From Anaerolineaceae bacterium oral taxon 439 (GTDB taxonomy: Bacteria; Chloroflexota; Anaerolineae; Anaerolineales; Anaerolineaceae): a stretch of DNA of 64,000 nt. Below, in pieces: positions 1 through 64,000 of this stretch; position 1 is the first letter of the stretch; the number at the start of each line of letters is the position of its first letter. The DNA is taken from contig CP017039.1 of NCBI GenBank assembly GCA_001717545.1, positions 1,798,001 through 1,862,000 of the forward strand. Direction: 5' to 3'. The notes beneath the pieces were generated by a model. That model saw only the letters and a program-made list of their open reading frames with translations, was not told the origin of the DNA and searched no databases. The position numbers were made by a program, and so were the translations under genes.

Positions 1-79
1 AAATCACCTCGTGCGAACAAAGCGCCTGCCCAACCGGACGGGGATCTCCGTATTTTTCGTCGAATCCTTTTCGGACCGT

Positions 80-85
80 TATAAT
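80..85 (+). promoter_or_regulatory. -10 box for the threonine aldolase-like gene
   Basis: A perfect TATAAT lies 22 nt before the ATG at 107, and a GGAGG ribosome site sits at 97-101. No convincing -35 hexamer is visible. Because transcription would start near 92, the longer reading frame opening at position 11 cannot be the translated form. Confidence 0.5.
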
Positions 86-106
86 AAAAAATCGTCGGAG
101 GCAAAC

Positions 107-1156
107 ATGATTCGATTCAACAGCGACTACACGGAAGGCGCGCATCCTGAGATTCTTGAGGCGCTGATTCGAACGAACGAGCTGCAAAGCGACGGCTACG
201 GCGCCGACCCGTACTGCGGCGCTGCGCGGACGATGATCCAGACGGCTTGCGGGGATCCAGATGCCGACGTGCATTTTTTCGTCGGCGGGACACAGACGAA
301 TTTCACGCTCATCGCCGCGGCGCTCCGTCCGTACCAGAGCGTCTTGAGCGCGGCCACAGGTCATATCTTCGTGCATGAAAGCGGCGCGATCGAAGCGACG
401 GGGCATAAATGCGAAACGCTTCCGACCGTCGACGGTAAAATCCGGGCCGCGGATATTGAAGCGAAGCTCGAAGCGCACCGCGCAGACGAATCCTTCGAGC
501 ATGCGACCCAACCCAAGCTGGTCTACCTGTCGCAGCCGACCGAGCTCGGAACGCTTTACACGCGGCAGGAACTGACCAAAATCCGCGCCACCTGCGACAG
601 GTACGATCTTTTCCTCTATATCGACGGCGCGCGGATCGTATACGCGCTGACCTCGGAGAAAAACGATGCTGACTTAAAGACGATCGCCCGGATCGCCGAC
701 GCGTTCTATTTCGGCGGAACGAAGGCGGGACTCCTCTTCGGCGAAGCCCTCATTATCCGCAGCGATACGCTCAAGCGCGATTTCCGTTATATTCAAAAGC
801 AACGCGGCGGATTGCTGGCGAAAGGGCGGCTCTTAGGCGTCCAATTCGCCGCGCTTTTTGAAGCCAGCCTGTACGAAGAAATCGGGCGGCACGCGAACCG
901 AGCCGCGGATAAAATACGGGAAGCGCTGCGCGAAATGAGGGTTCGTTTCCTCGTCGCCTCACCCACGAATCAGATCTTCCCGATTTTCCCGGACGGCCTG
1001 ATCCGGGAGCTGCGGGAGGATTTCGCGCTGGCGTATATCCAGCGCGTGAGCGAAAGCGAAAGCTGCGTCCGGATCTGCACGAGTTTCGCGACCAGAGACG
1101 AGGACGTCGAAGCGTTAATCGCCAGAGTCCGATCGCTGCTCGATAAAAATCGGTAA
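107..1156 (+). CDS. Threonine aldolase-like PLP-dependent beta-eliminating lyase
   Basis: The 349-residue protein is a fold-type I PLP enzyme of the low-specificity L-threonine aldolase / beta-eliminating lyase family, which cleaves L-threonine or allo-threonine to glycine and acetaldehyde in the cytoplasm. Visible signatures are the N-terminal FNSDYTEGAHP, the HESGAIEATGHK segment, YIDGAR (the PLP-ring aspartate region) and FGGTKAG, whose lysine should form the Schiff base. I chose the ATG at 107 because GGAGG precedes it by 5 nt and the frame opening at 11 would begin upstream of the promoter. The gene stands alone, followed by the flotillin gene in the same direction. Exact substrate preference cannot be read from sequence. 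Confidence 0.85.
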   Translation: MIRFNSDYTEGAHPEILEALIRTNELQSDGYGADPYCGAARTMIQTACGDPDADVHFFVGGTQTNFTLIAAALRPYQSVLSAATGHIFVHESGAIEATGHKCETLPTVDGKIRAADIEAKLEAHRADESFEHATQPKLVYLSQPTELGTLYTRQELTKIRATCDRYDLFLYIDGARIVYALTSEKNDADLKTIARIADAFYFGGTKAGLLFGEALIIRSDTLKRDFRYIQKQRGGLLAKGRLLGVQFAALFEASLYEEIGRHANRAADKIREALREMRVRFLVASPTNQIFPIFPDGLIRELREDFALAYIQRVSESESCVRICTSFATRDEDVEALIARVRSLLDKNR

Positions 1157-1245
1157 TGTCGATCCCATGCGTCATTCAGTCTGGTGAACGCAGTCCGGAT
1201 ACTGTAAAATAAGATATCGTTGAAAACGTTAAGCAGGAGGAGAAA

Positions 1246-2628
1246 ATGGATTACACTCTGATCGGAATCGCGGCCGTAATCTTTATTGGAATAATCGTGA
1301 CATTGGGGTACGTTAAAGCCCCGCCCGATAAAGCGTTTATCATTTCCGGGCTCAGGCGTAAAGTCGTCGTCGGCAGGTCGGCGATTCGGATCCCATTCCT
1401 CGAACGGTTGGATAAACTTTCGCTGAAAGTCATGTCGGTCGACGTGAAGACCGGGACGGCGGTTCCGACGAACGATTATATTAACGTCAGAGTCGACGGC
1501 ATTGTAAAGATAAAAATTTCGAGCGATCTCGATATGATTGGCAAAGCGGCGCAGAACTTCCTGAACCAGTCCGAAGAATATATTATCGGGCAGGTTAAGG
1601 ACGTTCTGGAAGGAAATATGCGCGAAATTATCGGCCAGCTTACGCTCCCTACCATGGTTCAGGACCGCAAACTTTTCGGGGAGAAGGTCCAGGAAAACGC
1701 CGTGCCGGACCTGGCGAAATTAGGTCTCGAAATCGTATCGTTCAACATTCAATCCTTCGAAGATGAAAACGGCGTTATCGAGAATCTCGGGATCGATAAT
1801 ATTTCGAAGATCCGAAAAGAAGCTTCGATCGCGAAAGCCAACGCCGATAAGGACGTCATTATCGCCCAGGCCAACGCGAACAGGCTCGCCAACGACGCGG
1901 AAGTCGAATCGCAGCGAATTATCGCCGAGCGACAGAATGAACTCGAAATCAAGAAGGCGCAGCTGAAAACCGAAGCGGATAAGCAGAAGGCCGAAGCCGA
2001 TATGGCTTACGATATTCAGGCGGAAGAAAGAAGAAAAGATAAGGAAGCGAAATCCGCGGAGGCCAACCTGATCCGCGAGCAGAAGCAGATCGAGATCCAG
2101 AAAGCAAAGCTCGACGCAGAACAAAAACAGGCCGCCGACGTCCAGCTCTATCAGCGGCAAAAAGAAGCGGAGGCGAAGCTTTTCGAGGAACAGAAGAGCG
2201 CCGAGGCGATTAAGATCAGAGCCGAACAGGAGGCCGCCGCCGTAAGAATCAAAGCGGAAGCCGACGCCGACGCGAAGCGGCAGGTCGGTCTTGCGGAAGC
2301 GGAAGCGCTGCGCGCGAAGGGGCTCGCCGAGGCAGAGGCGATCGACAAGAAAGCGGAGGCCATGAAAAAATATGGCGAGGCCGCCATGCTTGAGATGTAC
2401 TTTAATGTCTTGCCGGAAATTTCAAAAAATATTACCGCCCCGCTCGGCAATATTGACAAGATTACGATGTATGGGGACGGGAACAACGCAAAGCTGGTCG
2501 GCGATATAACGAAATCGCTGACGCAGATAACCGACGGATTAAACGACAGCCTCGGCGTTGACGTTAAGTCGCTGGTTACGGGATTCCTGAAGAATAAAAC
2601 GATCAGTGAGGAAAAAAGCGGCGAGTAA
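1246..2628 (+). CDS. Flotillin / SPFH-domain membrane protein
   Basis: A 460-residue flotillin-family protein: one N-terminal membrane segment (about residues 4-22), an SPFH/band-7 domain (about 25-190), then a long Ala/Glu/Lys-rich coiled coil (about 190-385) and a hydrophobic, less charged tail. Flotillins oligomerise on the cytoplasmic face of the membrane and organise membrane microdomains and membrane protein complexes. The layout fits the FloT/YuaG/YqiK group rather than the shorter HflK/HflC or FloA types. AGGAGG precedes the ATG by 6-7 nt. It is a single-gene unit closed by a strong terminator; no NfeD-family partner is adjacent, although many flotillins have one. Confidence 0.88.
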   Translation: MDYTLIGIAAVIFIGIIVTLGYVKAPPDKAFIISGLRRKVVVGRSAIRIPFLERLDKLSLKVMSVDVKTGTAVPTNDYINVRVDGIVKIKISSDLDMIGKAAQNFLNQSEEYIIGQVKDVLEGNMREIIGQLTLPTMVQDRKLFGEKVQENAVPDLAKLGLEIVSFNIQSFEDENGVIENLGIDNISKIRKEASIAKANADKDVIIAQANANRLANDAEVESQRIIAERQNELEIKKAQLKTEADKQKAEADMAYDIQAEERRKDKEAKSAEANLIREQKQIEIQKAKLDAEQKQAADVQLYQRQKEAEAKLFEEQKSAEAIKIRAEQEAAAVRIKAEADADAKRQVGLAEAEALRAKGLAEAEAIDKKAEAMKKYGEAAMLEMYFNVLPEISKNITAPLGNIDKITMYGDGNNAKLVGDITKSLTQITDGLNDSLGVDVKSLVTGFLKNKTISEEKSGE

Positions 2629-2648
2629 GCCGGTACGCCGCGAACTCC

Positions 2649-2692
2649 ACGTACAAAAAACGATCGGCAAGCGCCGATCGTTTTTTGTACGT
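2649..2692. terminator. Bidirectional Rho-independent terminator
   Basis: A perfect 20-bp inverted repeat (2649-2668 and 2673-2692) with a 4-nt loop has A-run and T-run arms built into the stem, so it can end both the flotillin transcript and the convergent superoxide reductase transcript. Confidence 0.9.
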
Positions 2693-2702
2693 ATTTAATC
2701 CA

Positions 2703-3083
2703 TCAGAGCGCGGTCTTCCAAAGCCCGTGCAGGTTGCAATGTTCATAGACCGCAACCGCTTCGTCGTCGGTAACCGTGAAGACAGCCTTCGGCTTATCGC
2801 CCGCGTTCAGATATTTGATCTGGAAGCCCTTCCGGGTCTCGAGAACGACGAACTCGATCCAGTGCTCGGGAAGCATCGGATGCTCAACCGCTCCAACAAC
2901 AACTTCAATTTTATCACCGGAGACCTTGACATCCGGCACGTGTTTTTCCTTGGCGGCGTCGACCGTATTCGCGGTAACCGGCGCCATAGGCTCCCCGCAG
3001 CAAATCGTGGGGACGTTTCGATCGTTTTTCAACGTGACAATCATTTTTTTGCAGTGCCTGCAATATAAGAATTCAAGTTTCAT
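2703..3083 (-). CDS. dfx: Desulfoferrodoxin (2Fe superoxide reductase)
   Basis: A 126-residue superoxide reductase that reduces superoxide to hydrogen peroxide without making oxygen, an oxidative defence typical of anaerobes. The N-terminal desulforedoxin-type centre is complete (Cys8, Cys11, Cys28, Cys29), so it is the two-iron class. The catalytic Fe site ligands are visible as His48 (in EKHVP), His68 (VEHPM), His74 (EHWI), Cys116 and His119 (CNLHG), together with the Glu46-Lys47 pair near the active site. The start is supported by GGGAG six to seven nt upstream. It is monocistronic, convergent with the flotillin gene. Confidence 0.95.
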   Translation of the reverse strand: MKLEFLYCRHCKKMIVTLKNDRNVPTICCGEPMAPVTANTVDAAKEKHVPDVKVSGDKIEVVVGAVEHPMLPEHWIEFVVLETRKGFQIKYLNAGDKPKAVFTVTDDEAVAVYEHCNLHGLWKTAL

Positions 3084-3156
3084 TTTTTCTCCCTTATTTA
3101 TGCTGAAATGCCTTTCAACTGACGCCTTTATTTTATCATAAATCCGAGAACAGACC

Positions 3157-3198
3157 CCATGTTGTAATTATTTTATGATTTAAACGATTCCAACATGG
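3157..3198. promoter_or_regulatory. 8-bp inverted repeat between divergent genes
   Basis: CCATGTTG (3157-3164) and CAACATGG (3191-3198) form a perfect 8-bp inverted repeat with a 26-nt AT-rich centre. It lies in the 199-bp gap between the superoxide reductase gene and the transglycosylase gene, which point away from each other. It may be a regulator site; nothing else supports this. Confidence 0.3.
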
Positions 3199-3245
3199 CC
3201 CTTCCGATCCTCAAGGCTGCGTTTCGTTTTACGATAGAACTAACG

Positions 3246-3273
3246 TTGACATGCGGGAAAGATATTGTAAAAT
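3246..3273 (+). promoter_or_regulatory. Sigma-70-type promoter of the transglycosylase gene
   Basis: TTGACA (3246-3251), a 16-nt spacer and TAAAAT (3268-3273). The predicted start of transcription falls within about 3 nt of the ATG at 3283, and no ribosome site precedes that ATG, so the mRNA looks leaderless. Confidence 0.65.
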
Positions 3274-3282
3274 TGAACTTAT

Positions 3283-5727
3283 ATGGAACGGGCGAATCGG
3301 ATCAATCACGTGGCGAAGCTTTTCCTGGCCCTGATTCTGGGGCTGGTGATGGCTGGCTGCGACGCGCAGCGGAACGAACTCATCCTCGGACTTTTTCAGA
3401 CCGCAACGCCGATTCCGCCTACGGCGACGGCGACGTCCGCGCCGACAATAACGCTCACGCCGGAACCGACCGAAACGCTCATTCCGCTTGAAGAGCCAAG
3501 CCGCGGGGACCATTATTTCCTGATTGGCGATTTCAAAACTGCGCGTTCCGAATATCGAAAGAGCGCGTTTTCAGCGGCGTCGGAAAAAGAAATCGCCGCC
3601 GCTGAACTCGGGCTGGCGAGAATCGAATCGCAGTCGGGCGAATACGAAGCCTGCCAGAACCGGCTTATCGAGGCGTTGAACCGGATCGGCGACCCCGCGC
3701 TCAAAGCGCCGCTCTGGTATCAGATGTCCGCCTGTCTGCACGAATTAGAGCTGCGCAGGGAGGAAATCAATGCGCTCAGCGAATACCTGAAAGCGAATCC
3801 GGAGAGCCGCCTGGCGTTCGAGATTCAGGAGCGGATCGGCGACCTCTATTTCGCGGAAGGCGACTATCAGGACGCAATGACGATTTATTCCGGACTGGCG
3901 GAAAGAGTCGATTTTATTTCCGGGAACCAGGTCTGGATGAAGGTCGCGGATACCTTCTTCATCCAGGGCGATTACTCGAACGCGCTGCTGGTTTGGATAA
4001 AAATTTTCGAAGCGAACCAGAACGAGGAGCTCCGGGTCCGGATCAACCTCCTTATGGCGGAAACGTACGAGATCATCGACTCAACCGAGCAGGCCTACGC
4101 CCGCTATCAGGACATCGTCAACAGCTATCCGCGCGCTGCGGGAGCGCTGGACGCGCTTCAGGCGTTAAATAACGCGGATCAGGACGTCAACCTTTTCCAG
4201 TCTGGGCTGATTTATTATTATCGCGGGAACTATAAATTAGCGTCGGCCAATTTCTACCGGTTTCTCGAATCCGGGGAAAGCGGCGACGGCGCGCTGATTT
4301 ATTATTTAGGCGTCTCCCAGATGTATGTCGGAAATTACGTCGAAGCGATATCGCTTTTTGACAAGCTGATCGAGGAATTCCCGGAAGACGGGTTCTACGC
4401 GCCCGCCTGGGAAGAAAAAGCATACGTTCAGTGGTACTATCAGGGCAATTATCCGGCGGGGGCCGCAACGCTGTTAGAATATGTCGCGAAACATCCGGAT
4501 CAGCAGCCCGCGCCGGGATACCTTTTCCAGGCAGGACGCGTCCTGGAGACGGCGCATAAACTGTCCGACGCGGCGGAAGTCTGGGAGCGGTTGATCGATG
4601 AATATCCGCTATACGAAAAAAGCGAAGAAGCCCTGTTTTTAGCGGGAATCGCGCGGTACCGGGCCGGGAACTATGACGCGGCGACAGCTACGTTCAACCG
4701 TGAATTGCTGATCGCGACCGACACGGCCGACGTCGCCAAAGCGAATTTCTGGATCGGGAAATCGTACCAGCGGAAAGGCGACGCCGAATTCGCAGAAAAA
4801 TACTTTTTAGCCGCTTCAAGCGCCTCGCCGACCGACTATTATACCGAGCGTGCCCTCGATCTTCTGAGCGGGGCTGAGCCGTTCCAGTTCGCCGCGCCGT
4901 CCGAAGCGATTTCGGGCGACATCGCGAACGAAAAGATCATCGCGGATCAATGGATGCGAATCACATTCAATATCGACGAAGCTGTCGACCTGATGCGGCC
5001 GACGCTCCTGATCGCCGACTCCGATTTTCTCCGCGCGGAAGAACTGTACCGCCTTGGCCGTTTTCAGGAAGCGCTCGAAGCCTACGACGCGGTTCGCGTC
5101 CGGTTTGACGGAGAAGTGGTCGCCTCGTATCAGCTGATGAATACGCTGATCGAAAAAGAGATTTACCGTCCCGCCGTATTTATCAGCCGCGGGATCCTGA
5201 CGCATGCCGGGCTGATCGAAGACGTACGGACGCTGAGCGCGCCGAATTATTTTAATCGGATCCGCTTCGGGACCTGGTACAGCGAGAGCGTCCTCGCGGC
5301 CTGGGAAGAATTCGGTATTCATCCCTTCGTCCTCTACGGAATGATGCGGCAGGAAAGCATGTATGATCCCTGGATTTCTTCCGCCGCCGGCGCTCAGGGG
5401 TTGATGCAGTTCATGCCCGCGACCGGGCGCGAAATGGCCGAAAAGCTGAAGTGGCCGGAGAATTACGGGCCAGACGACCTGCTCCGCGCCGCCGTATCGG
5501 TTCGCTTCGCTGGGAAATACCTTTCGGGTCAGCTTTCCTACTTCGACCAGAACCCGTACCACATGCTGGCGTCGTACAACGCGGGCGCGGGGAATACGGC
5601 GAATTGGATCGACGGCGAAGACGGCGATACAGACCTGTTCCTGGAGATGATCCGATTTGAAGAAACCCGGCTTTACGTTCGCCGGGTCTATGAAAACGCA
5701 AAAATGTACGAACGGCTGTATCGCTGA
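3283..5727 (+). CDS. TPR-repeat lipoprotein with C-terminal lytic transglycosylase (SLT) domain
   Basis: An 814-residue exported lipoprotein. The signal peptide ends in the lipobox LVMAGC (Cys near residue 26), followed by a Thr/Pro-rich linker. Residues about 80-620 are a long superhelical array of TPR-like repeats (recurrent G-N/D-Y-xx-A motifs). The last 140 residues form a soluble lytic transglycosylase (GH23) domain: RQESMYDP contains the catalytic glutamate, followed by SAAGAQGLMQFMPATG and ASYNAGAGN. It should cleave peptidoglycan glycan strands to 1,6-anhydro-muropeptides outside the membrane. This is the Slt70-like architecture with a lipid anchor. It converges on cca with 27 bp between stops and no clear terminator. 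Confidence 0.9.
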   Translation: MERANRINHVAKLFLALILGLVMAGCDAQRNELILGLFQTATPIPPTATATSAPTITLTPEPTETLIPLEEPSRGDHYFLIGDFKTARSEYRKSAFSAASEKEIAAAELGLARIESQSGEYEACQNRLIEALNRIGDPALKAPLWYQMSACLHELELRREEINALSEYLKANPESRLAFEIQERIGDLYFAEGDYQDAMTIYSGLAERVDFISGNQVWMKVADTFFIQGDYSNALLVWIKIFEANQNEELRVRINLLMAETYEIIDSTEQAYARYQDIVNSYPRAAGALDALQALNNADQDVNLFQSGLIYYYRGNYKLASANFYRFLESGESGDGALIYYLGVSQMYVGNYVEAISLFDKLIEEFPEDGFYAPAWEEKAYVQWYYQGNYPAGAATLLEYVAKHPDQQPAPGYLFQAGRVLETAHKLSDAAEVWERLIDEYPLYEKSEEALFLAGIARYRAGNYDAATATFNRELLIATDTADVAKANFWIGKSYQRKGDAEFAEKYFLAASSASPTDYYTERALDLLSGAEPFQFAAPSEAISGDIANEKIIADQWMRITFNIDEAVDLMRPTLLIADSDFLRAEELYRLGRFQEALEAYDAVRVRFDGEVVASYQLMNTLIEKEIYRPAVFISRGILTHAGLIEDVRTLSAPNYFNRIRFGTWYSESVLAAWEEFGIHPFVLYGMMRQESMYDPWISSAAGAQGLMQFMPATGREMAEKLKWPENYGPDDLLRAAVSVRFAGKYLSGQLSYFDQNPYHMLASYNAGAGNTANWIDGEDGDTDLFLEMIRFEETRLYVRRVYENAKMYERLYR

Positions 5728-5754
5728 ATCGCAGCGGGAGAGACGCCGCCAAGG

Positions 5755-7161
5755 CTAAGGCGCGCGAAGGGACTCGATATAAGCCGCGGCCTCGCTACGG
5801 CTGGTCACGGCGCCGACGATCTGCGCCTCGATCAGGCGCTCCTTAAGCTCTCCGATTTCAGGCCCCTCCGTCAATCCGAGTAAACGGATAATTTCGCCGC
5901 CGTTCAGGTACGGCTCCGGACAAACCACGCTGTCGTACCGACGGAACCGCGCCTCGAACAGCTTCGCCGCAGCATCCAGCGCGTCCGCCCACGCGGTCGA
6001 ATCGGGCGCCATGGCCGCTTTCCCGTATGCGTCCGCCAGATAGAGAAAAACGCCTTCGATCGCGGCGTTGGAATATTTCTTAAAGAAACGGTATATGTCC
6101 GTGTCGGCAAACGTATCGCCCGATTCAACGATCGCGAAAATTTCGGACGACGCCTCAAACATTTTTGCAATATTGCGGATCTCGTCGCCGCTGAGGACGA
6201 TCTGACGCGATCGGTAATTCAGGATTTTCTTCTGCGGCTCTGATTTCGGGTCGACCTTATACAGCGCAGCCAACAGCGCGAAGCGGAGAACGCTTCGGCG
6301 GTCGCGCAGGTAATTTTTCTCCGCGTCAAAATACGAACGCAGCTCGGTCCGATATGCGCCCAGCTTCAGAACCGCCAGTCCGGAGATCAGGTTCGAGGAC
6401 TCAGCCTCCTGGAACTCGGTCGTCAGGATTGAAAGCAGGCGATCCATGGATCGGGCCCGATCCACCAGCTCGTCCGTCGAATTCAGCGAGTCGTTCGGAA
6501 AGAGAAAATCGAGAATCGAAAACCGCTCCAGAGCCTGTATAATCGAAACGCTCTTCCCGAGCTTCAGGATTTTAAACAGCTCGTCGCGATACCGTTCGGC
6601 CGAGCAGTTCGGTAAAAAAGCAGGGATTCCATTCATCTCATGGATCAGCTCATCGTCCATGCTCAATCCGTATTCCAGCGCAAAGCGCAGTCCGCGGACC
6701 GCCCGGATCGGATCCTGCCGGAGACTGTCCGGGAGACACATCCGCAGCCTCTTTTCACGCAGGTCGGACATGCCGCCTAATGGATCGACGAACGTCTGCC
6801 GATCGCGGAAATCGATCGCAATCGCGTTGATCGTAAAATCGCGATTCCGCAGGTCGTCTTCGAGCGTGCCGCCGACGATTTTCGCGAAATCGAAATGAAC
6901 AAAACGATCGCCCTCGTTGATCATAACGCGCACGATCTCCCGTTCCTCGTCCATGACGTAAAACCTGGCGTTGAACGCGTCGGCGATCCGTTTCGCGATC
7001 TCGCGGACGAACCCCTCCAAAATGAAATCGTAATCATGCAGCGGCTTATTCAGGATCAAATCGCGAACCGCCCCGCCGACGAGGTACATTTTCAAGCTGG
7101 CGGGGACGACCGCTGAAATGCGATTGAGGTAATCATAGTAGCCTTGTTCGCGATCGCTCAT
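5755..7161 (-). CDS. cca: CCA-adding tRNA nucleotidyltransferase / poly(A) polymerase family
   Basis: A 468-residue class II nucleotidyltransferase that adds or repairs the CCA end of tRNAs. The head domain shows LVGGAVRD, the metal-binding DYDF (DxD), and RNRDFTINA; the neck shows QDPIRAVRGLRFA. A long helical C-terminal region follows, ending in a possible HD-like remnant without the full His-Asp set. The ATG overlaps the hpt stop as ATGA, so the two are probably translationally coupled. It could in principle be a poly(A) polymerase or an A-adding/CC-adding split enzyme; the window shows no second copy. Confidence 0.87.
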   Translation of the reverse strand: MSDREQGYYDYLNRISAVVPASLKMYLVGGAVRDLILNKPLHDYDFILEGFVREIAKRIADAFNARFYVMDEEREIVRVMINEGDRFVHFDFAKIVGGTLEDDLRNRDFTINAIAIDFRDRQTFVDPLGGMSDLREKRLRMCLPDSLRQDPIRAVRGLRFALEYGLSMDDELIHEMNGIPAFLPNCSAERYRDELFKILKLGKSVSIIQALERFSILDFLFPNDSLNSTDELVDRARSMDRLLSILTTEFQEAESSNLISGLAVLKLGAYRTELRSYFDAEKNYLRDRRSVLRFALLAALYKVDPKSEPQKKILNYRSRQIVLSGDEIRNIAKMFEASSEIFAIVESGDTFADTDIYRFFKKYSNAAIEGVFLYLADAYGKAAMAPDSTAWADALDAAAKLFEARFRRYDSVVCPEPYLNGGEIIRLLGLTEGPEIGELKERLIEAQIVGAVTSRSEAAAYIESLRAP

Positions 7162-7727
7162 TTTCCCTTTTCTTTTAACTCTTCCAGCTTCTCCAGATCA
7201 ACGACGCCAATATACTTCAGGTTCCGGTAATAATCGTCTAAATCCAGTCCATAGCCATATACAAATTTGTCCGGAATATGGAAACCGCAGTATTTAACCG
7301 GAATTTCGACTTCACGGCGGGTCGGTTTATCCAGAATCGTACAAACGCAAAGACTTTTCGGATTTCGCGTCGACAGCACGTTAATCACCGCGTTCAGCGT
7401 TTGCCCGCTGTCAATAATGTCTTCTACAATGATAACATTAAGTCCCTGGATCGGGGTGTTTAAGTCATAGGTAATTCGAACGTTCCCGGAAGACTCGCGT
7501 ATACCCGCGCCGTAGGAGGACACCGCCATAAATTCGATTTTATTCGGAACGGACACTTCCCGCATCAGGTCGATCAAAAAAACAACGCCGCCGCGCAGAA
7601 TACATATAAATAAGATTTCTTCCCCGGCGTAATCGCGCGAAATCTCCGCACCAAGCTCCTTAATCCGACGTTGGAGCGTTTCCTCGTCGATCAATACCTC
7701 GGCTAAAACGTCCTCTGGTGAATACAT
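7158..7727 (-). CDS. hpt: Hypoxanthine phosphoribosyltransferase
   Basis: A 189-residue purine salvage enzyme converting hypoxanthine or guanine plus PRPP to IMP or GMP. The PRPP-binding motif is IIVEDIIDSGQT (usually VEDIVDTG), with the flexible-loop SSYGAG and the DKFVYGYGLD base-binding segment near the C terminus. I set the start at the ATG at 7727, which has GGAGG seven nt upstream; the frame extends further upstream but with low-complexity, non-homologous residues. The gene sits between tdk and cca in one direction, grouping nucleotide salvage with tRNA maintenance. Confidence 0.95.
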   Translation of the reverse strand: MYSPEDVLAEVLIDEETLQRRIKELGAEISRDYAGEEILFICILRGGVVFLIDLMREVSVPNKIEFMAVSSYGAGIRESSGNVRITYDLNTPIQGLNVIIVEDIIDSGQTLNAVINVLSTRNPKSLCVCTILDKPTRREVEIPVKYCGFHIPDKFVYGYGLDLDDYYRNLKYIGVVDLEKLEELKEKGK

Positions 7728-7782
7728 GATCCCTCCTATCCTTTTCCGTTTCCAGAGCGGCGCAGCGGCCTGAAAAAAAGGA

Positions 7783-8376
7783 TCAGCCGCGCGATTTTCC
7801 GTTGCGATGATGAACGACGTGATGCGTTCGGCAGCGCGCCTCGTACAATTCGTCCGCGCCAACGATCACGATCGGATCGTCCGCGTCCGCCGGCTGTCCG
7901 TTGACGATCCGCTGCGTCCGCGTCGCCGGCTCCCCACAGACCATGCAGATCGCGGTCAGCTTATCGACACGCTCGGCTTTCGCGATCAGGGTCGGCATGA
8001 CGCCGAATGGAACGCCGCGGAAATCCATATCCAACCCGGTCAGGATCACGCGAATTCCGTTCCCGGATAGCCGATCCACGATTTCAACGATCGGCTCATC
8101 GAAAAATTGCGCCTCGTCGATCCCGATTACGGTCGTATCCGGGGATAAATACTGAAAAAGATCGCCGATTTTATCAATCGGAAGCGCGTCGATCTCAATT
8201 CCGCCATGCGAATGGACCCGCTCGACGACGTAACGGTCGTCAATAATCGGTTTGAAGACCTGAACTTTATTCCTTGCGATAACGGCGCGGCGAAGCCGTC
8301 GGATAAGCTCCTCCGTCTTTCCGCAAAACATCGGCCCGCAAATGACTTCAATTGGCGCAATTTGTTTTTCTGCCAT
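7783..8376 (-). CDS. tdk: Thymidine kinase (type II, TK1-like)
   Basis: A 198-residue thymidine kinase that phosphorylates thymidine to dTMP. It has the P-loop GPMFCGKT, the DEAQFF motif whose Glu is the catalytic base, and a zinc site (CMVCGEP near 145 and a later Cys-x2-His). The frame opens with GTG at 8382, but GGAG is optimally spaced (8 nt) from the ATG at 8376, so I chose that. It is followed by hpt and cca in the same direction. Confidence 0.95.
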   Translation of the reverse strand: MAEKQIAPIEVICGPMFCGKTEELIRRLRRAVIARNKVQVFKPIIDDRYVVERVHSHGGIEIDALPIDKIGDLFQYLSPDTTVIGIDEAQFFDEPIVEIVDRLSGNGIRVILTGLDMDFRGVPFGVMPTLIAKAERVDKLTAICMVCGEPATRTQRIVNGQPADADDPIVIVGADELYEARCRTHHVVHHRNGKSRG

Positions 8377-8449
8377 CTCCACGACTCCGGTTCTCGATAC
8401 TTGTATTCAGACGATATTTTACACGATAAAGCTGCCGCGATGGGGCTGA

Positions 8450-10003
8450 TCAGCCAACACACTGATAATCGCTCGCTATTTGAGAGAATAGGCTGCTGTA
8501 AAGCCCTGGGATTTCCCCCGCCAGAAGCGTCCGGTTCTCCGCGCGTTCCTTTCGGAAGATTTCGCCCGCCGACCCATGGAACCAGACGCCGAGCTGCGCT
8601 GCGGAAAACGGATCGGAGCCCTGCGCGGCGAAACCCGCGATCGTTCCGCTCAGGACGTCCCCGCTCCCCGCCTTTGCCAACGCGGCGTTCGCGAACGGCG
8701 CAACGGCCGTTTCGCCCCATGGCGCGGCGATAACCGTATATGCGCCTTTCAGCACGACGATCGCGCTCCATTCCCTCGCCTTTTCCTCCGCCAACGGGAT
8801 CCGCCGCCGGTTCACGTCTGCGACCGTGCATCCGCAAAGCCGCGCCATTTCGCCCGGATGCGGCGTGAGGATCGTTCCGGAAGGAAGCCGGCTTAATATC
8901 TCGCGCCGATCCGAAAGATAATTCAACGCGTCCGCGTCGAAGATCGGCGTCCTGATCCGCCCCAGGATTTCCGGATCGAAAAGAACGTCAAGAAACGTCG
9001 TCGATAAATTCCCCATCCCGAGTCCCGGACCAACGAGCCATGCCGAATTTTCGCGGTCGGGAAGCTTCCGCTCCAGCGCAGCCCGGTTTTCACCCGCGTT
9101 GTCCGAAATCGTATCCCAGACAGCCTCAGCCGCCCGCGACGCGACGCAGCGGCGTACCAGCTCGTTCGAATTGATCTCGACCAGCCCTGCCCCGGAGCGG
9201 TACGCCGCTTCCGCCGCCAACGCCGGCGCGCCAAAATACTTTTCGCATCCGCCAAAAATTCGGACGGTCCCGAACGCGCCTTTATGCGAAACGTCGCAAC
9301 GTTCCGGCAGGCGCGCTTGAACCCAGCTCTGCGTCAGGGAGCGGCGCCGAATCCGCGAATAGACCGGGAGCTCCGGATCGAGACGCATCCGAACGCCCGA
9401 CAGCTTCCCGCCGATCGCCCCGGCGCTGCCCATCAGCTGTCCAAGCTTGAACGCATGGATCGCGACCGTCTGATCCGCGCGGAGCGCGTCCGGGTCCGTT
9501 TCGCCGCTGTCGCAGTTCATCCCGGACACACAGTCGACCGCGATTATCCGTGCCGGGAACGCCCGCGCGTTCAACATCCGAAACAGCGGTCGACAGCGAT
9601 CGGGAAGCGGCGGACGGAAACCGATCCCGAAAACCCCGTCAAGGATCATGTCTGTCTCGCTCAGGAACGCCCGAACCTGCGTCCCACCTTCCGCGCTGCC
9701 GAGCGCCGCCGTCGGGACGCAGCCCATCCGCAGCCTCGCTTCGTAAATGTCCTCCTTCCGCTCGTCGATCAGAATCGCGCGGACCGCCCGCCCCCTTTTT
9801 TTCAGCTCCAATAAGGCGACGATCGTATCGGCCCCATTATTCCCTTTTCCGATCAGCCCGGTAATCCGCAGTCCGCGCGGATACCGATCAACCTCCGCAG
9901 CGACCGCTTTCCCAACCATGTCGACCATCGCTTCATAGCTCGTTCCCGCCTCGAAACCTTCCCGTTCAATTTCGCGCATTTCTGCAACCGTCACAATTTC
10001 CAT
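8450..10003 (-). CDS. nnr: Bifunctional NAD(P)H-hydrate epimerase / ADP-dependent NAD(P)H-hydrate dehydratase
   Basis: A 517-residue metabolite-repair protein. The N-terminal YjeF_N domain (about 1-215; GKGNNGADT) epimerises R- and S-NAD(P)HX. The C-terminal ribokinase-like domain (about 230-510; LTPHPGEMARL and the anion-hole GSGDVLSG) dehydrates S-NAD(P)HX using ADP. I start it at the ATG at 10003, preceded by GGAGG with a 5-nt gap; a longer frame begins at 10078 but would include the divergent promoter region. It is divergent from the DUF1461 gene, with 89 bp between the two. Confidence 0.93.
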   Translation of the reverse strand: MEIVTVAEMREIEREGFEAGTSYEAMVDMVGKAVAAEVDRYPRGLRITGLIGKGNNGADTIVALLELKKRGRAVRAILIDERKEDIYEARLRMGCVPTAALGSAEGGTQVRAFLSETDMILDGVFGIGFRPPLPDRCRPLFRMLNARAFPARIIAVDCVSGMNCDSGETDPDALRADQTVAIHAFKLGQLMGSAGAIGGKLSGVRMRLDPELPVYSRIRRRSLTQSWVQARLPERCDVSHKGAFGTVRIFGGCEKYFGAPALAAEAAYRSGAGLVEINSNELVRRCVASRAAEAVWDTISDNAGENRAALERKLPDRENSAWLVGPGLGMGNLSTTFLDVLFDPEILGRIRTPIFDADALNYLSDRREILSRLPSGTILTPHPGEMARLCGCTVADVNRRRIPLAEEKAREWSAIVVLKGAYTVIAAPWGETAVAPFANAALAKAGSGDVLSGTIAGFAAQGSDPFSAAQLGVWFHGSAGEIFRKERAENRTLLAGEIPGLYSSLFSQIASDYQCVG

Positions 10004-10080
10004 GAGCACCTCCGCGGATTTTAAACTGATGATTAAGTTCAATTCAGCGTATCCATTCAGCAAAAACAATTCGGACAAGA

Positions 10081-10086
10081 TAAAAT
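10081..10086 (+). promoter_or_regulatory. -10 box giving a leaderless transcript
   Basis: TAAAAT ends exactly 6 nt before the ATG at 10093, and no Shine-Dalgarno sequence is present. Transcription would start at or next to the start codon. The -35 region is weak. Confidence 0.5.
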
Positions 10087-10092
10087 GAACGC

Positions 10093-10842
10093 ATGAAGTT
10101 TTTCTTAACGTTGTCCAATAAGCTAATTATAGCCGCGTCGCCGTTTATCTTCCTGATGGCCGTTGTCGTCAGCGTTTTTACCCCCGCCTTTATTTGGATC
10201 GAGTACCAGCGTCCGGGTTTTCCTCCGGATGAATTCGGCTTTTCGACGGAGGAAAGGCTCAGGTACGGAATTCATTCTGTAAATTACGTAACCTCATTGC
10301 GGAATCTTTCTTTAGCCGAGCTGACAGGCCCCGACAGCGAACCGCTCTATCGGGAATCGGAGCTTTCCCACATGGCGGACGTACGAACGGTATTCCAGTC
10401 CGCCCGCTGGGCGCTGGCAGGTTTGATTGCGCTGACCGTGGTCCAATTCGCGCTGACCTGGAGAAGACCGGCCGCGTTCCGGGACCTGCTGTACGCGCTG
10501 CGCACCGGCGCGCTGGCGTCGATCGTGGTATACAGCCTGCTGATGATCCTGTCCCTGACCATTTTTGATCAGGTTTTCTATTCTTTTCATCAGCTGTTCT
10601 TCGCGGAAGGCAGCTGGCTTTTTTACACGTCCGACGCGCTGATCCGGCTCTTCCCGAAACAGCTCTGGGTTGACGCGTTTATCGTCGCCGGCGTCGCGGC
10701 GCTCGCGCTCGCGGTCCTTTTCTATTTTCTTTTCCGCGCTTTCGCGAAAAGGGCGGCGATTCCGCCAGTTTCCGGAAAAACTTCTCTAAACGCCGTCCGT
10801 TCATCATCCAGACCGGACGGGGCAGCCTCATTCAAAAGATAA
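10093..10842 (+). CDS. TIGR01906/DUF1461 family integral membrane protein
   Basis: A 249-residue membrane protein with four or five predicted transmembrane helices (about residues 10-35, 105-122, 135-158, 205-230). Hallmarks of the family are ELSHMADVRTVF after the first extracytoplasmic loop and the FHQLFFAEGSWLF...LIRLFPKQLW loop before the last helix. The family is common in Chloroflexota and Firmicutes; its function is unknown. DegV follows 21 nt downstream in the same direction, so the two are probably one transcript. Confidence 0.85.
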   Translation: MKFFLTLSNKLIIAASPFIFLMAVVVSVFTPAFIWIEYQRPGFPPDEFGFSTEERLRYGIHSVNYVTSLRNLSLAELTGPDSEPLYRESELSHMADVRTVFQSARWALAGLIALTVVQFALTWRRPAAFRDLLYALRTGALASIVVYSLLMILSLTIFDQVFYSFHQLFFAEGSWLFYTSDALIRLFPKQLWVDAFIVAGVAALALAVLFYFLFRAFAKRAAIPPVSGKTSLNAVRSSSRPDGAASFKR

Positions 10843-10863
10843 AAAGGGAGCATTCAATCTTCT

Positions 10864-11715
10864 ATGACCGACAGAAAAATCATTATCACCACCGAATCCA
10901 CCTGTGATATCCCCAGGTGCGAACAGGAGCGACTCGGAATTTTTACCGTTTCAACCTATATCATGATCGGCGGACGGTCGTATCTGGACTGGACGGAAAT
11001 AACGACGAGCGATTTTTTTGAGCTGACAAAAGCGCGAGATATCCGGCCGACAACCTCCGCCGTCCCCGTGCATGATTACGAGACGCTTTTCCGTCAGTTC
11101 GACGGTCAGGACGCCGATATTCTTCATATCGCCGTTTCGCAGAATTTTTCCGCCTGCTTCAATAACGCGGTCGTCGCCGCGCAAAGCTTCAAAAATGTGC
11201 ATGTTTTCGACGCGAAAAACGTCTCCGCCGGGCTCGCGCTGGCGATCTATCGCGCGGTTGACCTGCGCGACCGAGGCTTCGCGATTCAGGATATCATCTC
11301 AGACCTGAGCGCGTATGTCGACCGAATCCGTTTCAACTGCGTCCTCGATACGGTCGATTTCATTCGCCGCGGCGGGCGGCTTTCCGCGACCGTCGCGTTG
11401 GGGATCGAGCTGCTGAAAATAAAGCCGGAAATCCTTCTTCGGGACGGGAAAATCGTGATCGGCAGGAAATACCGCGGAAAGCTGGATAAAGCGCTGGGCT
11501 CTTTTGTTGAGAACCAGCTGAAAAACGTCAGCCATATCGATAAAACGCGGGTCCTCGTCGCCAATACGCTCCGAGATCATGAACTCCTCGCCCGTCTTCG
11601 GGACACCGTCGCCAAACGTCTCCCCGACAGCGAGACGATCGTCGTCGAGGTCGGCTCGGTCATCTCCTGCCACGCGGGACCGAACGCGTTCGGATTAGCG
11701 TTCGTCGAAGATTAA
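10864..11715 (+). CDS. DegV family fatty-acid-binding protein
   Basis: A 283-residue DegV (FakB-like) protein. It has the N-terminal TESTCDIP lipid-head motif, TTSAVP, and the DTVDFIRRGGRLS segment characteristic of the family. FakB proteins bind a fatty acid and present it to FakA kinase for acyl-phosphate formation; no fakA is in this window. GGGAG lies about 13 nt before the ATG, a long spacing. Likely co-transcribed with the DUF1461 membrane protein. Confidence 0.88.
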   Translation: MTDRKIIITTESTCDIPRCEQERLGIFTVSTYIMIGGRSYLDWTEITTSDFFELTKARDIRPTTSAVPVHDYETLFRQFDGQDADILHIAVSQNFSACFNNAVVAAQSFKNVHVFDAKNVSAGLALAIYRAVDLRDRGFAIQDIISDLSAYVDRIRFNCVLDTVDFIRRGGRLSATVALGIELLKIKPEILLRDGKIVIGRKYRGKLDKALGSFVENQLKNVSHIDKTRVLVANTLRDHELLARLRDTVAKRLPDSETIVVEVGSVISCHAGPNAFGLAFVED

Positions 11716-11782
11716 CGTTGCGGGGCCCCGAGCGTCAGAAGGTTCGGAGCCCTGCCAAAAGCATTCCACGCCGCCGAGCGGA

Positions 11783-12127
11783 TTAATTCTTCGGAAAGAC
11801 GACAACCAGCAGCATTTTGAACCGTTCCGAAGCGAAAACCGAATGTTCCTTTTCCGCGGGCATCAGGATCGACTGCCCCGCGGATAACGTAAACTCTTGA
11901 TCCTCGATCCGGATCAGCCCCATCCCGTCCAGACAGAGAACGAGTGCGTCCCCGTGGGACGAATGCGTACTGATTTCCTCGTTTTTATCGAACGCGAATA
12001 ACGTAACCGAAACGGCCGCGTTCTGCGCCAGCGTCTTGCTGACAACCTGTCCCGACGCGTAAACGACCTCATCTTTCAGCTCGACCGCCGCTGCGACCGG
12101 GAAGTTCTTAATCATTGCGCTTGTCAT
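11783..12127 (-). CDS. Small single-domain cupin protein
   Basis: A 114-residue cupin with the typical double motif: motif 1 around STHSSHGDALVLCLDGMG and motif 2 around LMPAEKEHSV. Small cupins of this type bind a metal and may act as isomerases, oxygenases or sensors; no substrate can be assigned. The frame opens with GTG at 12133, but GAGG is correctly spaced for the ATG at 12127. A TATAAT at 12176-12181 (complement) is a plausible promoter. Confidence 0.8.
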   Translation of the reverse strand: MTSAMIKNFPVAAAVELKDEVVYASGQVVSKTLAQNAAVSVTLFAFDKNEEISTHSSHGDALVLCLDGMGLIRIEDQEFTLSAGQSILMPAEKEHSVFASERFKMLLVVVFPKN

Positions 12128-12201
12128 GGGCACATCCTCAAACCTTTCATCACAAGTTTGTTATTGACAACTCTGATTATATGCCGGTAGAGCAGGATTC
12201 T

Positions 12202-12219
12202 CCGTTGGTTTTCCAACGG
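12202..12219. other. Short perfect hairpin downstream of ilvE terminator
   Basis: CCGTTGG-TTTT-CCAACGG, a 7-bp stem with a T4 loop, lies just beyond the ilvE terminator. It has no T-run of its own on either strand. Confidence 0.4.
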
Positions 12220-12223
12220 GGAA

Positions 12224-12266
12224 TAAAAAAACGGCTCCAATCCATGCGGCTTGAGGATCGGAGCCG
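12224..12266 (-). terminator. Rho-independent terminator of the vor-ilvE operon
   Basis: On the minus strand the stem CGGCTCC(G)ATCC / GGATTGGAGCCG is followed by a seven-T run. It lies 35 nt past the ilvE stop. Confidence 0.85.
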
Positions 12267-12300
12267 GGCTGCGGCACTGTCAGAATTCCGGCAGGGCCCG

Positions 12301-13392
12301 CTATTTAACTTCGACAGTCCAGCCGAACTCGTCCTTCGCCCGGCCGTTTTGAATCGCGCTGATCTCGTCATAGAGACGTTTCGCGATCGGGCCGGTCTTT
12401 CCGCCGTTGACCTTTACCGTCTCGCCTTTCCAGACAAACGCGCCGACCGGCGAAATCACGGCAGCAGTCCCGGAAGCAAACGATTCATTCAGCGTTCCAT
12501 TCTTCGCAGCGCTGAATACTTCGTCAATTGAAAGCTTACGTTCGGAATGCGGAACGTTCCAGGCCTCAAGCAGCCGTAGAATCGTATCCCGCGTGATTCC
12601 AGGCAGGATCATCCCATCCAGCGGGGCGGTAACGACCTCGTTATGGATCACAAAAAACGCATTTGACGTTCCAATTTCCTGGACATACTTCTTTTCGCTG
12701 CAATCCAGATACAAAACCTGGCTGCAGCCGGCGGCGACGGCTTTTTCCTGCGCTTTCAGGCTGATAACATAGTTCGCGCCAATCTTCGCGAATCCAGTTC
12801 CGCCGGGCATCGCGCGCGAATATTCGTCCTCGACGAAAATCTTCGTCACCGGAAGCTCGCCGTCGTCCGATTGATAGTACGATCCGACCGGACTCAGGAT
12901 CACCGCGAACTTATATGAGCGCGCCGGATGCACTCCGATATACGGATCGTCGGCGAAAACGAACGGGCGAATATACAGCGATGTATTCTTCGCGGTCGGG
13001 ATCCAGTCCCGATCGATATCGACAACCGCTTTAATCGCTTCCATCATCAGCTCCGGATCAATCTTCGGAATACAGATTCGGTCGGCAGTTGTATTGATAC
13101 GCTTAAAATTCATGTCCGGACGGAAGAGCAGGACGCGACCATCCGGCGACTTGTAGGCCTTCATCCCCTCAAACATCTCAATCGCGTAATGCAGCACGGC
13201 AGCAGCGGGGTCCAGCGTAAACGGGCCATAAGGAACGATCCGCCCGCCATGCCATCCTTTTTCATCGTTATAATCCATCACAAACATATGATCGGTAAAA
13301 TATGTCCCAAATCCGAGCTTCGATCCGTCCGTCAGGTCCGGTTTCGGCTTCGGCGCGGTATTTTCAGTCACCTGAAACGTATACTTGCCCAT
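12301..13392 (-). CDS. ilvE: Branched-chain amino acid aminotransferase
   Basis: A 363-residue class IV PLP aminotransferase of the long (type II) BCAT group, interconverting Leu/Ile/Val and their 2-oxoacids. Recognisable parts are HYAIEMFEGMKAY, FRPDMNFKRINTTADR, the region GGTGFAKIGANY holding the PLP lysine, and QEIGTSNAFFV. It is the last gene of the 16.7-12.3 kb operon, starting only 9 nt after the gamma subunit stop. The pairing of a branched-chain transaminase with a 2-oxoacid:ferredoxin oxidoreductase argues that branched-chain 2-oxoacids are the oxidoreductase substrates. Confidence 0.95.
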   Translation of the reverse strand: MGKYTFQVTENTAPKPKPDLTDGSKLGFGTYFTDHMFVMDYNDEKGWHGGRIVPYGPFTLDPAAAVLHYAIEMFEGMKAYKSPDGRVLLFRPDMNFKRINTTADRICIPKIDPELMMEAIKAVVDIDRDWIPTAKNTSLYIRPFVFADDPYIGVHPARSYKFAVILSPVGSYYQSDDGELPVTKIFVEDEYSRAMPGGTGFAKIGANYVISLKAQEKAVAAGCSQVLYLDCSEKKYVQEIGTSNAFFVIHNEVVTAPLDGMILPGITRDTILRLLEAWNVPHSERKLSIDEVFSAAKNGTLNESFASGTAAVISPVGAFVWKGETVKVNGGKTGPIAKRLYDEISAIQNGRAKDEFGWTVEVK

Positions 13393-13401
13393 GTCTTGTC
13401 C

Positions 13402-13941
13402 TTATAAATATTTTTCTCCCGCGTACAACGCCTCAACGTTCTTCGGCAGCAGCTCCGCCTTCGCGCCGTAGAATTCCTTCGCCAGCGCGCCTTCGACGGA
13501 TTCCGCTTTCAACAGCTTCGTTTTTCGAACGATCGCGCCCAGCATGACGATATTCGCTGAGCGTGGAGCGCCGATATCGCTCGCGATCCGGTTAGCGTCG
13601 ACCGGGATAATCTGGATATCCGTGCGTTTCGGCGTCTCGGGGATTACGGAAGTATTATAAAATAGAAACATGCCCGATTCAAGCGTTTTCTCAAACTTAT
13701 GCAACGACTGCAAATTCATCGCAGCGACCAGGTTCGGAACCGAAACGATCGGATTACTGATCGGCTGGTCGGAGACGATCGTCGAGCAGTTCGCCGTCCC
13801 GCCGCGCATCTCCGCGCCATACGACGGAATAAACGTTACGTCCTTCCCTTCAATCATGCCGGCATACGCCAACATGCGCCCAATCGTCAGGACCCCCTGA
13901 CCGCCGAATCCGGCGATAATCGTCTTCCAGGTTGTGATCAT
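13402..13941 (-). CDS. 2-oxoacid:ferredoxin oxidoreductase, gamma subunit
   Basis: A 179-residue gamma-type subunit (POR/KOR/VOR family): the N-terminal GFGGQGVLTIGRMLAYAG and the GAEMRGGTANC segment are diagnostic. It forms part of the catalytic complex that oxidises 2-oxoacids to acyl-CoA with reduction of ferredoxin, or runs in reverse to fix CO2. It overlaps the beta subunit by an ATGA junction. Confidence 0.9.
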   Translation of the reverse strand: MITTWKTIIAGFGGQGVLTIGRMLAYAGMIEGKDVTFIPSYGAEMRGGTANCSTIVSDQPISNPIVSVPNLVAAMNLQSLHKFEKTLESGMFLFYNTSVIPETPKRTDIQIIPVDANRIASDIGAPRSANIVMLGAIVRKTKLLKAESVEGALAKEFYGAKAELLPKNVEALYAGEKYL

Positions 13942-14684
13942 GCGATTGCCTCCGGTTTCTTAAACACGCCCAAAGGATAATACGGGATCATCCGCTCCCG
14001 GACCCATTCCATCGACTTTGGGGCTGTCAGGCCCCAGTTTGTCGGACAGGTCGACAGGAACTCAACAAACGATAATCCAAGCTTTTTCTGCTGCGTTTCG
14101 ACGGCGCGTTCGATCGCCTTTCGGGCTTTGCGAATCTGCGCCGGAGAATCGATCGAAACCCGTTCGACGTACGCCGCGCCGTCGATCGTCGCCAGCATTT
14201 CCGCAACCCGCAACGGGATCCCGTTCCGAACCGCGTCGCGGCCAAGGACCGCGGTCGTCGCCCGCTGACCGATCAGCGTCGTCGGAGCCATCTGCCCGCC
14301 GGTCATCCCATAAATTGCGTTGTTAATAAAAAAAGCGCAGATATTCTCCCCGCGAACAGCGGCATGAACAATTTCAGCCGTTCCGATCGACGCCAGATCG
14401 CCATCCCCCTGATATGTAAAGACGAAATGATCCGGATGCACCCGCTTAATTCCGGTAGCAACCGCCGGCGCGCGCCCATGCGCCGCTTCGCACATTTCTA
14501 CATTCATATACTGATGCGCAATCACGCTGCATCCGATCGGGGAAACGCCGATCGCGCTGTCCAGCAGACCTTTCGCCTCCAGCACGCCCATAATCAGTTT
14601 ATGCGCAATGCCATGGCCGCAGCCCGGGCAATAACTCAGCTCCGCGTCGGTCATCCCGACGGTTTTTTCATAAATCGCTTTCAT
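13938..14684 (-). CDS. 2-oxoacid:ferredoxin oxidoreductase, beta (TPP-binding) subunit
   Basis: A 248-residue thiamine-diphosphate-binding subunit. It shows the CPGCGHG motif near the N terminus, GIGVSPIGCS-like sequence, HGRAPAVATG and the TPP/Mg site GDGDLASIG with a downstream NN (FFINNAIYGMTGGQ). The subunit carries the decarboxylation chemistry. Both ends overlap neighbours as ATGA, consistent with equal-stoichiometry translation. Confidence 0.92.
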   Translation of the reverse strand: MKAIYEKTVGMTDAELSYCPGCGHGIAHKLIMGVLEAKGLLDSAIGVSPIGCSVIAHQYMNVEMCEAAHGRAPAVATGIKRVHPDHFVFTYQGDGDLASIGTAEIVHAAVRGENICAFFINNAIYGMTGGQMAPTTLIGQRATTAVLGRDAVRNGIPLRVAEMLATIDGAAYVERVSIDSPAQIRKARKAIERAVETQQKKLGLSFVEFLSTCPTNWGLTAPKSMEWVRERMIPYYPLGVFKKPEAIA

Positions 14685-15760
14685 TTATATTCCCCCAGAA
14701 TCTTTTCGGCTTCGGCCGCGATGTCTTCCGAAGACGGGATATTCCCGCCGACACGGCTGATCATGCGCACCGGGAATCGCCCGCGAACCGCGCGCTCGAC
14801 ATCGGTCAGCATCTGGCCCATGCTGAGTTCGACGGAGGCAATGACCTTCGTTTTCGCCGTAACGCGGTCGAACGCATACGACGGGAAGGGCCAGACGGTC
14901 CGCGGACGGATCAACCCTGCGCGGATACCGCGCGCCTTCAAAACTCCCAGAACCTCGGCTACGATCCGCGAGGACGAACCGTAGGCGGCGAAAACGATTT
15001 CAGCGTCCTCCACGGACGTCGCCGCCGCGTCAGCCAGCTCTTCTTCCATCGCAGCATATTTATCGAATAAATGATGCACCATTTCTTCAAGCCGAGCCGG
15101 CGTCGGCGCGTACGCGCGGATCAGGTTCCGATCCGGCTTTCCGTTCCGTCCGACGAGCGCCCAGGGCTTCTCGCTGGCGATCTTTTCCAGCGCCTGCGGA
15201 GCGCGCGGTTCCGGCAGGACGACAGGCTCCATCATCTGCCCCATCATGCCGTCAGCCATAATAAAAACCGGATTACGGTATTTATTCGCGATTGCGAAGC
15301 TTTTATAAATGCAATCGATCGCTTCCTGCATCGTCGCGGGCGTAAAAACCGGGATATGGTAATCGCCGTTTCCGCCGCCGCGCGTCATCTGATAATAATC
15401 CGACTGAGCCGGCTGGATCCCGCCGATTCCCGGGCCGGTCCGGGACACGTTTATCGCGACCATCGGAACCTCGGCCATGCAGGCGAAGCTGAACCCCTCC
15501 TGCATCAGCGCAATTCCCGGCGACGCGGACGAGATAAAAACGTCCCCGCCGGCGACGCCGATCCCGTAAGCGATATTGACCGTCGCTAATTCGCTTTCGG
15601 ATTGGATAAACGTTCCGCCGTGCTTCGGGAGCTCCCGCGACATGTACTCGACCAATTCGTTCTGAGGCGTAATCGGATAACCGACATAAAAGCGGCAGCC
15701 AGCCCGGATCGCGGCCTCTCCAAACGCTTCGTTGCCCTTCATCAATACTTTCTGTCCCAT
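14681..15760 (-). CDS. vorB: 2-oxoacid:ferredoxin oxidoreductase, alpha subunit (VorB type)
   Basis: A 359-residue alpha subunit. The opening MGQKVLMKGNEAFGEAA, the YPITPQNELVEYM segment and SELATVNIAYG match the group annotated as 3-methyl-2-oxobutanoate dehydrogenase VorB. The open frame extends upstream into the ferredoxin gene, but that part is a shadow; the ATG at 15760 has a GGGG-containing ribosome site and starts the conserved sequence. The substrate call (branched-chain 2-oxoacids) rests on this resemblance plus the ilvE neighbour; a 2-oxoglutarate role is the main alternative. Confidence 0.88.
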   Translation of the reverse strand: MGQKVLMKGNEAFGEAAIRAGCRFYVGYPITPQNELVEYMSRELPKHGGTFIQSESELATVNIAYGIGVAGGDVFISSASPGIALMQEGFSFACMAEVPMVAINVSRTGPGIGGIQPAQSDYYQMTRGGGNGDYHIPVFTPATMQEAIDCIYKSFAIANKYRNPVFIMADGMMGQMMEPVVLPEPRAPQALEKIASEKPWALVGRNGKPDRNLIRAYAPTPARLEEMVHHLFDKYAAMEEELADAAATSVEDAEIVFAAYGSSSRIVAEVLGVLKARGIRAGLIRPRTVWPFPSYAFDRVTAKTKVIASVELSMGQMLTDVERAVRGRFPVRMISRVGGNIPSSEDIAAEAEKILGEYK

Positions 15761-15774
15761 TTTACGGCCCCTTT

Positions 15775-15999
15775 CTAATCGACGTCGATCCGATAGACGC
15801 TGATTACCGAATCCGGGCAGATCATCGCGCACTGCGCGCAGCCTATGCAGGCGCCCTGATCGAAGATATCCGCCGGATGAAACCCCTTCAGATTCATCTG
15901 GTCCGGATCGATTCGCAGGATCTTCTTCGGGCAGACCGAAACGCACAGGTCGCAGCTCTTGCACCGATCCTTATCAAACTTGACTAAATACTTCCCCAT
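15775..15999 (-). CDS. 2[4Fe-4S] ferredoxin subunit of the 2-oxoacid oxidoreductase
   Basis: A 74-residue delta-type subunit with two CxxCxxCxxxCP clusters (CKSCDLCVSVCPKK and CIGCAQCAMICPDS). It should carry electrons from the TPP subunit to external ferredoxin. It lies between the P-loop ATPase gene and vorB, 14-21 nt from each. Confidence 0.93.
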   Translation of the reverse strand: MGKYLVKFDKDRCKSCDLCVSVCPKKILRIDPDQMNLKGFHPADIFDQGACIGCAQCAMICPDSVISVYRIDVD

Positions 16000-16020
16000 A
16001 GCAACTCCCTTTTCTATTTT

Positions 16021-16722
16021 TTAGGATAAACGCTGATCCAGCCATGACGCCCGCATAATTTCCCGAACCGGAAGGATCGGGACTTTTTCGAAAACGCCGC
16101 CCGAAAGCGACGCGCGAAACGCCGGAAGGATTCGCTCCGGACAGCAGTTAAACCGCAGCGGTATCCCCGTCCGCGCGGCGATCTCGGAACAAAAAAAGGC
16201 CCCATCCATGCAGTTGTCCGGAGTCGTTTCCTTCAGAAAATGAGCGTTATTGACCAGTCCGGTAATTTTCAGCGTTGTCCAGGCTTCGATCCGGGTCATC
16301 ATCAGGATCGCTTTCTCAACCGTTCCCGTTTCAGGTCGATTCGGATTCACGACGCAGAGAAACTCGAAATCGCGATCCGCAATCGCGCTGAGAAACTGAA
16401 CGATAACTTTCGCGCCGTCCGGATCGCCTCCCAAATCGACAATTGCGGCCGTCTCCGCGTCTTCGAGCGGCGCGCGAACGTTCGAGTTCAACGCCGGTAT
16501 TTCAAGCGTAACCTCTTCGCTGAAAAAATTCCCGTAAATCTGAATTCCCAGCGCTTTAAAAGCGTCGATTTTTTCCCTGCTCCGGAAATACGGATTGGCG
16601 ATATCGAGATCGATGACGGCGACCTTGTCGCACTCCTTCCGAAGCTCGATCGCCAGGTTCAGGCAGAACTCAGTTTTCCCGCTCCCATAGTGCCCGCCTG
16701 CGATCATGATCCGTTTACTCAT
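16021..16722 (-). CDS. P-loop ATP-binding protein of the MinD/ParA-CobQ type
   Basis: A 233-residue SIMIBI-class ATPase. Walker A is GGHYGSGKTEFCLNLA, followed by VAVIDLDIANPYFRSRE (the second switch-like Asp) and VDLGGDP. It is the first gene of the vor-ilvE operon. ATPases of this type mature metal centres or load cofactors, so a role in assembling the oxidoreductase clusters is possible, but this is inference from position only. GGGAG is 12 nt before the ATG. Confidence 0.7.
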   Translation of the reverse strand: MSKRIMIAGGHYGSGKTEFCLNLAIELRKECDKVAVIDLDIANPYFRSREKIDAFKALGIQIYGNFFSEEVTLEIPALNSNVRAPLEDAETAAIVDLGGDPDGAKVIVQFLSAIADRDFEFLCVVNPNRPETGTVEKAILMMTRIEAWTTLKITGLVNNAHFLKETTPDNCMDGAFFCSEIAARTGIPLRFNCCPERILPAFRASLSGGVFEKVPILPVREIMRASWLDQRLS

Positions 16723-16772
16723 TCGTCAAACCGGCTCCCTTCCCGATATCGATCATTGCATTCTCTATAAGG

Positions 16773-16778
16773 ATTATA
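16773..16778 (-). promoter_or_regulatory. -10 box of the vor-ilvE operon
   Basis: On the minus strand TATAAT lies about 50 nt upstream of the ATPase start. No good -35 hexamer is seen at the usual distance. Confidence 0.4.
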
Positions 16779-16901
16779 ACCTGACTGCTTCCAGAACATT
16801 CCAAGATAGAATTTTCGAAAAATTCCGCCGGTCCCGTTCCGGTCCATCCTCGAAGCCGAGACGAAAAAGGCGGCATGGATTTCTTCGTCCAGCCGTCATA
16901 C

Positions 16902-16930
16902 AAAAAAGACGCCGGGAAAAATCCGGCGTC
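16902..16930 (-). terminator. Terminator of the sugar ABC ATPase gene
   Basis: Minus-strand stem GACGCCGG / CCGGCGTC with a 7-nt loop, followed by six T; it is 38 nt past the stop at 16968. Confidence 0.88.
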
Positions 16931-16967
16931 ATGAATAAATTCTACGCTGAATGAGTTCCGGAGGTCC

Positions 16968-18080
16968 TCACCGAACCGCGACCGGATTCTCCGCGTCAGA
17001 AGCGAGATCGAAGATATGGAAATTGGTCATATCGAAGACCAGGTCGATCGTCTGTCCGACGGTGTAGTTGCTGCGCGGATCGACGCGAGCGACAAACTGC
17101 GTATTTCCGGCGATACAGTACACAAAGATTTCATTCCCCATCAACTCCGTAACATCGACTTTTGCGCTGATCGGGGCTTTCGTAATTCCCGGAGGCGCGA
17201 ATTCGGGGTTATGGATATTCTCAGGTCGAATCCCGAAGACAACGTCTTTTCCGTTCATTCCCTTATAAACTTCCTTACGCGCGTCCGGAATCTGGACCGA
17301 GAAAGCCGGATGGTCGACAAAAACGTTGCCGCCTTCCGTGCGGATTTTGGCGTTGAAGAAGTTCATGGACGGAGAACCGATAAACCCGGCGACGAATAAG
17401 TTCTTCGGCGTATTGTAAAGGTTCTGCGGCGTGTCAAGCTGCTGGACAATCCCTTTGTACATGACGGCGATACGATCCGCCATCGTCATAGCTTCAACCT
17501 GGTCATGGGTAACGTAGATGAATGTGGTCTGAAGCCGTTGGTGGAGCTTGCTGATTTCGGAGCGCGTCTGGACGCGGAGTTTCGCGTCAAGGTTCGAAAG
17601 CGGCTCGTCCAAAAGGAAGACCTGAGGATTTCGAACAATCGCGCGCCCTAAAGCTACACGTTGGCGCTGACCACCCGATAACTCACGCGGTTTACGATGA
17701 AGGAGTCGTTCGAGTCCCAGGGACGCGGCGGCTTCATTGACACGTTTCTCGATATCGGCTTTCGGCATCTTGCGAAGCTTCAGGCCAAAGGCCATGTTGT
17801 CGAAAACGGTCATATGCGGATAGAGCGCGTAAGACTGGAAAACCATCGCGATATCGCGGTCTTTCGGAGAAACGTCGTTGACGACGCGGTCGCCAATCAG
17901 GATCTCGCCTTCGCTGATTTCTTCCAAACCGGCCAGGCAACGCAGCGCCGTTGACTTACCGCAGCCGGACGGACCAACCAGAACAAGAAATTCCTTATCC
18001 TTGATTTCGAGCTGGACGTCCTTCAGGACTTCAACTTCACCATATCGTTTCCACACGTGATTATAAGTTACACTCGCCAT
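16968..18080 (-). CDS. Sugar ABC transporter ATPase (MalK/MsmK/UgpC family)
   Basis: A 370-residue CUT1-type ATPase: Walker A GPSGCGKST, signature LSGGQRQRV, Walker B VFLLDEPLSNLDAKLR and H-loop YVTHDQ, then a C-terminal TOBE/regulatory domain (about 240-365). It is a stand-alone gene with its own promoter and terminator, the arrangement seen for shared ATPases such as MsmX/MsmK that serve several sugar importers. The MalF/MalG pair at the right end of the window has no ATPase nearby and could be one client. GTGAGG provides the ribosome site. Confidence 0.93.
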   Translation of the reverse strand: MASVTYNHVWKRYGEVEVLKDVQLEIKDKEFLVLVGPSGCGKSTALRCLAGLEEISEGEILIGDRVVNDVSPKDRDIAMVFQSYALYPHMTVFDNMAFGLKLRKMPKADIEKRVNEAAASLGLERLLHRKPRELSGGQRQRVALGRAIVRNPQVFLLDEPLSNLDAKLRVQTRSEISKLHQRLQTTFIYVTHDQVEAMTMADRIAVMYKGIVQQLDTPQNLYNTPKNLFVAGFIGSPSMNFFNAKIRTEGGNVFVDHPAFSVQIPDARKEVYKGMNGKDVVFGIRPENIHNPEFAPPGITKAPISAKVDVTELMGNEIFVYCIAGNTQFVARVDPRSNYTVGQTIDLVFDMTNFHIFDLASDAENPVAVR

Positions 18081-18117
18081 ACAAAAACCTCACTTTCTGA
18101 ATGAATATCGTGCCTTT

Positions 18118-18147
18118 ATTATACGTGAGAATACGCAAATTTTGCAA
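18118..18147 (-). promoter_or_regulatory. Promoter of the sugar ABC ATPase gene
   Basis: Minus strand: TTGCAA (18142-18147), 18-nt spacer, TATAAT (18118-18123), about 37 nt upstream of the ATG. Confidence 0.6.
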
Positions 18148-18202
18148 GGAAAAGAATATGGAAGTAAGTGATATCCGTCATATGACTTTCGTCATATCTC
18201 TC

Positions 18203-18382
18203 AAAAAAAAAAGCCCCGCAGCGCCGCTCGCCGCCTGGTTTTGAACCTGCCTGAGCAGGTGGGTTGACCTGTTCCGAAACGCAGCCTTGGCCGTCGCCTA
18301 TCGCATTATTTCGAAAATTAAGGAACCCGTTCAAAAAGTGTTGGCCCAAAACGGAGCGCGGCATCCCGAACGCTGCAGGGTT
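18203..18382 (-). ncRNA. ssrS: Probable 6S RNA
   Basis: A roughly 180-nt untranslated transcription unit on the minus strand, with its own promoter and a ten-T tract at 18203-18212. Its first ten bases (CCCTGCAGCG, 18371-18380) pair fully with the bases just before the T-tract (CGCTGCGGGG, 18214-18223), giving a closing stem. Inside are further pairings (GTTTTG with CAAAAC; GTTCC with GGAAC), and a small hairpin ACCTGC-TCAG-GCAGGT on the 3' side of the presumed central bubble. Length, one long interrupted rod and the 3' bubble hairpin fit 6S RNA, which binds RNA polymerase holoenzyme in slow growth. It lacks the SRP RNA tetraloop motif and is too short for tmRNA or RNase P RNA. Identification is by architecture only. 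Confidence 0.55.
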
Positions 18383-18388
18383 GATTAT

Positions 18389-18417
18389 TTTATACCATGG
18401 TTTCAGGATGTTTACAA
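18389..18417 (-). promoter_or_regulatory. Promoter of the probable 6S RNA
   Basis: Minus strand: TTGTAA (18412-18417), exact 17-nt spacer, TATAAA (18389-18394). The expected start falls at about 18382, at the beginning of the closing stem. Confidence 0.65.
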
Positions 18418-18452
18418 TTATTTTCAGCTCTGATCAGCACAGGCGGAGAATC

Positions 18453-21137
18453 TTACCGAGAAAACGACACTTTCCGAATCTCGCCGCCCGGAGAGACGGT
18501 TACGCGCGTCAGCGACCGGGTCACGATATCGTTCTGCCGAATATCCTTCGCGTAAATAATAACGTAGTCAGTTTCTTCGCCCGGCTTTTTCGGATCGTTC
18601 GGCGACTTCCCGCTCCGGAACTGCTTCTGCACGGTGCAGCTCGTATACGTATCGTCGAGCGTCGCGATCTGGTAGGTTTCCCTGATCTTATCGAAAATCT
18701 GCTTCGCCAGCGCGGAATCGATCGCGATCTTGCTGTCGAGCCGTTCGCGGACGAGATCGTACCGTTTCGCCGTTTTGGCCCGCTGCGCCCTGTCGGTAAT
18801 ATTCGCGTTCGGATCAACCGCGAATAACGGATCGCCGAGGAAAATAAACGACAGCAGGGTTTTCTGGATTTCGCCGTCCAGAGCGCCGGATTCCGCTTCT
18901 GTCTCCGACGCGAAATTCTTTTTCGCGCGCCGGAAGGCCTCGCCGGTCGAAATTCCGGTGCGAAGATGCTGCCAGAACAGGTGCGCAAGGAGATCCGCCG
19001 CGGTCAGCGGGAGCGTCACCGCGCCGTAAGAGATCGTCGTCGAACCGATAAAAACCTTCGTCCCTTTTCCGATCATATGCAGCGAGATAGCGTTCGACTC
19101 GTTCCGTTTATCGATCTCCGCACCGTAGCAGTTCTCCGCGAATACGACGTCCGGCGCCCGATGGAGATGATCCAGGTTGCTCATCTGAAGCGCGATCGGG
19201 AGCGTCGTCAGCGTCGACTGATCGCGCGGATCCTTCTGCCCGTACCAGTTCGGTTTCCCCTTGATTCCATGCAGGTTGAAATAAGCGTACTGGCATTCCT
19301 CCAGATGTGACACGGGGAAATTTGTCGCGGTAACGCCCGGAGAGGTCGCCAGGCTTCCGTTTCCAGCGATATTCCGGTACACGGCGACGGAAGGACGTTC
19401 CCAGACCTGCGCCGATAAACCGAATGTCTTCGATTCCTTGATCGCCTTACTGAAGCCGGAAAAGCTCAGCGTCTTCTTCGCCTTCCGGTTTTTTCGCCGC
19501 TGCCGAATCTCGGTTTCAGCCGAACGGATATGATGATTCTGAATATTCCGAAGCTGACTCAAGAGCAAACCGGGGTCCGAACTGTTATCCCCGGGAACGC
19601 GCCCCAATTGCCACTGCTGATCGAAGATCCGCGTTTCGTCGAACGTCGCGTAAGGCGCGTCGGACGGGATCGATAAATCGTCGTCCATCGCCGGATTCTT
19701 CAGCGAAAAGAACGGAACGACTTCCGGACCGCCGACGATCAGCACGGCGCCGATCATCGAGCCCTTCTCGGATAACGCGCGATCCAGCTTGACCAGCTCC
19801 TGCTTGATCAGCGTCGGATCCTGATAGGCGCGATGATTCGTCGCGAATTCATCCGGATAAAAGACCATGGCGTTCCAACCCTCGCGATTATCGACCGCCT
19901 CCGCGACCAGCTGCATTTCTTTTCCAATAAAATCCTTATTATTCTTCCCATATTTCGCGGTCAGCCCGCCAATCGTCGACAGCACGACATAAATCGGGAA
20001 ACGCTCGTCCGAATTCGCGACGTCCAGTTTATAGACGTATTCTTTCAGGCCGGTAGCGCTTTCAACGGCTGGCTTGCGCCGGAAGAGCGAAAAAAACCAG
20101 TTCTGAAACGAATTCGGTTTTTCCGCGATCGCCTGCTTCCGCTCGCGGGCCACGGGCGTTTCCGCCGTCTCGCCGGTTACGGTCGCTTTCGTTTCCGAAG
20201 TTGCGTCGTCGATCTCCAGAACCGAAACGTCCGGGGCATCCTCTGCTTCGTCGCCCTGCGCGGAATCGTCTCCGCTTTCGTCCGCGCCGTCCAGCTCCGT
20301 TTCCAACGGCTCGTCCGGGCTCAGGTCGTCGTCGGCGACTGATATTCCGGGAATGCGTTCAAGCTTCGCGGCCTGGACTATTTTTTCCGGGATCGGAATC
20401 CCGGAAAGATCAACGCTCAGTTCTTCCGGGGCAAAGAATAAACGCCTGTACGAATTTCTTTCTCCCCAGAGCCTTCCGGCGACCATCCCCAGCAAATCCG
20501 ACTCGATCGTACTGTGAATCAGTTTCGCCCCTTCCTCAATCGAGCCGATCTGATTCAGAAATTCCCCGTACAGGAGCTTAAACTGAATCGCATGCGGCCA
20601 CCTGCGCAGGTAGATATTCATCAGGCGCCGGTATGACTCGGGGTCCTGACGCTGGAAGCTGTCCTTCGCGATTTTCAACGCTGAAAAGATATCAAAATCG
20701 TCAATATCTTCAAGCATGACGTCTTTTGGTCCCGGTTTCCTCCGGAAGACAGTTTTTAAAAACGATAACGGAGTCCCGCTATCTGCGTCCGGCGAAAGCG
20801 CTTCCGTCTTTTTTAAGCGCTGCGCCCGGGTTTTCGCCGCCTTCCGCTCCTCGGATCCGTCCGGATACAGCACGGAAAGCAGCGCCCAGACTTCCTGAAA
20901 CTCAGGATCATAACGCACGATTAATTCAGATAAACGAATCGCGTCATGCGTCTTTCCGGTCTTGAACAGAACGATCGCCAACCGGTATCGCATCCATAAA
21001 TCGCTCGGATATTCCCTCAGCCACGCGATCAGGAGCTTCTCCGCCACGTCGAAATTCTCCAGCTGGAATCCGGCGTTGGTAAGCTCTGTAAACTGCGGAC
21101 GGGTAATATAGTTCTGTTGAGCGAAATTCTGACGCAT
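18453..21137 (-). CDS. TPR protein with C-terminal caspase-clan (C25-like) cysteine peptidase domain
   Basis: An 894-residue protein without signal peptide or membrane segment. The N-terminal part (about 10-240) consists of TPR-like helices; residues about 275-350 are an acidic, low-complexity linker; a Lys/Arg-rich stretch lies near 535-555. From about 370 to 760 it resembles clan CD peptidases of the gingipain (C25) type: a predicted beta-strand then FNLHGIKG with His623, and VVFAENCYGAE with Cys670, the spacing expected for a His-Cys dyad, followed by FIGSTTISYG and FIFLGDPLF. A basic/mixed tail follows. Substrate unknown. It is the last gene of the sigma-54 cluster, 35 nt after a small membrane protein. 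The peptidase assignment is from motifs only; an inactive homologue is possible. Confidence 0.6.
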   Translation of the reverse strand: MRQNFAQQNYITRPQFTELTNAGFQLENFDVAEKLLIAWLREYPSDLWMRYRLAIVLFKTGKTHDAIRLSELIVRYDPEFQEVWALLSVLYPDGSEERKAAKTRAQRLKKTEALSPDADSGTPLSFLKTVFRRKPGPKDVMLEDIDDFDIFSALKIAKDSFQRQDPESYRRLMNIYLRRWPHAIQFKLLYGEFLNQIGSIEEGAKLIHSTIESDLLGMVAGRLWGERNSYRRLFFAPEELSVDLSGIPIPEKIVQAAKLERIPGISVADDDLSPDEPLETELDGADESGDDSAQGDEAEDAPDVSVLEIDDATSETKATVTGETAETPVARERKQAIAEKPNSFQNWFFSLFRRKPAVESATGLKEYVYKLDVANSDERFPIYVVLSTIGGLTAKYGKNNKDFIGKEMQLVAEAVDNREGWNAMVFYPDEFATNHRAYQDPTLIKQELVKLDRALSEKGSMIGAVLIVGGPEVVPFFSLKNPAMDDDLSIPSDAPYATFDETRIFDQQWQLGRVPGDNSSDPGLLLSQLRNIQNHHIRSAETEIRQRRKNRKAKKTLSFSGFSKAIKESKTFGLSAQVWERPSVAVYRNIAGNGSLATSPGVTATNFPVSHLEECQYAYFNLHGIKGKPNWYGQKDPRDQSTLTTLPIALQMSNLDHLHRAPDVVFAENCYGAEIDKRNESNAISLHMIGKGTKVFIGSTTISYGAVTLPLTAADLLAHLFWQHLRTGISTGEAFRRAKKNFASETEAESGALDGEIQKTLLSFIFLGDPLFAVDPNANITDRAQRAKTAKRYDLVRERLDSKIAIDSALAKQIFDKIRETYQIATLDDTYTSCTVQKQFRSGKSPNDPKKPGEETDYVIIYAKDIRQNDIVTRSLTRVTVSPGGEIRKVSFSR

Positions 21138-21172
21138 GACGATTCTTCAACCCCGAAACTTTCAATCCATTT

Positions 21173-21481
21173 TTATCTGGTCAGGAAGTAAACGCTGACC
21201 GTCAGCATGATCCCCCCTATGATTACAAGAGCCATGCCAATCCCGCGTTTTGTCTCAATCAGGAGATTCAATTCCTTAATCAGAAAACTCGCGTTGCCTA
21301 ACGCGCCGCTGAGTTCCTCGCCGAATCCTTTCTCGGCCAGCTTCGCCGCGTGCTTCTGAACCGATTTCGCCTCGCCGGAAAAAACGTTGGAAATCAACGT
21401 TAAAATTCCGCCGAGCAGCGCGATTAAACCGCCGATCGCTAAAATCACAATAATCAGTTTAAGCAATTCCTGCTGTTCCAT
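21173..21481 (-). CDS. Small two-helix membrane protein
   Basis: A 102-residue protein with one hydrophobic helix at each end (about 7-31 and 79-100) and an amphipathic, charged middle. The topology places the middle on one side of the membrane as a hairpin. No family is recognised. It begins 9 nt after the response regulator stop and is followed by the TPR-peptidase gene, so it may tether one of these to the membrane; that is speculation. Confidence 0.65.
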   Translation of the reverse strand: MEQQELLKLIIVILAIGGLIALLGGILTLISNVFSGEAKSVQKHAAKLAEKGFGEELSGALGNASFLIKELNLLIETKRGIGMALVIIGGIMLTVSVYFLTR

Positions 21482-21490
21482 CGTTGCTCC

Positions 21491-22663
21491 TTACTCGGCT
21501 AAAACCGCGATTTCAGCCGGGAAACCGCTGAGTTGAATTGTATCCCCGGCGCAAAGGATCACCGCCCGTTCGCAGGCGTTTCGCAGCTCGCGGATATTCC
21601 CCGGCCAGCGATACTTCTTGATCGCGCTGAGAATAACCGGATCGATATAAGGGATATTCTTCCCTTGTTCGAGGCTGATTTTCTTAATGAAGAAGACGAA
21701 CAGCTCCGTAAGATCGTCCAGCCGCTCGCGCAGCGGCGGCAGTTCGATATGGATAACGTTCAGGCGATAGAACAGGTCGGACCGGAACGTCCCCTCCGCG
21801 ATCATCGCGGGAATATCATGATTCGTCGCGGCGATGATCTGGACGTCGACGGGGATCTCCTTCGTCCCGCCGACGCGCCGGATTTCCTTCTCTTCCAACG
21901 CGCGGAGGAGCTTGGACTGCATATCGAGGCTCATCGAAGAAATTTCGTCAAGGAATAAAATCCCGCCGTCCGCGGCTTCGAAAAGGCCGCGATGGAGCTT
22001 ATCGGCGCTGGTAAACGCCCCGGCTTCATGCCCAAACAGCTCGGATTCCAGCATCGTCGGCTGAATCGCGGAGCAGTTAATCGGGCGGAACGGTTTTTTG
22101 GCGCGCGGCCCGTTTTCATGGATAAATCGGGTGATAACCTCTTTCCCGGTCCCGGTCTCGCCGGTAATCAGGATCGACGCCTGAGCCGCCGCGGCTTTCA
22201 TCGCGCAATCGTACGCCTCGCGGATCCGTGAATTTTTTCCAAGAATGAAATCAGACGTTCCGGATTGCGTCGAACGCTGGAAATAAAGCTCGCGTTCGAG
22301 CTTGACGACGTCGAGCGCTTTCTTAATCGTCGCTTCCAGGAGCGAAAAATTAACCGGCTTACTTAAAAAGTCGTACGCACCGTTCTTCATCGCGTCAACC
22401 GCCATCTCAACTTCGCCGTAGGCGGTCATGATAATCGTCTTCGGCGCAGGGTTCATCAGTCGAATCGCGGGCAGTAAATCAAGCCCGTATTCGGGACCAA
22501 CCTGAACGTCGAGGAGAATAATATCTACTGGCGTCGACGCCAGGATATTTCGTGCGTCGGTTAAATTTCCCGCGTCCGCTACGCTGAATTTCTCTGAAAA
22601 GTATTCTTTAAGCCCTTCCCGAAAATTATCTTCATCGTCTACAATCAGCAATGTAAAATCCAC
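21491..22663 (-). CDS. Sigma-54-dependent response regulator lacking a DNA-binding domain
   Basis: A 390-residue NtrC-family activator. Residues 1-120 are a receiver domain (VDDED acidic pocket, LLDVQ with the phospho-acceptor Asp, TAYGE, SKPVN). Residues about 140-375 are the AAA+ sigma-54 interaction domain: Walker A GETGTGKE, Walker B GGILFLDE, and the loop that contacts sigma-54 as GAFTSA rather than the canonical GAFTGA. The protein stops about 15 residues after the AAA+ domain, so the Fis-type helix-turn-helix is absent. It should activate RNA polymerase-sigma-54 from solution, as known for a few family members. It follows the kinase gene by 2 nt. Confidence 0.92.
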   Translation of the reverse strand: MDFTLLIVDDEDNFREGLKEYFSEKFSVADAGNLTDARNILASTPVDIILLDVQVGPEYGLDLLPAIRLMNPAPKTIIMTAYGEVEMAVDAMKNGAYDFLSKPVNFSLLEATIKKALDVVKLERELYFQRSTQSGTSDFILGKNSRIREAYDCAMKAAAAQASILITGETGTGKEVITRFIHENGPRAKKPFRPINCSAIQPTMLESELFGHEAGAFTSADKLHRGLFEAADGGILFLDEISSMSLDMQSKLLRALEEKEIRRVGGTKEIPVDVQIIAATNHDIPAMIAEGTFRSDLFYRLNVIHIELPPLRERLDDLTELFVFFIKKISLEQGKNIPYIDPVILSAIKKYRWPGNIRELRNACERAVILCAGDTIQLSGFPAEIAVLAE

Positions 22664-22665
22664 GC

Positions 22666-24591
22666 TCAGCCTCCATCGGGAATCGGTAACAGTATTTCGA
22701 AAACGACGCCTTCAGACAATGATTTTACCTGAATTGTTCCCCTATGGGTTGTGATAATGCGCTTCGTCACCGCCAGTCCCCAACCGTTCCCGTTTTTCTT
22801 CGAGGTAATAAACGGCTCGAAAATATGATCGATCAATTCATCCGGGATCCCCGGCCCGGTATTCGCGACCGACAGCATCGCCACGTTCCGGCCCGGGATC
22901 CCGGACGGCTGCGTCGATAAGCGCAGCGAGATCGTCCCGCCGGCATGATCGATCGCGTCGACCGCGTTTTGGACCAGGTTGGTAATCACCTGATCCATGG
23001 ATTTCACGTCGATCAGGAGCTTCGGGAAATCGTCCGGTTTCCGAAAATAGCACCGGATATTTTCAACGGCAAAATCGCGTTTCCAGCGCTCTAAGATAAC
23101 GTCGATCAGGACGCCGAAATCGGTCAGCTCCGGATTCAGCTTCAGCGGGCGCGAAAACGCCAGAATATTCGAAATCGTATCCGATACCCGCTGGCAGTCA
23201 TTCTCGATCCGCGTTGCGGCAGAATAAATCGGGCCCCGTTTTTCGCTGTTCGCTTTGATATTCTGGATCCAGGTGTTAATATTATTGACCGGATTTCGAA
23301 TCTCATGCGCCATCATCGAAGCGAAATCGCCCAGAATCGCGCGCTGCGTTAGCTGTTCCGTTTTCAGCCGGCTCTCCTCTGTCTCGGTCACGTCGGTCAG
23401 GACGAAGACGTAATACTGATTTTCCTCAGTGAGACTGACCTTTGAAAACCGGATCTGGCAGGGGAAACGTTCACCGCTGCGCCGGTGCAGGTACTGAACC
23501 GACGGCGTTTCGACGAAATCCTCTCCATCCGCAGGAAACGAATCGACGAACTTCCGAATCGAAACGTTCGAAACGAGCAGGTCTTCCAGCTGATGACCAA
23601 AAATATCGTCCAGCTTAAACCCGAACATCTGGCCCGAAATCGCATTCAGATAAGCGATTTGAAGCTGTTGATTCGTGATTACGATTCCTTCGCGAACGTT
23701 TTCGACAATCCGGATATTCAGCCGGTTCTCAAAATCGCTTTGATAAAGCGCCTTGGTCATCGTAACCTTATCGATCAGCGACTGAAAAAAAGTCGCAAAA
23801 ACTTCTAAAACCGTCTGCAGCGTCTCCTGTGCATACTCGCGATTATCATATAAAACGATAATGAACCATCCGATCGTTTCGCCTCCGTTTACGAACGGGA
23901 AGGCGAGATAGGTATCGGGAATTTCCTCCGCCACGTCCTGAAGCCGGGAGAGCGCCCCGGATTTCAGCCGATCGAACCGCTCCAGATATGGCGAATAGAC
24001 TTTATATGCGTTCTCTTTCCTGGCGAGCCGCTCGGCGACGTCGAATAATCCATAACTTTTTAACGATACGTCCGGATAAAAATTAAACGAGGCCAGATTC
24101 AGCGCAACCGTCGTCCGGAGGATAAACGTTTCAAAATTATCGATAAAATCCTTCCGGGAGAGAAACGTCGTCGAGGCAGTCCGAATCAGCCCGGTCAGAC
24201 CGTCGATCGACTGATCGATGCTTCGGTTCCCAGCCCATTGCGCATTGACGACGACCGAAACGATTCGTCCGGCGTCCTCGTCCAGCGCAGAATTACGGAC
24301 CTGAACCGGGAAAACGCGGTCGTCCGGCGTTATGAACTCGAACCACATAATATCGAACGCAAAGCTCCGTACTTTCGTCCAGTTGCGTACGTAATCGCCG
24401 AGAAAGCTCGAATCCTCGCGGAACCGTCGGAACATCTCAACCGCCAACCGGTTGGCCGAGACGATTCTTCCGTCGCCGCTTTCCCAGACGAACGCCGGCG
24501 TTACCAGCGCGCGCAGGAAGGCTCCGGCCAACGGTTCCGCCGATTCGAACGTAAAAGCGTCGGAGACGAACGAGGCCGTTTTATTTTCCAT
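22666..24591 (-). CDS. Soluble sensor histidine kinase with PAS and GAF domains (NtrB/AtoS-like)
   Basis: A 641-residue kinase without membrane segments, so it senses a cytoplasmic signal. Order: PAS-like (about 20-130), GAF-like (about 140-290), PAS (about 315-425), dimerisation/phospho-acceptor domain with MAHEIRNPVNNI (phospho-His), then ATPase domain with N box NLVQNAVDAI, G1 NTGPGIP, F box IFEPFITSK and G2 GWGLA. The ATG at 24591 overlaps the last 11 nt of rpoN; a longer frame from 24696 reads through rpoN and is not expected to be used. It pairs with the response regulator just downstream. Confidence 0.9.
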   Translation of the reverse strand: MENKTASFVSDAFTFESAEPLAGAFLRALVTPAFVWESGDGRIVSANRLAVEMFRRFREDSSFLGDYVRNWTKVRSFAFDIMWFEFITPDDRVFPVQVRNSALDEDAGRIVSVVVNAQWAGNRSIDQSIDGLTGLIRTASTTFLSRKDFIDNFETFILRTTVALNLASFNFYPDVSLKSYGLFDVAERLARKENAYKVYSPYLERFDRLKSGALSRLQDVAEEIPDTYLAFPFVNGGETIGWFIIVLYDNREYAQETLQTVLEVFATFFQSLIDKVTMTKALYQSDFENRLNIRIVENVREGIVITNQQLQIAYLNAISGQMFGFKLDDIFGHQLEDLLVSNVSIRKFVDSFPADGEDFVETPSVQYLHRRSGERFPCQIRFSKVSLTEENQYYVFVLTDVTETEESRLKTEQLTQRAILGDFASMMAHEIRNPVNNINTWIQNIKANSEKRGPIYSAATRIENDCQRVSDTISNILAFSRPLKLNPELTDFGVLIDVILERWKRDFAVENIRCYFRKPDDFPKLLIDVKSMDQVITNLVQNAVDAIDHAGGTISLRLSTQPSGIPGRNVAMLSVANTGPGIPDELIDHIFEPFITSKKNGNGWGLAVTKRIITTHRGTIQVKSLSEGVVFEILLPIPDGG

Positions 24592-25999
24592 TCGCGGCTT
24601 TCCTGAGCCGGGCAGGCAGGATCCCTTCCATGGCCCGGTACTTCGCGACGGTCCGCCGCGCGATATCGAACCCCATACCCTGAAGAATTGAAACAATTCC
24701 CGCGTCCGTCAGCGGCTTTTTCTCGTCCCGGATCAGGTCGCGGATAACAGTGCGAACGTTGAGGCTGCGGTCGAAAAAGATCGAAAGCGGGACAACTTTT
24801 CGATTGGGAAGCATGACCGATTTATTTGCGACGGCGCGGCTGATCGTCGATTCATGCACGGATAGTTCTTTCGCGATTTCGGCCCTTGTAATCGAAACGA
24901 GTTCCGATTCGCCCTTGCGGATAAACGGCTCCTGATAACGGATAATCGCGCGCATCAGCATTTCCATCGTATTATTCCGGTTATCCAGCGATTTTACCAG
25001 CAGCGACGCGCGATCGAGATCGCTTTTCCACTGTTCCGCTTTTTCCTCCGGCGCGTTTTTCATCTCTTTTTTGAACGCCGGGTTGACGCGAAGGTATCCG
25101 CGGATCGGCATAACGATTTCAATAATCAGCTGGTTGCGCGGATCGTCGTTCTGATACGAGACGATGACGTCAGGGAAATGAAAAACCTCGACGTCCGGAC
25201 GGCCCGGCATTCCGCGCTCGCCCCAGAACGAACGTCCCGGGTACGGGTTCAGGTTTTCGCCGATGAACTTCTCGATCAGCTGGAGCTGCTTCAGCGAAAG
25301 CTGATGACGCTGCAGGATTTCCCGCGATTTCCGATGAATCAGCAGATCATAAGAGCTGCGGATAACTTCTTCAGTCTGATACGGGATCGACATGAGATTG
25401 GACAGATGCTTCAGCTGGATCAGGAGCGCTTCCCGCGGATCCGAAGAGCCGACGCCAAGCGGATCGGCCCGCTGGATCACTTCGATAACGTCTTCAACCT
25501 TTGAGACCGGGACATGGTAATACGAAGCGACCTCCAGGACCGGCGAGGTGATAAACCCGTCCTCGTCTAACTCGGTCAGCAGGTACGCGGCGATCAGCTT
25601 CTCGTCTTCCTCAAGGTCGGCGCCGATCTGCCTCAGGACGTAGCTCGCTAAATCTTCGGGCTGAGCCGAGTCGACGTCGGGCTCGGACGACGAAGCGCCG
25701 GAATAGCCACCGCCCTGATAATATTCGACGGCCAGTTCATCGCGCGGACTGACGAAATAGACGTTCTCTTCGCTGACGTTCTTTTCCGCGAAGCATCGCG
25801 CGCAATACCCTGACGGGCCCAAAGGCCGATGACAATACGGACAGATCCGCTCGTCGATATATTCGAGCGCAGGATTATTCGCGACTTCAGAATCAACCTT
25901 GTCCTTGATTTCCTCCGCAGGCATATTTAAAAACGTCATCGTCTGCGCGATATGCGCCGTGGTGATCGTCCTGTGCTGGGGTCGCTGCGTTTGAAACAT
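24581..25999 (-). CDS. rpoN: RNA polymerase sigma-54 factor with an inserted zinc ribbon
   Basis: A 472-residue sigma-54. The C-terminal RpoN box is intact (ARRTVAKYR), as is the helix-turn-helix segment LSVHESTISRAVANK. Region I at the N terminus is diverged and short, and is followed by a probable zinc ribbon with Cys53, Cys56, Cys66 and Cys69 (CxxC-x9-CxxC), which ordinary RpoN proteins do not have. Sigma-54 directs polymerase to -24/-12 promoters and needs an AAA+ activator, supplied here two genes downstream. AAGGAAAG lies before the ATG, with an untranslated leader of about 50-60 nt. Confidence 0.93.
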   Translation of the reverse strand: MFQTQRPQHRTITTAHIAQTMTFLNMPAEEIKDKVDSEVANNPALEYIDERICPYCHRPLGPSGYCARCFAEKNVSEENVYFVSPRDELAVEYYQGGGYSGASSSEPDVDSAQPEDLASYVLRQIGADLEEDEKLIAAYLLTELDEDGFITSPVLEVASYYHVPVSKVEDVIEVIQRADPLGVGSSDPREALLIQLKHLSNLMSIPYQTEEVIRSSYDLLIHRKSREILQRHQLSLKQLQLIEKFIGENLNPYPGRSFWGERGMPGRPDVEVFHFPDVIVSYQNDDPRNQLIIEIVMPIRGYLRVNPAFKKEMKNAPEEKAEQWKSDLDRASLLVKSLDNRNNTMEMLMRAIIRYQEPFIRKGESELVSITRAEIAKELSVHESTISRAVANKSVMLPNRKVVPLSIFFDRSLNVRTVIRDLIRDEKKPLTDAGIVSILQGMGFDIARRTVAKYRAMEGILPARLRKAANGK

Positions 26000-26055
26000 G
26001 CTTCCGAGTCTTTCCTTCGCCGGGCCTGCGTCCGGTGCAATAACTATGCCGTATA

Positions 26056-26070
26056 TATGATAATATCATA
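26056..26070. promoter_or_regulatory. Palindrome overlapping the rpoN promoter region
   Basis: TATGATA-A-TATCATA, a perfect 7-bp inverted repeat about 57 nt upstream of the rpoN ATG. The same bases supply TATGAT/TATTAT-like -10 boxes on the minus strand, so a bound protein would block them. Confidence 0.35.
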
Positions 26071-26199
26071 CCATACTTCAAAGCAAAACGCGGCTCCGGT
26101 TGAAAGCCTGATGAAGGCAGTTTCCCCTTGGCCCGGGCCAGCTCCGACCGGCGCGCCACCGGAATTCCCGGGGTCCGCCGATTCAAATCGAAATCTGGA

Positions 26200-26205
26200 T
26201 ACAAT
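26200..26205 (+). promoter_or_regulatory. -10 box giving a leaderless trmFO transcript
   Basis: TACAAT ends 7 nt before the ATG at 26213 and no ribosome site intervenes. Confidence 0.5.
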
Positions 26206-26212
26206 AAGGCTT

Positions 26213-27583
26213 ATGTGCAATAAACTGAACGCTCCGCTCCCGGAGGTTACCGTCGTCGGCGCAGGCTTAGCCGGCTCCGAAGCCGCTTGGATTCTCGCCG
26301 AAGCCGGCGTCAACGTCGATCTATACGAAATGCGCCCCATTGTAAAAACGGAGGCGCACCGGACCGCGCTGCCTGCGGAGCTGGTCTGTTCCAATTCGCT
26401 GGGGTCGGACCTTCCCGACCGCGCGTCAGGCCTGCTAAAAGAAGAGCTGCGCCGAATGAACTCGCTCCTGGTTCGCGCCGCGGAAGAAACGCGCGTTCCG
26501 GCCGGCGCAGCGCTCGCCGTCGATCGCGATCTTTTTTCGAAAAAAGTCGCCGACGCGCTTGAGAACCATCCGCGAATCCGAATCCTCCGGCAGGAGCTCC
26601 GCGATATACCGGTCGGCCGTCCGACGCTGCTCGCCGCCGGCCCGCTGGCGAGCCCGGCGCTGTCCGAATCGTTAGCGCGGCTGACCGGAAAAGAGAATCT
26701 GTTTTTCTTCGACGCGATTGCCCCCGTCGTCAGCGCTGATTCGATCGATTTCACGCGAGCCTTCCGCGCTTCCCGCTACGATCGCGACGGGAGCGGCGAC
26801 GGCGATTATATCAACTGCCCGTTTACGCGGGAAGAATACGAAACCTTTATCGCCGCGCTTCTATCCGCTGAACGGATTCCGCTGCGGTCGTTTGAAGAGG
26901 CGATCCGGTCCGGCGTCCGGATCGGACGGGGTCCTTTTTTCGAGGGATGCCTTCCGATCGAGGTCCTGGCGGAGCGAGGGAAAGACGCGCTGGCTTTCGG
27001 ACCGCTGCGTCCCGTCGGGCTGATCGATCCGAGAACCGGGAAACGCCCCTGGGCCTGTTTGCAGCTGCGTCAGGATAACCGGAACGGCAGCGCGTACAAC
27101 CTCGTCGGCTTCCAGACGAACCTGAAATACCCGGAACAGAAGCGCGTATTCAGGACGATCCCCGGGCTGGAAAACGCGGAGTTCCTTCGCTATGGCGAAA
27201 TGCACCGGAATACGTTTATCGCCGCGGCCGGCGTCCTGAACCGGGGGCTGCAGCTCATCCGATATCCGAACGTTTTTATCGCAGGTCAGCTGGCCGGCGT
27301 CGAGGGCTACATGGGGAATATCGCGTTCGGACACGTCGCGGCGCGGAACATGGTCCGGTATCTCAGGAACGAACCGCCGGTCGACTGGCCCGAGGAGACG
27401 ATGATCGGCGCGCTCCTGAAAGCGGTTACCGGGAACGACACGGACGACATCCAGCCGGTCAAAGCGAATTTCGGGATCCTGCCGGAGTTGGACGCCGCGA
27501 TCCGATCGAAAAAAGAACGCGCGGCACAGCACGTCGCCCGTGCGCTGGAACGGTATGAAACGGACCCATTCTGGGATCGCTGA
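26213..27583 (+). CDS. trmFO: Methylenetetrahydrofolate-tRNA-(uracil-5-)-methyltransferase
   Basis: A 456-residue FAD protein that makes ribothymidine at tRNA position 54 using methylenetetrahydrofolate. The N-terminal dinucleotide fold is VVGAGLAGSEAAW, followed by YEMRP and LVCSNSLGSD (the latter typical of TrmFO), and near the C terminus GQLAGVEGYMG and GHVAARN. I start it at the ATG at 26213; the reading frame is open further upstream, but homology begins at VTVVGAG and the -10 box sits just before this codon. Divergent from rpoN, convergent with the cold-shock gene. Confidence 0.94.
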   Translation: MCNKLNAPLPEVTVVGAGLAGSEAAWILAEAGVNVDLYEMRPIVKTEAHRTALPAELVCSNSLGSDLPDRASGLLKEELRRMNSLLVRAAEETRVPAGAALAVDRDLFSKKVADALENHPRIRILRQELRDIPVGRPTLLAAGPLASPALSESLARLTGKENLFFFDAIAPVVSADSIDFTRAFRASRYDRDGSGDGDYINCPFTREEYETFIAALLSAERIPLRSFEEAIRSGVRIGRGPFFEGCLPIEVLAERGKDALAFGPLRPVGLIDPRTGKRPWACLQLRQDNRNGSAYNLVGFQTNLKYPEQKRVFRTIPGLENAEFLRYGEMHRNTFIAAAGVLNRGLQLIRYPNVFIAGQLAGVEGYMGNIAFGHVAARNMVRYLRNEPPVDWPEETMIGALLKAVTGNDTDDIQPVKANFGILPELDAAIRSKKERAAQHVARALERYETDPFWDR

Positions 27584-27594
27584 CGGGGAACGAT

Positions 27595-27622
27595 AAAAAA
27601 AAGAACCGCGGGTTTTCCGCGG
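27595..27622 (-). terminator. Terminator of the cold-shock gene
   Basis: Minus-strand stem ACCGCGG / CCGCGGT with a 4-nt loop, followed by eight T; it occupies the 55-bp gap between the convergent trmFO and cold-shock genes. Confidence 0.88.
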
Positions 27623-27638
27623 TCCATCTCAACCGACC

Positions 27639-27848
27639 TTATAACGGTTTGACTTCAGCCGCACGGAGCCCCTTGCCCGTGTTTTGAAGGACGAATGAAA
27701 CTTTCTGCCCTTCCGTCAGGTTCCGAAACCCTTCAGCCTGAATATCCAGATAATGAACGAATACTTCCGTTCCGTCTTCCGTCAAAATAAATCCAAAGCC
27801 TTTGGACGTATTGAACCATTTTACGGTTCCAACCATTTCTTCACTCAT
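27639..27848 (-). CDS. Cold-shock domain protein
   Basis: A 69-residue single cold-shock domain RNA/DNA chaperone. The RNP1-like [12 protein letters not shown] and RNP2-like EVFVHYLDI are intact. The open frame begins at 27866, but GGAG seven nt before the ATG at 27848 and homology favour the shorter form. Follows the small membrane protein gene by 28 nt. Confidence 0.92.
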
Positions 27849-27876
27849 ACCTATACTCCACAACAATTTTTCCAGA

Positions 27877-28137
27877 TCAACTTGCAGATTGAATCACCAA
27901 CCGGCAAAACCACAACACACCAAACGCGCCAAGCAATCCGAAAACCAGATTAACTTCCCCGATTCGAAGCGGACTCTGCCCAATCAGATCGCCAATTTTA
28001 ACACCGCCGAAAAAACCGCCGATCCCGCTGATCAGGTAGAACACAAAATGCGATCTTTTTTCAGCGAAAAGAACGCTCCAAAGACTCGCGACCGCGCCGG
28101 AAATCAGGAAGCTCAACAAAACGCCCGGTTGACTCAT
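27877..28137 (-). CDS. Small membrane protein resembling the GlsB/YeaQ family
   Basis: An 86-residue protein with three hydrophobic segments and the pattern [16 protein letters not shown]...[15 protein letters not shown], similar to transglycosylase-associated (GlsB/YeaQ/YmgE) stress membrane proteins of unknown function. The ATG overlaps the mnmA stop as ATGA, so translation is probably coupled. Confidence 0.6.
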
Positions 28138-29228
28138 ATTGATAAGTTTATCAAATTAATCGTCCCGCTTGCAATAACCTGATCTGAATCATCGTACAAC
28201 GCGCAGATCTGACCCGGCGCGATCGCCGGCTGCGGCTCGGAGAACTGAACGAGAACCGACCCGTCCGGCTGGCGCTCGAACCGCGCGCCGACAGGAACGG
28301 ATTTATAACGCGGCTGCGCAAAGATTTTCCCGTCCGCCGGATCCGTCCCTGAACGCAGCCAATTTACATTACGCAGCCGGATCCGCTCAACGAGCGCGTC
28401 CTCCCGGCCCCCGACGGTTATCGCCTGATCCTGCGCGTTTTTCCGCAGCACATACTTCGGTTCGGGGCCCGGAATCCGGATCCCTTTCCGCTGTCCGATC
28501 GTATAAAACGGGAGGCCGTCATGCTCCCCGAGGACCTTCCCAGCGGGATCGACAAACGCGCCGGGGCGGATCCGCCCGCCGGCCCTGCGCCTCAGGAAAG
28601 CGCGGTAATCGCCGTCGGCAATAAAACAGATATCCTGAGATTCTTTCTTTTCCGACGAAGGAAGCCCTGCCGCCTTCGCGATCTGACGCACTTCCAGCTT
28701 GGTCAGATCGCCCAACGGGAAGAGACTCCTCTTCAGCGCGTCGATCGGGATCCGGCTCAGGACGTACGACTGATCCTTACGGCGATCCGCGCCGCGGGAA
28801 AGAACCGGGACCCCGGAGCCATCACGCCGGATCCGCGCGTAATGCCCCGTGGCGACGTACTTCGCGCCGATCAGGTTCGCGTAATTCAGGAGCCAACGCC
28901 AACGGACCAGCGGGTTGCAGTCCGCGCAGGGGTTCGGCGTTTCGCCTCGCAGGTACGCTTCGATGAACGGGACGACGACTTTCTCGTAGAAAGAAGGCGC
29001 CGCGTCAAGAAGGTAAAAAGGAATGCCGATTGAGGCGGCGACCCGCCGCGCGTCGTTGACGGACGCCAGCGAGCAGCAGGCGTTATCGCGCGTCCCGCCT
29101 TCCTCCGCCCAAAGCTTCAGCATGACGCCGACGACGTCGTACCCATCCCTTTTTAACAGGTATGCCGCAACCGAGCTGTCGACGCCGCCGCTCATCCCGA
29201 CGACGACTTTTTTTTCATTGAGACTCAC
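28134..29228 (-). CDS. mnmA: tRNA-specific 2-thiouridylase MnmA
   Basis: A 364-residue ATP-dependent thiolase that makes 2-thiouridine at tRNA wobble position 34. The PP-loop is GMSGGVDSS; the catalytic cysteines are in NPCADCNP and ESQDICFI. It overlaps the preceding cysteine desulfurase gene by ATGA, an arrangement that makes sense because the desulfurase supplies the sulfur. Confidence 0.95.
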   Translation of the reverse strand: MSLNEKKVVVGMSGGVDSSVAAYLLKRDGYDVVGVMLKLWAEEGGTRDNACCSLASVNDARRVAASIGIPFYLLDAAPSFYEKVVVPFIEAYLRGETPNPCADCNPLVRWRWLLNYANLIGAKYVATGHYARIRRDGSGVPVLSRGADRRKDQSYVLSRIPIDALKRSLFPLGDLTKLEVRQIAKAAGLPSSEKKESQDICFIADGDYRAFLRRRAGGRIRPGAFVDPAGKVLGEHDGLPFYTIGQRKGIRIPGPEPKYVLRKNAQDQAITVGGREDALVERIRLRNVNWLRSGTDPADGKIFAQPRYKSVPVGARFERQPDGSVLVQFSEPQPAIAPGQICALYDDSDQVIASGTINLINLSI

Positions 29229-30394
29229 GAAAGAAAGCCCCGAATTTTCGAAACGGCTTCTTTCAGCGCGCCAACGAGACCGTCGACACTTTCAGGCGTT
29301 GAATATAGGCCGTTCGTAATCCTTAATCCGCCGCTGAGCCAGTCGGGCGGCAGCCCGATTTCGACAAGCTGCTGCTGGCCGCGAACCTGGTTCGACCGGC
29401 AGGCCGATCCAATCGAAACGGCGTAGCCTTCCTGATCCAGCGCGGACTGGAGCATGAGGCTATCGATACCTTTAAAGGAAAAAGACGCATGGTTACTCAG
29501 CCGGCTCTCCGGATCCCCGGTCAGCCGCACGTCCGGGACCTCATCCAGGACCCGACCGATCAGGCGCTCCCGGAGCCCGGTTTCCGCCCGGACCCGCTCC
29601 GGATACGTCTCCTTCAGAAGCCGGTACGCTTCCGCGATCGCGACGATATACGGAACGTTCTCCGTCCCGGCGCGCAGCCCACGCTCCTGTCCCGCGCCGA
29701 AAATATGCGCCCGGAGCGACGACGGCTCCCGCGCGATCAGAGCGCCGATTCCCTTCGGCGCGTAGCATTTATGCCCGCTGAACGTCAGGTAGTCGACTGG
29801 GCATTCCGTCAAATCCAAAAGACTATGCGCAACCAGCTGCGTTGCGTCGCAGTGGTACGGAACGCCGGCTGCCTGGCACATGCGGACGACTTCGCGGACC
29901 GGTTGAACCGTTCCCAGCTCGTTATTCGCGCCGATGATCGAAACGAGAACAGGGTCTTCCGCCAGACTGGCTTCAAAAACGTCCAGACGCAAAATCGCGG
30001 CCGAATCGACCGGAATGACTTTCATCCGGCAGAAGCCATACGCCTCAAGTTGTGAAACCGTATTGCGGACGGCGGCATGCTCTGTTGCGGAAATCAGGAT
30101 CAGGCCGGGGCGGCCGGTCCGCCGATAGAAGTCGATCGCCCGGCTCCAGATCACGAGATTCGCCGCTTCGGTTGAGCTGCCGGTAAAGACGATTTCAGAT
30201 CCCGCCGGCGCGTTGAAATGCGTCAGCAGCGAATCGCGCGAAGCCTGAACAGCGTGGAAAGCGACCTGCCCGAACGCGTGCGCCGAGGAAGGGTTGCCGA
30301 AATCCGACTGGAAATAACGCTGCATCGCGGCCGCCGCGCGCGGATGAACCGGGGTCGTCGCCGCGTAGTCGAAATAATTCTCGATCGTTGCCAT
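29225..30394 (-). CDS. Cysteine desulfurase (NifS/IscS-like)
   Basis: A 389-residue fold-type I PLP enzyme releasing sulfur from cysteine as a persulfide. The PLP lysine is in FSGHKCYAPKG and the reactive cysteine in IGSACRSNQ. The N-terminal YFDYAATTPVHP is typical. It lies directly upstream of mnmA with overlapping stop and start codons, so it most likely supports tRNA thiolation; a further role in Fe-S assembly cannot be excluded. Confidence 0.93.
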   Translation of the reverse strand: MATIENYFDYAATTPVHPRAAAAMQRYFQSDFGNPSSAHAFGQVAFHAVQASRDSLLTHFNAPAGSEIVFTGSSTEAANLVIWSRAIDFYRRTGRPGLILISATEHAAVRNTVSQLEAYGFCRMKVIPVDSAAILRLDVFEASLAEDPVLVSIIGANNELGTVQPVREVVRMCQAAGVPYHCDATQLVAHSLLDLTECPVDYLTFSGHKCYAPKGIGALIAREPSSLRAHIFGAGQERGLRAGTENVPYIVAIAEAYRLLKETYPERVRAETGLRERLIGRVLDEVPDVRLTGDPESRLSNHASFSFKGIDSLMLQSALDQEGYAVSIGSACRSNQVRGQQQLVEIGLPPDWLSGGLRITNGLYSTPESVDGLVGALKEAVSKIRGFLS

Positions 30395-30401
30395 GCGAAG
30401 A

Positions 30402-30407
30402 ATTATA
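30402..30407 (-). promoter_or_regulatory. -10 box giving a leaderless desulfurase-mnmA transcript
   Basis: Minus-strand TATAAT ends 7 nt before the ATG at 30394; no ribosome site lies between. Confidence 0.55.
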
Positions 30408-30484
30408 GCCGGAATTAACGCTGCGGACGGCAGGATTACCGCAGCGATCGATGCCTATATCAGGATTTAAAAATCTTAATTATA

Positions 30485-30513
30485 TTGACATCCTCCCCAA
30501 CCTGCGGCAAAAT
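30485..30513 (+). promoter_or_regulatory. Promoter of the peptide ABC operon
   Basis: TTGACA (30485-30490), 17-nt spacer, CAAAAT (30508-30513). The leader of about 85 nt contains a short hairpin (CCGAC-CTG-GTCGG near 30570) before an AAGGAG ribosome site. The 30395-30484 stretch otherwise shows nothing. Confidence 0.6.
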
Positions 30514-30606
30514 AGACAGTAAGAAACAGGGATCAGGTATTGCCTTAAAGTCCTGACCTGCGCCCGATCCGACCTGGTCGGGGCCATACCAGAATAAGGA
30601 GTAAGA

Positions 30607-33006
30607 ATGAATAAAAAATGGTTAAGCTTTTTCCTTAGTATCGTCATGATCATTTCGATGGTCGCACCTGCCCTTGCGCAGGATACGACCCCGCTCGTTA
30701 TCGGCAGCGGGGCCTTCTCCGAAAAATTTTCGCCTTTCTTTTATGATACCGTTTATGACAGGCATGTTGTCGAGCTGACGCAGGTAAAGCTGCTGACGAC
30801 CGATCGGACCGGAGCGATCGTCTTTAACGCGATCGAGGGCGAAACCCGGCCTTACAACGGCGTCGATTATTTCTATAACGGGGTCGCGGATACGGCCGTC
30901 GACTACGACGAAGCCTCTGATACGACGAAATACACCGTCAAGCTTCGGGATGATCTCTATTTCTCAGACGGCGTTCAGGCGACCGCCGACGATATTATCT
31001 TTACGTACTACGTATTTCTCGATCCCGCCTATGTCGGTTCGACGACGCTTCGGACCTATCCGATTATCGGGCTCCAGGACTACCTGACGCAGACTACCTC
31101 CGACGTCTACGCCAAATACGAAACGCTGGCCAACGGGATCATCGAAGCCGGCCGCGATCATGAATGGACCGACGCTGACGCCTGGACGCAGGAACAGCAG
31201 GACGCCTACTGGGCATTGATCGACGGCCGCTGGACGTTCGAGGTTCAGGGGATCGTCGATTACGTTAACGCCAAATACGCGGATAAAGCCGCGGAAGCGC
31301 TCGGCGTCAGCGCCGACGAAATCGCCGCCGAACCAGGCCTGAAGATTGCCGCGGGCATGACGCTCTGGGGCTTCGGCGACGTTGCCGACGGCGTCCTGAC
31401 CGCGAAATCCGGAAAAACCTTTAAGCTCGCCGACGGCGAATTCCCGACGATCGAAGATTACGTAGCCGAAACGGTTGAGGCTTACGCCGGGGACGCGAAT
31501 GAGTTCTTCTCGACCGAATCCACCAACTCCGATAATCAGTCGATCCTCTCCTACGCGAAGGATACCTTCATCTCCGATCTCGGTTCGCAGGACCCCGAAA
31601 TGGGCGAAGGCATCCCGAACATTTCCGGTATCAGGAAAGTTGACGATTACACCGTTGAAATTACGACCGACGGTTACGAAGCGCCGACGATTTACCAGCT
31701 GTTCGAGGGCTACCTCGCGCCGATGCACTACTACGGCGATCCGGAACAGTACGACTATGACAACAACATGTTCGGACACCCGTACAACGACCTCAGCATC
31801 GTCGAAGCCAAAACGAATCATCCGATGGGCGCCGGTCCGTATAAATTCATCAGGTATGAAAATAAGGTCGTTTATTTCGAAGCCAGCGAACACTATTTCG
31901 ACGGCGAACCGGTCACGAAAGAGGTCCAGTACCGCGAAACCAACACCAACGAATTCGTCGCGGCGCTCAGCGCGGGAACGATCGACGTCGGGGACATGAG
32001 CGGGTCCAAGTCGAACTACGAAGAAATCGCCTCCTATAACAGCAACGGCGATATCAACGGCGACGTCGTCAACACGATCAAGGTCGACAACCTCGGCTAC
32101 GGCTATATCGGGATGAACGCCGATACGATGAACGTGGGCGGCGAACCGGGTTCCGAGGCCTCGAAGAACCTCCGCCGCGGGATCGCGACCGTCTTCTCGG
32201 TTTACCGCGATACGGCGTATGATTCCTACTACGGCGAAGCCGCTTCGGTCATCAACTACCCGATCTCCAACACCTCCTGGGCCGCGCCGCAGAAGACCGA
32301 TCCGGACTACAAGGTCGCGTTCTCCGTCGACGTCGACGGCAACGATATCTACACCGACGACATGGACGCCGAAGCGAAATACGCCGCCGCGCTCGACGCC
32401 GCCGTCGGTTTCTTCAAGGCCGCCGGCTATACCTTCGACGAAGCGACCGGGAAATTCACGGCCGCCCCGGAAGGCGCGAAGATGAGCTATGAAGTTATAA
32501 TCGGCGGCGACGGAACGGGAGACCATCCCTCCTTCGCCGTCCTGACCGACGCTCAGGCCGCGCTCGCGAAGATCGGGATCGATATCCGGATCAACGATCC
32601 GGCCGACGGTTCGGTCATGTGGGACGCGCTCGACGCCGGGAAACAGGAAATGTGGTGCGCCGCATGGCAGTCGACCATCGATCCGGACATGTATCAGGTT
32701 TATCACAGCAGCGGCATCGTCGGCCGCGGTGGTTCGGACTCGAACCATTACCATATCGCGGATCCGGCTCTCGACGAAGCGATCGTCCTCGCCCGCCAGT
32801 CGGACGACCAGGCCTATCGCAAGCAGGTCTACAAGACCGCGCTCGATATTATCGTCGACTGGGCCGTCGAAATCCCGGCGTACCAGCGCCAGAACGCTAC
32901 GATCTACAGCTCCCAGCGGATCGTTCCTGAATCGATGCTCCCCGATTCAACGACATTCCTGATGTGGGACGAGGCGATCGATCGGATCGAAATGGCGACG
33001 AAATAA
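30607..33006 (+). CDS. Peptide/oligopeptide ABC transporter substrate-binding protein (family 5)
   Basis: A 799-residue secreted binding protein of the SBP_bac_5 family. The signal peptide ends APALAQ and has no lipobox cysteine. The N-terminal lobe contains the DLYFSDGVQATADDIIFT segment typical of the family, and the C-terminal lobe contains MWCAAWQSTIDPDMYQ. It is about 250 residues longer than DppA/OppA, with an apparent insertion around residues 165-320. It should bind peptides or similar ligands outside the membrane and deliver them to the permeases encoded downstream. AAGGAG precedes the ATG. Confidence 0.9.
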   Translation: MNKKWLSFFLSIVMIISMVAPALAQDTTPLVIGSGAFSEKFSPFFYDTVYDRHVVELTQVKLLTTDRTGAIVFNAIEGETRPYNGVDYFYNGVADTAVDYDEASDTTKYTVKLRDDLYFSDGVQATADDIIFTYYVFLDPAYVGSTTLRTYPIIGLQDYLTQTTSDVYAKYETLANGIIEAGRDHEWTDADAWTQEQQDAYWALIDGRWTFEVQGIVDYVNAKYADKAAEALGVSADEIAAEPGLKIAAGMTLWGFGDVADGVLTAKSGKTFKLADGEFPTIEDYVAETVEAYAGDANEFFSTESTNSDNQSILSYAKDTFISDLGSQDPEMGEGIPNISGIRKVDDYTVEITTDGYEAPTIYQLFEGYLAPMHYYGDPEQYDYDNNMFGHPYNDLSIVEAKTNHPMGAGPYKFIRYENKVVYFEASEHYFDGEPVTKEVQYRETNTNEFVAALSAGTIDVGDMSGSKSNYEEIASYNSNGDINGDVVNTIKVDNLGYGYIGMNADTMNVGGEPGSEASKNLRRGIATVFSVYRDTAYDSYYGEAASVINYPISNTSWAAPQKTDPDYKVAFSVDVDGNDIYTDDMDAEAKYAAALDAAVGFFKAAGYTFDEATGKFTAAPEGAKMSYEVIIGGDGTGDHPSFAVLTDAQAALAKIGIDIRINDPADGSVMWDALDAGKQEMWCAAWQSTIDPDMYQVYHSSGIVGRGGSDSNHYHIADPALDEAIVLARQSDDQAYRKQVYKTALDIIVDWAVEIPAYQRQNATIYSSQRIVPESMLPDSTTFLMWDEAIDRIEMATK

Positions 33007-33023
33007 GGTTCGTTTTATTCAAC

Positions 33024-33220
33024 GTTGCCCGCCGCGCGGAAATACCAGCGGCGGGCAACTAAATTCGAGATTTAAACCGGCAGGAGGGACTTTGCAGCGT
33101 CGAAGTCCCTCCTTGCCGACGTTACCGCTGGAAAACGATCCGCCGTCCCGGTCTGGGGAACGACAGGGAACGTCCCCGGACGAATCAACGAAAAAGGATC
33201 GCGGCGTCGAGTTTTCCAGC
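33024..33220 (+). other. Structured intergenic RNA region with nested hairpins
   Basis: The 379-bp gap between the binding protein and the first permease contains strong inverted repeats in order: GTTGCCCGCCG (33024-33034) with CGGCGGGCAAC (33049-33059); a 15-bp stem around GGAGGGACTT (33083-33092) with AAGTCCCTCC (33103-33112); and a long-range pair GCTGGAAAACGATCC (33127-33141) with GGATC (33196-33200) and GTTTTCCAGC (33211-33220), enclosing another hairpin at 33151-33181. None is followed by a T-run. They could stabilise the upstream binding-protein mRNA and reduce read-through to the permeases. The remaining 33221-33385 holds only the AAGGAG site of the next gene. Confidence 0.6.
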
Positions 33221-33385
33221 AGAAAGACAGAGATGCTTTCCGCGGCCACGCGCTGAATGGATCGTCGGTACAGTCCGCGCAGGCCGCAGCCATCGATCAG
33301 AGAGCCAAAACGGGTCTTCCAGGTCCGCGCTGAAAATTCCCGGATATGGAATCGGGAGATCGTCTTACCAAAAGAAAGGAGTTCG

Positions 33386-34372
33386 ATGTCAAAATACCTG
33401 CTGCGCCGGTTTCTTTTCGCGGTGATTATCCTGATCTTCGGATCATTAATTATCTACACCGCGATTCGGTTCTTACCGACTTCCTTTATCGAAACGACCG
33501 CCCGGCAACGTTCCGCTCTTCCGGGAGCTAAACCCTACAACGAAATCTTAGCCGAGCTCAATAAACTGTACGCCCGCGACACGTCGATCCTGGACGGATT
33601 CTTTAAATGGTTCCGGAACGCAATGCGCGGCGACTGGGGGACCTCCTGGGTCTTCAACAAACCGGTCCTCGCGAAATTCAGGGAAGTTATCTGGTATTCG
33701 GTCTTCTTAAACGTCGTCACGCTCTTCGTCCAGACGTTTATCTCAATTCCGCTGGGGATCACGGCGGCGCGCAATCAGTATGGAAAAACCGACTACTTCG
33801 TGACCGTTTTCTCGTTAGCCTGTATCTCGCTCCCGACGTTCTTCCTGGCGACCGTGCTGAAATTCATTTTTTCCATTAAGTTAGGCTGGTTCGACCTGTA
33901 TGGCGCCGTCGGCCGCTACCACATGCAGCTCAGCGAATTCAGGAAGTTCCTCGACCTGTCGCATCATATGGTGCTGCCGGTCATTACGCTTTCAATGCTG
34001 AGTATCGGCGGCATGATGCGCTTTACGCGAACGAACATGCTCGAAGTCCTCAACGCAGACTACATCCGCACCGCCCGGGCCAAAGGCCTTCCGGAGGACG
34101 TCGTCATCCGCAAGCACGCGTTCCGCAACACCCTGATCCCGCTGGTCACGTACATGTCCTACCTGATCCCGAACCTGTTCGCCGGATCGCTGATTACGGA
34201 AACGCTCTTTCAGATTCCCGGAATCGGCTTCGCGTCCTACACGGCCGTTACCCAGGGAGACATCCCCTTCGCCATGTTCTATTCGTTCCTGTCCATCGCG
34301 CTGACCCAGGTCAGCCTGCTGATCGCCGATTTCATGTACGCGGTCGTCGATCCGCGCGTCCGGATAAATTAG
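33386..34372 (+). CDS. Peptide ABC transporter permease (OppB/DppB family)
   Basis: A 328-residue membrane protein with six transmembrane helices, beginning MSKYLLRRFLF as is usual for OppB/DppB. The EAA-loop motif is YIRTARAKGLPEDVVIRKHAFRN-like, and the C terminus ends YAVVDPRVRIN. It pairs with the next permease to form the membrane channel. I start it at the ATG at 33386 with AAGGAG; the frame opens earlier at 33257 without homology. Confidence 0.93.
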   Translation: MSKYLLRRFLFAVIILIFGSLIIYTAIRFLPTSFIETTARQRSALPGAKPYNEILAELNKLYARDTSILDGFFKWFRNAMRGDWGTSWVFNKPVLAKFREVIWYSVFLNVVTLFVQTFISIPLGITAARNQYGKTDYFVTVFSLACISLPTFFLATVLKFIFSIKLGWFDLYGAVGRYHMQLSEFRKFLDLSHHMVLPVITLSMLSIGGMMRFTRTNMLEVLNADYIRTARAKGLPEDVVIRKHAFRNTLIPLVTYMSYLIPNLFAGSLITETLFQIPGIGFASYTAVTQGDIPFAMFYSFLSIALTQVSLLIADFMYAVVDPRVRIN

Positions 34373-34388
34373 ATAAGGAGTCTCCGAA

Positions 34389-36146
34389 ATGAGCGAACAA
34401 CCCATCATGAACCAGAACGATTCCGAACCGCCCGAAGCGGAAATCCGTCTCGACGACGAAAAAAGGATCCGCGTACTTTCTCCGGGGCTGCTGATCTGGC
34501 GGCGTTTCGTCCGCAACAAGCTCGCCATCGCCGGCATGGTCATCCTGATCGTCATGTTCGCGTTCTCGTTCATCGGCGGCCTCCTTTCCCCATATAAACA
34601 GCAGCAGGTCTTCCGAAAACAGGAAGCGATCCTGCACGAATACGCGTCGGGGTCGCTGAACCAGGATTTACGGTATATCGTCAGAGACGGCGAATCCTTC
34701 TCGAATATCGCCGCCGCCAACTTTGTCCTCGCGAAAAATAACGGCGCAGCCACCTTTGAACACGGGGGCGTTCATTATTCTTATATAGAATTCGGCGACG
34801 ATTTCTATCAGATTTTCAGTCTTGCGGAAATCGGAAACGTCCTGCTTCTCGGAAAGACCGCGGAATTCACACTGAACGCCGGAGAAACGCTGACCCCGGA
34901 GGAAGAAACCGCGATCACCGACGCGATTAAAGCGAAAACCGAAGCGTTCGATTTCAACGACCAGCAGTTCGTCCTTCGCCGCCAGGGAAAAAACACCGTC
35001 GTCAGCGTCACCCGGCCGATCGCGATCGCGACCACGCTGATTTTCGACGCGTTTCATCCGGACGGCGCCGGCATCGTTAAGAAATACGGATTCGTCCGCG
35101 GCGCCGGGCTGGCCATGATCGGGAACGAGGAAACGTTTGAGTTCGACGGCCAGCGGTACGCGATCGTCGAAGACGAAGATCGGACGATCGTCTATCTCGA
35201 CAGCGCCGGCGGCGAACCGTTCGCCTCGATTTCGAACCTGATGATCCGCGCCGCGTCGAGGAATATCTTCCTGAGCGTCGATTTCAAGAACGCCTTCCTG
35301 GAAGCGATCGACGAGGGGCATACGACCTTTACCGTCGCCGACAAAAACGGGGACCCGGTCGAATACCGGATTTCCCGAACGCATAATACCTATACGATCC
35401 GGACTGAAACGGTTTCCGAACTGATCGATATGTATGCGTTCCCGTCCATGCGGCATCCGCTCGGGACCGACAGCAACGGCATGGACGTTTTGACGCGACT
35501 GATGTACGGCGGACGCGTTTCGCTGATCGTCGGTTTCGTCGTCGTCTTTATCGAAACGATTATCGGCGTCATTATCGGCGGAATCTCCGGCTATTTCGGC
35601 GGAGCCGCCGACATGCTGCTCATGCGCTTCATCGACATCTTCAATACGATCCCGTTTTATCCGATCGTCTTCATCCTTGGCGCGATCATGGACACGATCC
35701 AGATCCCCCCGATGAAACGGATTTTTGTGCTGATGATCGCGATCGGGCTGAACGGCTGGACGTCGATCGCCCGGATCGTCCGCGGCCAGATCCTTTCCCT
35801 CCGGGAACAGGACTTCATGGTCGCCACGCGCGCGACCGGGATCCGGACCATGCGGCAGATTTTCGTCCATCTCGTCCCGAACGTCATGCCGCTCCTGATC
35901 GTTCAGGCGACGCTTTCGCTCGGCTCGATTATTATCATTGAAGCAACGCTTTCGTTCCTTGGGATCGGGATCAAATACCCGTACGCTTCATGGGGCTCGA
36001 TTATCAACGCCGCGACCAACCTGTACGTCATGACCAACTACTGGTTCATGTGGTTCCCGGCGGGCGTCCTGATCTTCGTTACCGTTCTCGGCTTCAACTT
36101 CGTCGGAGACGGCCTGCGCGATGCGTTTGACCCGAAGATGAAATAA
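34389..36146 (+). CDS. Peptide ABC transporter permease (OppC/DppC family) with a large extracytoplasmic insertion
   Basis: A 585-residue permease, about twice the normal length. After a cytoplasmic N terminus and the first helix (about 44-66), roughly 285 residues (about 68-355) of soluble sequence are inserted before HPLGTDSNGMDVLTRLMYG, which in ordinary OppC follows the first helix within a few dozen residues. The remainder is a normal five-helix permease with the EAA loop ATRATGIRTMRQIFVHLVPN and ending GDGLRDAFDPKMK. The insertion should lie on the outer face, where it could contact the unusually long binding protein. Confidence 0.92.
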   Translation: MSEQPIMNQNDSEPPEAEIRLDDEKRIRVLSPGLLIWRRFVRNKLAIAGMVILIVMFAFSFIGGLLSPYKQQQVFRKQEAILHEYASGSLNQDLRYIVRDGESFSNIAAANFVLAKNNGAATFEHGGVHYSYIEFGDDFYQIFSLAEIGNVLLLGKTAEFTLNAGETLTPEEETAITDAIKAKTEAFDFNDQQFVLRRQGKNTVVSVTRPIAIATTLIFDAFHPDGAGIVKKYGFVRGAGLAMIGNEETFEFDGQRYAIVEDEDRTIVYLDSAGGEPFASISNLMIRAASRNIFLSVDFKNAFLEAIDEGHTTFTVADKNGDPVEYRISRTHNTYTIRTETVSELIDMYAFPSMRHPLGTDSNGMDVLTRLMYGGRVSLIVGFVVVFIETIIGVIIGGISGYFGGAADMLLMRFIDIFNTIPFYPIVFILGAIMDTIQIPPMKRIFVLMIAIGLNGWTSIARIVRGQILSLREQDFMVATRATGIRTMRQIFVHLVPNVMPLLIVQATLSLGSIIIIEATLSFLGIGIKYPYASWGSIINAATNLYVMTNYWFMWFPAGVLIFVTVLGFNFVGDGLRDAFDPKMK

Positions 36147-36159
36147 CGGAGGAACCGAC

Positions 36160-37326
36160 ATGGCATTCTGGAATAAGAAATCTACGAAAAAATCGCTCGA
36201 CGCGAATTATATTTCGGCGTCCGATTCGGCGAGAATCGCCCGCGAGAACCGGAAAATCACCTCCGCAATGGAACGGAAACGCAACCGAAAAAACGTTCCG
36301 GAATCGGAATATCTGACGGAAATGCGCGATCCGAATAACGTCGTTGAATTCGACGACGTTCATACTTATTTCTACACCGATATCGGCACTGTTCATGCCG
36401 TCGACGGCGTTTCGTTCGATGTCCCGGCGAGCTCGACCGTCGGCGTTGTCGGCGAGTCCGGCTGCGGGAAGTCCGTCACGGCGCTGTCGCTGATGCAGCT
36501 TGTCCAACGTCCGCAGGGACAAACCGTCAAAGGCCAGATCCGCGTCAACCTCGGCGACAAGGCCTACGATATCGTCCAGACGCCGACCGAGGCCATGCGC
36601 CATATTCGCGGCAATGAAGTCTCCATGATCTTCCAGGAACCGATGACGTCGCTCAACCCGGTTTTTCGCGTCGGCGCACAGATCGACGAAGTCATCCGGA
36701 TGCACAATCCCAGCATATCGAAAGAGGACGTCAGAAAACGCACGCTGGAAATGATCGAGATGGTCGGGATCGCGAATCAGGCCGGCATCTACGAAATGTA
36801 TCCGCATCAGCTTTCCGGCGGAATGCGTCAGCGGATCATGATCGCGATCGCCCTCGCCTGCAGCCCGAAAGTCGTTATCGCCGACGAACCGACGACCGCG
36901 CTCGACGTCACCATCCAGGCGCAGATTCTCGACCTGTTCCGGAGCCTGAAATCCCGGATCAACGCCTCGATTATCCTGATTACCCATGACCTGGGCGTCG
37001 TCGCCGAAATGGCCGATTACGTCGTCGTCATGTATTCGAGCCGGATCGTCGAGAAAGGAACCGCGCGCGAAATCTTCCAAAACCCCTGCCATCCGTATAC
37101 CGTCGGATTGATGAACTCCAAGCCGATCCTCAATAAAAAAGTTGATAAGCTATACTCAATCCCCGGTTCGGTACCCAGCCCGATCGACATGCCGAACCAC
37201 TGTTATTTCCGCGATCGCTGTGATAAGCGGATCGCCCGCTGCAACGGCGCGTATCCCTGCCAGATTCAACTGTCAGAGACCCATTTTGTCAGCTGCCACC
37301 TTTACGAATCGGAGGATGCGAAATGA
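36160..37326 (+). CDS. Peptide ABC transporter ATPase (OppD/DppD family)
   Basis: A 388-residue ATPase with Walker A GESGCGKS, signature LSGGMRQR, Walker B VVIADEPTTALD and H-loop ITHDLG. The C-terminal oligopeptide domain has the cysteine-bearing CYFRDRCDKRIARC that in relatives binds an Fe-S cluster. A basic N-terminal extension of about 60 residues precedes the ATPase core. It overlaps the next ATPase gene by ATGA. Confidence 0.95.
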   Translation: MAFWNKKSTKKSLDANYISASDSARIARENRKITSAMERKRNRKNVPESEYLTEMRDPNNVVEFDDVHTYFYTDIGTVHAVDGVSFDVPASSTVGVVGESGCGKSVTALSLMQLVQRPQGQTVKGQIRVNLGDKAYDIVQTPTEAMRHIRGNEVSMIFQEPMTSLNPVFRVGAQIDEVIRMHNPSISKEDVRKRTLEMIEMVGIANQAGIYEMYPHQLSGGMRQRIMIAIALACSPKVVIADEPTTALDVTIQAQILDLFRSLKSRINASIILITHDLGVVAEMADYVVVMYSSRIVEKGTAREIFQNPCHPYTVGLMNSKPILNKKVDKLYSIPGSVPSPIDMPNHCYFRDRCDKRIARCNGAYPCQIQLSETHFVSCHLYESEDAK

Positions 37327-38297
37327 GCGAACAACCTCTCATTGAAGTCAGAAATTTGAAAAAGTATTTCCCGCTTCGGAGCGGCTTTTTCAACCGCGTC
37401 ACCGGGCACGTTAAAGCGGTCGACGGAATTTCGTTTACAATTCCGCGCGGGAAAACGATGGGCCTGGTCGGGGAATCCGGCTGCGGAAAGTCAACGACCG
37501 GAAAGACGCTCCTCCGGCTCGAAGAAAAGACCTCGGGCGACGTCCTTTTTGAGGGTCGGGAAATCTACGATATCGGAACCAAGGAAATGCGCCGGCTCCG
37601 TCCGAAGCTCCAGATTATTTTCCAGGATCCGTATTCATCGCTCTCGCCGCGCCTCCCCGTCGGCGAAATTATCGGCGAGGCCGTCCGGGAACATCGGATC
37701 GTCCCGCCGGATGAATTCGACGAATACGTGACCCGGATCATGCTCGCCAGCGGACTTCAGGAATACCATAAGCTCCGCTATCCGCATGAGTTTTCCGGCG
37801 GACAGCGTCAGCGGATCTGTATCGCGCGCGCGTTAGCGCTGAACCCGAGGTTTATCGTCTGCGACGAGCCGGTCTCCGCGCTCGACGTCTCGATCCAGGC
37901 GCAGATTATCAATCTTCTCGAAGAGCTTCAGGCTCAATTCGATTTAGCCTACCTCTTCATCTCCCATGACCTCTCCGTCGTTCAGCATATTTCCGATTTC
38001 GTCGGCGTCATGTACCTCGGATCGATGGTCGAGACGGCGTCCAAGGAAGAAATCTTTGCGCATCCGCTTCATCCGTATACCGAAGCGCTTTTCAGCGCAA
38101 TTCCCGTCCCGGATCCGGACTACAAAATGAACCGGATCATCCTCGAAGGTTCGATACCTTCTCCGGCGCGGCCGCCGTCCGGCTGCAAATTCCATACCCG
38201 CTGCGCGAAGGCCATGCCGAAATGCAGTGAGACCGCGCCCGAAATGATCGAGGCCGCCCCGGGTCATTTTGTCAGCTGTCACCTGTTCGGAGGATAA
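37323..38297 (+). CDS. Peptide ABC transporter ATPase (OppF/DppF family)
   Basis: A 324-residue ATPase with Walker A GESGCGKST, FQDPYSSLSPR, signature FSGGQRQR, Walker B FIVCDEPVSALD and a C-terminal GCKFHTRC cysteine cluster. It forms the heterodimeric motor with the preceding OppD-type subunit. Confidence 0.95.
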   Translation: MSEQPLIEVRNLKKYFPLRSGFFNRVTGHVKAVDGISFTIPRGKTMGLVGESGCGKSTTGKTLLRLEEKTSGDVLFEGREIYDIGTKEMRRLRPKLQIIFQDPYSSLSPRLPVGEIIGEAVREHRIVPPDEFDEYVTRIMLASGLQEYHKLRYPHEFSGGQRQRICIARALALNPRFIVCDEPVSALDVSIQAQIINLLEELQAQFDLAYLFISHDLSVVQHISDFVGVMYLGSMVETASKEEIFAHPLHPYTEALFSAIPVPDPDYKMNRIILEGSIPSPARPPSGCKFHTRCAKAMPKCSETAPEMIEAAPGHFVSCHLFGG

Positions 38298-38303
38298 ACG
38301 AGC

Positions 38304-38528
38304 ATGAAAACGACGCGTCAGGACGAATGGATCGACGACGGCCATACGATCGTCAGCATGAATGTTGAAGGGATGCCCTGGTACCGGCCGGCAAACCGAC
38401 CCAAAGAAACGGTCAGCGACGGCTACACGACATGGATGATTATCAAGGAGAGCTGGAAAGCCGCCGTCGTCGTCTGCACGGTTTTTTCGCTCGCGCTGAT
38501 CCTGACCATGGCCGCGTTCCTCCGATAG
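38304..38528 (+). CDS. Small single-pass membrane protein at the end of the peptide ABC operon
   Basis: A 74-residue protein: a polar N-terminal half with WYRPANRPKE and one C-terminal helix (about 50-71). It starts 6 nt after the OppF-type gene, so it is in the operon. No family recognised; it may be a small accessory subunit of the importer. Confidence 0.6.
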   Translation: MKTTRQDEWIDDGHTIVSMNVEGMPWYRPANRPKETVSDGYTTWMIIKESWKAAVVVCTVFSLALILTMAAFLR

Positions 38529-38556
38529 ACGGAAAGAAACGAAAAAGAAGCGAAAA

Positions 38557-38596
38557 GTAAAAAGCAGGGGCTGTCCAAATCAGGAGCAGCCCCTGC
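38557..38596 (-). terminator. Terminator of the iron-complex ABC operon
   Basis: Minus-strand stem GCAGGGGCTG / CAGCCCCTGC (38564-38573 with 38587-38596) followed by TTTTTACTTTT. The hairpin could also end the convergent peptide ABC transcript, though there is no T-run in that direction. Confidence 0.8.
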
Positions 38597-38639
38597 CGTC
38601 ATCAGCTGATCAGCAAAACAACTGAATCAGATCAGCAGA

Positions 38640-39449
38640 TCAGTATTTCAGCGAATAATCCACGTACAGCATCCCGCGGATCCCGCGCAGCTCAGCCGGA
38701 ACCTTCCCGTCCGGCGTCAGCCGCTTTTCCATCGCTTTCATCAGCCGCTCTGTATCTTCCGGCGTGAAATCCTCGCCGAAGAGCCAGCTCGCGAAACGGA
38801 GAACGCAGTCCTCCGGCGCGATATCCTCGCGGATCGTCCGGGACGTCGCCTGAAACTTCGGAAGGTAGCCGTCCGCGACGAACAGGTTGAATAAATAGAC
38901 CAGGTCAAAACTGACGCGCTTTCTGGGCGTTATTCCCATGTCCGCCGCGATCGTATCGAGAAACAGATCGTTCCGTTCGATCCAGGTCCCAAGAAAAACG
39001 CCCTTCTTCGCTATCTTCAAAAATTTCAGATAGTTTTCGTAATAGTCAACAATCGGGCAGTTTGCCACGAAAATATAATCGTACGGCTTCGTTGGCTCAA
39101 ATTCCTGAAACGACGAATGATAAACCGGGACGTCCGCGTAACCGTTCTCAGCAGCATACGCTTTCGCCGTCCTGACCATCGCGATCGACGGGTCCAATCC
39201 TTCGGCCCTCGCCCCGGCGTCCAGCAGCAATTTCAGGTACCTGCCCGCGCCGCAACCCGAATCGAGAACGCTCATTCCATCGAGATCGCCGACGGAAGAC
39301 TTGAAAAACGAGAAATAACCGTCGCCGTCCGCGCGCGCGGATAAACGGCTGACTTCCTTCGCCCGCCGGTTCCACATCCGGTTCGAGGCCTCGATATCCT
39401 GAGCTGGATTCGAGAGCTTTTCCTGACAAATCTCGCGCAGCTTATTCAT
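38640..39449 (-). CDS. Class I SAM-dependent methyltransferase
   Basis: A 269-residue Rossmann-fold methyltransferase. Motif I is VLDSGCGAGRYLKLLL, followed by the acidic ribose-binding segment AEGLDPS and motif IV-like FVANCPIVDYY. Its substrate cannot be read from sequence. It overlaps the binding-protein gene by 8 nt, as the last gene of the iron-complex importer operon, so it may modify an imported chelate or a cellular metallophore. Confidence 0.8.
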   Translation of the reverse strand: MNKLREICQEKLSNPAQDIEASNRMWNRRAKEVSRLSARADGDGYFSFFKSSVGDLDGMSVLDSGCGAGRYLKLLLDAGARAEGLDPSIAMVRTAKAYAAENGYADVPVYHSSFQEFEPTKPYDYIFVANCPIVDYYENYLKFLKIAKKGVFLGTWIERNDLFLDTIAADMGITPRKRVSFDLVYLFNLFVADGYLPKFQATSRTIREDIAPEDCVLRFASWLFGEDFTPEDTERLMKAMEKRLTPDGKVPAELRGIRGMLYVDYSLKY

Positions 39450-40548
39450 TAGCGAACGTACTCGTCGTAAACGATTCCGGATACGTCTTCAGCAGATCGG
39501 CATAAACATCCTTCCCGACGAAAAGCGTATAAATCTCGGCGGCCTTCTCCTTAAGATCGATATCGGCGAAATTTTCCGGATGGGCCAGCGATCCGATAAA
39601 GTACATATTCAGAATCGCCGTATCATAGTTCATCCCATACGTGAAGTACGGCATGATGTAATGGGCGTTTTTATTCTTGAACGCGGAAAGCGAGCGATAA
39701 AAATCCGGATCAGCCGCCATGTCTTCGTCAAGGAGCGTCTTCCCGCTCAGATCCAGAATAATCATCTCAGGGTCCAGATCAAGAAGCTTTTCCTTGTCAA
39801 TCATAACGCTGCGCTCGTCGGTCAGCTCGTCCATGACGTTGAAGGCGTTAACCGTACGCAGGAGATCCAGATGCGTTTTCGTCGATAAGATTCCCTGCTC
39901 GCCGCGGAAGCTGCATCCGCCAAGATACATTCTCGGGCTTTCTTCGATCGATCCGGCGCGCGACTGTAAGTCTTTTTCGGTCTCCCGAATAAACGTGTTA
40001 ACCTCTTCCGCACGATCTTCGAGTTTCAATACCTTTCCGATGATCTCGAACGTCCGGTACGTTTTTTCACCGAAAATGTCGCCGCGCATTCCAGCGTCGA
40101 TCCCAACGACCGGAATATCCAGCGTCTTCTGAAGCTCGTCGAGCTCATCGGCGCTCTGGCTGTACGCAACAAAAATAACGTCCGGCTCGGCGAACTTCAG
40201 GAGCTCATAGTCCGGCTCAAATTTCGAGCCGCCCTTCCCAATCGTTTCAAGCTCGCGCAATTCCGGATAAGCGTAGTGAATCGATTGACCGGTAACCGTA
40301 TGGCCCGTCTTCTCGGTCCCTTCGATCCCGACGAGACGATCCGATCCGGCGATATACGCGTAAAGCTTTAATGCTCCATGCCCGATCGAAAGGGTCCGTT
40401 CCGGAACCTTCGTAAACTCAATTGTGCGTCCGGTACTGTCGACGACCGAATAACCTTCCGATGATTCCTGCGCGACGGCGATCGAAGCGAACGCCAGAAG
40501 TGCGACCAGAACCGTAAGACCGACAACTTTTCGAATAGACAGATTCAT
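39442..40548 (-). CDS. Iron-complex type ABC transporter substrate-binding protein
   Basis: A 368-residue class III binding protein of the FecB/BtuF type. The signal peptide ends AVAQ and lacks a lipobox. Conserved features are VVDSTGRTIEFTKVPERTLSIG at the mature N terminus, the FAEPDVIFVAYSQSADEL segment and a long rigid helix between lobes. Ligand (siderophore, heme, corrinoid or other chelate) is not determined. It lies 20 nt downstream of the ATPase gene. Confidence 0.85.
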   Translation of the reverse strand: MNLSIRKVVGLTVLVALLAFASIAVAQESSEGYSVVDSTGRTIEFTKVPERTLSIGHGALKLYAYIAGSDRLVGIEGTEKTGHTVTGQSIHYAYPELRELETIGKGGSKFEPDYELLKFAEPDVIFVAYSQSADELDELQKTLDIPVVGIDAGMRGDIFGEKTYRTFEIIGKVLKLEDRAEEVNTFIRETEKDLQSRAGSIEESPRMYLGGCSFRGEQGILSTKTHLDLLRTVNAFNVMDELTDERSVMIDKEKLLDLDPEMIILDLSGKTLLDEDMAADPDFYRSLSAFKNKNAHYIMPYFTYGMNYDTAILNMYFIGSLAHPENFADIDLKEKAAEIYTLFVGKDVYADLLKTYPESFTTSTFANE

Positions 40549-40568
40549 TCAATACTCCTTATAAACCT

Positions 40569-41321
40569 TTAATTCAGGATAATAAATTTTTTGTCGCCAT
40601 GATTTAATACTTCGACGTCAAGATTATAAACGTCACGGATCGATTCGCGCGTGATAACCGACGCGCCGCCATAATCGTAGACCGCCCCGTCTTTCAGCAG
40701 CAGAAACTTATCCGAATAACGCAGCGCGAGATTAATATCATGGATACTCACAATAACCGAAATCTGCTTCTCTTCGCAGTATTCCCGAACCAGCCGCATA
40801 ACCGCGACCTGATTTTTAATATCCAGACTGCTCGTCGGTTCGTCCAGCAGGAGAACCTTCGGCTCCTGCGCCAACGCTCTGGCGAGGATGACTTTTTGAA
40901 ATTCGCCGCCGCTCAGCGTATTCGCGTCGCGCATCGCGAACTTCTCCAGACCCAGCTTCCGGATAAGATATTCGACATGATCGTAGTCAGTCTGGACCGC
41001 GTCCTGACGGATATGCGGAAGACGTCCGATCAGGATCGTATCGTAAACCGTATTTCTGACCGGAACGTTATACTGGCTGACGTACGCGGCGCGGCGCGCC
41101 ATTTCCCTGTGGCTCATACGACGGACGTCCTCTCCATCGAGATAAATCGCGCCGCTCTCGGGACAAAGAATCTTGATCAGGTTCTTCAGCAGCGTCGATT
41201 TCCCCGCGCCGTTGATCCCCAGAAGCGAAACGAAACAGCCGCATCCCAGATCGAAGCTGACATTTTTCAGGATATAACTGCTGTACTTGAAATTAAGCTG
41301 GTCAACCTGGATCAGGTTCAT
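40569..41321 (-). CDS. Iron-complex type ABC transporter ATPase (FecE/FepC family)
   Basis: A 250-residue ATPase with Walker A GINGAGKST, signature LSGGEFQKV, Walker B VLLLDEPTSSLD and H-loop SIHDIN, the usual set for FecE/FhuC/BtuD subunits. It overlaps the permease gene by ATGA. Confidence 0.93.
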   Translation of the reverse strand: MNLIQVDQLNFKYSSYILKNVSFDLGCGCFVSLLGINGAGKSTLLKNLIKILCPESGAIYLDGEDVRRMSHREMARRAAYVSQYNVPVRNTVYDTILIGRLPHIRQDAVQTDYDHVEYLIRKLGLEKFAMRDANTLSGGEFQKVILARALAQEPKVLLLDEPTSSLDIKNQVAVMRLVREYCEEKQISVIVSIHDINLALRYSDKFLLLKDGAVYDYGGASVITRESIRDVYNLDVEVLNHGDKKFIILN

Positions 41322-42343
41322 ATCGACTTTTCTTTCAATAAGATATACACGAACACAGGCGCGCCTAAGATCGACGTAATCGCGCCGACCGGAAGAACGA
41401 GCGGAGCCGAAACCGTCCGTGCCAGCGTATCGCTGAACAGGACCAGAAACGCTCCCATCAGCAGCGTGCCGGGGATCATGAAGCGCTTATCTTCGCCGAT
41501 AATCCGTTTGGTGACCTGCGGCGCGAGCAGGCCGACAAACCCGATAACGCCGACGAAGGCAACGCTGATCCCGGTATTCAGCGCGGCCAGAAAGATGGAC
41601 AGGTTCCGCATGCCGCGCGTATCGACGCCTAACGAATGCGCCGTATGCTCCCCCGAATCCATCGCATTCATATGCCAGCGATACAGGTAAACAATCAGCG
41701 AGGACAGGAGCGACACGACCATGACGATCGCGATTTCATGGAAATTGATCCGACCAAGATCGCCGAAGGTCCAGGCAACGGCCGCCGCCAGCTTCGTTTC
41801 GTCGGCAAAATACTGAATAATAATCGTAATCGCGGAGAACAGCGAATTCAGCGCTACGCCGGCGAGAATAACCGTTGTCTTATCGGCCCGGCGGAGACTC
41901 GAAATCGCCAGAACGAGCAACATGCAGAGGACGGAAGCAATAAATGCAAAGCCCGCCGTCATCATCGAGCCCGCCTCGATACCAAAGCGCGCCAGCGTGA
42001 TAATCGCGATATTCGCGCCCAGCGCAGAAGCAGAAGAAATCCCCAGCGTCGAAGGCGACGCCAGCGGATTATTCAGCGAACTCTGAATAATCATCCCCGA
42101 CAGCGCGGTCCCGATCCCGACGAAAAAACCGCCCAAAACCCGCGGAAGCCGAATCCCATAGACGATAAAGCGGCTTTTGTCGCTTCCTCTCCCAACCAGC
42201 GCCAGAAAACTATCCCAGATCGACATTCCCGAAGAACCGACGTTAATCGACAGGATAGCAATAAAAACCAGCACGCCGCAAAGAAAGATAAGAAACGCTT
42301 TTTTAAACGCAATCCGTTCCCGATACTTTAGATTAATATCCAA
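41318..42343 (-). CDS. Iron-complex type ABC transporter permease (FecCD family)
   Basis: A 341-residue permease of the BtuC/FecCD fold with about ten helices; RLPRVLGGFFVGIGTALSGMIIQ and the FVGLLAPQVTKRIIGEDKR segment are diagnostic. The frame is open to 42514, but the upstream part would read through the promoter and operator. The best start is TTG at 42343, with AGGAGG 13 nt upstream (a long spacing). A single permease gene implies a homodimeric channel. Confidence 0.88.
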   Translation of the reverse strand: MDINLKYRERIAFKKAFLIFLCGVLVFIAILSINVGSSGMSIWDSFLALVGRGSDKSRFIVYGIRLPRVLGGFFVGIGTALSGMIIQSSLNNPLASPSTLGISSASALGANIAIITLARFGIEAGSMMTAGFAFIASVLCMLLVLAISSLRRADKTTVILAGVALNSLFSAITIIIQYFADETKLAAAVAWTFGDLGRINFHEIAIVMVVSLLSSLIVYLYRWHMNAMDSGEHTAHSLGVDTRGMRNLSIFLAALNTGISVAFVGVIGFVGLLAPQVTKRIIGEDKRFMIPGTLLMGAFLVLFSDTLARTVSAPLVLPVGAITSILGAPVFVYILLKEKSI

Positions 42344-42412
42344 CGCTTTAAACCGTCCTCCTGATCCGTCGCCCGTACGGTTCTTACCGCACCGCGCGAT
42401 ATACGGGCCTTC

Positions 42413-42428
42413 GTTAGAGATATCTAAC
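42413..42428 (-). promoter_or_regulatory. Candidate metal-regulator operator
   Basis: GTTAGA-GATA-TCTAAC, a perfect 6-bp inverted repeat with a 4-bp centre, just downstream of the predicted transcription start of the iron-complex operon. Its TTAG...CTAA core recalls DtxR/IdeR/MntR-type sites, but the regulator is not in view. Confidence 0.45.
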
Positions 42429-42440
42429 TCAACGGTCGAA

Positions 42441-42469
42441 CTTATAACATAGATACACGGGCTTGTCAA
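42441..42469 (-). promoter_or_regulatory. Promoter of the iron-complex ABC operon
   Basis: Minus strand: TTGACA (42464-42469), exact 17-nt spacer, TATAAG (42441-42446). One of the best sigma-70 type matches in the window. Confidence 0.75.
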
Positions 42470-42476
42470 ACCGACG

Positions 42477-42530
42477 AAAAATCCTGATTTTGCCGCCGGC
42501 TCAACCGAACCCAACGGGAATCAGGATTTT
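42477..42530 (-). terminator. Terminator of the larC operon
   Basis: AAAATCCTGATT (42477-42488) and AATCAGGATTTT (42519-42530) form a 12-bp stem; on the minus strand it ends in a T-run. It separates larC from the promoter of the iron-complex operon. Confidence 0.75.
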
Positions 42531-42561
42531 CGCTTCACAGCACAGAACGGATCAGACGATA

Positions 42562-43488
42562 TCAGCTCGCGCTTTCCCCCCAGAACGCACGGACGCAATT
42601 CGCCGCTTCGAAATCCTTCTTTCCCATCCCATATCCGATCGCGCCGACAGTCATCAGCGGCTGCGGCCCGAAACGCGCCGCAAAGTATTTCAGGAGCGCC
42701 GCGCCCGTCGGAGTACAAAGTTCGGCGGCGATCCTCCCCCCGTACGTCGGAACCCCGCGCAAAATCTCGGCCGTCGCCGGAGCCGGAACCGGTAAAATCC
42801 CATGCGCGCAGCGAACAACGCCCGAACCGACATGAACCGGCGAAACGACGATCTCGTCAGGTTTCATCCGGTCAATCAGGAAGCAAACCGCCGCGATATC
42901 GGCGATGGCGTCCAACGCCCCGACCTCGTGAAAATGCACCTGCGATACCGGACGCTGGTGCGCCTTGGATTCCGCTTCGGCGATCAGTCGATATACCGCC
43001 AGCGCGTCATTTTTGACGTTTTCATTGGCTGAAAGACCGCAGAGGATCGCCTCAATTTCCGACATGCCGCGATGAACGCAGTGATGATGCTCCTGCCCTT
43101 CATGACAAACGCCATGGCCATGCCCATGATCATGATGATGATGCTCCTGTCCTTCATGACAAACGTCATGACTATGCCCATGATCATGGTGATGATGCTC
43201 CTGTCCTTCATGACAAACGTCATGACTATGCCCATGATCATGGTGGTGATGCACATGCGCAGGCATCCAATCCGCTTCCTCGGCGCCGTCGATCAGGACG
43301 CGAACGCTTGTTCCGTGAATCCCTGCTTTTTCGGCCGTCTCCACCGCGAATTTCACGCCGTCGATTCCAAGCGAATTCAACGCGGAAACCGCCTCAACGC
43401 GCTCGCCGTCCGGGAGCAGGTCGATCAGCGCGCCCGTCAGCATATCCCCCGCCGCACCCATACGGCATTCAAAATAAAGCGTTTTCAT
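42562..43488 (-). CDS. larC: LarC-type nickel cofactor protein, LarC1 domain only, with His-rich insert
   Basis: A 308-residue protein of the LarC family (nickel insertion into the pincer nucleotide cofactor of lactate racemase and relatives). The N-terminal YFECRMGAAGDMLTGAL, VSQVHFHEVGALDAIAD, HGILPVPAPAT and ELCTPTGAALL are diagnostic. Residues about 78-137 are three copies of an 18-residue His/Asp/Cys-rich unit likely to bind nickel. The protein ends just after GYGMGKKDFEAANCVRAFWG, where full-length LarC (about 400 residues) continues into LarC2; no LarC2 frame follows before the terminator. The stop overlaps nothing; the ATG overlaps plsY by ATGA. Confidence 0.88.
   Translation of the reverse strand: MKTLYFECRMGAAGDMLTGALIDLLPDGERVEAVSALNSLGIDGVKFAVETAEKAGIHGTSVRVLIDGAEEADWMPAHVHHHHDHGHSHDVCHEGQEHHHHDHGHSHDVCHEGQEHHHHDHGHGHGVCHEGQEHHHCVHRGMSEIEAILCGLSANENVKNDALAVYRLIAEAESKAHQRPVSQVHFHEVGALDAIADIAAVCFLIDRMKPDEIVVSPVHVGSGVVRCAHGILPVPAPATAEILRGVPTYGGRIAAELCTPTGAALLKYFAARFGPQPLMTVGAIGYGMGKKDFEAANCVRAFWGESAS
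43090..43251. repeat. 54-bp tandem repeat, three copies, inside larC
   Basis: Units start at 43090, 43144 and 43198. Units 2 and 3 differ at a single base and unit 1 at several, so the last duplication is recent. Each encodes an 18-residue histidine-rich block. Confidence 0.92.
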
Positions 43489-44222
43489 GTTTCATCTTCT
43501 CCCTCCGGCCGCTCCGCTTCATCCGCATCGCGCGCCTCAGCAGCGTCGTTTTCAGCCCGTTTCCGCAGGATCCCCCTCAAGCTGAATTTCATAACACGCT
43601 CTTTTCCTTCGCGAAGCCGCTTAAAATTCGGCTTCAGCGCGGTATAAACGATCGCCAGGCCGAAAATTCCGTACAAAACGTACCACCATGAGCTCGGCTC
43701 CATCCCGGTCAACCGCATGACGATAAACGTTACCGTCGCGAATAAATTGATCGAGAACGTCGCGACTGACGCGTACCCGAGCGTCATGTATAAAATCAGC
43801 GCCGGAATCCCGGCAAAGAAAATCACGCTCGGCAGGATCCCGATCACGACGCCCAACGACGTCAGGCCGCCGGCGCCGCCGCGCAGCCGGCATTGGCCGC
43901 TCGGAACCGTTTCAATCAAAAAAATCGACTTAATATGCCCCAATACCGCCAGGATCCCTGCCGCGGCGATCATCCAATCCATCCGCTCGGCGAAACTCCA
44001 GCGAACGATCCAAACCGCCAGGAACCCTTTCAGGACATCGCAAACCGCGGTCAGCAGGCCCCATTTGACCCCGATCGTCCGGATTACGTTCGACGTCCCC
44101 ATCTTCCCGGACGCATGATACCGAATATCGCGCCGGCTGACAAGCCAGACAAGCGCCCAACCGACGGGCAGCGAACCGACCAGATACGCCAAAGCTAAAA
44201 CAATCAGATATTGCCAGATCAT
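43485..44222 (-). CDS. plsY: Glycerol-3-phosphate acyltransferase PlsY
   Basis: A 245-residue membrane acyltransferase using acyl-phosphate to acylate glycerol-3-phosphate, the first step of phospholipid synthesis. It has five or six helices, the N-terminal GSLPVGW and DIR...SGKMGTSNVIR (motif 1-2 region) and GGAGGLTSLG in place of the usual GGKGVAT (motif 3). A charged Glu/Arg-rich C-terminal tail of about 40 residues is extra. It overlaps larC by ATGA and is 12 nt behind a membrane protein gene. Confidence 0.85.
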   Translation of the reverse strand: MIWQYLIVLALAYLVGSLPVGWALVWLVSRRDIRYHASGKMGTSNVIRTIGVKWGLLTAVCDVLKGFLAVWIVRWSFAERMDWMIAAAGILAVLGHIKSIFLIETVPSGQCRLRGGAGGLTSLGVVIGILPSVIFFAGIPALILYMTLGYASVATFSINLFATVTFIVMRLTGMEPSSWWYVLYGIFGLAIVYTALKPNFKRLREGKERVMKFSLRGILRKRAENDAAEARDADEAERPEGEDET

Positions 44223-44234
44223 GGGATACGACTC

Positions 44235-45050
44235 CTAAGCGGTAAGTTCAAAGTACAAAAAAGCTGACAGAAACAACGCACCCTGCCACCCCAACCGGCG
44301 CAGCGCGAAACGAAACGAACGCCCTGAAGAACATATTATAATGAAATTAATCGTCAGGTAAAAGACGGCGAACAGGAGGACCCCGTACGATAACGCCCGC
44401 AGCGGCAAATACATAAACGCGATCCCGAATTCGGCGACAACCGCCGCGACAGCTAACGCTTTATACAGCGGCGCCAACCCCGCTTCTTCCAACAGGAAAA
44501 TCCGCCAGGAGATCAGGAACGTCGAAAAAATCAGGAAAGGCGTCAGGAAAACGATCCGTCCGCCGACCGACTTCGCAAATAAAAATCCCATCGCCGCTGA
44601 AACGTATGCCAGCGCTGTCACCGGAACCGAAGCGATCGCGCTCCGTGGATCGGACCGGAAACAGAGGTAACTCTCCGAAAGGAAAACCGAATACAGCAGC
44701 AGTCCGCCAAAGAACAGGATAATCACCCAGCCGATTCCCGGTTCAACTGAGCTCAGTAAAATTCCCAGCGACGCCGTTGCCGTAAATGGGACGATGACAT
44801 GGGTAAATTTTCTGGACCGCCCCGTTTCCGGCTCGACCTCGATCGCCGTATAAACGCCGCAGGCTGCGATCAGCGCAACCATCGGAATCATCGGCAAATC
44901 CGGCGAAAGATCGACCGGCAACGATAAAAACAGGACGTCGAGCGTAAAGCGCCAGTTCGCGTCCGAAACCGTCGCGGCCATCGCAAAGCAAAGCAGAATC
45001 ACGGCGGTCAACGAAGAAAAGAAGGTCCGGTGCGGAGATTTCGCGATCAT
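44235..45050 (-). CDS. Polytopic membrane protein of unknown function
   Basis: A 271-residue, very hydrophobic protein with about eight or nine transmembrane helices and no recognised motif. The frame opens with GTG at 45074, but a perfect TATAAT sits inside that extension 6 nt before the ATG at 45050, so the ATG is almost certainly the start of a leaderless message. First gene of the membrane protein-plsY-larC operon. Confidence 0.7.
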   Translation of the reverse strand: MIAKSPHRTFFSSLTAVILLCFAMAATVSDANWRFTLDVLFLSLPVDLSPDLPMIPMVALIAACGVYTAIEVEPETGRSRKFTHVIVPFTATASLGILLSSVEPGIGWVIILFFGGLLLYSVFLSESYLCFRSDPRSAIASVPVTALAYVSAAMGFLFAKSVGGRIVFLTPFLIFSTFLISWRIFLLEEAGLAPLYKALAVAAVVAEFGIAFMYLPLRALSYGVLLFAVFYLTINFIIICSSGRSFRFALRRLGWQGALFLSAFLYFELTA

Positions 45051-45056
45051 ACCTTG

Positions 45057-45062
45057 ATTATA
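45057..45062 (-). promoter_or_regulatory. -10 box giving a leaderless membrane protein-plsY-larC transcript
   Basis: Minus-strand TATAAT with exactly 6 nt to the ATG at 45050; no Shine-Dalgarno sequence. Confidence 0.6.
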
Positions 45063-45224
45063 CGCGATTCCCACTCTTCTGCGTTTCCTGATCCCGGAGA
45101 GACGGAAGAGGAACCGAATAGATTTTCTAAGCCCTCCGGAAAAACATCCTGATACGCCGCCAGCAGCGCGGACCGTTCCTGTTAATTATAGATATTTGTT
45201 GTAGTGTAACATAATAAGGAGGGA

Positions 45225-46151
45225 GTGGGGAAAGGACTTGTCCTCACGAAAATAACGAAATCCGTCTCAAAGAATTCACTGACCTATTACCTGAGTAAAT
45301 CGGTTCGTATTAATGGCAAGTCAACAACGATTACGATCGAAAGAATCGGCAGCGCAGAAGAACTCCGACAGCGTGCCGGCGATGTGGATGTCAAACTGTG
45401 ACTGAAGCAGTACGCGCGGGAGGGAACAGTACAGGAAAAGGCAGAAAACGCGGAGATAGTCTTGCGTATTCGCCGGGAAAGCAGATCGAGAAGGGACAAC
45501 AGACTATAGCGGATGTCTGGTATTTTTTTGCAGGATACTTACTATCAGTTGGGCCTGCAGAAGATCTGCAGTGAAATCATGAAGAAGTATAAGTTCGCTT
45601 ATGACCTGTACGGAGTTTTATCCAGCCTGATTTACGCGAGCGTGATTTATCCAGGGTCCAAAGCAGCGACGCATGAACTCAGCGAACGATTCCTCGAAAC
45701 GCCCAGATGCGAACTGCAGCATCTCTATCGGGGATTGGAAATACTCTGCTTAAGGAAGATGATCTGATTCAGGCCAACCTTGTTCCGGAACTCAGAAAAA
45801 GTGATCCTGCGAAAGAAAGAAACTCCGCATTATGACTACACGAATTGTTGCTTTGAAACGGAAGATGATGATGACTTCCGCAAATATGGGATATCCAAAG
45901 AGCATCGACCGAATCCAATCGTGCAAATGGGCCTGTTTATGGACGCGGATGGGATACCGTTGTCCTTTTCCATCTTCAACGGGATGAAAATGAACAGCAG
46001 TCGCTGAAGCAGCTGGAACGAAAAATCATATTTGAATATGGATTGGACGAATTTGACGGATGCGCTGCATGACGCCTTTGGGGTCCGAACTGACCGCCAG
46101 ATTGTTCCCGCGGCGCAGATGAAATCGATCTGCGCGAAGACAAAGAGGTGA
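45225..46151 (+). pseudogene. Decayed IS1634-type (IS4 superfamily) transposase
   Basis: Begins with AAGGAGG and GTG at 45225 and reads SLTYYLSKSVRING, then an in-frame TGA at 45399 (probably a former Trp), a TAG at 45507, compensating frameshifts around 45740-45785, and another shift near 45980. HYDYTNCCFETE contains the first catalytic Asp of the DDE triad and GLFMDADGIPLSFSIF is the adjoining conserved block. After DENEQQSLKQLE the sequence jumps to a C-terminal piece (TDALHDAFGVRTDRQI), so the middle with the other catalytic residues is deleted. No terminal inverted repeats could be recognised. Confidence 0.85.
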
Positions 46152-46389
46152 TTTTACTTTGACAATCCATACATTTACTATTTCAACTGATAATAGTATT
46201 ATTTACAAGCCAACAAATTTTCCTCTCGTTTGCAGACACGGAAAAATGTAATTTTATTTTTTATTTTTTTTGAAAATTTCTGTCAATTTGATGGCAAAAC
46301 GTTATGTTGCGTTTGGTTGTGGTATATTAACGAATAGTTAAGAAGCGCTCACAAAAGACTTAAACATTTTAATTCGAAGGAGTAAGATC
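46152..46389. other. AT-rich gap between transposase remnant and secreted orphan
   Basis: No gene is visible. Long A/T tracts at 46180-46290 contrast with the surrounding G+C-rich DNA. TATATT at 46323-46328 is a possible -10 box for the next gene, and GAAGGAG precedes its start. Confidence 0.5.
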
Positions 46390-47022
46390 ATGAAAAAAAT
46401 CGTCGTTATGTTGTTGTTGCTTGTCAGCATCCTGTCGTTAACCGCCGGAGCTTTCGCCCAGCAGTTTTACGTTTACGAGAATCCGGACGATTCGGAGGAA
46501 ACGATTAAAATTCCGGTCGATCAATCCCATGTCATCGGCACCATCCGATTCTGCGTTGAAGAAGCGCAACGGCTTCCTGCTGAAATTGACGGCGCGATCT
46601 GCGATGGCGATGACGACGCGTACAACTCCAAGATGGCCGAATTAGCGTCCTGTATCGCCCAGGCGAACAGCGCCATGGCGGATACGAAAATGCCGAATAC
46701 GCTGAATCTCTGGCGGGTCTACAGTATCCTGAAGGAAAAGAATTGCGGCGTAGGCGCGGCGGCGACGTCTCATGCCGACTGGGCGCGGGAAGAACTCGAT
46801 CGAGTCAGTTTCCGAATCGGAGCAATTGACCCCGGCTATGATCCCATCCGGATGTGTGGGACTGTTCCCTACGATACACCGATGCCGATTGCATCTCCAT
46901 CTATGTTCGCCAGATGTTCTGCTGATCTAAGCGCAGATATTTGCGCTGGGTATGTCTTAACAACTTGTATAAATGATGAACCACGCGGATGGGGGCCGAG
47001 GAAAAGCTCTAACCGGCCTTAG
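46390..47022 (+). CDS. Secreted protein of unknown function
   Basis: A 210-residue exported protein with a clear signal peptide (cleavage after AGAFA) and eight or more cysteines in the mature part. The stretch MPNTLNLWRVYSILKEKNCG...REELDR resembles VPEVAELWDVYAALSA...RRELQS in the secreted protein at 57297-57917, and both have a Cys-rich C-terminal region, so they look like distant paralogues. The C-terminal end is AT-richer than the rest and may have been altered by the neighbouring rearrangement. GAAGGAG precedes the ATG. Confidence 0.65.
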   Translation: MKKIVVMLLLLVSILSLTAGAFAQQFYVYENPDDSEETIKIPVDQSHVIGTIRFCVEEAQRLPAEIDGAICDGDDDAYNSKMAELASCIAQANSAMADTKMPNTLNLWRVYSILKEKNCGVGAAATSHADWAREELDRVSFRIGAIDPGYDPIRMCGTVPYDTPMPIASPSMFARCSADLSADICAGYVLTTCINDEPRGWGPRKSSNRP

Positions 47023-47034
47023 TGCGATCAATAT

Positions 47035-47388
47035 GTGGAATTGTCGGTTGCAAAAAGGGGAGGTTCGGTAGAAATCCTTTATCTTCTTCGTAAAATATTT
47101 CGAAGACAGGCAATTGAGGACTCCATTCATCCACCGGATTTCTGGAGGCTATTTATTTTCTTGAATAATCCACCAGCCATGATCATAGAACAACCATACC
47201 TGTACAAAATTGACGAGCTGAAAACCCTGTCAATAACCAAGGAAAATACCTCAAAAAAAAACGGGAATATAAATGTGTGGGCAATTTGTGATATTGTCTT
47301 AGAAAGTTTTTTGGGAACTTCCCTGTCATCTATCACGAGGAACTGCAGGTTTGTTAAAGAGAATGAAGTCTGTTTAAAGGCCATGTAA
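47035..47388 (+). CDS. Doubtful small ORF in AT-rich accessory DNA
   Basis: A 117-codon open frame starting 12 nt after the secreted protein. No domain, signal peptide or ribosome site is recognisable, and the opposite strand is also open over most of it, so it may not be a gene. Confidence 0.2.
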   Translation: MELSVAKRGGSVEILYLLRKIFRRQAIEDSIHPPDFWRLFIFLNNPPAMIIEQPYLYKIDELKTLSITKENTSKKNGNINVWAICDIVLESFLGTSLSSITRNCRFVKENEVCLKAM

Positions 47389-48023
47389 GAATCCTTCTGT
47401 AAAATGTGACGAGGTTATCCGGTACAGTTGTTAAGGTTCTGCCGCGTCAGCCTGTCAGGTAATCAGACATATTACAATTTATTGAGAGTTATTCTTTCAG
47501 ATTTATATAGAATCAAAGTACAATTCTTTCATAAAGGCCCGAACACATCCGATCATCATCCCACCAACAAAGCGATCGTCGATAACAAGCGCATAAGTCG
47601 TATGATCCACATTTAAAGAAAATAAATACGCCTTCTACCGGAACGGCTTGCTGCGCTAAAATTTGAAATTGATAAGACCATCGATCTTCCCCCCCAACTC
47701 CGGATCGATATCATTCGAAATTGCGGCACGCTGGAAATAATATTCTTATTATATGTTATCAATATTTTTTCAGCAAGTTTCACCTGATTCACGAAAACGT
47801 CAATGACCGTTCGATTACAATAAACAATTGCTATTTATACATCTAAATTAAATAACTGATAAATATAACATAGGAGGAACAAGTAACGATTAACAGGATC
47901 AAATAATATCGTAACAATTTCACCCAAATAGATCTTGTTCCCCAGAGAATCATGTCCTTTCTCCTTGTTAATCGCTTTTGACGCTGATCTATCTTTATCT
48001 TATCTGCTCTGCTCAAAAAGAAA
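47389..48023. other. Gene-poor AT-rich stretch
   Basis: 635 bp without an intact gene. The only coding trace is the minus-strand fragment at 47503-47634. The frame on the minus strand at 47843-48064 overlaps the rpsJ terminator and has no homology, so I do not call it. Confidence 0.5.
47503..47634 (-). pseudogene. Possible gene fragment without start codon
   Basis: A 43-codon open minus-strand stretch reads NVDHTTYALVIDDRFVGGMM and ends MKELYFDSI before TAA. Its feel is that of a GNAT acetyltransferase or similar core, but it is preceded by a stop and has no start codon. Weak evidence. Confidence 0.2.
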
Positions 48024-48057
48024 CAAAAAAAGGCCGAACGTTCGAAGACGTTCAGCC
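48024..48057 (-). terminator. Terminator of the str operon
   Basis: Minus-strand stem GGCTGAACG / CGTTCGGCC followed by seven T, 26 nt past the rpsJ stop. The ribosomal operon therefore ends after rpsJ rather than continuing into rplC. Confidence 0.9.
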
Positions 48058-48082
48058 CTTTCACTTCTTTATAATCGATCCG

Positions 48083-48391
48083 TCAGATCTTAATCTCGAT
48101 ATCGACGCCAGCGGGTAAAGTCAGCCGCATCAGCATATCGATCGTTTTCGAATCCGGATCGATAACGTCGATCATGCGGTTATGCGTTCGGATTTCGAAA
48201 TGTTCATGCGAATCTTTATCGATAAAGCTCGACCGGCGCACCGTGAACCTTTCGATCCTCGTCGGAAGCGGAATCGGCCCGGCGACATGCGCGCCACTGC
48301 GCTCCGCCGTATCGACAATCCGTTTCGCGGACTGATCCAGGATCCGATGATCAAACGCCTTAAGGCGAATACGAATTCTTTGTTGTGCCAT
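48083..48391 (-). CDS. rpsJ: Ribosomal protein S10 (uS10)
   Basis: A 102-residue 30S protein, also the NusE transcription antitermination factor. [21 protein letters not shown] and [14 protein letters not shown] are characteristic. It follows tuf by 15 nt; the other S10-operon genes are not here. Confidence 0.97.
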
Positions 48392-48406
48392 TTTTAGTAT
48401 AAATCC

Positions 48407-49609
<1,203 letters not shown>

Positions 49610-49637
49610 TTTTTATTCTCTCCTCAAGAATGATTAA

Positions 49638-51707
49638 CTATTTTTCCAATACTTTTGCCGCAGTTGCGTCCGAAACTGCTTCATAATGATCATATTCCAT
49701 CGAAAACACGCCGCGGCCCTGCGTCGCGGAACGGAGCGTCGTCGCATACCCGAACATTTCGCCCAGCGGTACGAACGCATGAATAATCTGGGAAGAGCCC
49801 TGAACGTCGGAGCCGCGAACGACCCCGCGCCGCGTGGCGATCTGACCCAGAACTTCGCCGAAATACTCTTCCGGAACGGTAATTTCGACCTTCATGATCG
49901 GTTCCATCAGAACCGGGGAACATTTATCCACCGCTTCCTTGAATCCGATACTCCCGGCCATCTTGAACGCCATCTCACTCGAATCGACTTCATGGAACGA
50001 TCCATCGATTAACGCGACTTTAACGCCCGTCATCGGGTATCCGCCAAGAACGCCGGATTCCGCCGCCTCGCGAACGCCTTTCTCAACCGCCGGAATATAT
50101 TCCTTCGGAATCGCGCCGCCGACGATCTTGTTTTCAAAGATAATCCCCTGCGTCGATTCGATCGGCTCAATCGCGAACACGACATGTCCATACTGGCCAT
50201 GACCGCCGGACTGTTTCGCGTACTTATAAGAATACTTATCGATCGATTTACGGATCGTTTCCTTATACGCGACGCGCTCCTTCCCGACGTTCGCCTTGAC
50301 CCGGAACTCGCGCATCATGCGGTCGACGATGATCGCGAGATGAAGCTCGCCCATCCCGGAGATGATCGTCTGGCCCGTCGTTTCGTCGGTCCGAACCTGA
50401 AACGTCGGATCCTCTTCGGCTAATTTCTGAAGCGCGATCCCCATCTTTTCCTGATCCACCGTCGTCTTCGGCTCAACCGCAACCGAAATAACCGGTTCCG
50501 GGAAGCTGATCGATTCAAGGACGACCGGTTTCGCCGGATCGCAGAGCGTATCCCCGGTAAACGAATCCTTCAGCCCGAGAACCGCCGCGATATCGCCGGC
50601 ATGCACTTCAGTAACGTCGTCGCGCCGATCCGCGTACATGCGAATCAGGCGGCCGATCCGTTCCTTCTTGCGTTTGACCGGGTTCAGGAGCGTCTGCCCC
50701 TGACGAACGACGCCGGAGTAGACGCGGAAATACGAAAGGCGTCCAACGTAAGGATCGGCGACAATCTTGAAAACGAGCGCGCCGACCGGCGCTTTGTCGT
50801 CCGTAGGACAGACGATCTCGTCTTCGCCGTCGACCGACGTCGCGACCGCGTCCGGAATATCCAGCGGCGACGGGAGCAATTCAACCGCCGCGTCCAGCAA
50901 CGGCTGAACGCCTTTATTCTTCAATGAGGAGCCGCAGTAGCAAGGGTTGCACTTGCCAGCGATAACCGCCCGCCGCAGCCCGGCTTTCAGCTCGTCAACG
51001 CTGAGCGAAGCGCCTTCCAGGAATTTTTCCGTCAATTCGTCGTCCAAACCGGCGATTTCTTCGATTAAAACCTGGCGCTTCAGTTCGGCTTCTTCCTTGA
51101 ATTCATCTGGAACGTCGCTCTCGTCGATCTCAGTCCCCATCTCATCCAGCCATCTGTAAGCGCGCATCGTCAGCAAATCGATCACGCCGACAAACGAGCC
51201 CTCGAAACCGATCGGAATCTGCATCGCGAGCGGCTTCGCGCCCAATCGCTTTTCAATCGTTCCGATCGAATTCTCATACGACGCGCCGACGCGATCCATC
51301 TTATTGATAAAACAGATCCGCGGCACGTTATATTTATCGGCCTGGCGCCAAACCGTCTCGCTTTGAGGCTCAACGCCCTGCGTCGCGTCAAAGACAACGA
51401 TCCCCCCGTCGAGTACGCGAAGCGATCGCTGAACTTCCGCAGTGAAATCAATATGTCCCGGCGTATCGATTACATTGATCCGATAGCCTTTCCATTCAGC
51501 CGTCACCGCCGCAGAAACGATCGTGATGCCCCGTTCGCGTTCCTGAACCATCCAATCCGTTACGGTCGTACCCTCATCAACGGAACCGATCCGATACGAT
51601 TTCCCGGTATAAAATAAAATCCGTTCGGTCGTAGTCGTTTTTCCCGCGTCAATATGCGCAATGATTCCGATATTCCGGTACTTTTCCAACGGGAATTCTC
51701 GTGTCAT
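49638..51707 (-). CDS. fusA: Elongation factor G
   Basis: A 689-residue translocation GTPase. G1 [21 protein letters not shown] and NKMDR are intact, and domains II-V follow to the C-terminal [18 protein letters not shown]. It is slightly short for EF-G but complete. Confidence 0.98.
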
Positions 51708-51735
51708 ATTTTCCCCAAAACCTCTTTACAATCAA

Positions 51736-52203
51736 TTAAACGCGATAATGCGAAAAAGCGCGGTTCGCTTCCGCCATCTTATGCGTTTCCTCGCGTTTGC
51801 GGATCGCCGAACCCGTATTGTTATACGCGTCGAGCAATTCGCCCGCTAAACAGTCGTCAAAACTTTTTCCGGTTTTCTTTCGCGAAGCGTCGATAATCCA
51901 GCGCATCGCTAACGTCTGCCGCCTGCCGATCGTGACTTCCATCGGGACCTGATACGTCGCGCCGCCGACGCGGCGAGGACGCACTTCCATTACCGGACCG
52001 ACATTGCGCAATGCAGTTTCAAGAACCTCGAGACCATCCTTTCCGGTCTTCTGGCTAAGAGTTCCCATGGCACTGTATACCAATCGGGTTGCAAGGCTGC
52101 GTTTGCCGTTTCGCATAATTCGGTTGATTAAGTTCGTCACCAGCTGGCTGTTGTAGCGAACGTCAGGCATGACTTCGCGTTTTTCCGGTTTTGTTCGTCG
52201 CAT
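51736..52203 (-). CDS. rpsG: Ribosomal protein S7 (uS7)
   Basis: A 155-residue 30S assembly protein binding the 16S rRNA 3' domain. MRRTKPEKREVMPDVRYNS, the EVRPRRVGGATYQVP motif and the C-terminal KMAEANRAFSHYR are typical. It starts 15 nt downstream of the rpsL stop. Confidence 0.97.
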   Translation of the reverse strand: MRRTKPEKREVMPDVRYNSQLVTNLINRIMRNGKRSLATRLVYSAMGTLSQKTGKDGLEVLETALRNVGPVMEVRPRRVGGATYQVPMEVTIGRRQTLAMRWIIDASRKKTGKSFDDCLAGELLDAYNNTGSAIRKREETHKMAEANRAFSHYRV

Positions 52204-52218
52204 TTTTGATCTGTCTCC

Positions 52219-52644
52219 TTAACTCTTGGCTTTCGCCTTCTTCGTCCCATATTTCGATCGGCCCCGACCGCGTTTCGCAACGCCGGTCGCGTCCAAAGAA
52301 CCGCGAACGATATGATAACGAACGCCCGGAAGATCGCGAACGCGTCCGCCGCGAACCAGGACGACGCTGTGTTCCTGTAACGAATGACCTTCGCCCGGGA
52401 TATACGCCGTGACTTCAAAACCGTTCGATAAACGGACGCGGGCAATCTTCCGGAGAGCCGAATTCGGCTTCTTCGGCGTCGTCGCGCGAACGTTCGTGCA
52501 AACGCCGCGTTTCTGCGGCGCACCCTCAGCGACACGAGTGCGGCGCTGGCTGCTGGAGTTATAGGTATACTGCAGCGCTGGCGCTTTACTCTTAACCGAT
52601 CGGGATTTTCGACCTTTCCTGACTAACTGATTAATTGTTGGCAC
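52219..52644 (-). CDS. rpsL: Ribosomal protein S12 (uS12)
   Basis: A 141-residue decoding-centre protein. [12 protein letters not shown] is intact, but the following loop reads [13 protein letters not shown], with Arg103 at the place of E. coli Lys88. About 15-17 residues (around 25-41, rich in Ser and Arg) are inserted in the N-terminal extension relative to E. coli and Thermus. The start is GTG, with GGGAGG 10 nt upstream. First gene of the str operon. Confidence 0.97.
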
Positions 52645-52739
52645 TGTTAATTAGCCTCCCTGAAATCTGAATGGATCCGGTTTTCGCCGGGACCCATTTT
52701 ACACAACAAAAACTAACCCCATTCAGGATTAGCGGGATT

Positions 52740-52748
52740 ATTATATCA
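52740..52748 (-). promoter_or_regulatory. Extended -10 promoter of the str operon
   Basis: Minus-strand TGATATAAT, an extended -10 box about 95 nt upstream of rpsL, without a good -35 hexamer. The leader contains GGTCCCGGCGAAAACCGGATCC, a small hairpin. Confidence 0.5.
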
Positions 52749-52749
52749 G

Positions 52750-53074
52750 TTTTTTTCTCAAGCGAGCCCTCAAACCCGAAAACAAACGCGCGAATCATGA
52801 CAAAACATACAATAAAACGGTTCTATCAAACCCACGCCATCTCCTGATTCCCGAACGCCCGCCTATCGCCGCCTCAGACTCACCCGGAAATCAATCGACC
52901 TTCCATTCCGATACCGAAACGCAAAACCCGCACGCCATTCACTTCGCACAAATTCGAAACGCCGCGTTATCCAATGAAAAACCGAAATATGCGTCGGGTC
53001 CAATAGAATCCTCAAAACCGGGCCTAGGTTACCCGAGCCCGCTCGATCTTTTTTCCTAATCTTCTTCCCGCAAT
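52750..53074. other. Intergenic region upstream of the str operon
   Basis: 325 bp between the str operon promoter and the cdaR stop. An open minus-strand stretch (52863-53015) ends IDFRVSLRRR but has no ribosome site or proper start; I do not call a gene. No terminator for cdaR with a T-run was seen, apart from short G+C-rich inverted repeats near 53018-53040. Confidence 0.4.
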
Positions 53075-54328
53075 CTACCGAAGCGGCATCGTCTGCTTCT
53101 TGCTGATCGTTACGTCAACCGTCATCGGCGTTACCGACTGAACCTTGACGTTCGGGTATCGCGAAACGTCAACCGTCGGCATCAGCTGATACTGCCCGAT
53201 CGGCTTATCATGCAGCTCGATAACGGCGAACAGGTCGGCCCCGAAAATCTGGTTCAACGTCGGCTCCGGACCGCTCAGGAATACGTCGATAACCTCCGGC
53301 GAAATCGTCGCGACCAGTCCGGCGTCGATCCCGATCGTATCGATTCGAACGTTCGAAACTGTCCGCGATCCCTCAACCGCGGAGACGCGGACCGTCACGT
53401 CGACCGCCTGATCCCCGACGAGTGTCGCGCCCTCCGGAACCATCAGACCAACCTTTACCGTCTCTTCCTCCGAAAAATCGTCAAGATTAATCAAATCCGT
53501 CTCGATAAAACCCGGGAGCGACTCGATCTGCGCCTCGTCCGAGCTGTAAATCGTCGCAACGGCTGGGTTAACGGTCAGTCCGTCTAAAACGTACCCGCGC
53601 GGCGTCGTTCCGGTCGTCCTGACTTTCACGACCAGGACCCGGTAACCGCCGCGAAGCGTGATTTCTTTCGTAACCTTGATCTTATCCGTCGAATATTTCA
53701 GTCCGCTGGCGATAACCGTCCCGTTCTCGTTGACCGCCGCCGGCGTCAGCGCCTTGGAAATCGTTTCTTTCGCGTTATCGACGTCCAGAACGACGCGAAC
53801 AATATCGATCTGATCCAGCTGTGAAACCGGGCCGGAGATATCGACCGACGCGGGTTCCAGAACCGGATCTTCGGCCTTGAACGCCGCCGGAATGATTCCG
53901 ACTTCGCTGACGACGATATCGTACGTTCTCGTCTCGTACTTTTCCAGGACAACCTTCGCGGTCAACGGGACGTAGGAGGTGATTTGGATCGGCGCGACCG
54001 GAAGCTCGATTTTGATCGGAACAATATGCTCCCCCGCTTCCAGATCGGTGACGTCGATAACCGCGGTCGCGCCGATCCGCTGGTTCAGGATCGTCGCCCA
54101 GGTCGAGACCGGCGCACGCATGAGGATACTGACCGTCTCCGGGAGCACGTTTGTCATCACCAGTCCTTCGCCCAGTCCGCGAACTTCGACCGTAACCGTA
54201 TTCGTGAACCGCCGTTCTTCGGTCGGATCTTTCTGCATCATTGCGACGATCCAAACCGTCACCGCTAACAGCAGAGCCAGAATCGCCGTCGGAATCACTT
54301 TAAGAACTGAAAGGAAACCCTTTTTCAT
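53075..54328 (-). CDS. cdaR: YbbR-domain protein, c-di-AMP cyclase regulator CdaR
   Basis: A 417-residue protein with one N-terminal membrane helix (about 10-30) and four YbbR-like repeats on the outer side. YbbR/CdaR proteins bind and regulate the diadenylate cyclase CdaA, whose gene overlaps this one by ATGA. Confidence 0.87.
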   Translation of the reverse strand: MKKGFLSVLKVIPTAILALLLAVTVWIVAMMQKDPTEERRFTNTVTVEVRGLGEGLVMTNVLPETVSILMRAPVSTWATILNQRIGATAVIDVTDLEAGEHIVPIKIELPVAPIQITSYVPLTAKVVLEKYETRTYDIVVSEVGIIPAAFKAEDPVLEPASVDISGPVSQLDQIDIVRVVLDVDNAKETISKALTPAAVNENGTVIASGLKYSTDKIKVTKEITLRGGYRVLVVKVRTTGTTPRGYVLDGLTVNPAVATIYSSDEAQIESLPGFIETDLINLDDFSEEETVKVGLMVPEGATLVGDQAVDVTVRVSAVEGSRTVSNVRIDTIGIDAGLVATISPEVIDVFLSGPEPTLNQIFGADLFAVIELHDKPIGQYQLMPTVDVSRYPNVKVQSVTPMTVDVTISKKQTMPLR

Positions 54329-55230
54329 TTTTCCTCCGATTCCCCGATCTCCGCCAGATCGCTCGCTCTCTTCCGGGAATTGCGGAAAAAATTCGCAAGC
54401 CGAACCGCGAACGGGGCCGTCGGACGCGTCCGGAACATCTCGTTCAGCCGCGATTCCAACTTCTCGATCGTCAGCTGCTTATATATGACGCCCTCAAACG
54501 CAACCGAAATATGCCCGGTTTCTTCCGAAACGACGATCGTCAGGGAATCGTTCAGCTCCGACGTTCCCAACGCCGCCCGGTGCCGCAGGCCCATCTGCCG
54601 TCCCGGCGTTTTATCGAGAACGTTCCGCGACGACAGCGGCATAATGCACGCCGCCGCCTGGATCCGCGCGCCGCGAATAATCGCCGCGCCGTCATGCAGC
54701 GGCGTATTCGGATAAAAAATATTCGCCAGCGCCTCGGGCGTGACAACCGCGTCCATGTAAACGCCGGTACTGATATACTTCTCCAGATCATCAAACCGCT
54801 GGATCACGATCAGCGCGCCATGATTTTTCGACGAGAGCAACTTGCACGCCTGAACCAGATCCGGAACGACCTGAGCCGTTTCGCTCGCGAACGGGGGCGA
54901 AACGCTGAAAACGTCGCGCAGCGATTCGATCCGCCCGAGCCGCTCGATTGAACGGCGGATCTCCGGCGCGTAAATAATCGGGATCAGGAGCAACAGCGCC
55001 GGAAGAATATTCCCAATCAGCCAGGTAAACCCCGGCAGGTCCGCCAGGATATATAAAAGGCTGAAAAGAACCAGGATAACGATCGTCCCGCGAAGCAGCG
55101 AATTCGCCTGCGCGCTTTGGATAAAATTGAGGATGATAAAGAAAATAACCGCAACCAGAAGAATATCTAAAATTGCGGATCGATCGAACCGCTGGCCTAA
55201 GAATAAGATTTCGGAAATAACCTGGTCCAA
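54325..55230 (-). CDS. cdaA: Diadenylate cyclase CdaA
   Basis: A 301-residue membrane-bound DAC enzyme that makes cyclic di-AMP from two ATP. Three N-terminal helices (about 18-105) precede the DisA_N domain with LHDGAAIIRG (DGA motif) and GLRHRAALG (RHR motif). The C-terminal tail of about 45 residues is basic. Start is TTG at 55230 with GAGG six nt upstream; TGATAAAAT about 35 nt upstream could be its own extended -10. Targets of c-di-AMP (for example potassium transporters) are not in this window. Confidence 0.93.
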   Translation of the reverse strand: MDQVISEILFLGQRFDRSAILDILLVAVIFFIILNFIQSAQANSLLRGTIVILVLFSLLYILADLPGFTWLIGNILPALLLLIPIIYAPEIRRSIERLGRIESLRDVFSVSPPFASETAQVVPDLVQACKLLSSKNHGALIVIQRFDDLEKYISTGVYMDAVVTPEALANIFYPNTPLHDGAAIIRGARIQAAACIMPLSSRNVLDKTPGRQMGLRHRAALGTSELNDSLTIVVSEETGHISVAFEGVIYKQLTIEKLESRLNEMFRTRPTAPFAVRLANFFRNSRKRASDLAEIGESEEK

Positions 55231-55291
55231 GATTAGCCTCTATTTTATTTTCAGATGGTTCTTATTTTATCAGGATTCTGAATTTCGTGTA

Positions 55292-55918
55292 TCATTTAAT
55301 GTCTCCCATTGAGACGGATTTCCGGAGCCCGCCGATCCGATCCGCGATCGCGCGCCGCAGCTCGGACAGCCCGGTCGTCCCCAAAATGATCCAATCCGCC
55401 CGGGAACGGTTCAGCGCCAGGCCGTCCGACTGCGCCCGAATCCGGGCCAGCGCCGAATCGACGCTGAAGCCACGTTCACGAACCAGCCGCTCCAGCGCGA
55501 CCTCCTCCGGAACGCAGACCAGCCATCGCTCGTCGAAGCATTCCGCTAATCCTGCCTCAAACAACTTGACCGCCTCAACCGCGGCGTCCCGGTCCGAATC
55601 CGCGAGCGAGGCTTCGATTTCCCGCTGAACGAAAGGGTGCAATATTATTTCCAGATCGCGCAGCGCCGATCGATCTCGGAAGACGATCTCGCCTAATTTC
55701 CGCCGGTCAATTTCTCCCGTCTCCGCCGACAACGCTTCAGGACCGAACCGGTCTACGACCGCCAGGAAGCCTGGCGTCCCTTTCCTGTAAGCCTGATGCG
55801 CGATCCGGTCCGCGTCAAAAACCTCGAAACCAAACTCGCGGAGCAGCGTCAGGACCGCCGATTTCCCGGCGGCGATTCCGCCCGTAATCCCGATTCGCAG
55901 CTTTGTTCCGGCGCGCAT
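55292..55918 (-). CDS. coaE: Dephospho-CoA kinase
   Basis: A 208-residue P-loop kinase doing the last step of coenzyme A synthesis. Walker A is GITGGIAAGKSAV, followed by FDADRIAHQ. The frame is open to 56038, but homology and the ATG at 55918, 2 nt after the TPR gene stop, give the real start. The C-terminal lid region is normal. Confidence 0.92.
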   Translation of the reverse strand: MRAGTKLRIGITGGIAAGKSAVLTLLREFGFEVFDADRIAHQAYRKGTPGFLAVVDRFGPEALSAETGEIDRRKLGEIVFRDRSALRDLEIILHPFVQREIEASLADSDRDAAVEAVKLFEAGLAECFDERWLVCVPEEVALERLVRERGFSVDSALARIRAQSDGLALNRSRADWIILGTTGLSELRRAIADRIGGLRKSVSMGDIK

Positions 55919-55920
55919 GC

Positions 55921-57258
55921 CTACTGAATTCCATACGATGCGCAGATCTTCTGTGCATCGCGAACAATATACATCACGGTATCGTCGCTCCCGAACATTG
56001 CGCTGATCTCCTTCGCCGTCCGAACCGCATCGTCGCAATAATGATTAACGTTAGTATGCATGTACGCCAGCGCGCCGACATACGAAAAGTAATAAACGAC
56101 CGACGACCCGGAAAGCGGAAGCCCGGCGATCTCGATCAACGGATTCCCCGGATCGTCGCATTCCCGAACCGCGCAGCTCTCCTCCGCGCCGCAGCCATAC
56201 GTCGCGCATTTCAGCGCCTCGATCGCCGCTTCGTAGTTGCGCGCCTTATAATAATTGACGCCCAGCCGGCCGTAAACGTCGGCGTTATACGGGTTGATCC
56301 CAATCGCTTTTTTAATATTCAATCCCGCCGCGTAGAACTCGCCCTTTTGGGAATACGTGTTCCCGATCGCCAGGTACGGGAGCGGGTCGACGACGCCCAA
56401 CTGGTCGTTGATCCGCGCCGCGCGCGCGAACATCGACAACGCCTCGTCGTATTTCCCAACCTGCCGCCAGTTAACCCCGATCCGGATCTGTAAAAAAGTC
56501 ATATTCGGCGATAAATTCAGCGCGCGGGTATACGCGTCGATCGCGCTGCGGTACTGCCCGTAAGATTCGAGCAGGATCCCTTGGACCCGGTACACGTCGA
56601 ACATGTCCGCGCCGTTCTCCGAACCGTATTCCAGCGCCTGACTGAGCATCTGCTCCGCGCGCGCGTAGTTCGCCTGATCCAGCAGGATTTCCGAATAAAT
56701 CGCGTACGCGAGCGCGTTCCGCGAATCGTAGTCAACCGCGCGGCGAATATTATCCTCCGCCTTCGCCGCATATTCCTCGACGAGATCCGAACCGCAGAGA
56801 TCCGCATCCGCGTACCATAAATATACGAGCGCCAGAACCGCGTAAACGTTCGAATCCTCCGGATATTTGACCAGGCCCTCTTCCATCAAATTGACCGCTC
56901 GCTGGAGCGTTTCCGCTTTTTCGGCGTCGGTCGTCTGAGACGCAGTCAAATACGCCAGCGCCCGCCCCTGTTTCCAGAGATATTCCGGATTATCCGATTC
57001 GAGCCGCTCCGCCGAACCGTACGCTTCGATCGCCCGTTCGAGATTCCCGGCGCGAAACTGCGATTCGCCTTCGAGCGCGAAGGACGCGGCTTCCCGCGTC
57101 GGGACCGCCGTCGGGAGCCAGGGAGAAACGAGTTCGTCCGTCAGAACCGCCTTCAAAACGAACAGGCTCATTACGCACAGGAACATCAAAGTAATAACAA
57201 CCATCGGATTCGAGCGATTCCGTCGTTTAAATTCCAGATTCTTCCCGTATAAATTCAT
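55921..57258 (-). CDS. Membrane-anchored TPR protein
   Basis: A 445-residue protein with one N-terminal helix (about 18-38) and ten or so tetratricopeptide repeats outside the membrane (repeated A-I-E-A-Y/L and Y-N-A-D-V-Y-G-R-L patterns). A C-terminal part with three or four Cys residues follows. TPR proteins of this kind are interaction scaffolds; no partner is evident. It precedes coaE and follows the secreted protein at 57297 in the same direction. Confidence 0.8.
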   Translation of the reverse strand: MNLYGKNLEFKRRNRSNPMVVITLMFLCVMSLFVLKAVLTDELVSPWLPTAVPTREAASFALEGESQFRAGNLERAIEAYGSAERLESDNPEYLWKQGRALAYLTASQTTDAEKAETLQRAVNLMEEGLVKYPEDSNVYAVLALVYLWYADADLCGSDLVEEYAAKAEDNIRRAVDYDSRNALAYAIYSEILLDQANYARAEQMLSQALEYGSENGADMFDVYRVQGILLESYGQYRSAIDAYTRALNLSPNMTFLQIRIGVNWRQVGKYDEALSMFARAARINDQLGVVDPLPYLAIGNTYSQKGEFYAAGLNIKKAIGINPYNADVYGRLGVNYYKARNYEAAIEALKCATYGCGAEESCAVRECDDPGNPLIEIAGLPLSGSSVVYYFSYVGALAYMHTNVNHYCDDAVRTAKEISAMFGSDDTVMYIVRDAQKICASYGIQ

Positions 57259-57296
57259 TCGCCCCGATTTTTTTATTCCGAAAACCGCGCCGTCGG

Positions 57297-57917
57297 CTAC
57301 GGACGCGCGAAACAGCCCTCTCCATCGTTCCCGTATAAACAGAACCAGCAGGAACCCGAATAATAGGTATTCGCGTCATAACAATCGGTATTGTACCGGC
57401 CGATAACGTAGCCCTTCGCGTCGTAGGCGACAGTTCCGCCGACAAAACAGACGCCGTTACTGACAAAATAACCCGCCCTGACGCAGCTTTCGTAATCATA
57501 AACGTCTGTCCGCGGCGAGGCCGCTTCGAGCTGGACCCGGAGAGCGCTCTGAAGCTCGCGCCGAACCGCCATGCACTGAGCCAGAAACACGCCCGGCGGG
57601 TTCGACCGCGCCGATAACGCCGCGTACACATCCCAGAGCTCCGCGACTTCGGGAACGCCCGCCGGACCCAACATAATCGAAATATTTTCAATCGTCTTCC
57701 GGAAAGACTCTTGTTCAAGCGCGAACGCGTCGGCGTTTCCCGCATCGTTCGACGCGAGAAAATCGCCCACATTCTGGCATTCGATCGCCAGCAGGTCGAT
57801 CGAATGCTCGGTTTTATCCGGCGGGTAAAGCGGAGCCTGCGCCTGCGCGCCGGCGCCCGCCGCGACGGCGAAAACCGAGAGACAGATAAAGAAAAATGAT
57901 AAAATTCGTTTCTTCAT
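57297..57917 (-). CDS. Secreted cysteine-containing protein of unknown function
   Basis: A 206-residue protein with a signal peptide (cleavage near AGAGA) and about nine Cys in the mature part, five of them in the last 50 residues (CWFCLYGNDGEGC). It shares a helical core pattern with the secreted protein at 46390-47022. The start is the ATG at 57917; the frame also has TTG at 57923. No family recognised. Confidence 0.7.
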   Translation of the reverse strand: MKKRILSFFFICLSVFAVAAGAGAQAQAPLYPPDKTEHSIDLLAIECQNVGDFLASNDAGNADAFALEQESFRKTIENISIMLGPAGVPEVAELWDVYAALSARSNPPGVFLAQCMAVRRELQSALRVQLEAASPRTDVYDYESCVRAGYFVSNGVCFVGGTVAYDAKGYVIGRYNTDCYDANTYYSGSCWFCLYGNDGEGCFARP

Positions 57918-57942
57918 GATCAACCGAACCTTACTTCTTATA

Positions 57943-57948
57943 ATTGTA
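57943..57948 (-). promoter_or_regulatory. -10 box of the secreted-protein gene
   Basis: Minus-strand TACAAT about 25 nt upstream of the ATG at 57917; the leader contains AAGG. No clear -35. Confidence 0.4.
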
Positions 57949-57995
57949 TCTTGTTAAAGGTCAGACGAAATCCAACCGGAAAAGGTTCTGACGAA

Positions 57996-58850
57996 TCAGC
58001 GGATCGTCGTCCGCCAATTCGCATAATCCATCCGCGGCGAAAAATACGTCAGCCCGACCTGCCAGAGGTTCTTATCGACAATCCCCGCCAGGCTCTCGTT
58101 CTGAAGATACCATTGATCAAATTTATAATCGTTATAAAAATGAACCTCCCGAAGATACTGATTGGCGATCGATCCGGGGATCAGGAGCTCCGAATACGGG
58201 TGCGTCGGATAAGCGTCGGGAATCCTGAGAATCCTGCGCCGGACCGTATCGGTATCCATGAAAAGATTCTCAAACGCAGGATAAGATTGAAGCGTCGGAG
58301 CGATCTCGGCCGAAAATACCGGCGTCCGGATCAGGTTCGCCGCCGGAAAAATAAAGCTGAAAAACGGAAGCTGGAGCAGCAGCGCCGCGTCATACGCCAG
58401 CACGACCCATTCAAACCCGCGCATCGCCTGCATCTGATAAAAGAGGCGATAATTCGGGAAAGAAATATTCAGCGATATCATGTCCCGCCAGGCCTCCGGA
58501 AGCTCCGGTTCGTTCGTCCGGACCCGCCCGACGCGGGGATCCGTCGCGATCGCGCCCCGCGACAGCAAACCATAGGAAAGAATCGACGCCAGATTCTCGA
58601 GCCGGGTAAAATGAATCAGCGTATCGATCCGTCTTTCCTTTAAGAAAGCCCTGAGCCGCAGCGACTCCTCAACCGTCATTGGCTGAACCGGCGGGACGGC
58701 CTCCGCCCCGGAAACGGACGGTATTCCCGCCCCGGACGATCCGGGATCCGCCTGAGGACCCGGCTCGCCGCCGCCCGTCCCGACCGGGAAAATCGGCCGC
58801 GGGGGAATCGGCTGTCCCGAAATGGCTCGTCTTGGCGCGGTCTTTTCCAT
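57996..58850 (-). CDS. DarT-like ADP-ribosyltransferase domain protein
   Basis: A 284-residue protein: a Pro/Gly-rich N-terminal extension (1-57), then a domain resembling DarT (DUF4433), enzymes that ADP-ribosylate thymidine in single-stranded DNA. Matches are DTLIHFTRLENLASILSYGLL with His80, SLNISFPNYRLFYQM, WVVLAYD, and YSELLIPGSI with Glu221 at the position of the catalytic glutamate. No DarG macrodomain antitoxin gene is adjacent; the neighbours are a secreted orphan and an amylosucrase-like gene. Transcription looks leaderless. The assignment rests on motifs, and activity is not established. Confidence 0.65.
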   Translation of the reverse strand: MEKTAPRRAISGQPIPPRPIFPVGTGGGEPGPQADPGSSGAGIPSVSGAEAVPPVQPMTVEESLRLRAFLKERRIDTLIHFTRLENLASILSYGLLSRGAIATDPRVGRVRTNEPELPEAWRDMISLNISFPNYRLFYQMQAMRGFEWVVLAYDAALLLQLPFFSFIFPAANLIRTPVFSAEIAPTLQSYPAFENLFMDTDTVRRRILRIPDAYPTHPYSELLIPGSIANQYLREVHFYNDYKFDQWYLQNESLAGIVDKNLWQVGLTYFSPRMDYANWRTTIR

Positions 58851-58856
58851 ACGTTT

Positions 58857-58862
58857 ATTCTA
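58857..58862 (-). promoter_or_regulatory. -10 box giving a leaderless DarT-like transcript
   Basis: Minus-strand TAGAAT exactly 6 nt before the ATG at 58850, with no ribosome site. Confidence 0.5.
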
Positions 58863-58900
58863 TTCGGTTTGTCCGAATCTGACAACAGAAAGAAGAACCG

Positions 58901-60892
58901 CTATTCCCCCGCCGCGCACTTCGTCCCCAGATAAATTTTGAACGCGTATGGGTCGATCGACAGCAGGTCGCCGACGGACAAGGTCCGTTCCTCAACCAGC
59001 TCCCGGACCCGCTCAGCGCAGCCATCGAATCCATGCGTATCCGCCAGCCGCAGCGGGATCAGATGCTCGCTGAAATTCGCGACACAGACAACAACGCTCT
59101 CATCCGACTCTTTCGCATACGCGAACAAATAACGGCTCGTTCCATTTAAAACGGTCATACTCCGCTCGCGAAAAATCGCTTCCGACTTGCGGATTTCAAT
59201 CAGTCGCCGGACCGCCCGATAAATCCGCCCGGTCGCCGTCTTCGAGCTGCGGCGATCGGCGAATACCTCCTTATCGAACGCGTGACGATGAACCCAGCGC
59301 GAATCTTCAGCATGCGCCGGATCGTCCCGATACCCATAATCGTTCGTCAGCCCTAATTCGTCGCCCAGGTACAGGAGCGGAATTCCGCCGATCGTCAGCG
59401 CCACGCCAAACAGGACCGTCATTCGCCCGATCGCCAGCGATAGCTCGCGCTCATCCTGCGCTCCGATCGCTTTTTCCACGCCGCAAAGAGACGCCATCAT
59501 CCCGGAAATCCGGCAATCGCCTGTCTTCGGATTTTCCTGAAACGGGAGTCCGCTCGCGAACGACCCGGGGAAGCGTCCCGTATAAAACTGGTTCAAAAAC
59601 GCGCGGTGACCCTGCGGGTCGATCCCGACAGACCAGGCGTCTTCATCGGAAAACGTCCAGCCGATATCGTCATGGCAGCGCGTATAGTTGACCCAGGCGG
59701 TATGCTCCGGGAGCGCGAACCGCGTCGCCATCGACAGCGCCAGCAGCTTCGTATCGCGCGTCGCCAGCGCTTCCCAGGACAGCGCCATCAGCAGCGGGTT
59801 ATACGACAATTGGCAGCGTTCCGGCGAAATAAACTGAACGACCTGATCCGGATGGACAATGGCCTCCGATTTGAACAGGAGCGACGGCGCGGAAATCCGC
59901 GCGGTCAGGTTAAACGCCTCAATCAGCTTCATCGCCGTCGGACGCGTCTCGCAGGTCGTCCCCATCTCCTTCCAGATAAACGCGACGGCGTCCAGCCGTA
60001 AAACGTCGACGCCCAGGTTCGCGATCGACAGCATCTCTTCCATCATGCGGACGAAAACTTCGGGATTCTGATAATTCAAATCCCACTGGTACGAATGGAA
60101 CGTCGTCCAGACCCAGCGCCCCATCTCCGGGAAATAGGTAAACGCGCCAGGATGCTCATCCGGAAAAATTTCGCGGAGCGTCGCTTCGAACTGATCCGGG
60201 ATCGTCCGGTCTTCGAAAATCCAGTAATAATTCGCGTACCGTTGGTCGCCCGCCCTGGCTTTCAAAGCCCATTCATGTTCGTCGGAGGTATGATTAAAAA
60301 CGAAATCCATGACGAGAATAATCCCGGCGTCCGCGAGCGCTTCCGCTAATTTCGCGACGTCGCGCGTCGACCCCAGCCGCGGGTCAACCTCGCGATACGA
60401 ACTGATCGCGTATCCGCCGTCGTTTTCGCCGGCAGGGCAGCGGAAAATCGGCATCAGGTGCAGGTAGGTCAGCCCCAATTCTTTAAAATACGGGATCCGC
60501 TTGATAAGCTGTTTCAGCGTTCCGGCGTACAAATCGACGTAGCAGACCCCGCCGACCATCTCGTTCGAACGGAACCAGTCCGCCGATTTTTCGCGGGCGT
60601 GATCCCGTTTTTTTAACGTCTCCGGACGCTCCATCCAGCTGTCAATCAGCGACGAAACCAGCGTCCGGAAAATCGGATACGCCTCGGCGCAGTCATGATA
60701 AATTTCGAAATACTTAATCGCCAGCGGCGGAAGATACGTTTGGATCCGTTCGACGAACTCGCGCCAATACCGCTCGTTTTGCTTGACGAATCGCTTGCGC
60801 GCCTGCGGGAAGGCGGCGGCGATCGACTCGAAAACCGCCTCTGCCGTTTCACGCCCGTCGTACTGATCGAATTGATGGTACCGGTAGATCAT
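58901..60892 (-). CDS. Amylosucrase-like GH13 glucan synthase
   Basis: A 663-residue GH13 enzyme with the helical N-terminal extension of amylosucrases (about 1-110). Key motifs: DFVFNHTS, VLRLDAV (nucleophile Asp), LFKSEAI (acid/base Glu) and RCHDDIGWTF (transition-state Asp). Amylosucrase converts sucrose to alpha-1,4-glucan and fructose; sucrose hydrolase activity is the main alternative. Its ATG follows the trehalose synthase stop directly (TAAATG), so the two are co-translated. Confidence 0.87.
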   Translation of the reverse strand: MIYRYHQFDQYDGRETAEAVFESIAAAFPQARKRFVKQNERYWREFVERIQTYLPPLAIKYFEIYHDCAEAYPIFRTLVSSLIDSWMERPETLKKRDHAREKSADWFRSNEMVGGVCYVDLYAGTLKQLIKRIPYFKELGLTYLHLMPIFRCPAGENDGGYAISSYREVDPRLGSTRDVAKLAEALADAGIILVMDFVFNHTSDEHEWALKARAGDQRYANYYWIFEDRTIPDQFEATLREIFPDEHPGAFTYFPEMGRWVWTTFHSYQWDLNYQNPEVFVRMMEEMLSIANLGVDVLRLDAVAFIWKEMGTTCETRPTAMKLIEAFNLTARISAPSLLFKSEAIVHPDQVVQFISPERCQLSYNPLLMALSWEALATRDTKLLALSMATRFALPEHTAWVNYTRCHDDIGWTFSDEDAWSVGIDPQGHRAFLNQFYTGRFPGSFASGLPFQENPKTGDCRISGMMASLCGVEKAIGAQDERELSLAIGRMTVLFGVALTIGGIPLLYLGDELGLTNDYGYRDDPAHAEDSRWVHRHAFDKEVFADRRSSKTATGRIYRAVRRLIEIRKSEAIFRERSMTVLNGTSRYLFAYAKESDESVVVCVANFSEHLIPLRLADTHGFDGCAERVRELVEERTLSVGDLLSIDPYAFKIYLGTKCAAGE

Positions 60893-62512
60893 TTATCCAA
60901 CCTTTCTCAGCCAATAAAACTGACGCGGACCCAGCGTCAGCCGGAGCTTTCCGCCTTCCGCGGTGACGACTATCTTTGAATCTAATAAATCCTGATAAAT
61001 CCCGTCCTCCGCTTTCAGCTCGGACGTCCGCGATCCCCCCGTCAGGTTATGAACCGCGATCACGGTATCGCCGCCGGTCGTCCGCCGATAAGCCAGAACC
61101 GGAAGCGGCGCCCCGCTCGTAAGCCATTCCAGCTTTCCCCATCCCAGCGCTTCCGAAGCCCGACGAGCCTCGATCATGCGCTTCAGGCGGTTCAGGTTCG
61201 AATCAGAGTCGTCGGACTGCGCCGCGACGTTGACGCTCCGGTAACCATAACGCCCGTCGCGGATCGCCGGAAGATACGTCGTATCCGCCGTCGAGAACCC
61301 GCCGTTCTTCGTCGCGTCCCATTGCATCGGCGTCCGCACGCCGTTCCGATCGAACTGGGTAATATCGTCCCCCATCCCGATTTCATCGCCGTAATACAGG
61401 ACCGGCGACCCCGGAAGCGTGAAGATCAGCGAATACGCCGTCTCAACGCGCCGACGATCATTCTCCATCAAAGGATACAAACGCCGCCGTATCCCCAGAT
61501 TCATCCGCATCGCCGGATCCGGCGCATAAAAATTCCACATCCACTGCCGGTCTTCCTCGCTGACCATCTCCAACGTCAGCTCGTCATGATTGCGCAGGAA
61601 GGTACACCACTGGCAATTCGCCGGGATCGCCGGCGTCGCGTTCAGAATCTCGACCAGCGACGACGCGTCCTCCTTCCCGATCGACATGAAGACGCGCGGC
61701 ATCAGCGGGAAATGGAAACCGAGCTGAAATTCGTCGCCGTCGCCGAAATACGCGCGGACGTCCCGGGGCCATTGGTTCGCTTCACAAAGCAGGATCGTCC
61801 CCGGATACTCCTCGTCCATCAGCTTCCGGAGCTCCTTCAGGTATGCGTGCGTTTCCGGAAGGTTCTCTCCGTTCGTTCCTTCGCGTTCGTAAAGGTACGG
61901 GACCGCGTCGGCGCGAAAACCGTCGATCCCAAGATCCAGCCAGAACCGCAGCACGTCCTTCATCTCCTCGCGGACCGCGGGATTATCGAAGTTCAGGTCC
62001 GGCTGCGTCGGGTAGAAACGGTGCCAGTAGTATTTTCCGACCTTTTCGTCATACGCCCAGTTGGACGACTGCGAATCGACGAAAATAATCCGCGCCTCGG
62101 CGTATTTTTTCGGATTGTCGCTCCAGACAAAATAATCGAAATACTTCGATGACGGGTCGTTTCGCGCCGCCTGGAACCATGGATGATCGCTGGAACAGTG
62201 ATTGATCACCAAATCGGAAATCAGTCGCATCCCGCGCGCATGGACTTCATGAACCAGGCGTTTGAAATCCTGAATCGTTCCAAACGGAGCGTAGACGCCC
62301 TTATAGTCCGAGATATCGTAACCGTCGTCGCGGAGCGGACTTGGATACGTCGGCTGGAGCCAGATACAATCGACGCCCAGCCCGCGGATATAATCGAGCC
62401 GGGAGATCAGCCCTTGAAAATCGCCGTATCCGTCCCCGTTCGAATCCATAAACGAGCGGGGATAGACCTGATAAAAAATCGCGTTTTGATACCAATTCGA
62501 TTCAACGCTCAT
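60893..62512 (-). CDS. treS: Trehalose synthase (maltose alpha-D-glucosyltransferase)
   Basis: A 539-residue GH13 enzyme interconverting maltose and trehalose. FRADAVPYLYEREGTNGENL is the TreS signature around the nucleophile, followed by LLCEANQWP (acid/base) and LRNHDELTLEMV. It lacks a fused maltokinase domain. The gene follows malG-type permease by 191 bp. Confidence 0.92.
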   Translation of the reverse strand: MSVESNWYQNAIFYQVYPRSFMDSNGDGYGDFQGLISRLDYIRGLGVDCIWLQPTYPSPLRDDGYDISDYKGVYAPFGTIQDFKRLVHEVHARGMRLISDLVINHCSSDHPWFQAARNDPSSKYFDYFVWSDNPKKYAEARIIFVDSQSSNWAYDEKVGKYYWHRFYPTQPDLNFDNPAVREEMKDVLRFWLDLGIDGFRADAVPYLYEREGTNGENLPETHAYLKELRKLMDEEYPGTILLCEANQWPRDVRAYFGDGDEFQLGFHFPLMPRVFMSIGKEDASSLVEILNATPAIPANCQWCTFLRNHDELTLEMVSEEDRQWMWNFYAPDPAMRMNLGIRRRLYPLMENDRRRVETAYSLIFTLPGSPVLYYGDEIGMGDDITQFDRNGVRTPMQWDATKNGGFSTADTTYLPAIRDGRYGYRSVNVAAQSDDSDSNLNRLKRMIEARRASEALGWGKLEWLTSGAPLPVLAYRRTTGGDTVIAVHNLTGGSRTSELKAEDGIYQDLLDSKIVVTAEGGKLRLTLGPRQFYWLRKVG

Positions 62513-62602
62513 AAAGCAAACCTTTCAGGGAAATACCTGACAGAAAAAGAAACAACCTTCTCCACGAACCGGATCGTCCGCGCGCAATCAACCGAATCAA
62601 CA

Positions 62603-62645
62603 GGGCTCCCGCGAAATTCCCGAATCGCGATCGACGCGGGAACCC
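62603..62645. other. 11-bp intergenic hairpin between the permease gene and treS
   Basis: GGGCTCCCGCG (62603-62613) pairs with CGCGGGAACCC (62635-62645), with one wobble, around a 21-nt loop. No T-run follows on the minus strand, so it probably protects or attenuates the upstream message rather than ending it. Confidence 0.5.
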
Positions 62646-62703
62646 TTCATATTTTTTGTCGCCCGCGCCGGAGCTTTCACCATCGGCGGAAGCGAACGAT
62701 TAA

Positions 62704-63828
62704 CTAACCCTTGACCGACCCCGCCATCATGCCGCGAACGAAGTAACGCTGAAGCGAGAGGAAAACGATCATCGGAATAACCATCGAGATAAACGCCCCC
62801 GACGTCAGCAGGTGCCAGTCGTTGCCCTTTGTCCCGACCATGTTCGCCAGCGTCTGCGTCACGACCTCATTCTTCCCGCCGCCCAATGTAACCAGGGCAA
62901 CCAGATAGTCGTTCCAGACCCAAAGGAACTGAAAAATCGTAAACGAGGCGATCGACGGAATCGACAGCGGTAAAATCAACTGCGTAAAGACGGTAAAGTT
63001 CGACGCGCCGTCGATAAACGCCGATTCGAGGATATCGCGCGGGATCGTGCTGATATAGTTGAAAAGCAGGTAGATCGCCAGCGGAAGCCCGAACCCGGTA
63101 TGCGACAGCCAGATTCCCAGGAACTTCCCAGTCAGGTTGACCGCGGTTAAGTCCTGAAGAACCGGAACAATCGCGATTTGGAGCGGGACGACGAGGAGCG
63201 CGACGACAACCGTGAACATCAGCTTCCGCCCGCGGAAATTCAGCCAGGCGAAGCCGTAAGCGGCGAACGCCGCGATCAGGATCGGAATAATCGTCGCCGG
63301 GATCGTAACCGTCAGCGAGTTCAGGAACGAATTGCTCAGGTCCGAACCGTTCCGCGTCAGGAGCGATCCGTCCGCGCCTTTATACTGGATCGCCTTCCCG
63401 GACAAAACATTCTGATAGTTTTCGAGCGTCAGGTTCAAATCGAACCCGACCCAGCGCTTTTCCATAACTTTAAGCGTCCGCGTCCGTTTCGCGCCATGAT
63501 ACGTTCCGCGATAGCTTCCAACCGTGACGCCGTTTTTAAGCGACTGGTAATCGCCGGTAAACTCGGTCCCGTCGTCCATCGTAAACGTCATGACGCCGCT
63601 GGTCTGCTGGTCCTCCGGGAGTTTCAGCTCCATGACCTCGACCCAGGAACGATGTGGGAAGAATTCCCACCAGCCGGAATTGAAGATCGTTTCAGACTGG
63701 CGGAACGACGTCACGAAGATTCCGAAAATCGGGACAAAGAAAATCAGCGCGATCAGGACCAGGACCAGATTCACAAAGAACTGCCCCATGCGCTTCTGCG
63801 ATTCATAACTTTTCGTTTTCGCCGCCAT
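62704..63828 (-). CDS. Sugar ABC transporter permease (MalG family) with an extracytoplasmic insertion
   Basis: A 374-residue CUT1 permease, about 90-100 residues longer than usual. The first helix (about 18-40) is followed by roughly 105 residues of soluble sequence (about 45-150) before the second helix. The EAA loop is ESAFIDGASNFTVFTQLILPLSIP. It should pair with the preceding MalF-type permease; the sugar is unknown, but the treS and amylosucrase genes suggest an alpha-glucoside or disaccharide. Confidence 0.9.
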   Translation of the reverse strand: MAAKTKSYESQKRMGQFFVNLVLVLIALIFFVPIFGIFVTSFRQSETIFNSGWWEFFPHRSWVEVMELKLPEDQQTSGVMTFTMDDGTEFTGDYQSLKNGVTVGSYRGTYHGAKRTRTLKVMEKRWVGFDLNLTLENYQNVLSGKAIQYKGADGSLLTRNGSDLSNSFLNSLTVTIPATIIPILIAAFAAYGFAWLNFRGRKLMFTVVVALLVVPLQIAIVPVLQDLTAVNLTGKFLGIWLSHTGFGLPLAIYLLFNYISTIPRDILESAFIDGASNFTVFTQLILPLSIPSIASFTIFQFLWVWNDYLVALVTLGGGKNEVVTQTLANMVGTKGNDWHLLTSGAFISMVIPMIVFLSLQRYFVRGMMAGSVKG

Positions 63829-64000
63829 CAGAACGCCTTCCTTTCATTAAATTGCTTCAGGTTCATGATCATGACCGGAATAACCAAAATCAACAGAACG
63901 ACCGCGATCGCCGACGCCCGCCCCTTGTTGTAATACAGGAAGCGCTGATTAAAGAACTCATTCGCGATCACGTTCGTCCCATACTGCCCACCGGTCATCG
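63828..64000 (-). CDS. Sugar ABC transporter permease (MalF family), C-terminal fragment
   Basis: The window ends inside this gene; about 57 C-terminal codons are present. They contain NEFFNQRFLYYNKGRASA, the last helix (AIAVVLLILVIPVMIMNL) and QFNERKAF. The stop overlaps the next ATG as TGATG. Confidence 0.85.
   Translation of the reverse strand, partial: MTGGQYGTNVIANEFFNQRFLYYNKGRASAIAVVLLILVIPVMIMNLKQFNERKAF

Follow-up and report, generated by a model that had tools for sequence, protein, structure and literature searches.

The window, meaning the whole stretch of 64,000 nucleotides of the Anaerolineaceae bacterium oral taxon 439 genome that was analysed, carries on one strand, in this order, the genes for sigma-54 (rpoN), a histidine kinase, a sigma-54 activator, a small membrane protein (TM102) and a predicted peptidase of the C25 family. 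The features of the locus are the following:

18453..21137, minus strand: TPR-C25 peptidase gene, predicted, 894 aa from the ATG
20463..21107, minus strand: N-terminal TPR-like helical region, residues 11-225 (Pfam TPR_19 at 25-88; model helices)
20028..20342, minus strand: acidic disordered linker, residues 266-370 (D/E content; pLDDT)
18813..20000, minus strand: C25 (gingipain-fold) catalytic domain, residues 380-775 (PF01364 at 435-772; gingipain R over 381-778)
19269..19271, minus strand: codon of His623, presumed catalytic (conservation)
19128..19130, minus strand: codon of Cys670, presumed nucleophile (conservation)
18456..18812, minus strand: C-terminal alpha-beta domain, residues 776-894, with a Ser-Arg end (alignment; structure comparison)
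21173..21481, minus strand: TM102, 102-aa protein with two predicted membrane helices (hydropathy; homologues in related loci)
21491..22663, minus strand: response regulator with a sigma-54 activation domain and without a DNA-binding domain (Pfam)
22666..24696, minus strand: histidine kinase with a PAS domain, start codon uncertain (Pfam)
24581..25999, minus strand: rpoN (sigma-54), sole copy found in the genome (PF04552, PF04963)
26036..26051, minus strand: sigma-54-like site CGGCATAGTTATTGCA, first base 52 bp before the rpoN ATG (score 13.0 of 15.5)

The 894-residue reading frame, which a preliminary description had taken for a TPR protein with a peptidase dyad, proved genuine. A Pfam scan of the protein identified Peptidase_C25 (PF01364) at residues 435-772, the score of 33.6 bits exceeding the cut-off of 23, and TPR_19 above its cut-off at residues 25-88. 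Among the three peptidase profiles proposed at the outset, C25 was thus the one that matched; neither CHAT nor Peptidase_C14, nor indeed Peptidase_C50, was found at E≤1. Helices at residues 13-113 and 150-211 of the AlphaFold2 model, which was built from 53 sequences and reaches a mean pLDDT of 80.2, are in line with the TPR assignment. The helical arm and the catalytic domain are ordered in this model, and the C-terminal alpha-beta domain is less certain. The acidic linker noticed earlier is real: its 105 residues (266-370) contain 27 D/E versus 10 K/R, pLDDT falls below 50 at residues 270-369, and the region is disordered in the model and varies among homologues. The self-cleavage suggested for it at the outset finds neither support nor contradiction in these features.

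A comparison of the model with known structures using VIA-align returned gingipain R as the best match (Z 28.2 over 305 residues at 2.5 Å, the second Z being 27.2), with gingipain K at Z 23.8 and 23.6. Weaker fold matches were obtained for separases (Z 10.5-14.0), Craspase TPR-CHAT/Csx29 (10.0-13.0) and PorU (12.2). The comparison upholds the original reading of a clan CD peptidase. Gingipain K was the top rank in Foldseek (E 7.6e-10). A profile of the catalytic domain gave no significant match in the PDB, gingipain chains not being reached by sequence, and the best 60 of 368 PDB matches of the full profile were TPR or other repeat-containing chains. No export signal is evident from Kyte-Doolittle hydropathy of the N-terminus, where the maximal 19-residue mean within residues 1-48 is 0.64; the absence of a signal peptide, as initially remarked, is consistent with the cytoplasmic location proposed at the time. 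The arrangement of the C-terminal domain is cystatin-like, with a best Z of only 6.9. A cystatin-like domain would fit self-inhibition of the peptidase, but as the likeness lies below the level at which the tool is trustworthy, an inhibitory role is an idea too weak to claim. On the basis of the Pfam assignment, the gingipain R fold match and the retained dyad, the protein is assigned as a TPR peptidase of the C25 (gingipain-fold) family without an export signal, and we infer that it is catalytic.

The presumed catalytic residues, His623 (NLHG) and Cys670 (AENCYG), lie 47 residues apart and are each shortly preceded by a predicted β-strand (617-621 and 664-667, respectively), as first described. 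A scan of genome contigs with the single protein found no relatives; an alignment-based scan recovered them, with 292 in the named genomes. L020, L027 and L028, being second pieces of genes counted elsewhere, were dropped. In an 81-row alignment of the window protein with the best 80 of these 292 relatives, both His623 and Cys670 are present in all 81 rows. Gly624, Glu668, Gly672, Asp493 and Tyr704 are also invariant there. The best 80 all belong to Anaerolineae or other Chloroflexi/Chloroflexota (Candidatus Aquidulcis is likewise Chloroflexota), the nearest among them being Flexilinea sp. MAG L029, from a genus of the Anaerolineaceae. Among 301 genomes sampled evenly over the phylum, 25 contain a C25 match. 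The match in one of these (G177) covers only residues 11-120, in the TPR region, and was not aligned; in the other 24, with two weak partial matches (G011 and G179, E about 1e-4) and two truncated ones (G061 and G246) retained, His is found in 23 and Cys in 20. The dyad-conservation check suggested in the preliminary description therefore came out in favour of the dyad.

All four homologues without Cys670 belong to family f48, and one of them is also without His623; we regard these proteins as a predicted pseudo-peptidase branch. The last two residues are SR in 75, SK in 4 and SH in 2 of the 81 sequences (window and best 80 of 292). Since the Ser-Arg end is kept in the four Cys-less proteins too, catalysis alone is no explanation for it. 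In the helix following strand 571-576, no conserved acid was seen by eye that would match Asp163 of RgpB, the acidic S1 residue.

The C25 family is known mainly from secreted virulence proteases. Gingipains R and K share with the window protein the Pfam family, the fold, and a His-Gly and a Cys that follow successive strands, and Tyr704 probably takes the place of the clan CD aromatic residue found after the next strand, as in gingipains. However, gingipains are secreted and possess an N-terminal prodomain and an Ig-like domain, whereas the window protein has a TPR arm, a disordered acidic linker, a different C-terminal domain and no evident export signal. Separase (C50) also combines a clan CD fold with a helical repeat arm; in C25 relatives the giant TPR protein (see below) is encoded by a separate neighbouring gene. 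This is a resemblance only; separase belongs to another family. A TPR region joined to a clan CD peptidase is likewise seen in Craspase TPR-CHAT (Csx29), although the CHAT profile is unmatched here, the fold match is weaker, and the identified neighbours of C25 are non-CRISPR genes.

The window genome contains a single 228-bit match to PF00158, the activation domain; three further matches also pass the Pfam cut-off, at 31-34 bits and in frames of 823-886 aa. No HTH_8 is listed by Pfam for the window activator, and all 50 of its relatives end with the same short tail, 34-48 residues after WPGN. With receiver and AAA+ domains and without an HTH, it can be placed by predicted domain content in group 5 of the bacterial enhancer-binding proteins. 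The same domain set occurs in FlgR, which controls flagella, and in CtcC, but these regulate targets other than a peptidase cassette. Passages in two papers describe FlgR and CtcC as group 5 sigma-54 activators, with receiver and AAA+ domains and without a DNA-binding domain, and state that CtcC governs chlamydial development (PMC7175178, PMC7482065). The GAFTGA position of the activator loop reads GAFTSA in the window; the 50 relatives have GAFTGA (20), GAFTSA (11), GSFTGA (8), GAFSSA (4) or GAFTDA (1), with the pattern unmatched in 6.

All 60 named loci that have 5.6 kb or more of sequence ahead of C25 contain a TM102 homologue; the 20 with shorter upstream sequence show none. Between the TM102 homologue and C25, 59 of the 60 loci have an open reading frame of ~1800 aa, the sole exception being Flexilinea L029. 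These giant genes were defined by length (>1400 aa) and position, with Pfam TPR verified for three; two from named loci have TPR along most of their length. The window genome yielded weak TPR matches only, and no counterpart of the giant TPR gene. A regulator adjoins TM102 in 48 of the 60 loci. It does not in the other 12 (L066 ends too early to tell, and a regulator is located some 3 kb off in L032 and L105), and so the sigma-54 circuit is not universal.

Flanks were read in 20 other C25 genomes. In 13 of them C25 has a giant TPR gene of 1748-2553 aa as its neighbour, the two being separated in G288 by a small TPR gene. The giant gene is not adjacent in G029, G061, G121 and three Cys-less genomes, and G241, whose contig stops 155 bp before C25, could not be judged. 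The arrangement recurs in G128, from another family of the same class, where one strand carries a kinase, an activator, a consensus site, a small membrane protein, a giant TPR gene, C25 and an FtsZ-like gene. Pfam recognises the kinase, the activator (207.7 bits), TPR, C25 (35.4) and Tubulin/FtsZ (58.9); this FtsZ-family gene is degenerate. The G128 activator carries HTH_8, unlike that of the window, and rpoN is located on a separate contig.

In 47 of the 60 loci, the 150 bp preceding the TM102 gene contain an exact match to TGGCAYN5TTGCW (median position -60); no such match precedes any of 48 regulators, 46 kinases and 78 C25 genes. Regulators scoring below 200 bits and kinases below 140 were excluded from these counts, as were hits on the minus strand and any gene whose start lay less than 150 bp from a locus end. 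The site goes together with the regulator: 45 of 48 loci with an adjacent regulator have it, as against 2 of the 12 that lack one there (p 2e-7, taking no account of relatedness). Under a graded score, at least 13 of 15.5 is reached before TM102 in 53 of 60 loci, compared with 6% of random 310-bp stretches. A candidate site within the TM102 gene of the window (21239, score 12.5) was rejected as a promoter, being in coding sequence and reading TTGT rather than TTGC.

Sites upstream of rpoN are strong (14.0-15.0) in four of six other genomes and weak in two (G208, 12.5; G283, 11.5 and outscored within its own stretch); L029 scores 13.5. The window site, at 13.0, is imperfect (CGGC). Within the window, 0.5% of single-strand stretches of 100 bp contain a score of at least 13, which is reached at five positions altogether. 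By itself the rpoN site of the window is modest evidence, and the argument lies in the position it shares with relatives. Across the window genome, neither the consensus pattern (7 sites versus 10 in the control) nor a looser one (11 versus 24) is enriched, and a large regulon is therefore not claimed there. Consensus sites are clearly above control in five of six other Anaerolineales genomes (8-21 versus 1-6); G224 has 8 versus 4. Further sigma-54-like sites in the window genome precede a GH25 lysozyme gene and a gene whose product has a signal-like stretch at its N-terminus.

The consensus pattern, when scanned in eight genomes, also marks a second, distant operon. Its first gene encodes a protein of ~430 aa, here called X, with a homologue in seven of ten genomes searched (six of family f1, and G224). 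In all seven, a sigma-54 consensus site lies just upstream of X and ftsZ lies downstream; G104 and G208 have an additional site before ftsZ. In the window genome the first base of TGGCATATTTATTGCA lies at a distance of 55 bp from the ATG of X. The chance of a site on the right strand within 120 bp is 1e-4 to 4e-4 per genome, for genomes that share ancestry. The predicted co-regulation of the two operons is well supported at the sequence level. X adjoins C25 itself in eight distant genomes (G019, G029, G121, G270 and four of family f48) and follows 1.2 kb after C25 in G224; a homologue search did not find it in G128. X has no significant PDB match. Pfam was likewise silent on the three members of X scanned, and a TIM barrel label for X would therefore be a guess.

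The X-bearing genomes have two FtsZ proteins apiece. In a phylogenetic tree the second FtsZ forms a separate branch with support of 100/100, with long branches present. This protein, encoded outside the window, retains the FtsZ_C profile, the GTP-binding motif and the C-terminal peptide. Its T7 loop is altered: the second FtsZ reads NVDF[AS]H in seven of seven genomes and FtsZ1 reads NLDFAD in ten of ten, so that the Asn and the first Asp are kept and the second Asp is replaced by His throughout. The substituted position is that of E. coli D212, named among the highly conserved T7-loop residues of FtsZ in a passage of PMC8456036. GTP hydrolysis by the second FtsZ is probably impaired.

Across the phylum sample, rpoN counts above cut-off in 100 of 301 genomes (103 at E≤0.001), comprising 17 of 24 C25 genomes versus 83 of 277 others (p 1.4e-4). 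A passage in PMC3162934 reports sigma-54 and its activators from only some Chloroflexi. Of the 16 genomes with an X match at E<1e-30, 15 contain C25 (p 2.5e-18, relatedness ignored). Within the order, all 7 genomes of f1/f3 have C25, rpoN and the second FtsZ, and all 17 genomes of f2 are without C25, an over-cut-off rpoN and the second FtsZ (two have a sub-threshold rpoN). A phylum-wide rule equating a second FtsZ with the C25 system was rejected, because many genomes with two FtsZ are without C25 and the distant C25 genomes (those outside Anaerolineales, and other than G128) mostly have one. The FtsZ link is therefore not general.

We consider it likely that the C25 peptidase is the proteolytic part of a Chloroflexota cassette, together with the membrane protein and the giant TPR protein, and that this cassette is a sigma-54 target in most Anaerolineaceae-type loci. 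In the mechanism we propose, the kinase would sense a signal and phosphorylate the activator, which would then open sigma-54 promoters in front of (a) rpoN, (b) the membrane protein, giant TPR and C25 genes, and (c) the distant operon of X and the second FtsZ. Membrane localisation of the peptidase is probably mediated by its two-helix and TPR partners; the enzyme probably cleaves a limited substrate and may act on or with the second FtsZ. The Flexilinea-like lineage of the window would have lost the giant TPR gene and promoter (b), in which case C25 would be read from the rpoN promoter. More tentatively, Anaerolineaceae sigma-54 might run all of this as one programme, in which a membrane-anchored complex of TPR and gingipain-fold peptidase, X and a hydrolysis-impaired second FtsZ would form a separase-style analogue, limited proteolysis controlling an alternative tubulin-like filament in division, filament fragmentation or another developmental step.

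Alternatively, the cassette could be a membrane or envelope stress protease system apart from division, with the second FtsZ a co-regulated bystander. We hold this possible, if somewhat doubtful. Sigma-54 has been termed a controller of the bacterial exterior (a passage in PMC3162934), the additional sites of the window genome precede the signal-like-stretch and lysozyme genes, and the majority of distant C25 genomes encode a single FtsZ; on the other hand, an FtsZ-family gene shares the cluster with C25 in both G224 and G128. It is rather unlikely that the protein is a non-cutting structural pseudo-peptidase or scaffold. The f48 homologues indicate that loss of Cys670, in one case with His623, is tolerated in that family, but both residues are kept in all 81 close-to-moderate homologues (window and best 80 of 292), and a giant TPR gene is the neighbour of 13 of 17 genes that encode the Cys but of none of the three Cys-less genes with readable upstream flanks (p 0.03, without regard to relatedness).

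An effector of the caspase/CHAT type in a defence or cell-death system, switched on in Craspase-like fashion by a conformational change in a partner, would account for the pairing of TPR with a clan CD fold and for the Z of 10-13 to Craspase TPR-CHAT chains. We judge it unlikely: the gingipain fold is much closer (Z 28), PADLOC called no defence system, its matches to the C25 protein being weak (14-17 bits) and confined to TPR stretches of PDC-M16B, and the gene order, conserved within one family and including rpoN, the kinase and the activator, does not seem to resemble a defence island with its variable content. That the protein is a digestive protease secreted like the gingipains is very improbable given the TPR arm, the operon shared with regulators and the lack of an evident signal peptide, even though C25 enzymes of known structure are secreted according to a passage in PMC4357240, where gingipain is the sole C25 subject of section 13.

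Among the open-licence literature matches listed for C25 or gingipain in Chloroflexi, Anaerolineae or with TPR, for sigma-54 in Anaerolineae or Chloroflexi, and for a second FtsZ in Chloroflexi, nothing concerned this system. A predicted sigma-54 circuit that comprises C25 and an altered FtsZ hints at an undescribed division or development programme, and may represent a sigma-54 function in a group where those matches named none. A conserved C25 branch that lacks an evident export signal and has a dedicated transcription circuit suggests that gingipain-fold enzymes carry out regulated proteolysis inside the cell, and the second FtsZ with its altered T7 loop would offer a testable entry to the division or development of filamentous Chloroflexota.

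The Ser-Arg C-terminal end of the TPR-C25 peptidase (window 18456-18461) is nearly invariant, occurring in 75 of 81 sequences (the window protein and the best 80 of 292 relatives). Cys670 of the predicted His623/Cys670 dyad is gone from four homologues, all of family f48 (L011, L012, L015 and L018), one of which also lacks His623. At all four loci the gene for X, a ~430-aa protein, adjoins the C25 gene, and no adjoining giant TPR gene was found in the three that could be judged. In both Flexilinea-like genomes (the window and a Flexilinea sp. MAG, L029) the dyad is retained and the giant TPR gene is missing (window 21137-21173; L029 9339-9444). The sigma-54-like site upstream of the gene for TM102, a two-helix membrane protein, is likewise absent from both.

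Further features of the window genome are as follows:

Window 25952-27583, GidA-like gene, divergent to rpoN
L191 2123 and 2216 (G000:C1:1116123 and 1116216), tandem consensus sigma-54-like sites, 5' of a ~510-aa gene
L192 3325, minus strand, sigma-54-like site, 65 bp upstream of the start of the gene at 2520-3302

The GidA-like gene adjoins rpoN in four of the five f1 relatives read. The ~510-aa product has a signal-like N-terminus, and a Pfam scan returned zero matches for it. The L192 gene encodes a GH25 lysozyme (PF01183, 126.8 bits), possibly a wall-cutting member of the presumed sigma-54 regulon. Two genomes (loci L129 and L145) carry similar membrane-protein genes with a WPVQW motif, each preceded by a sigma-54-like site, and this protein may be an additional regulon member.
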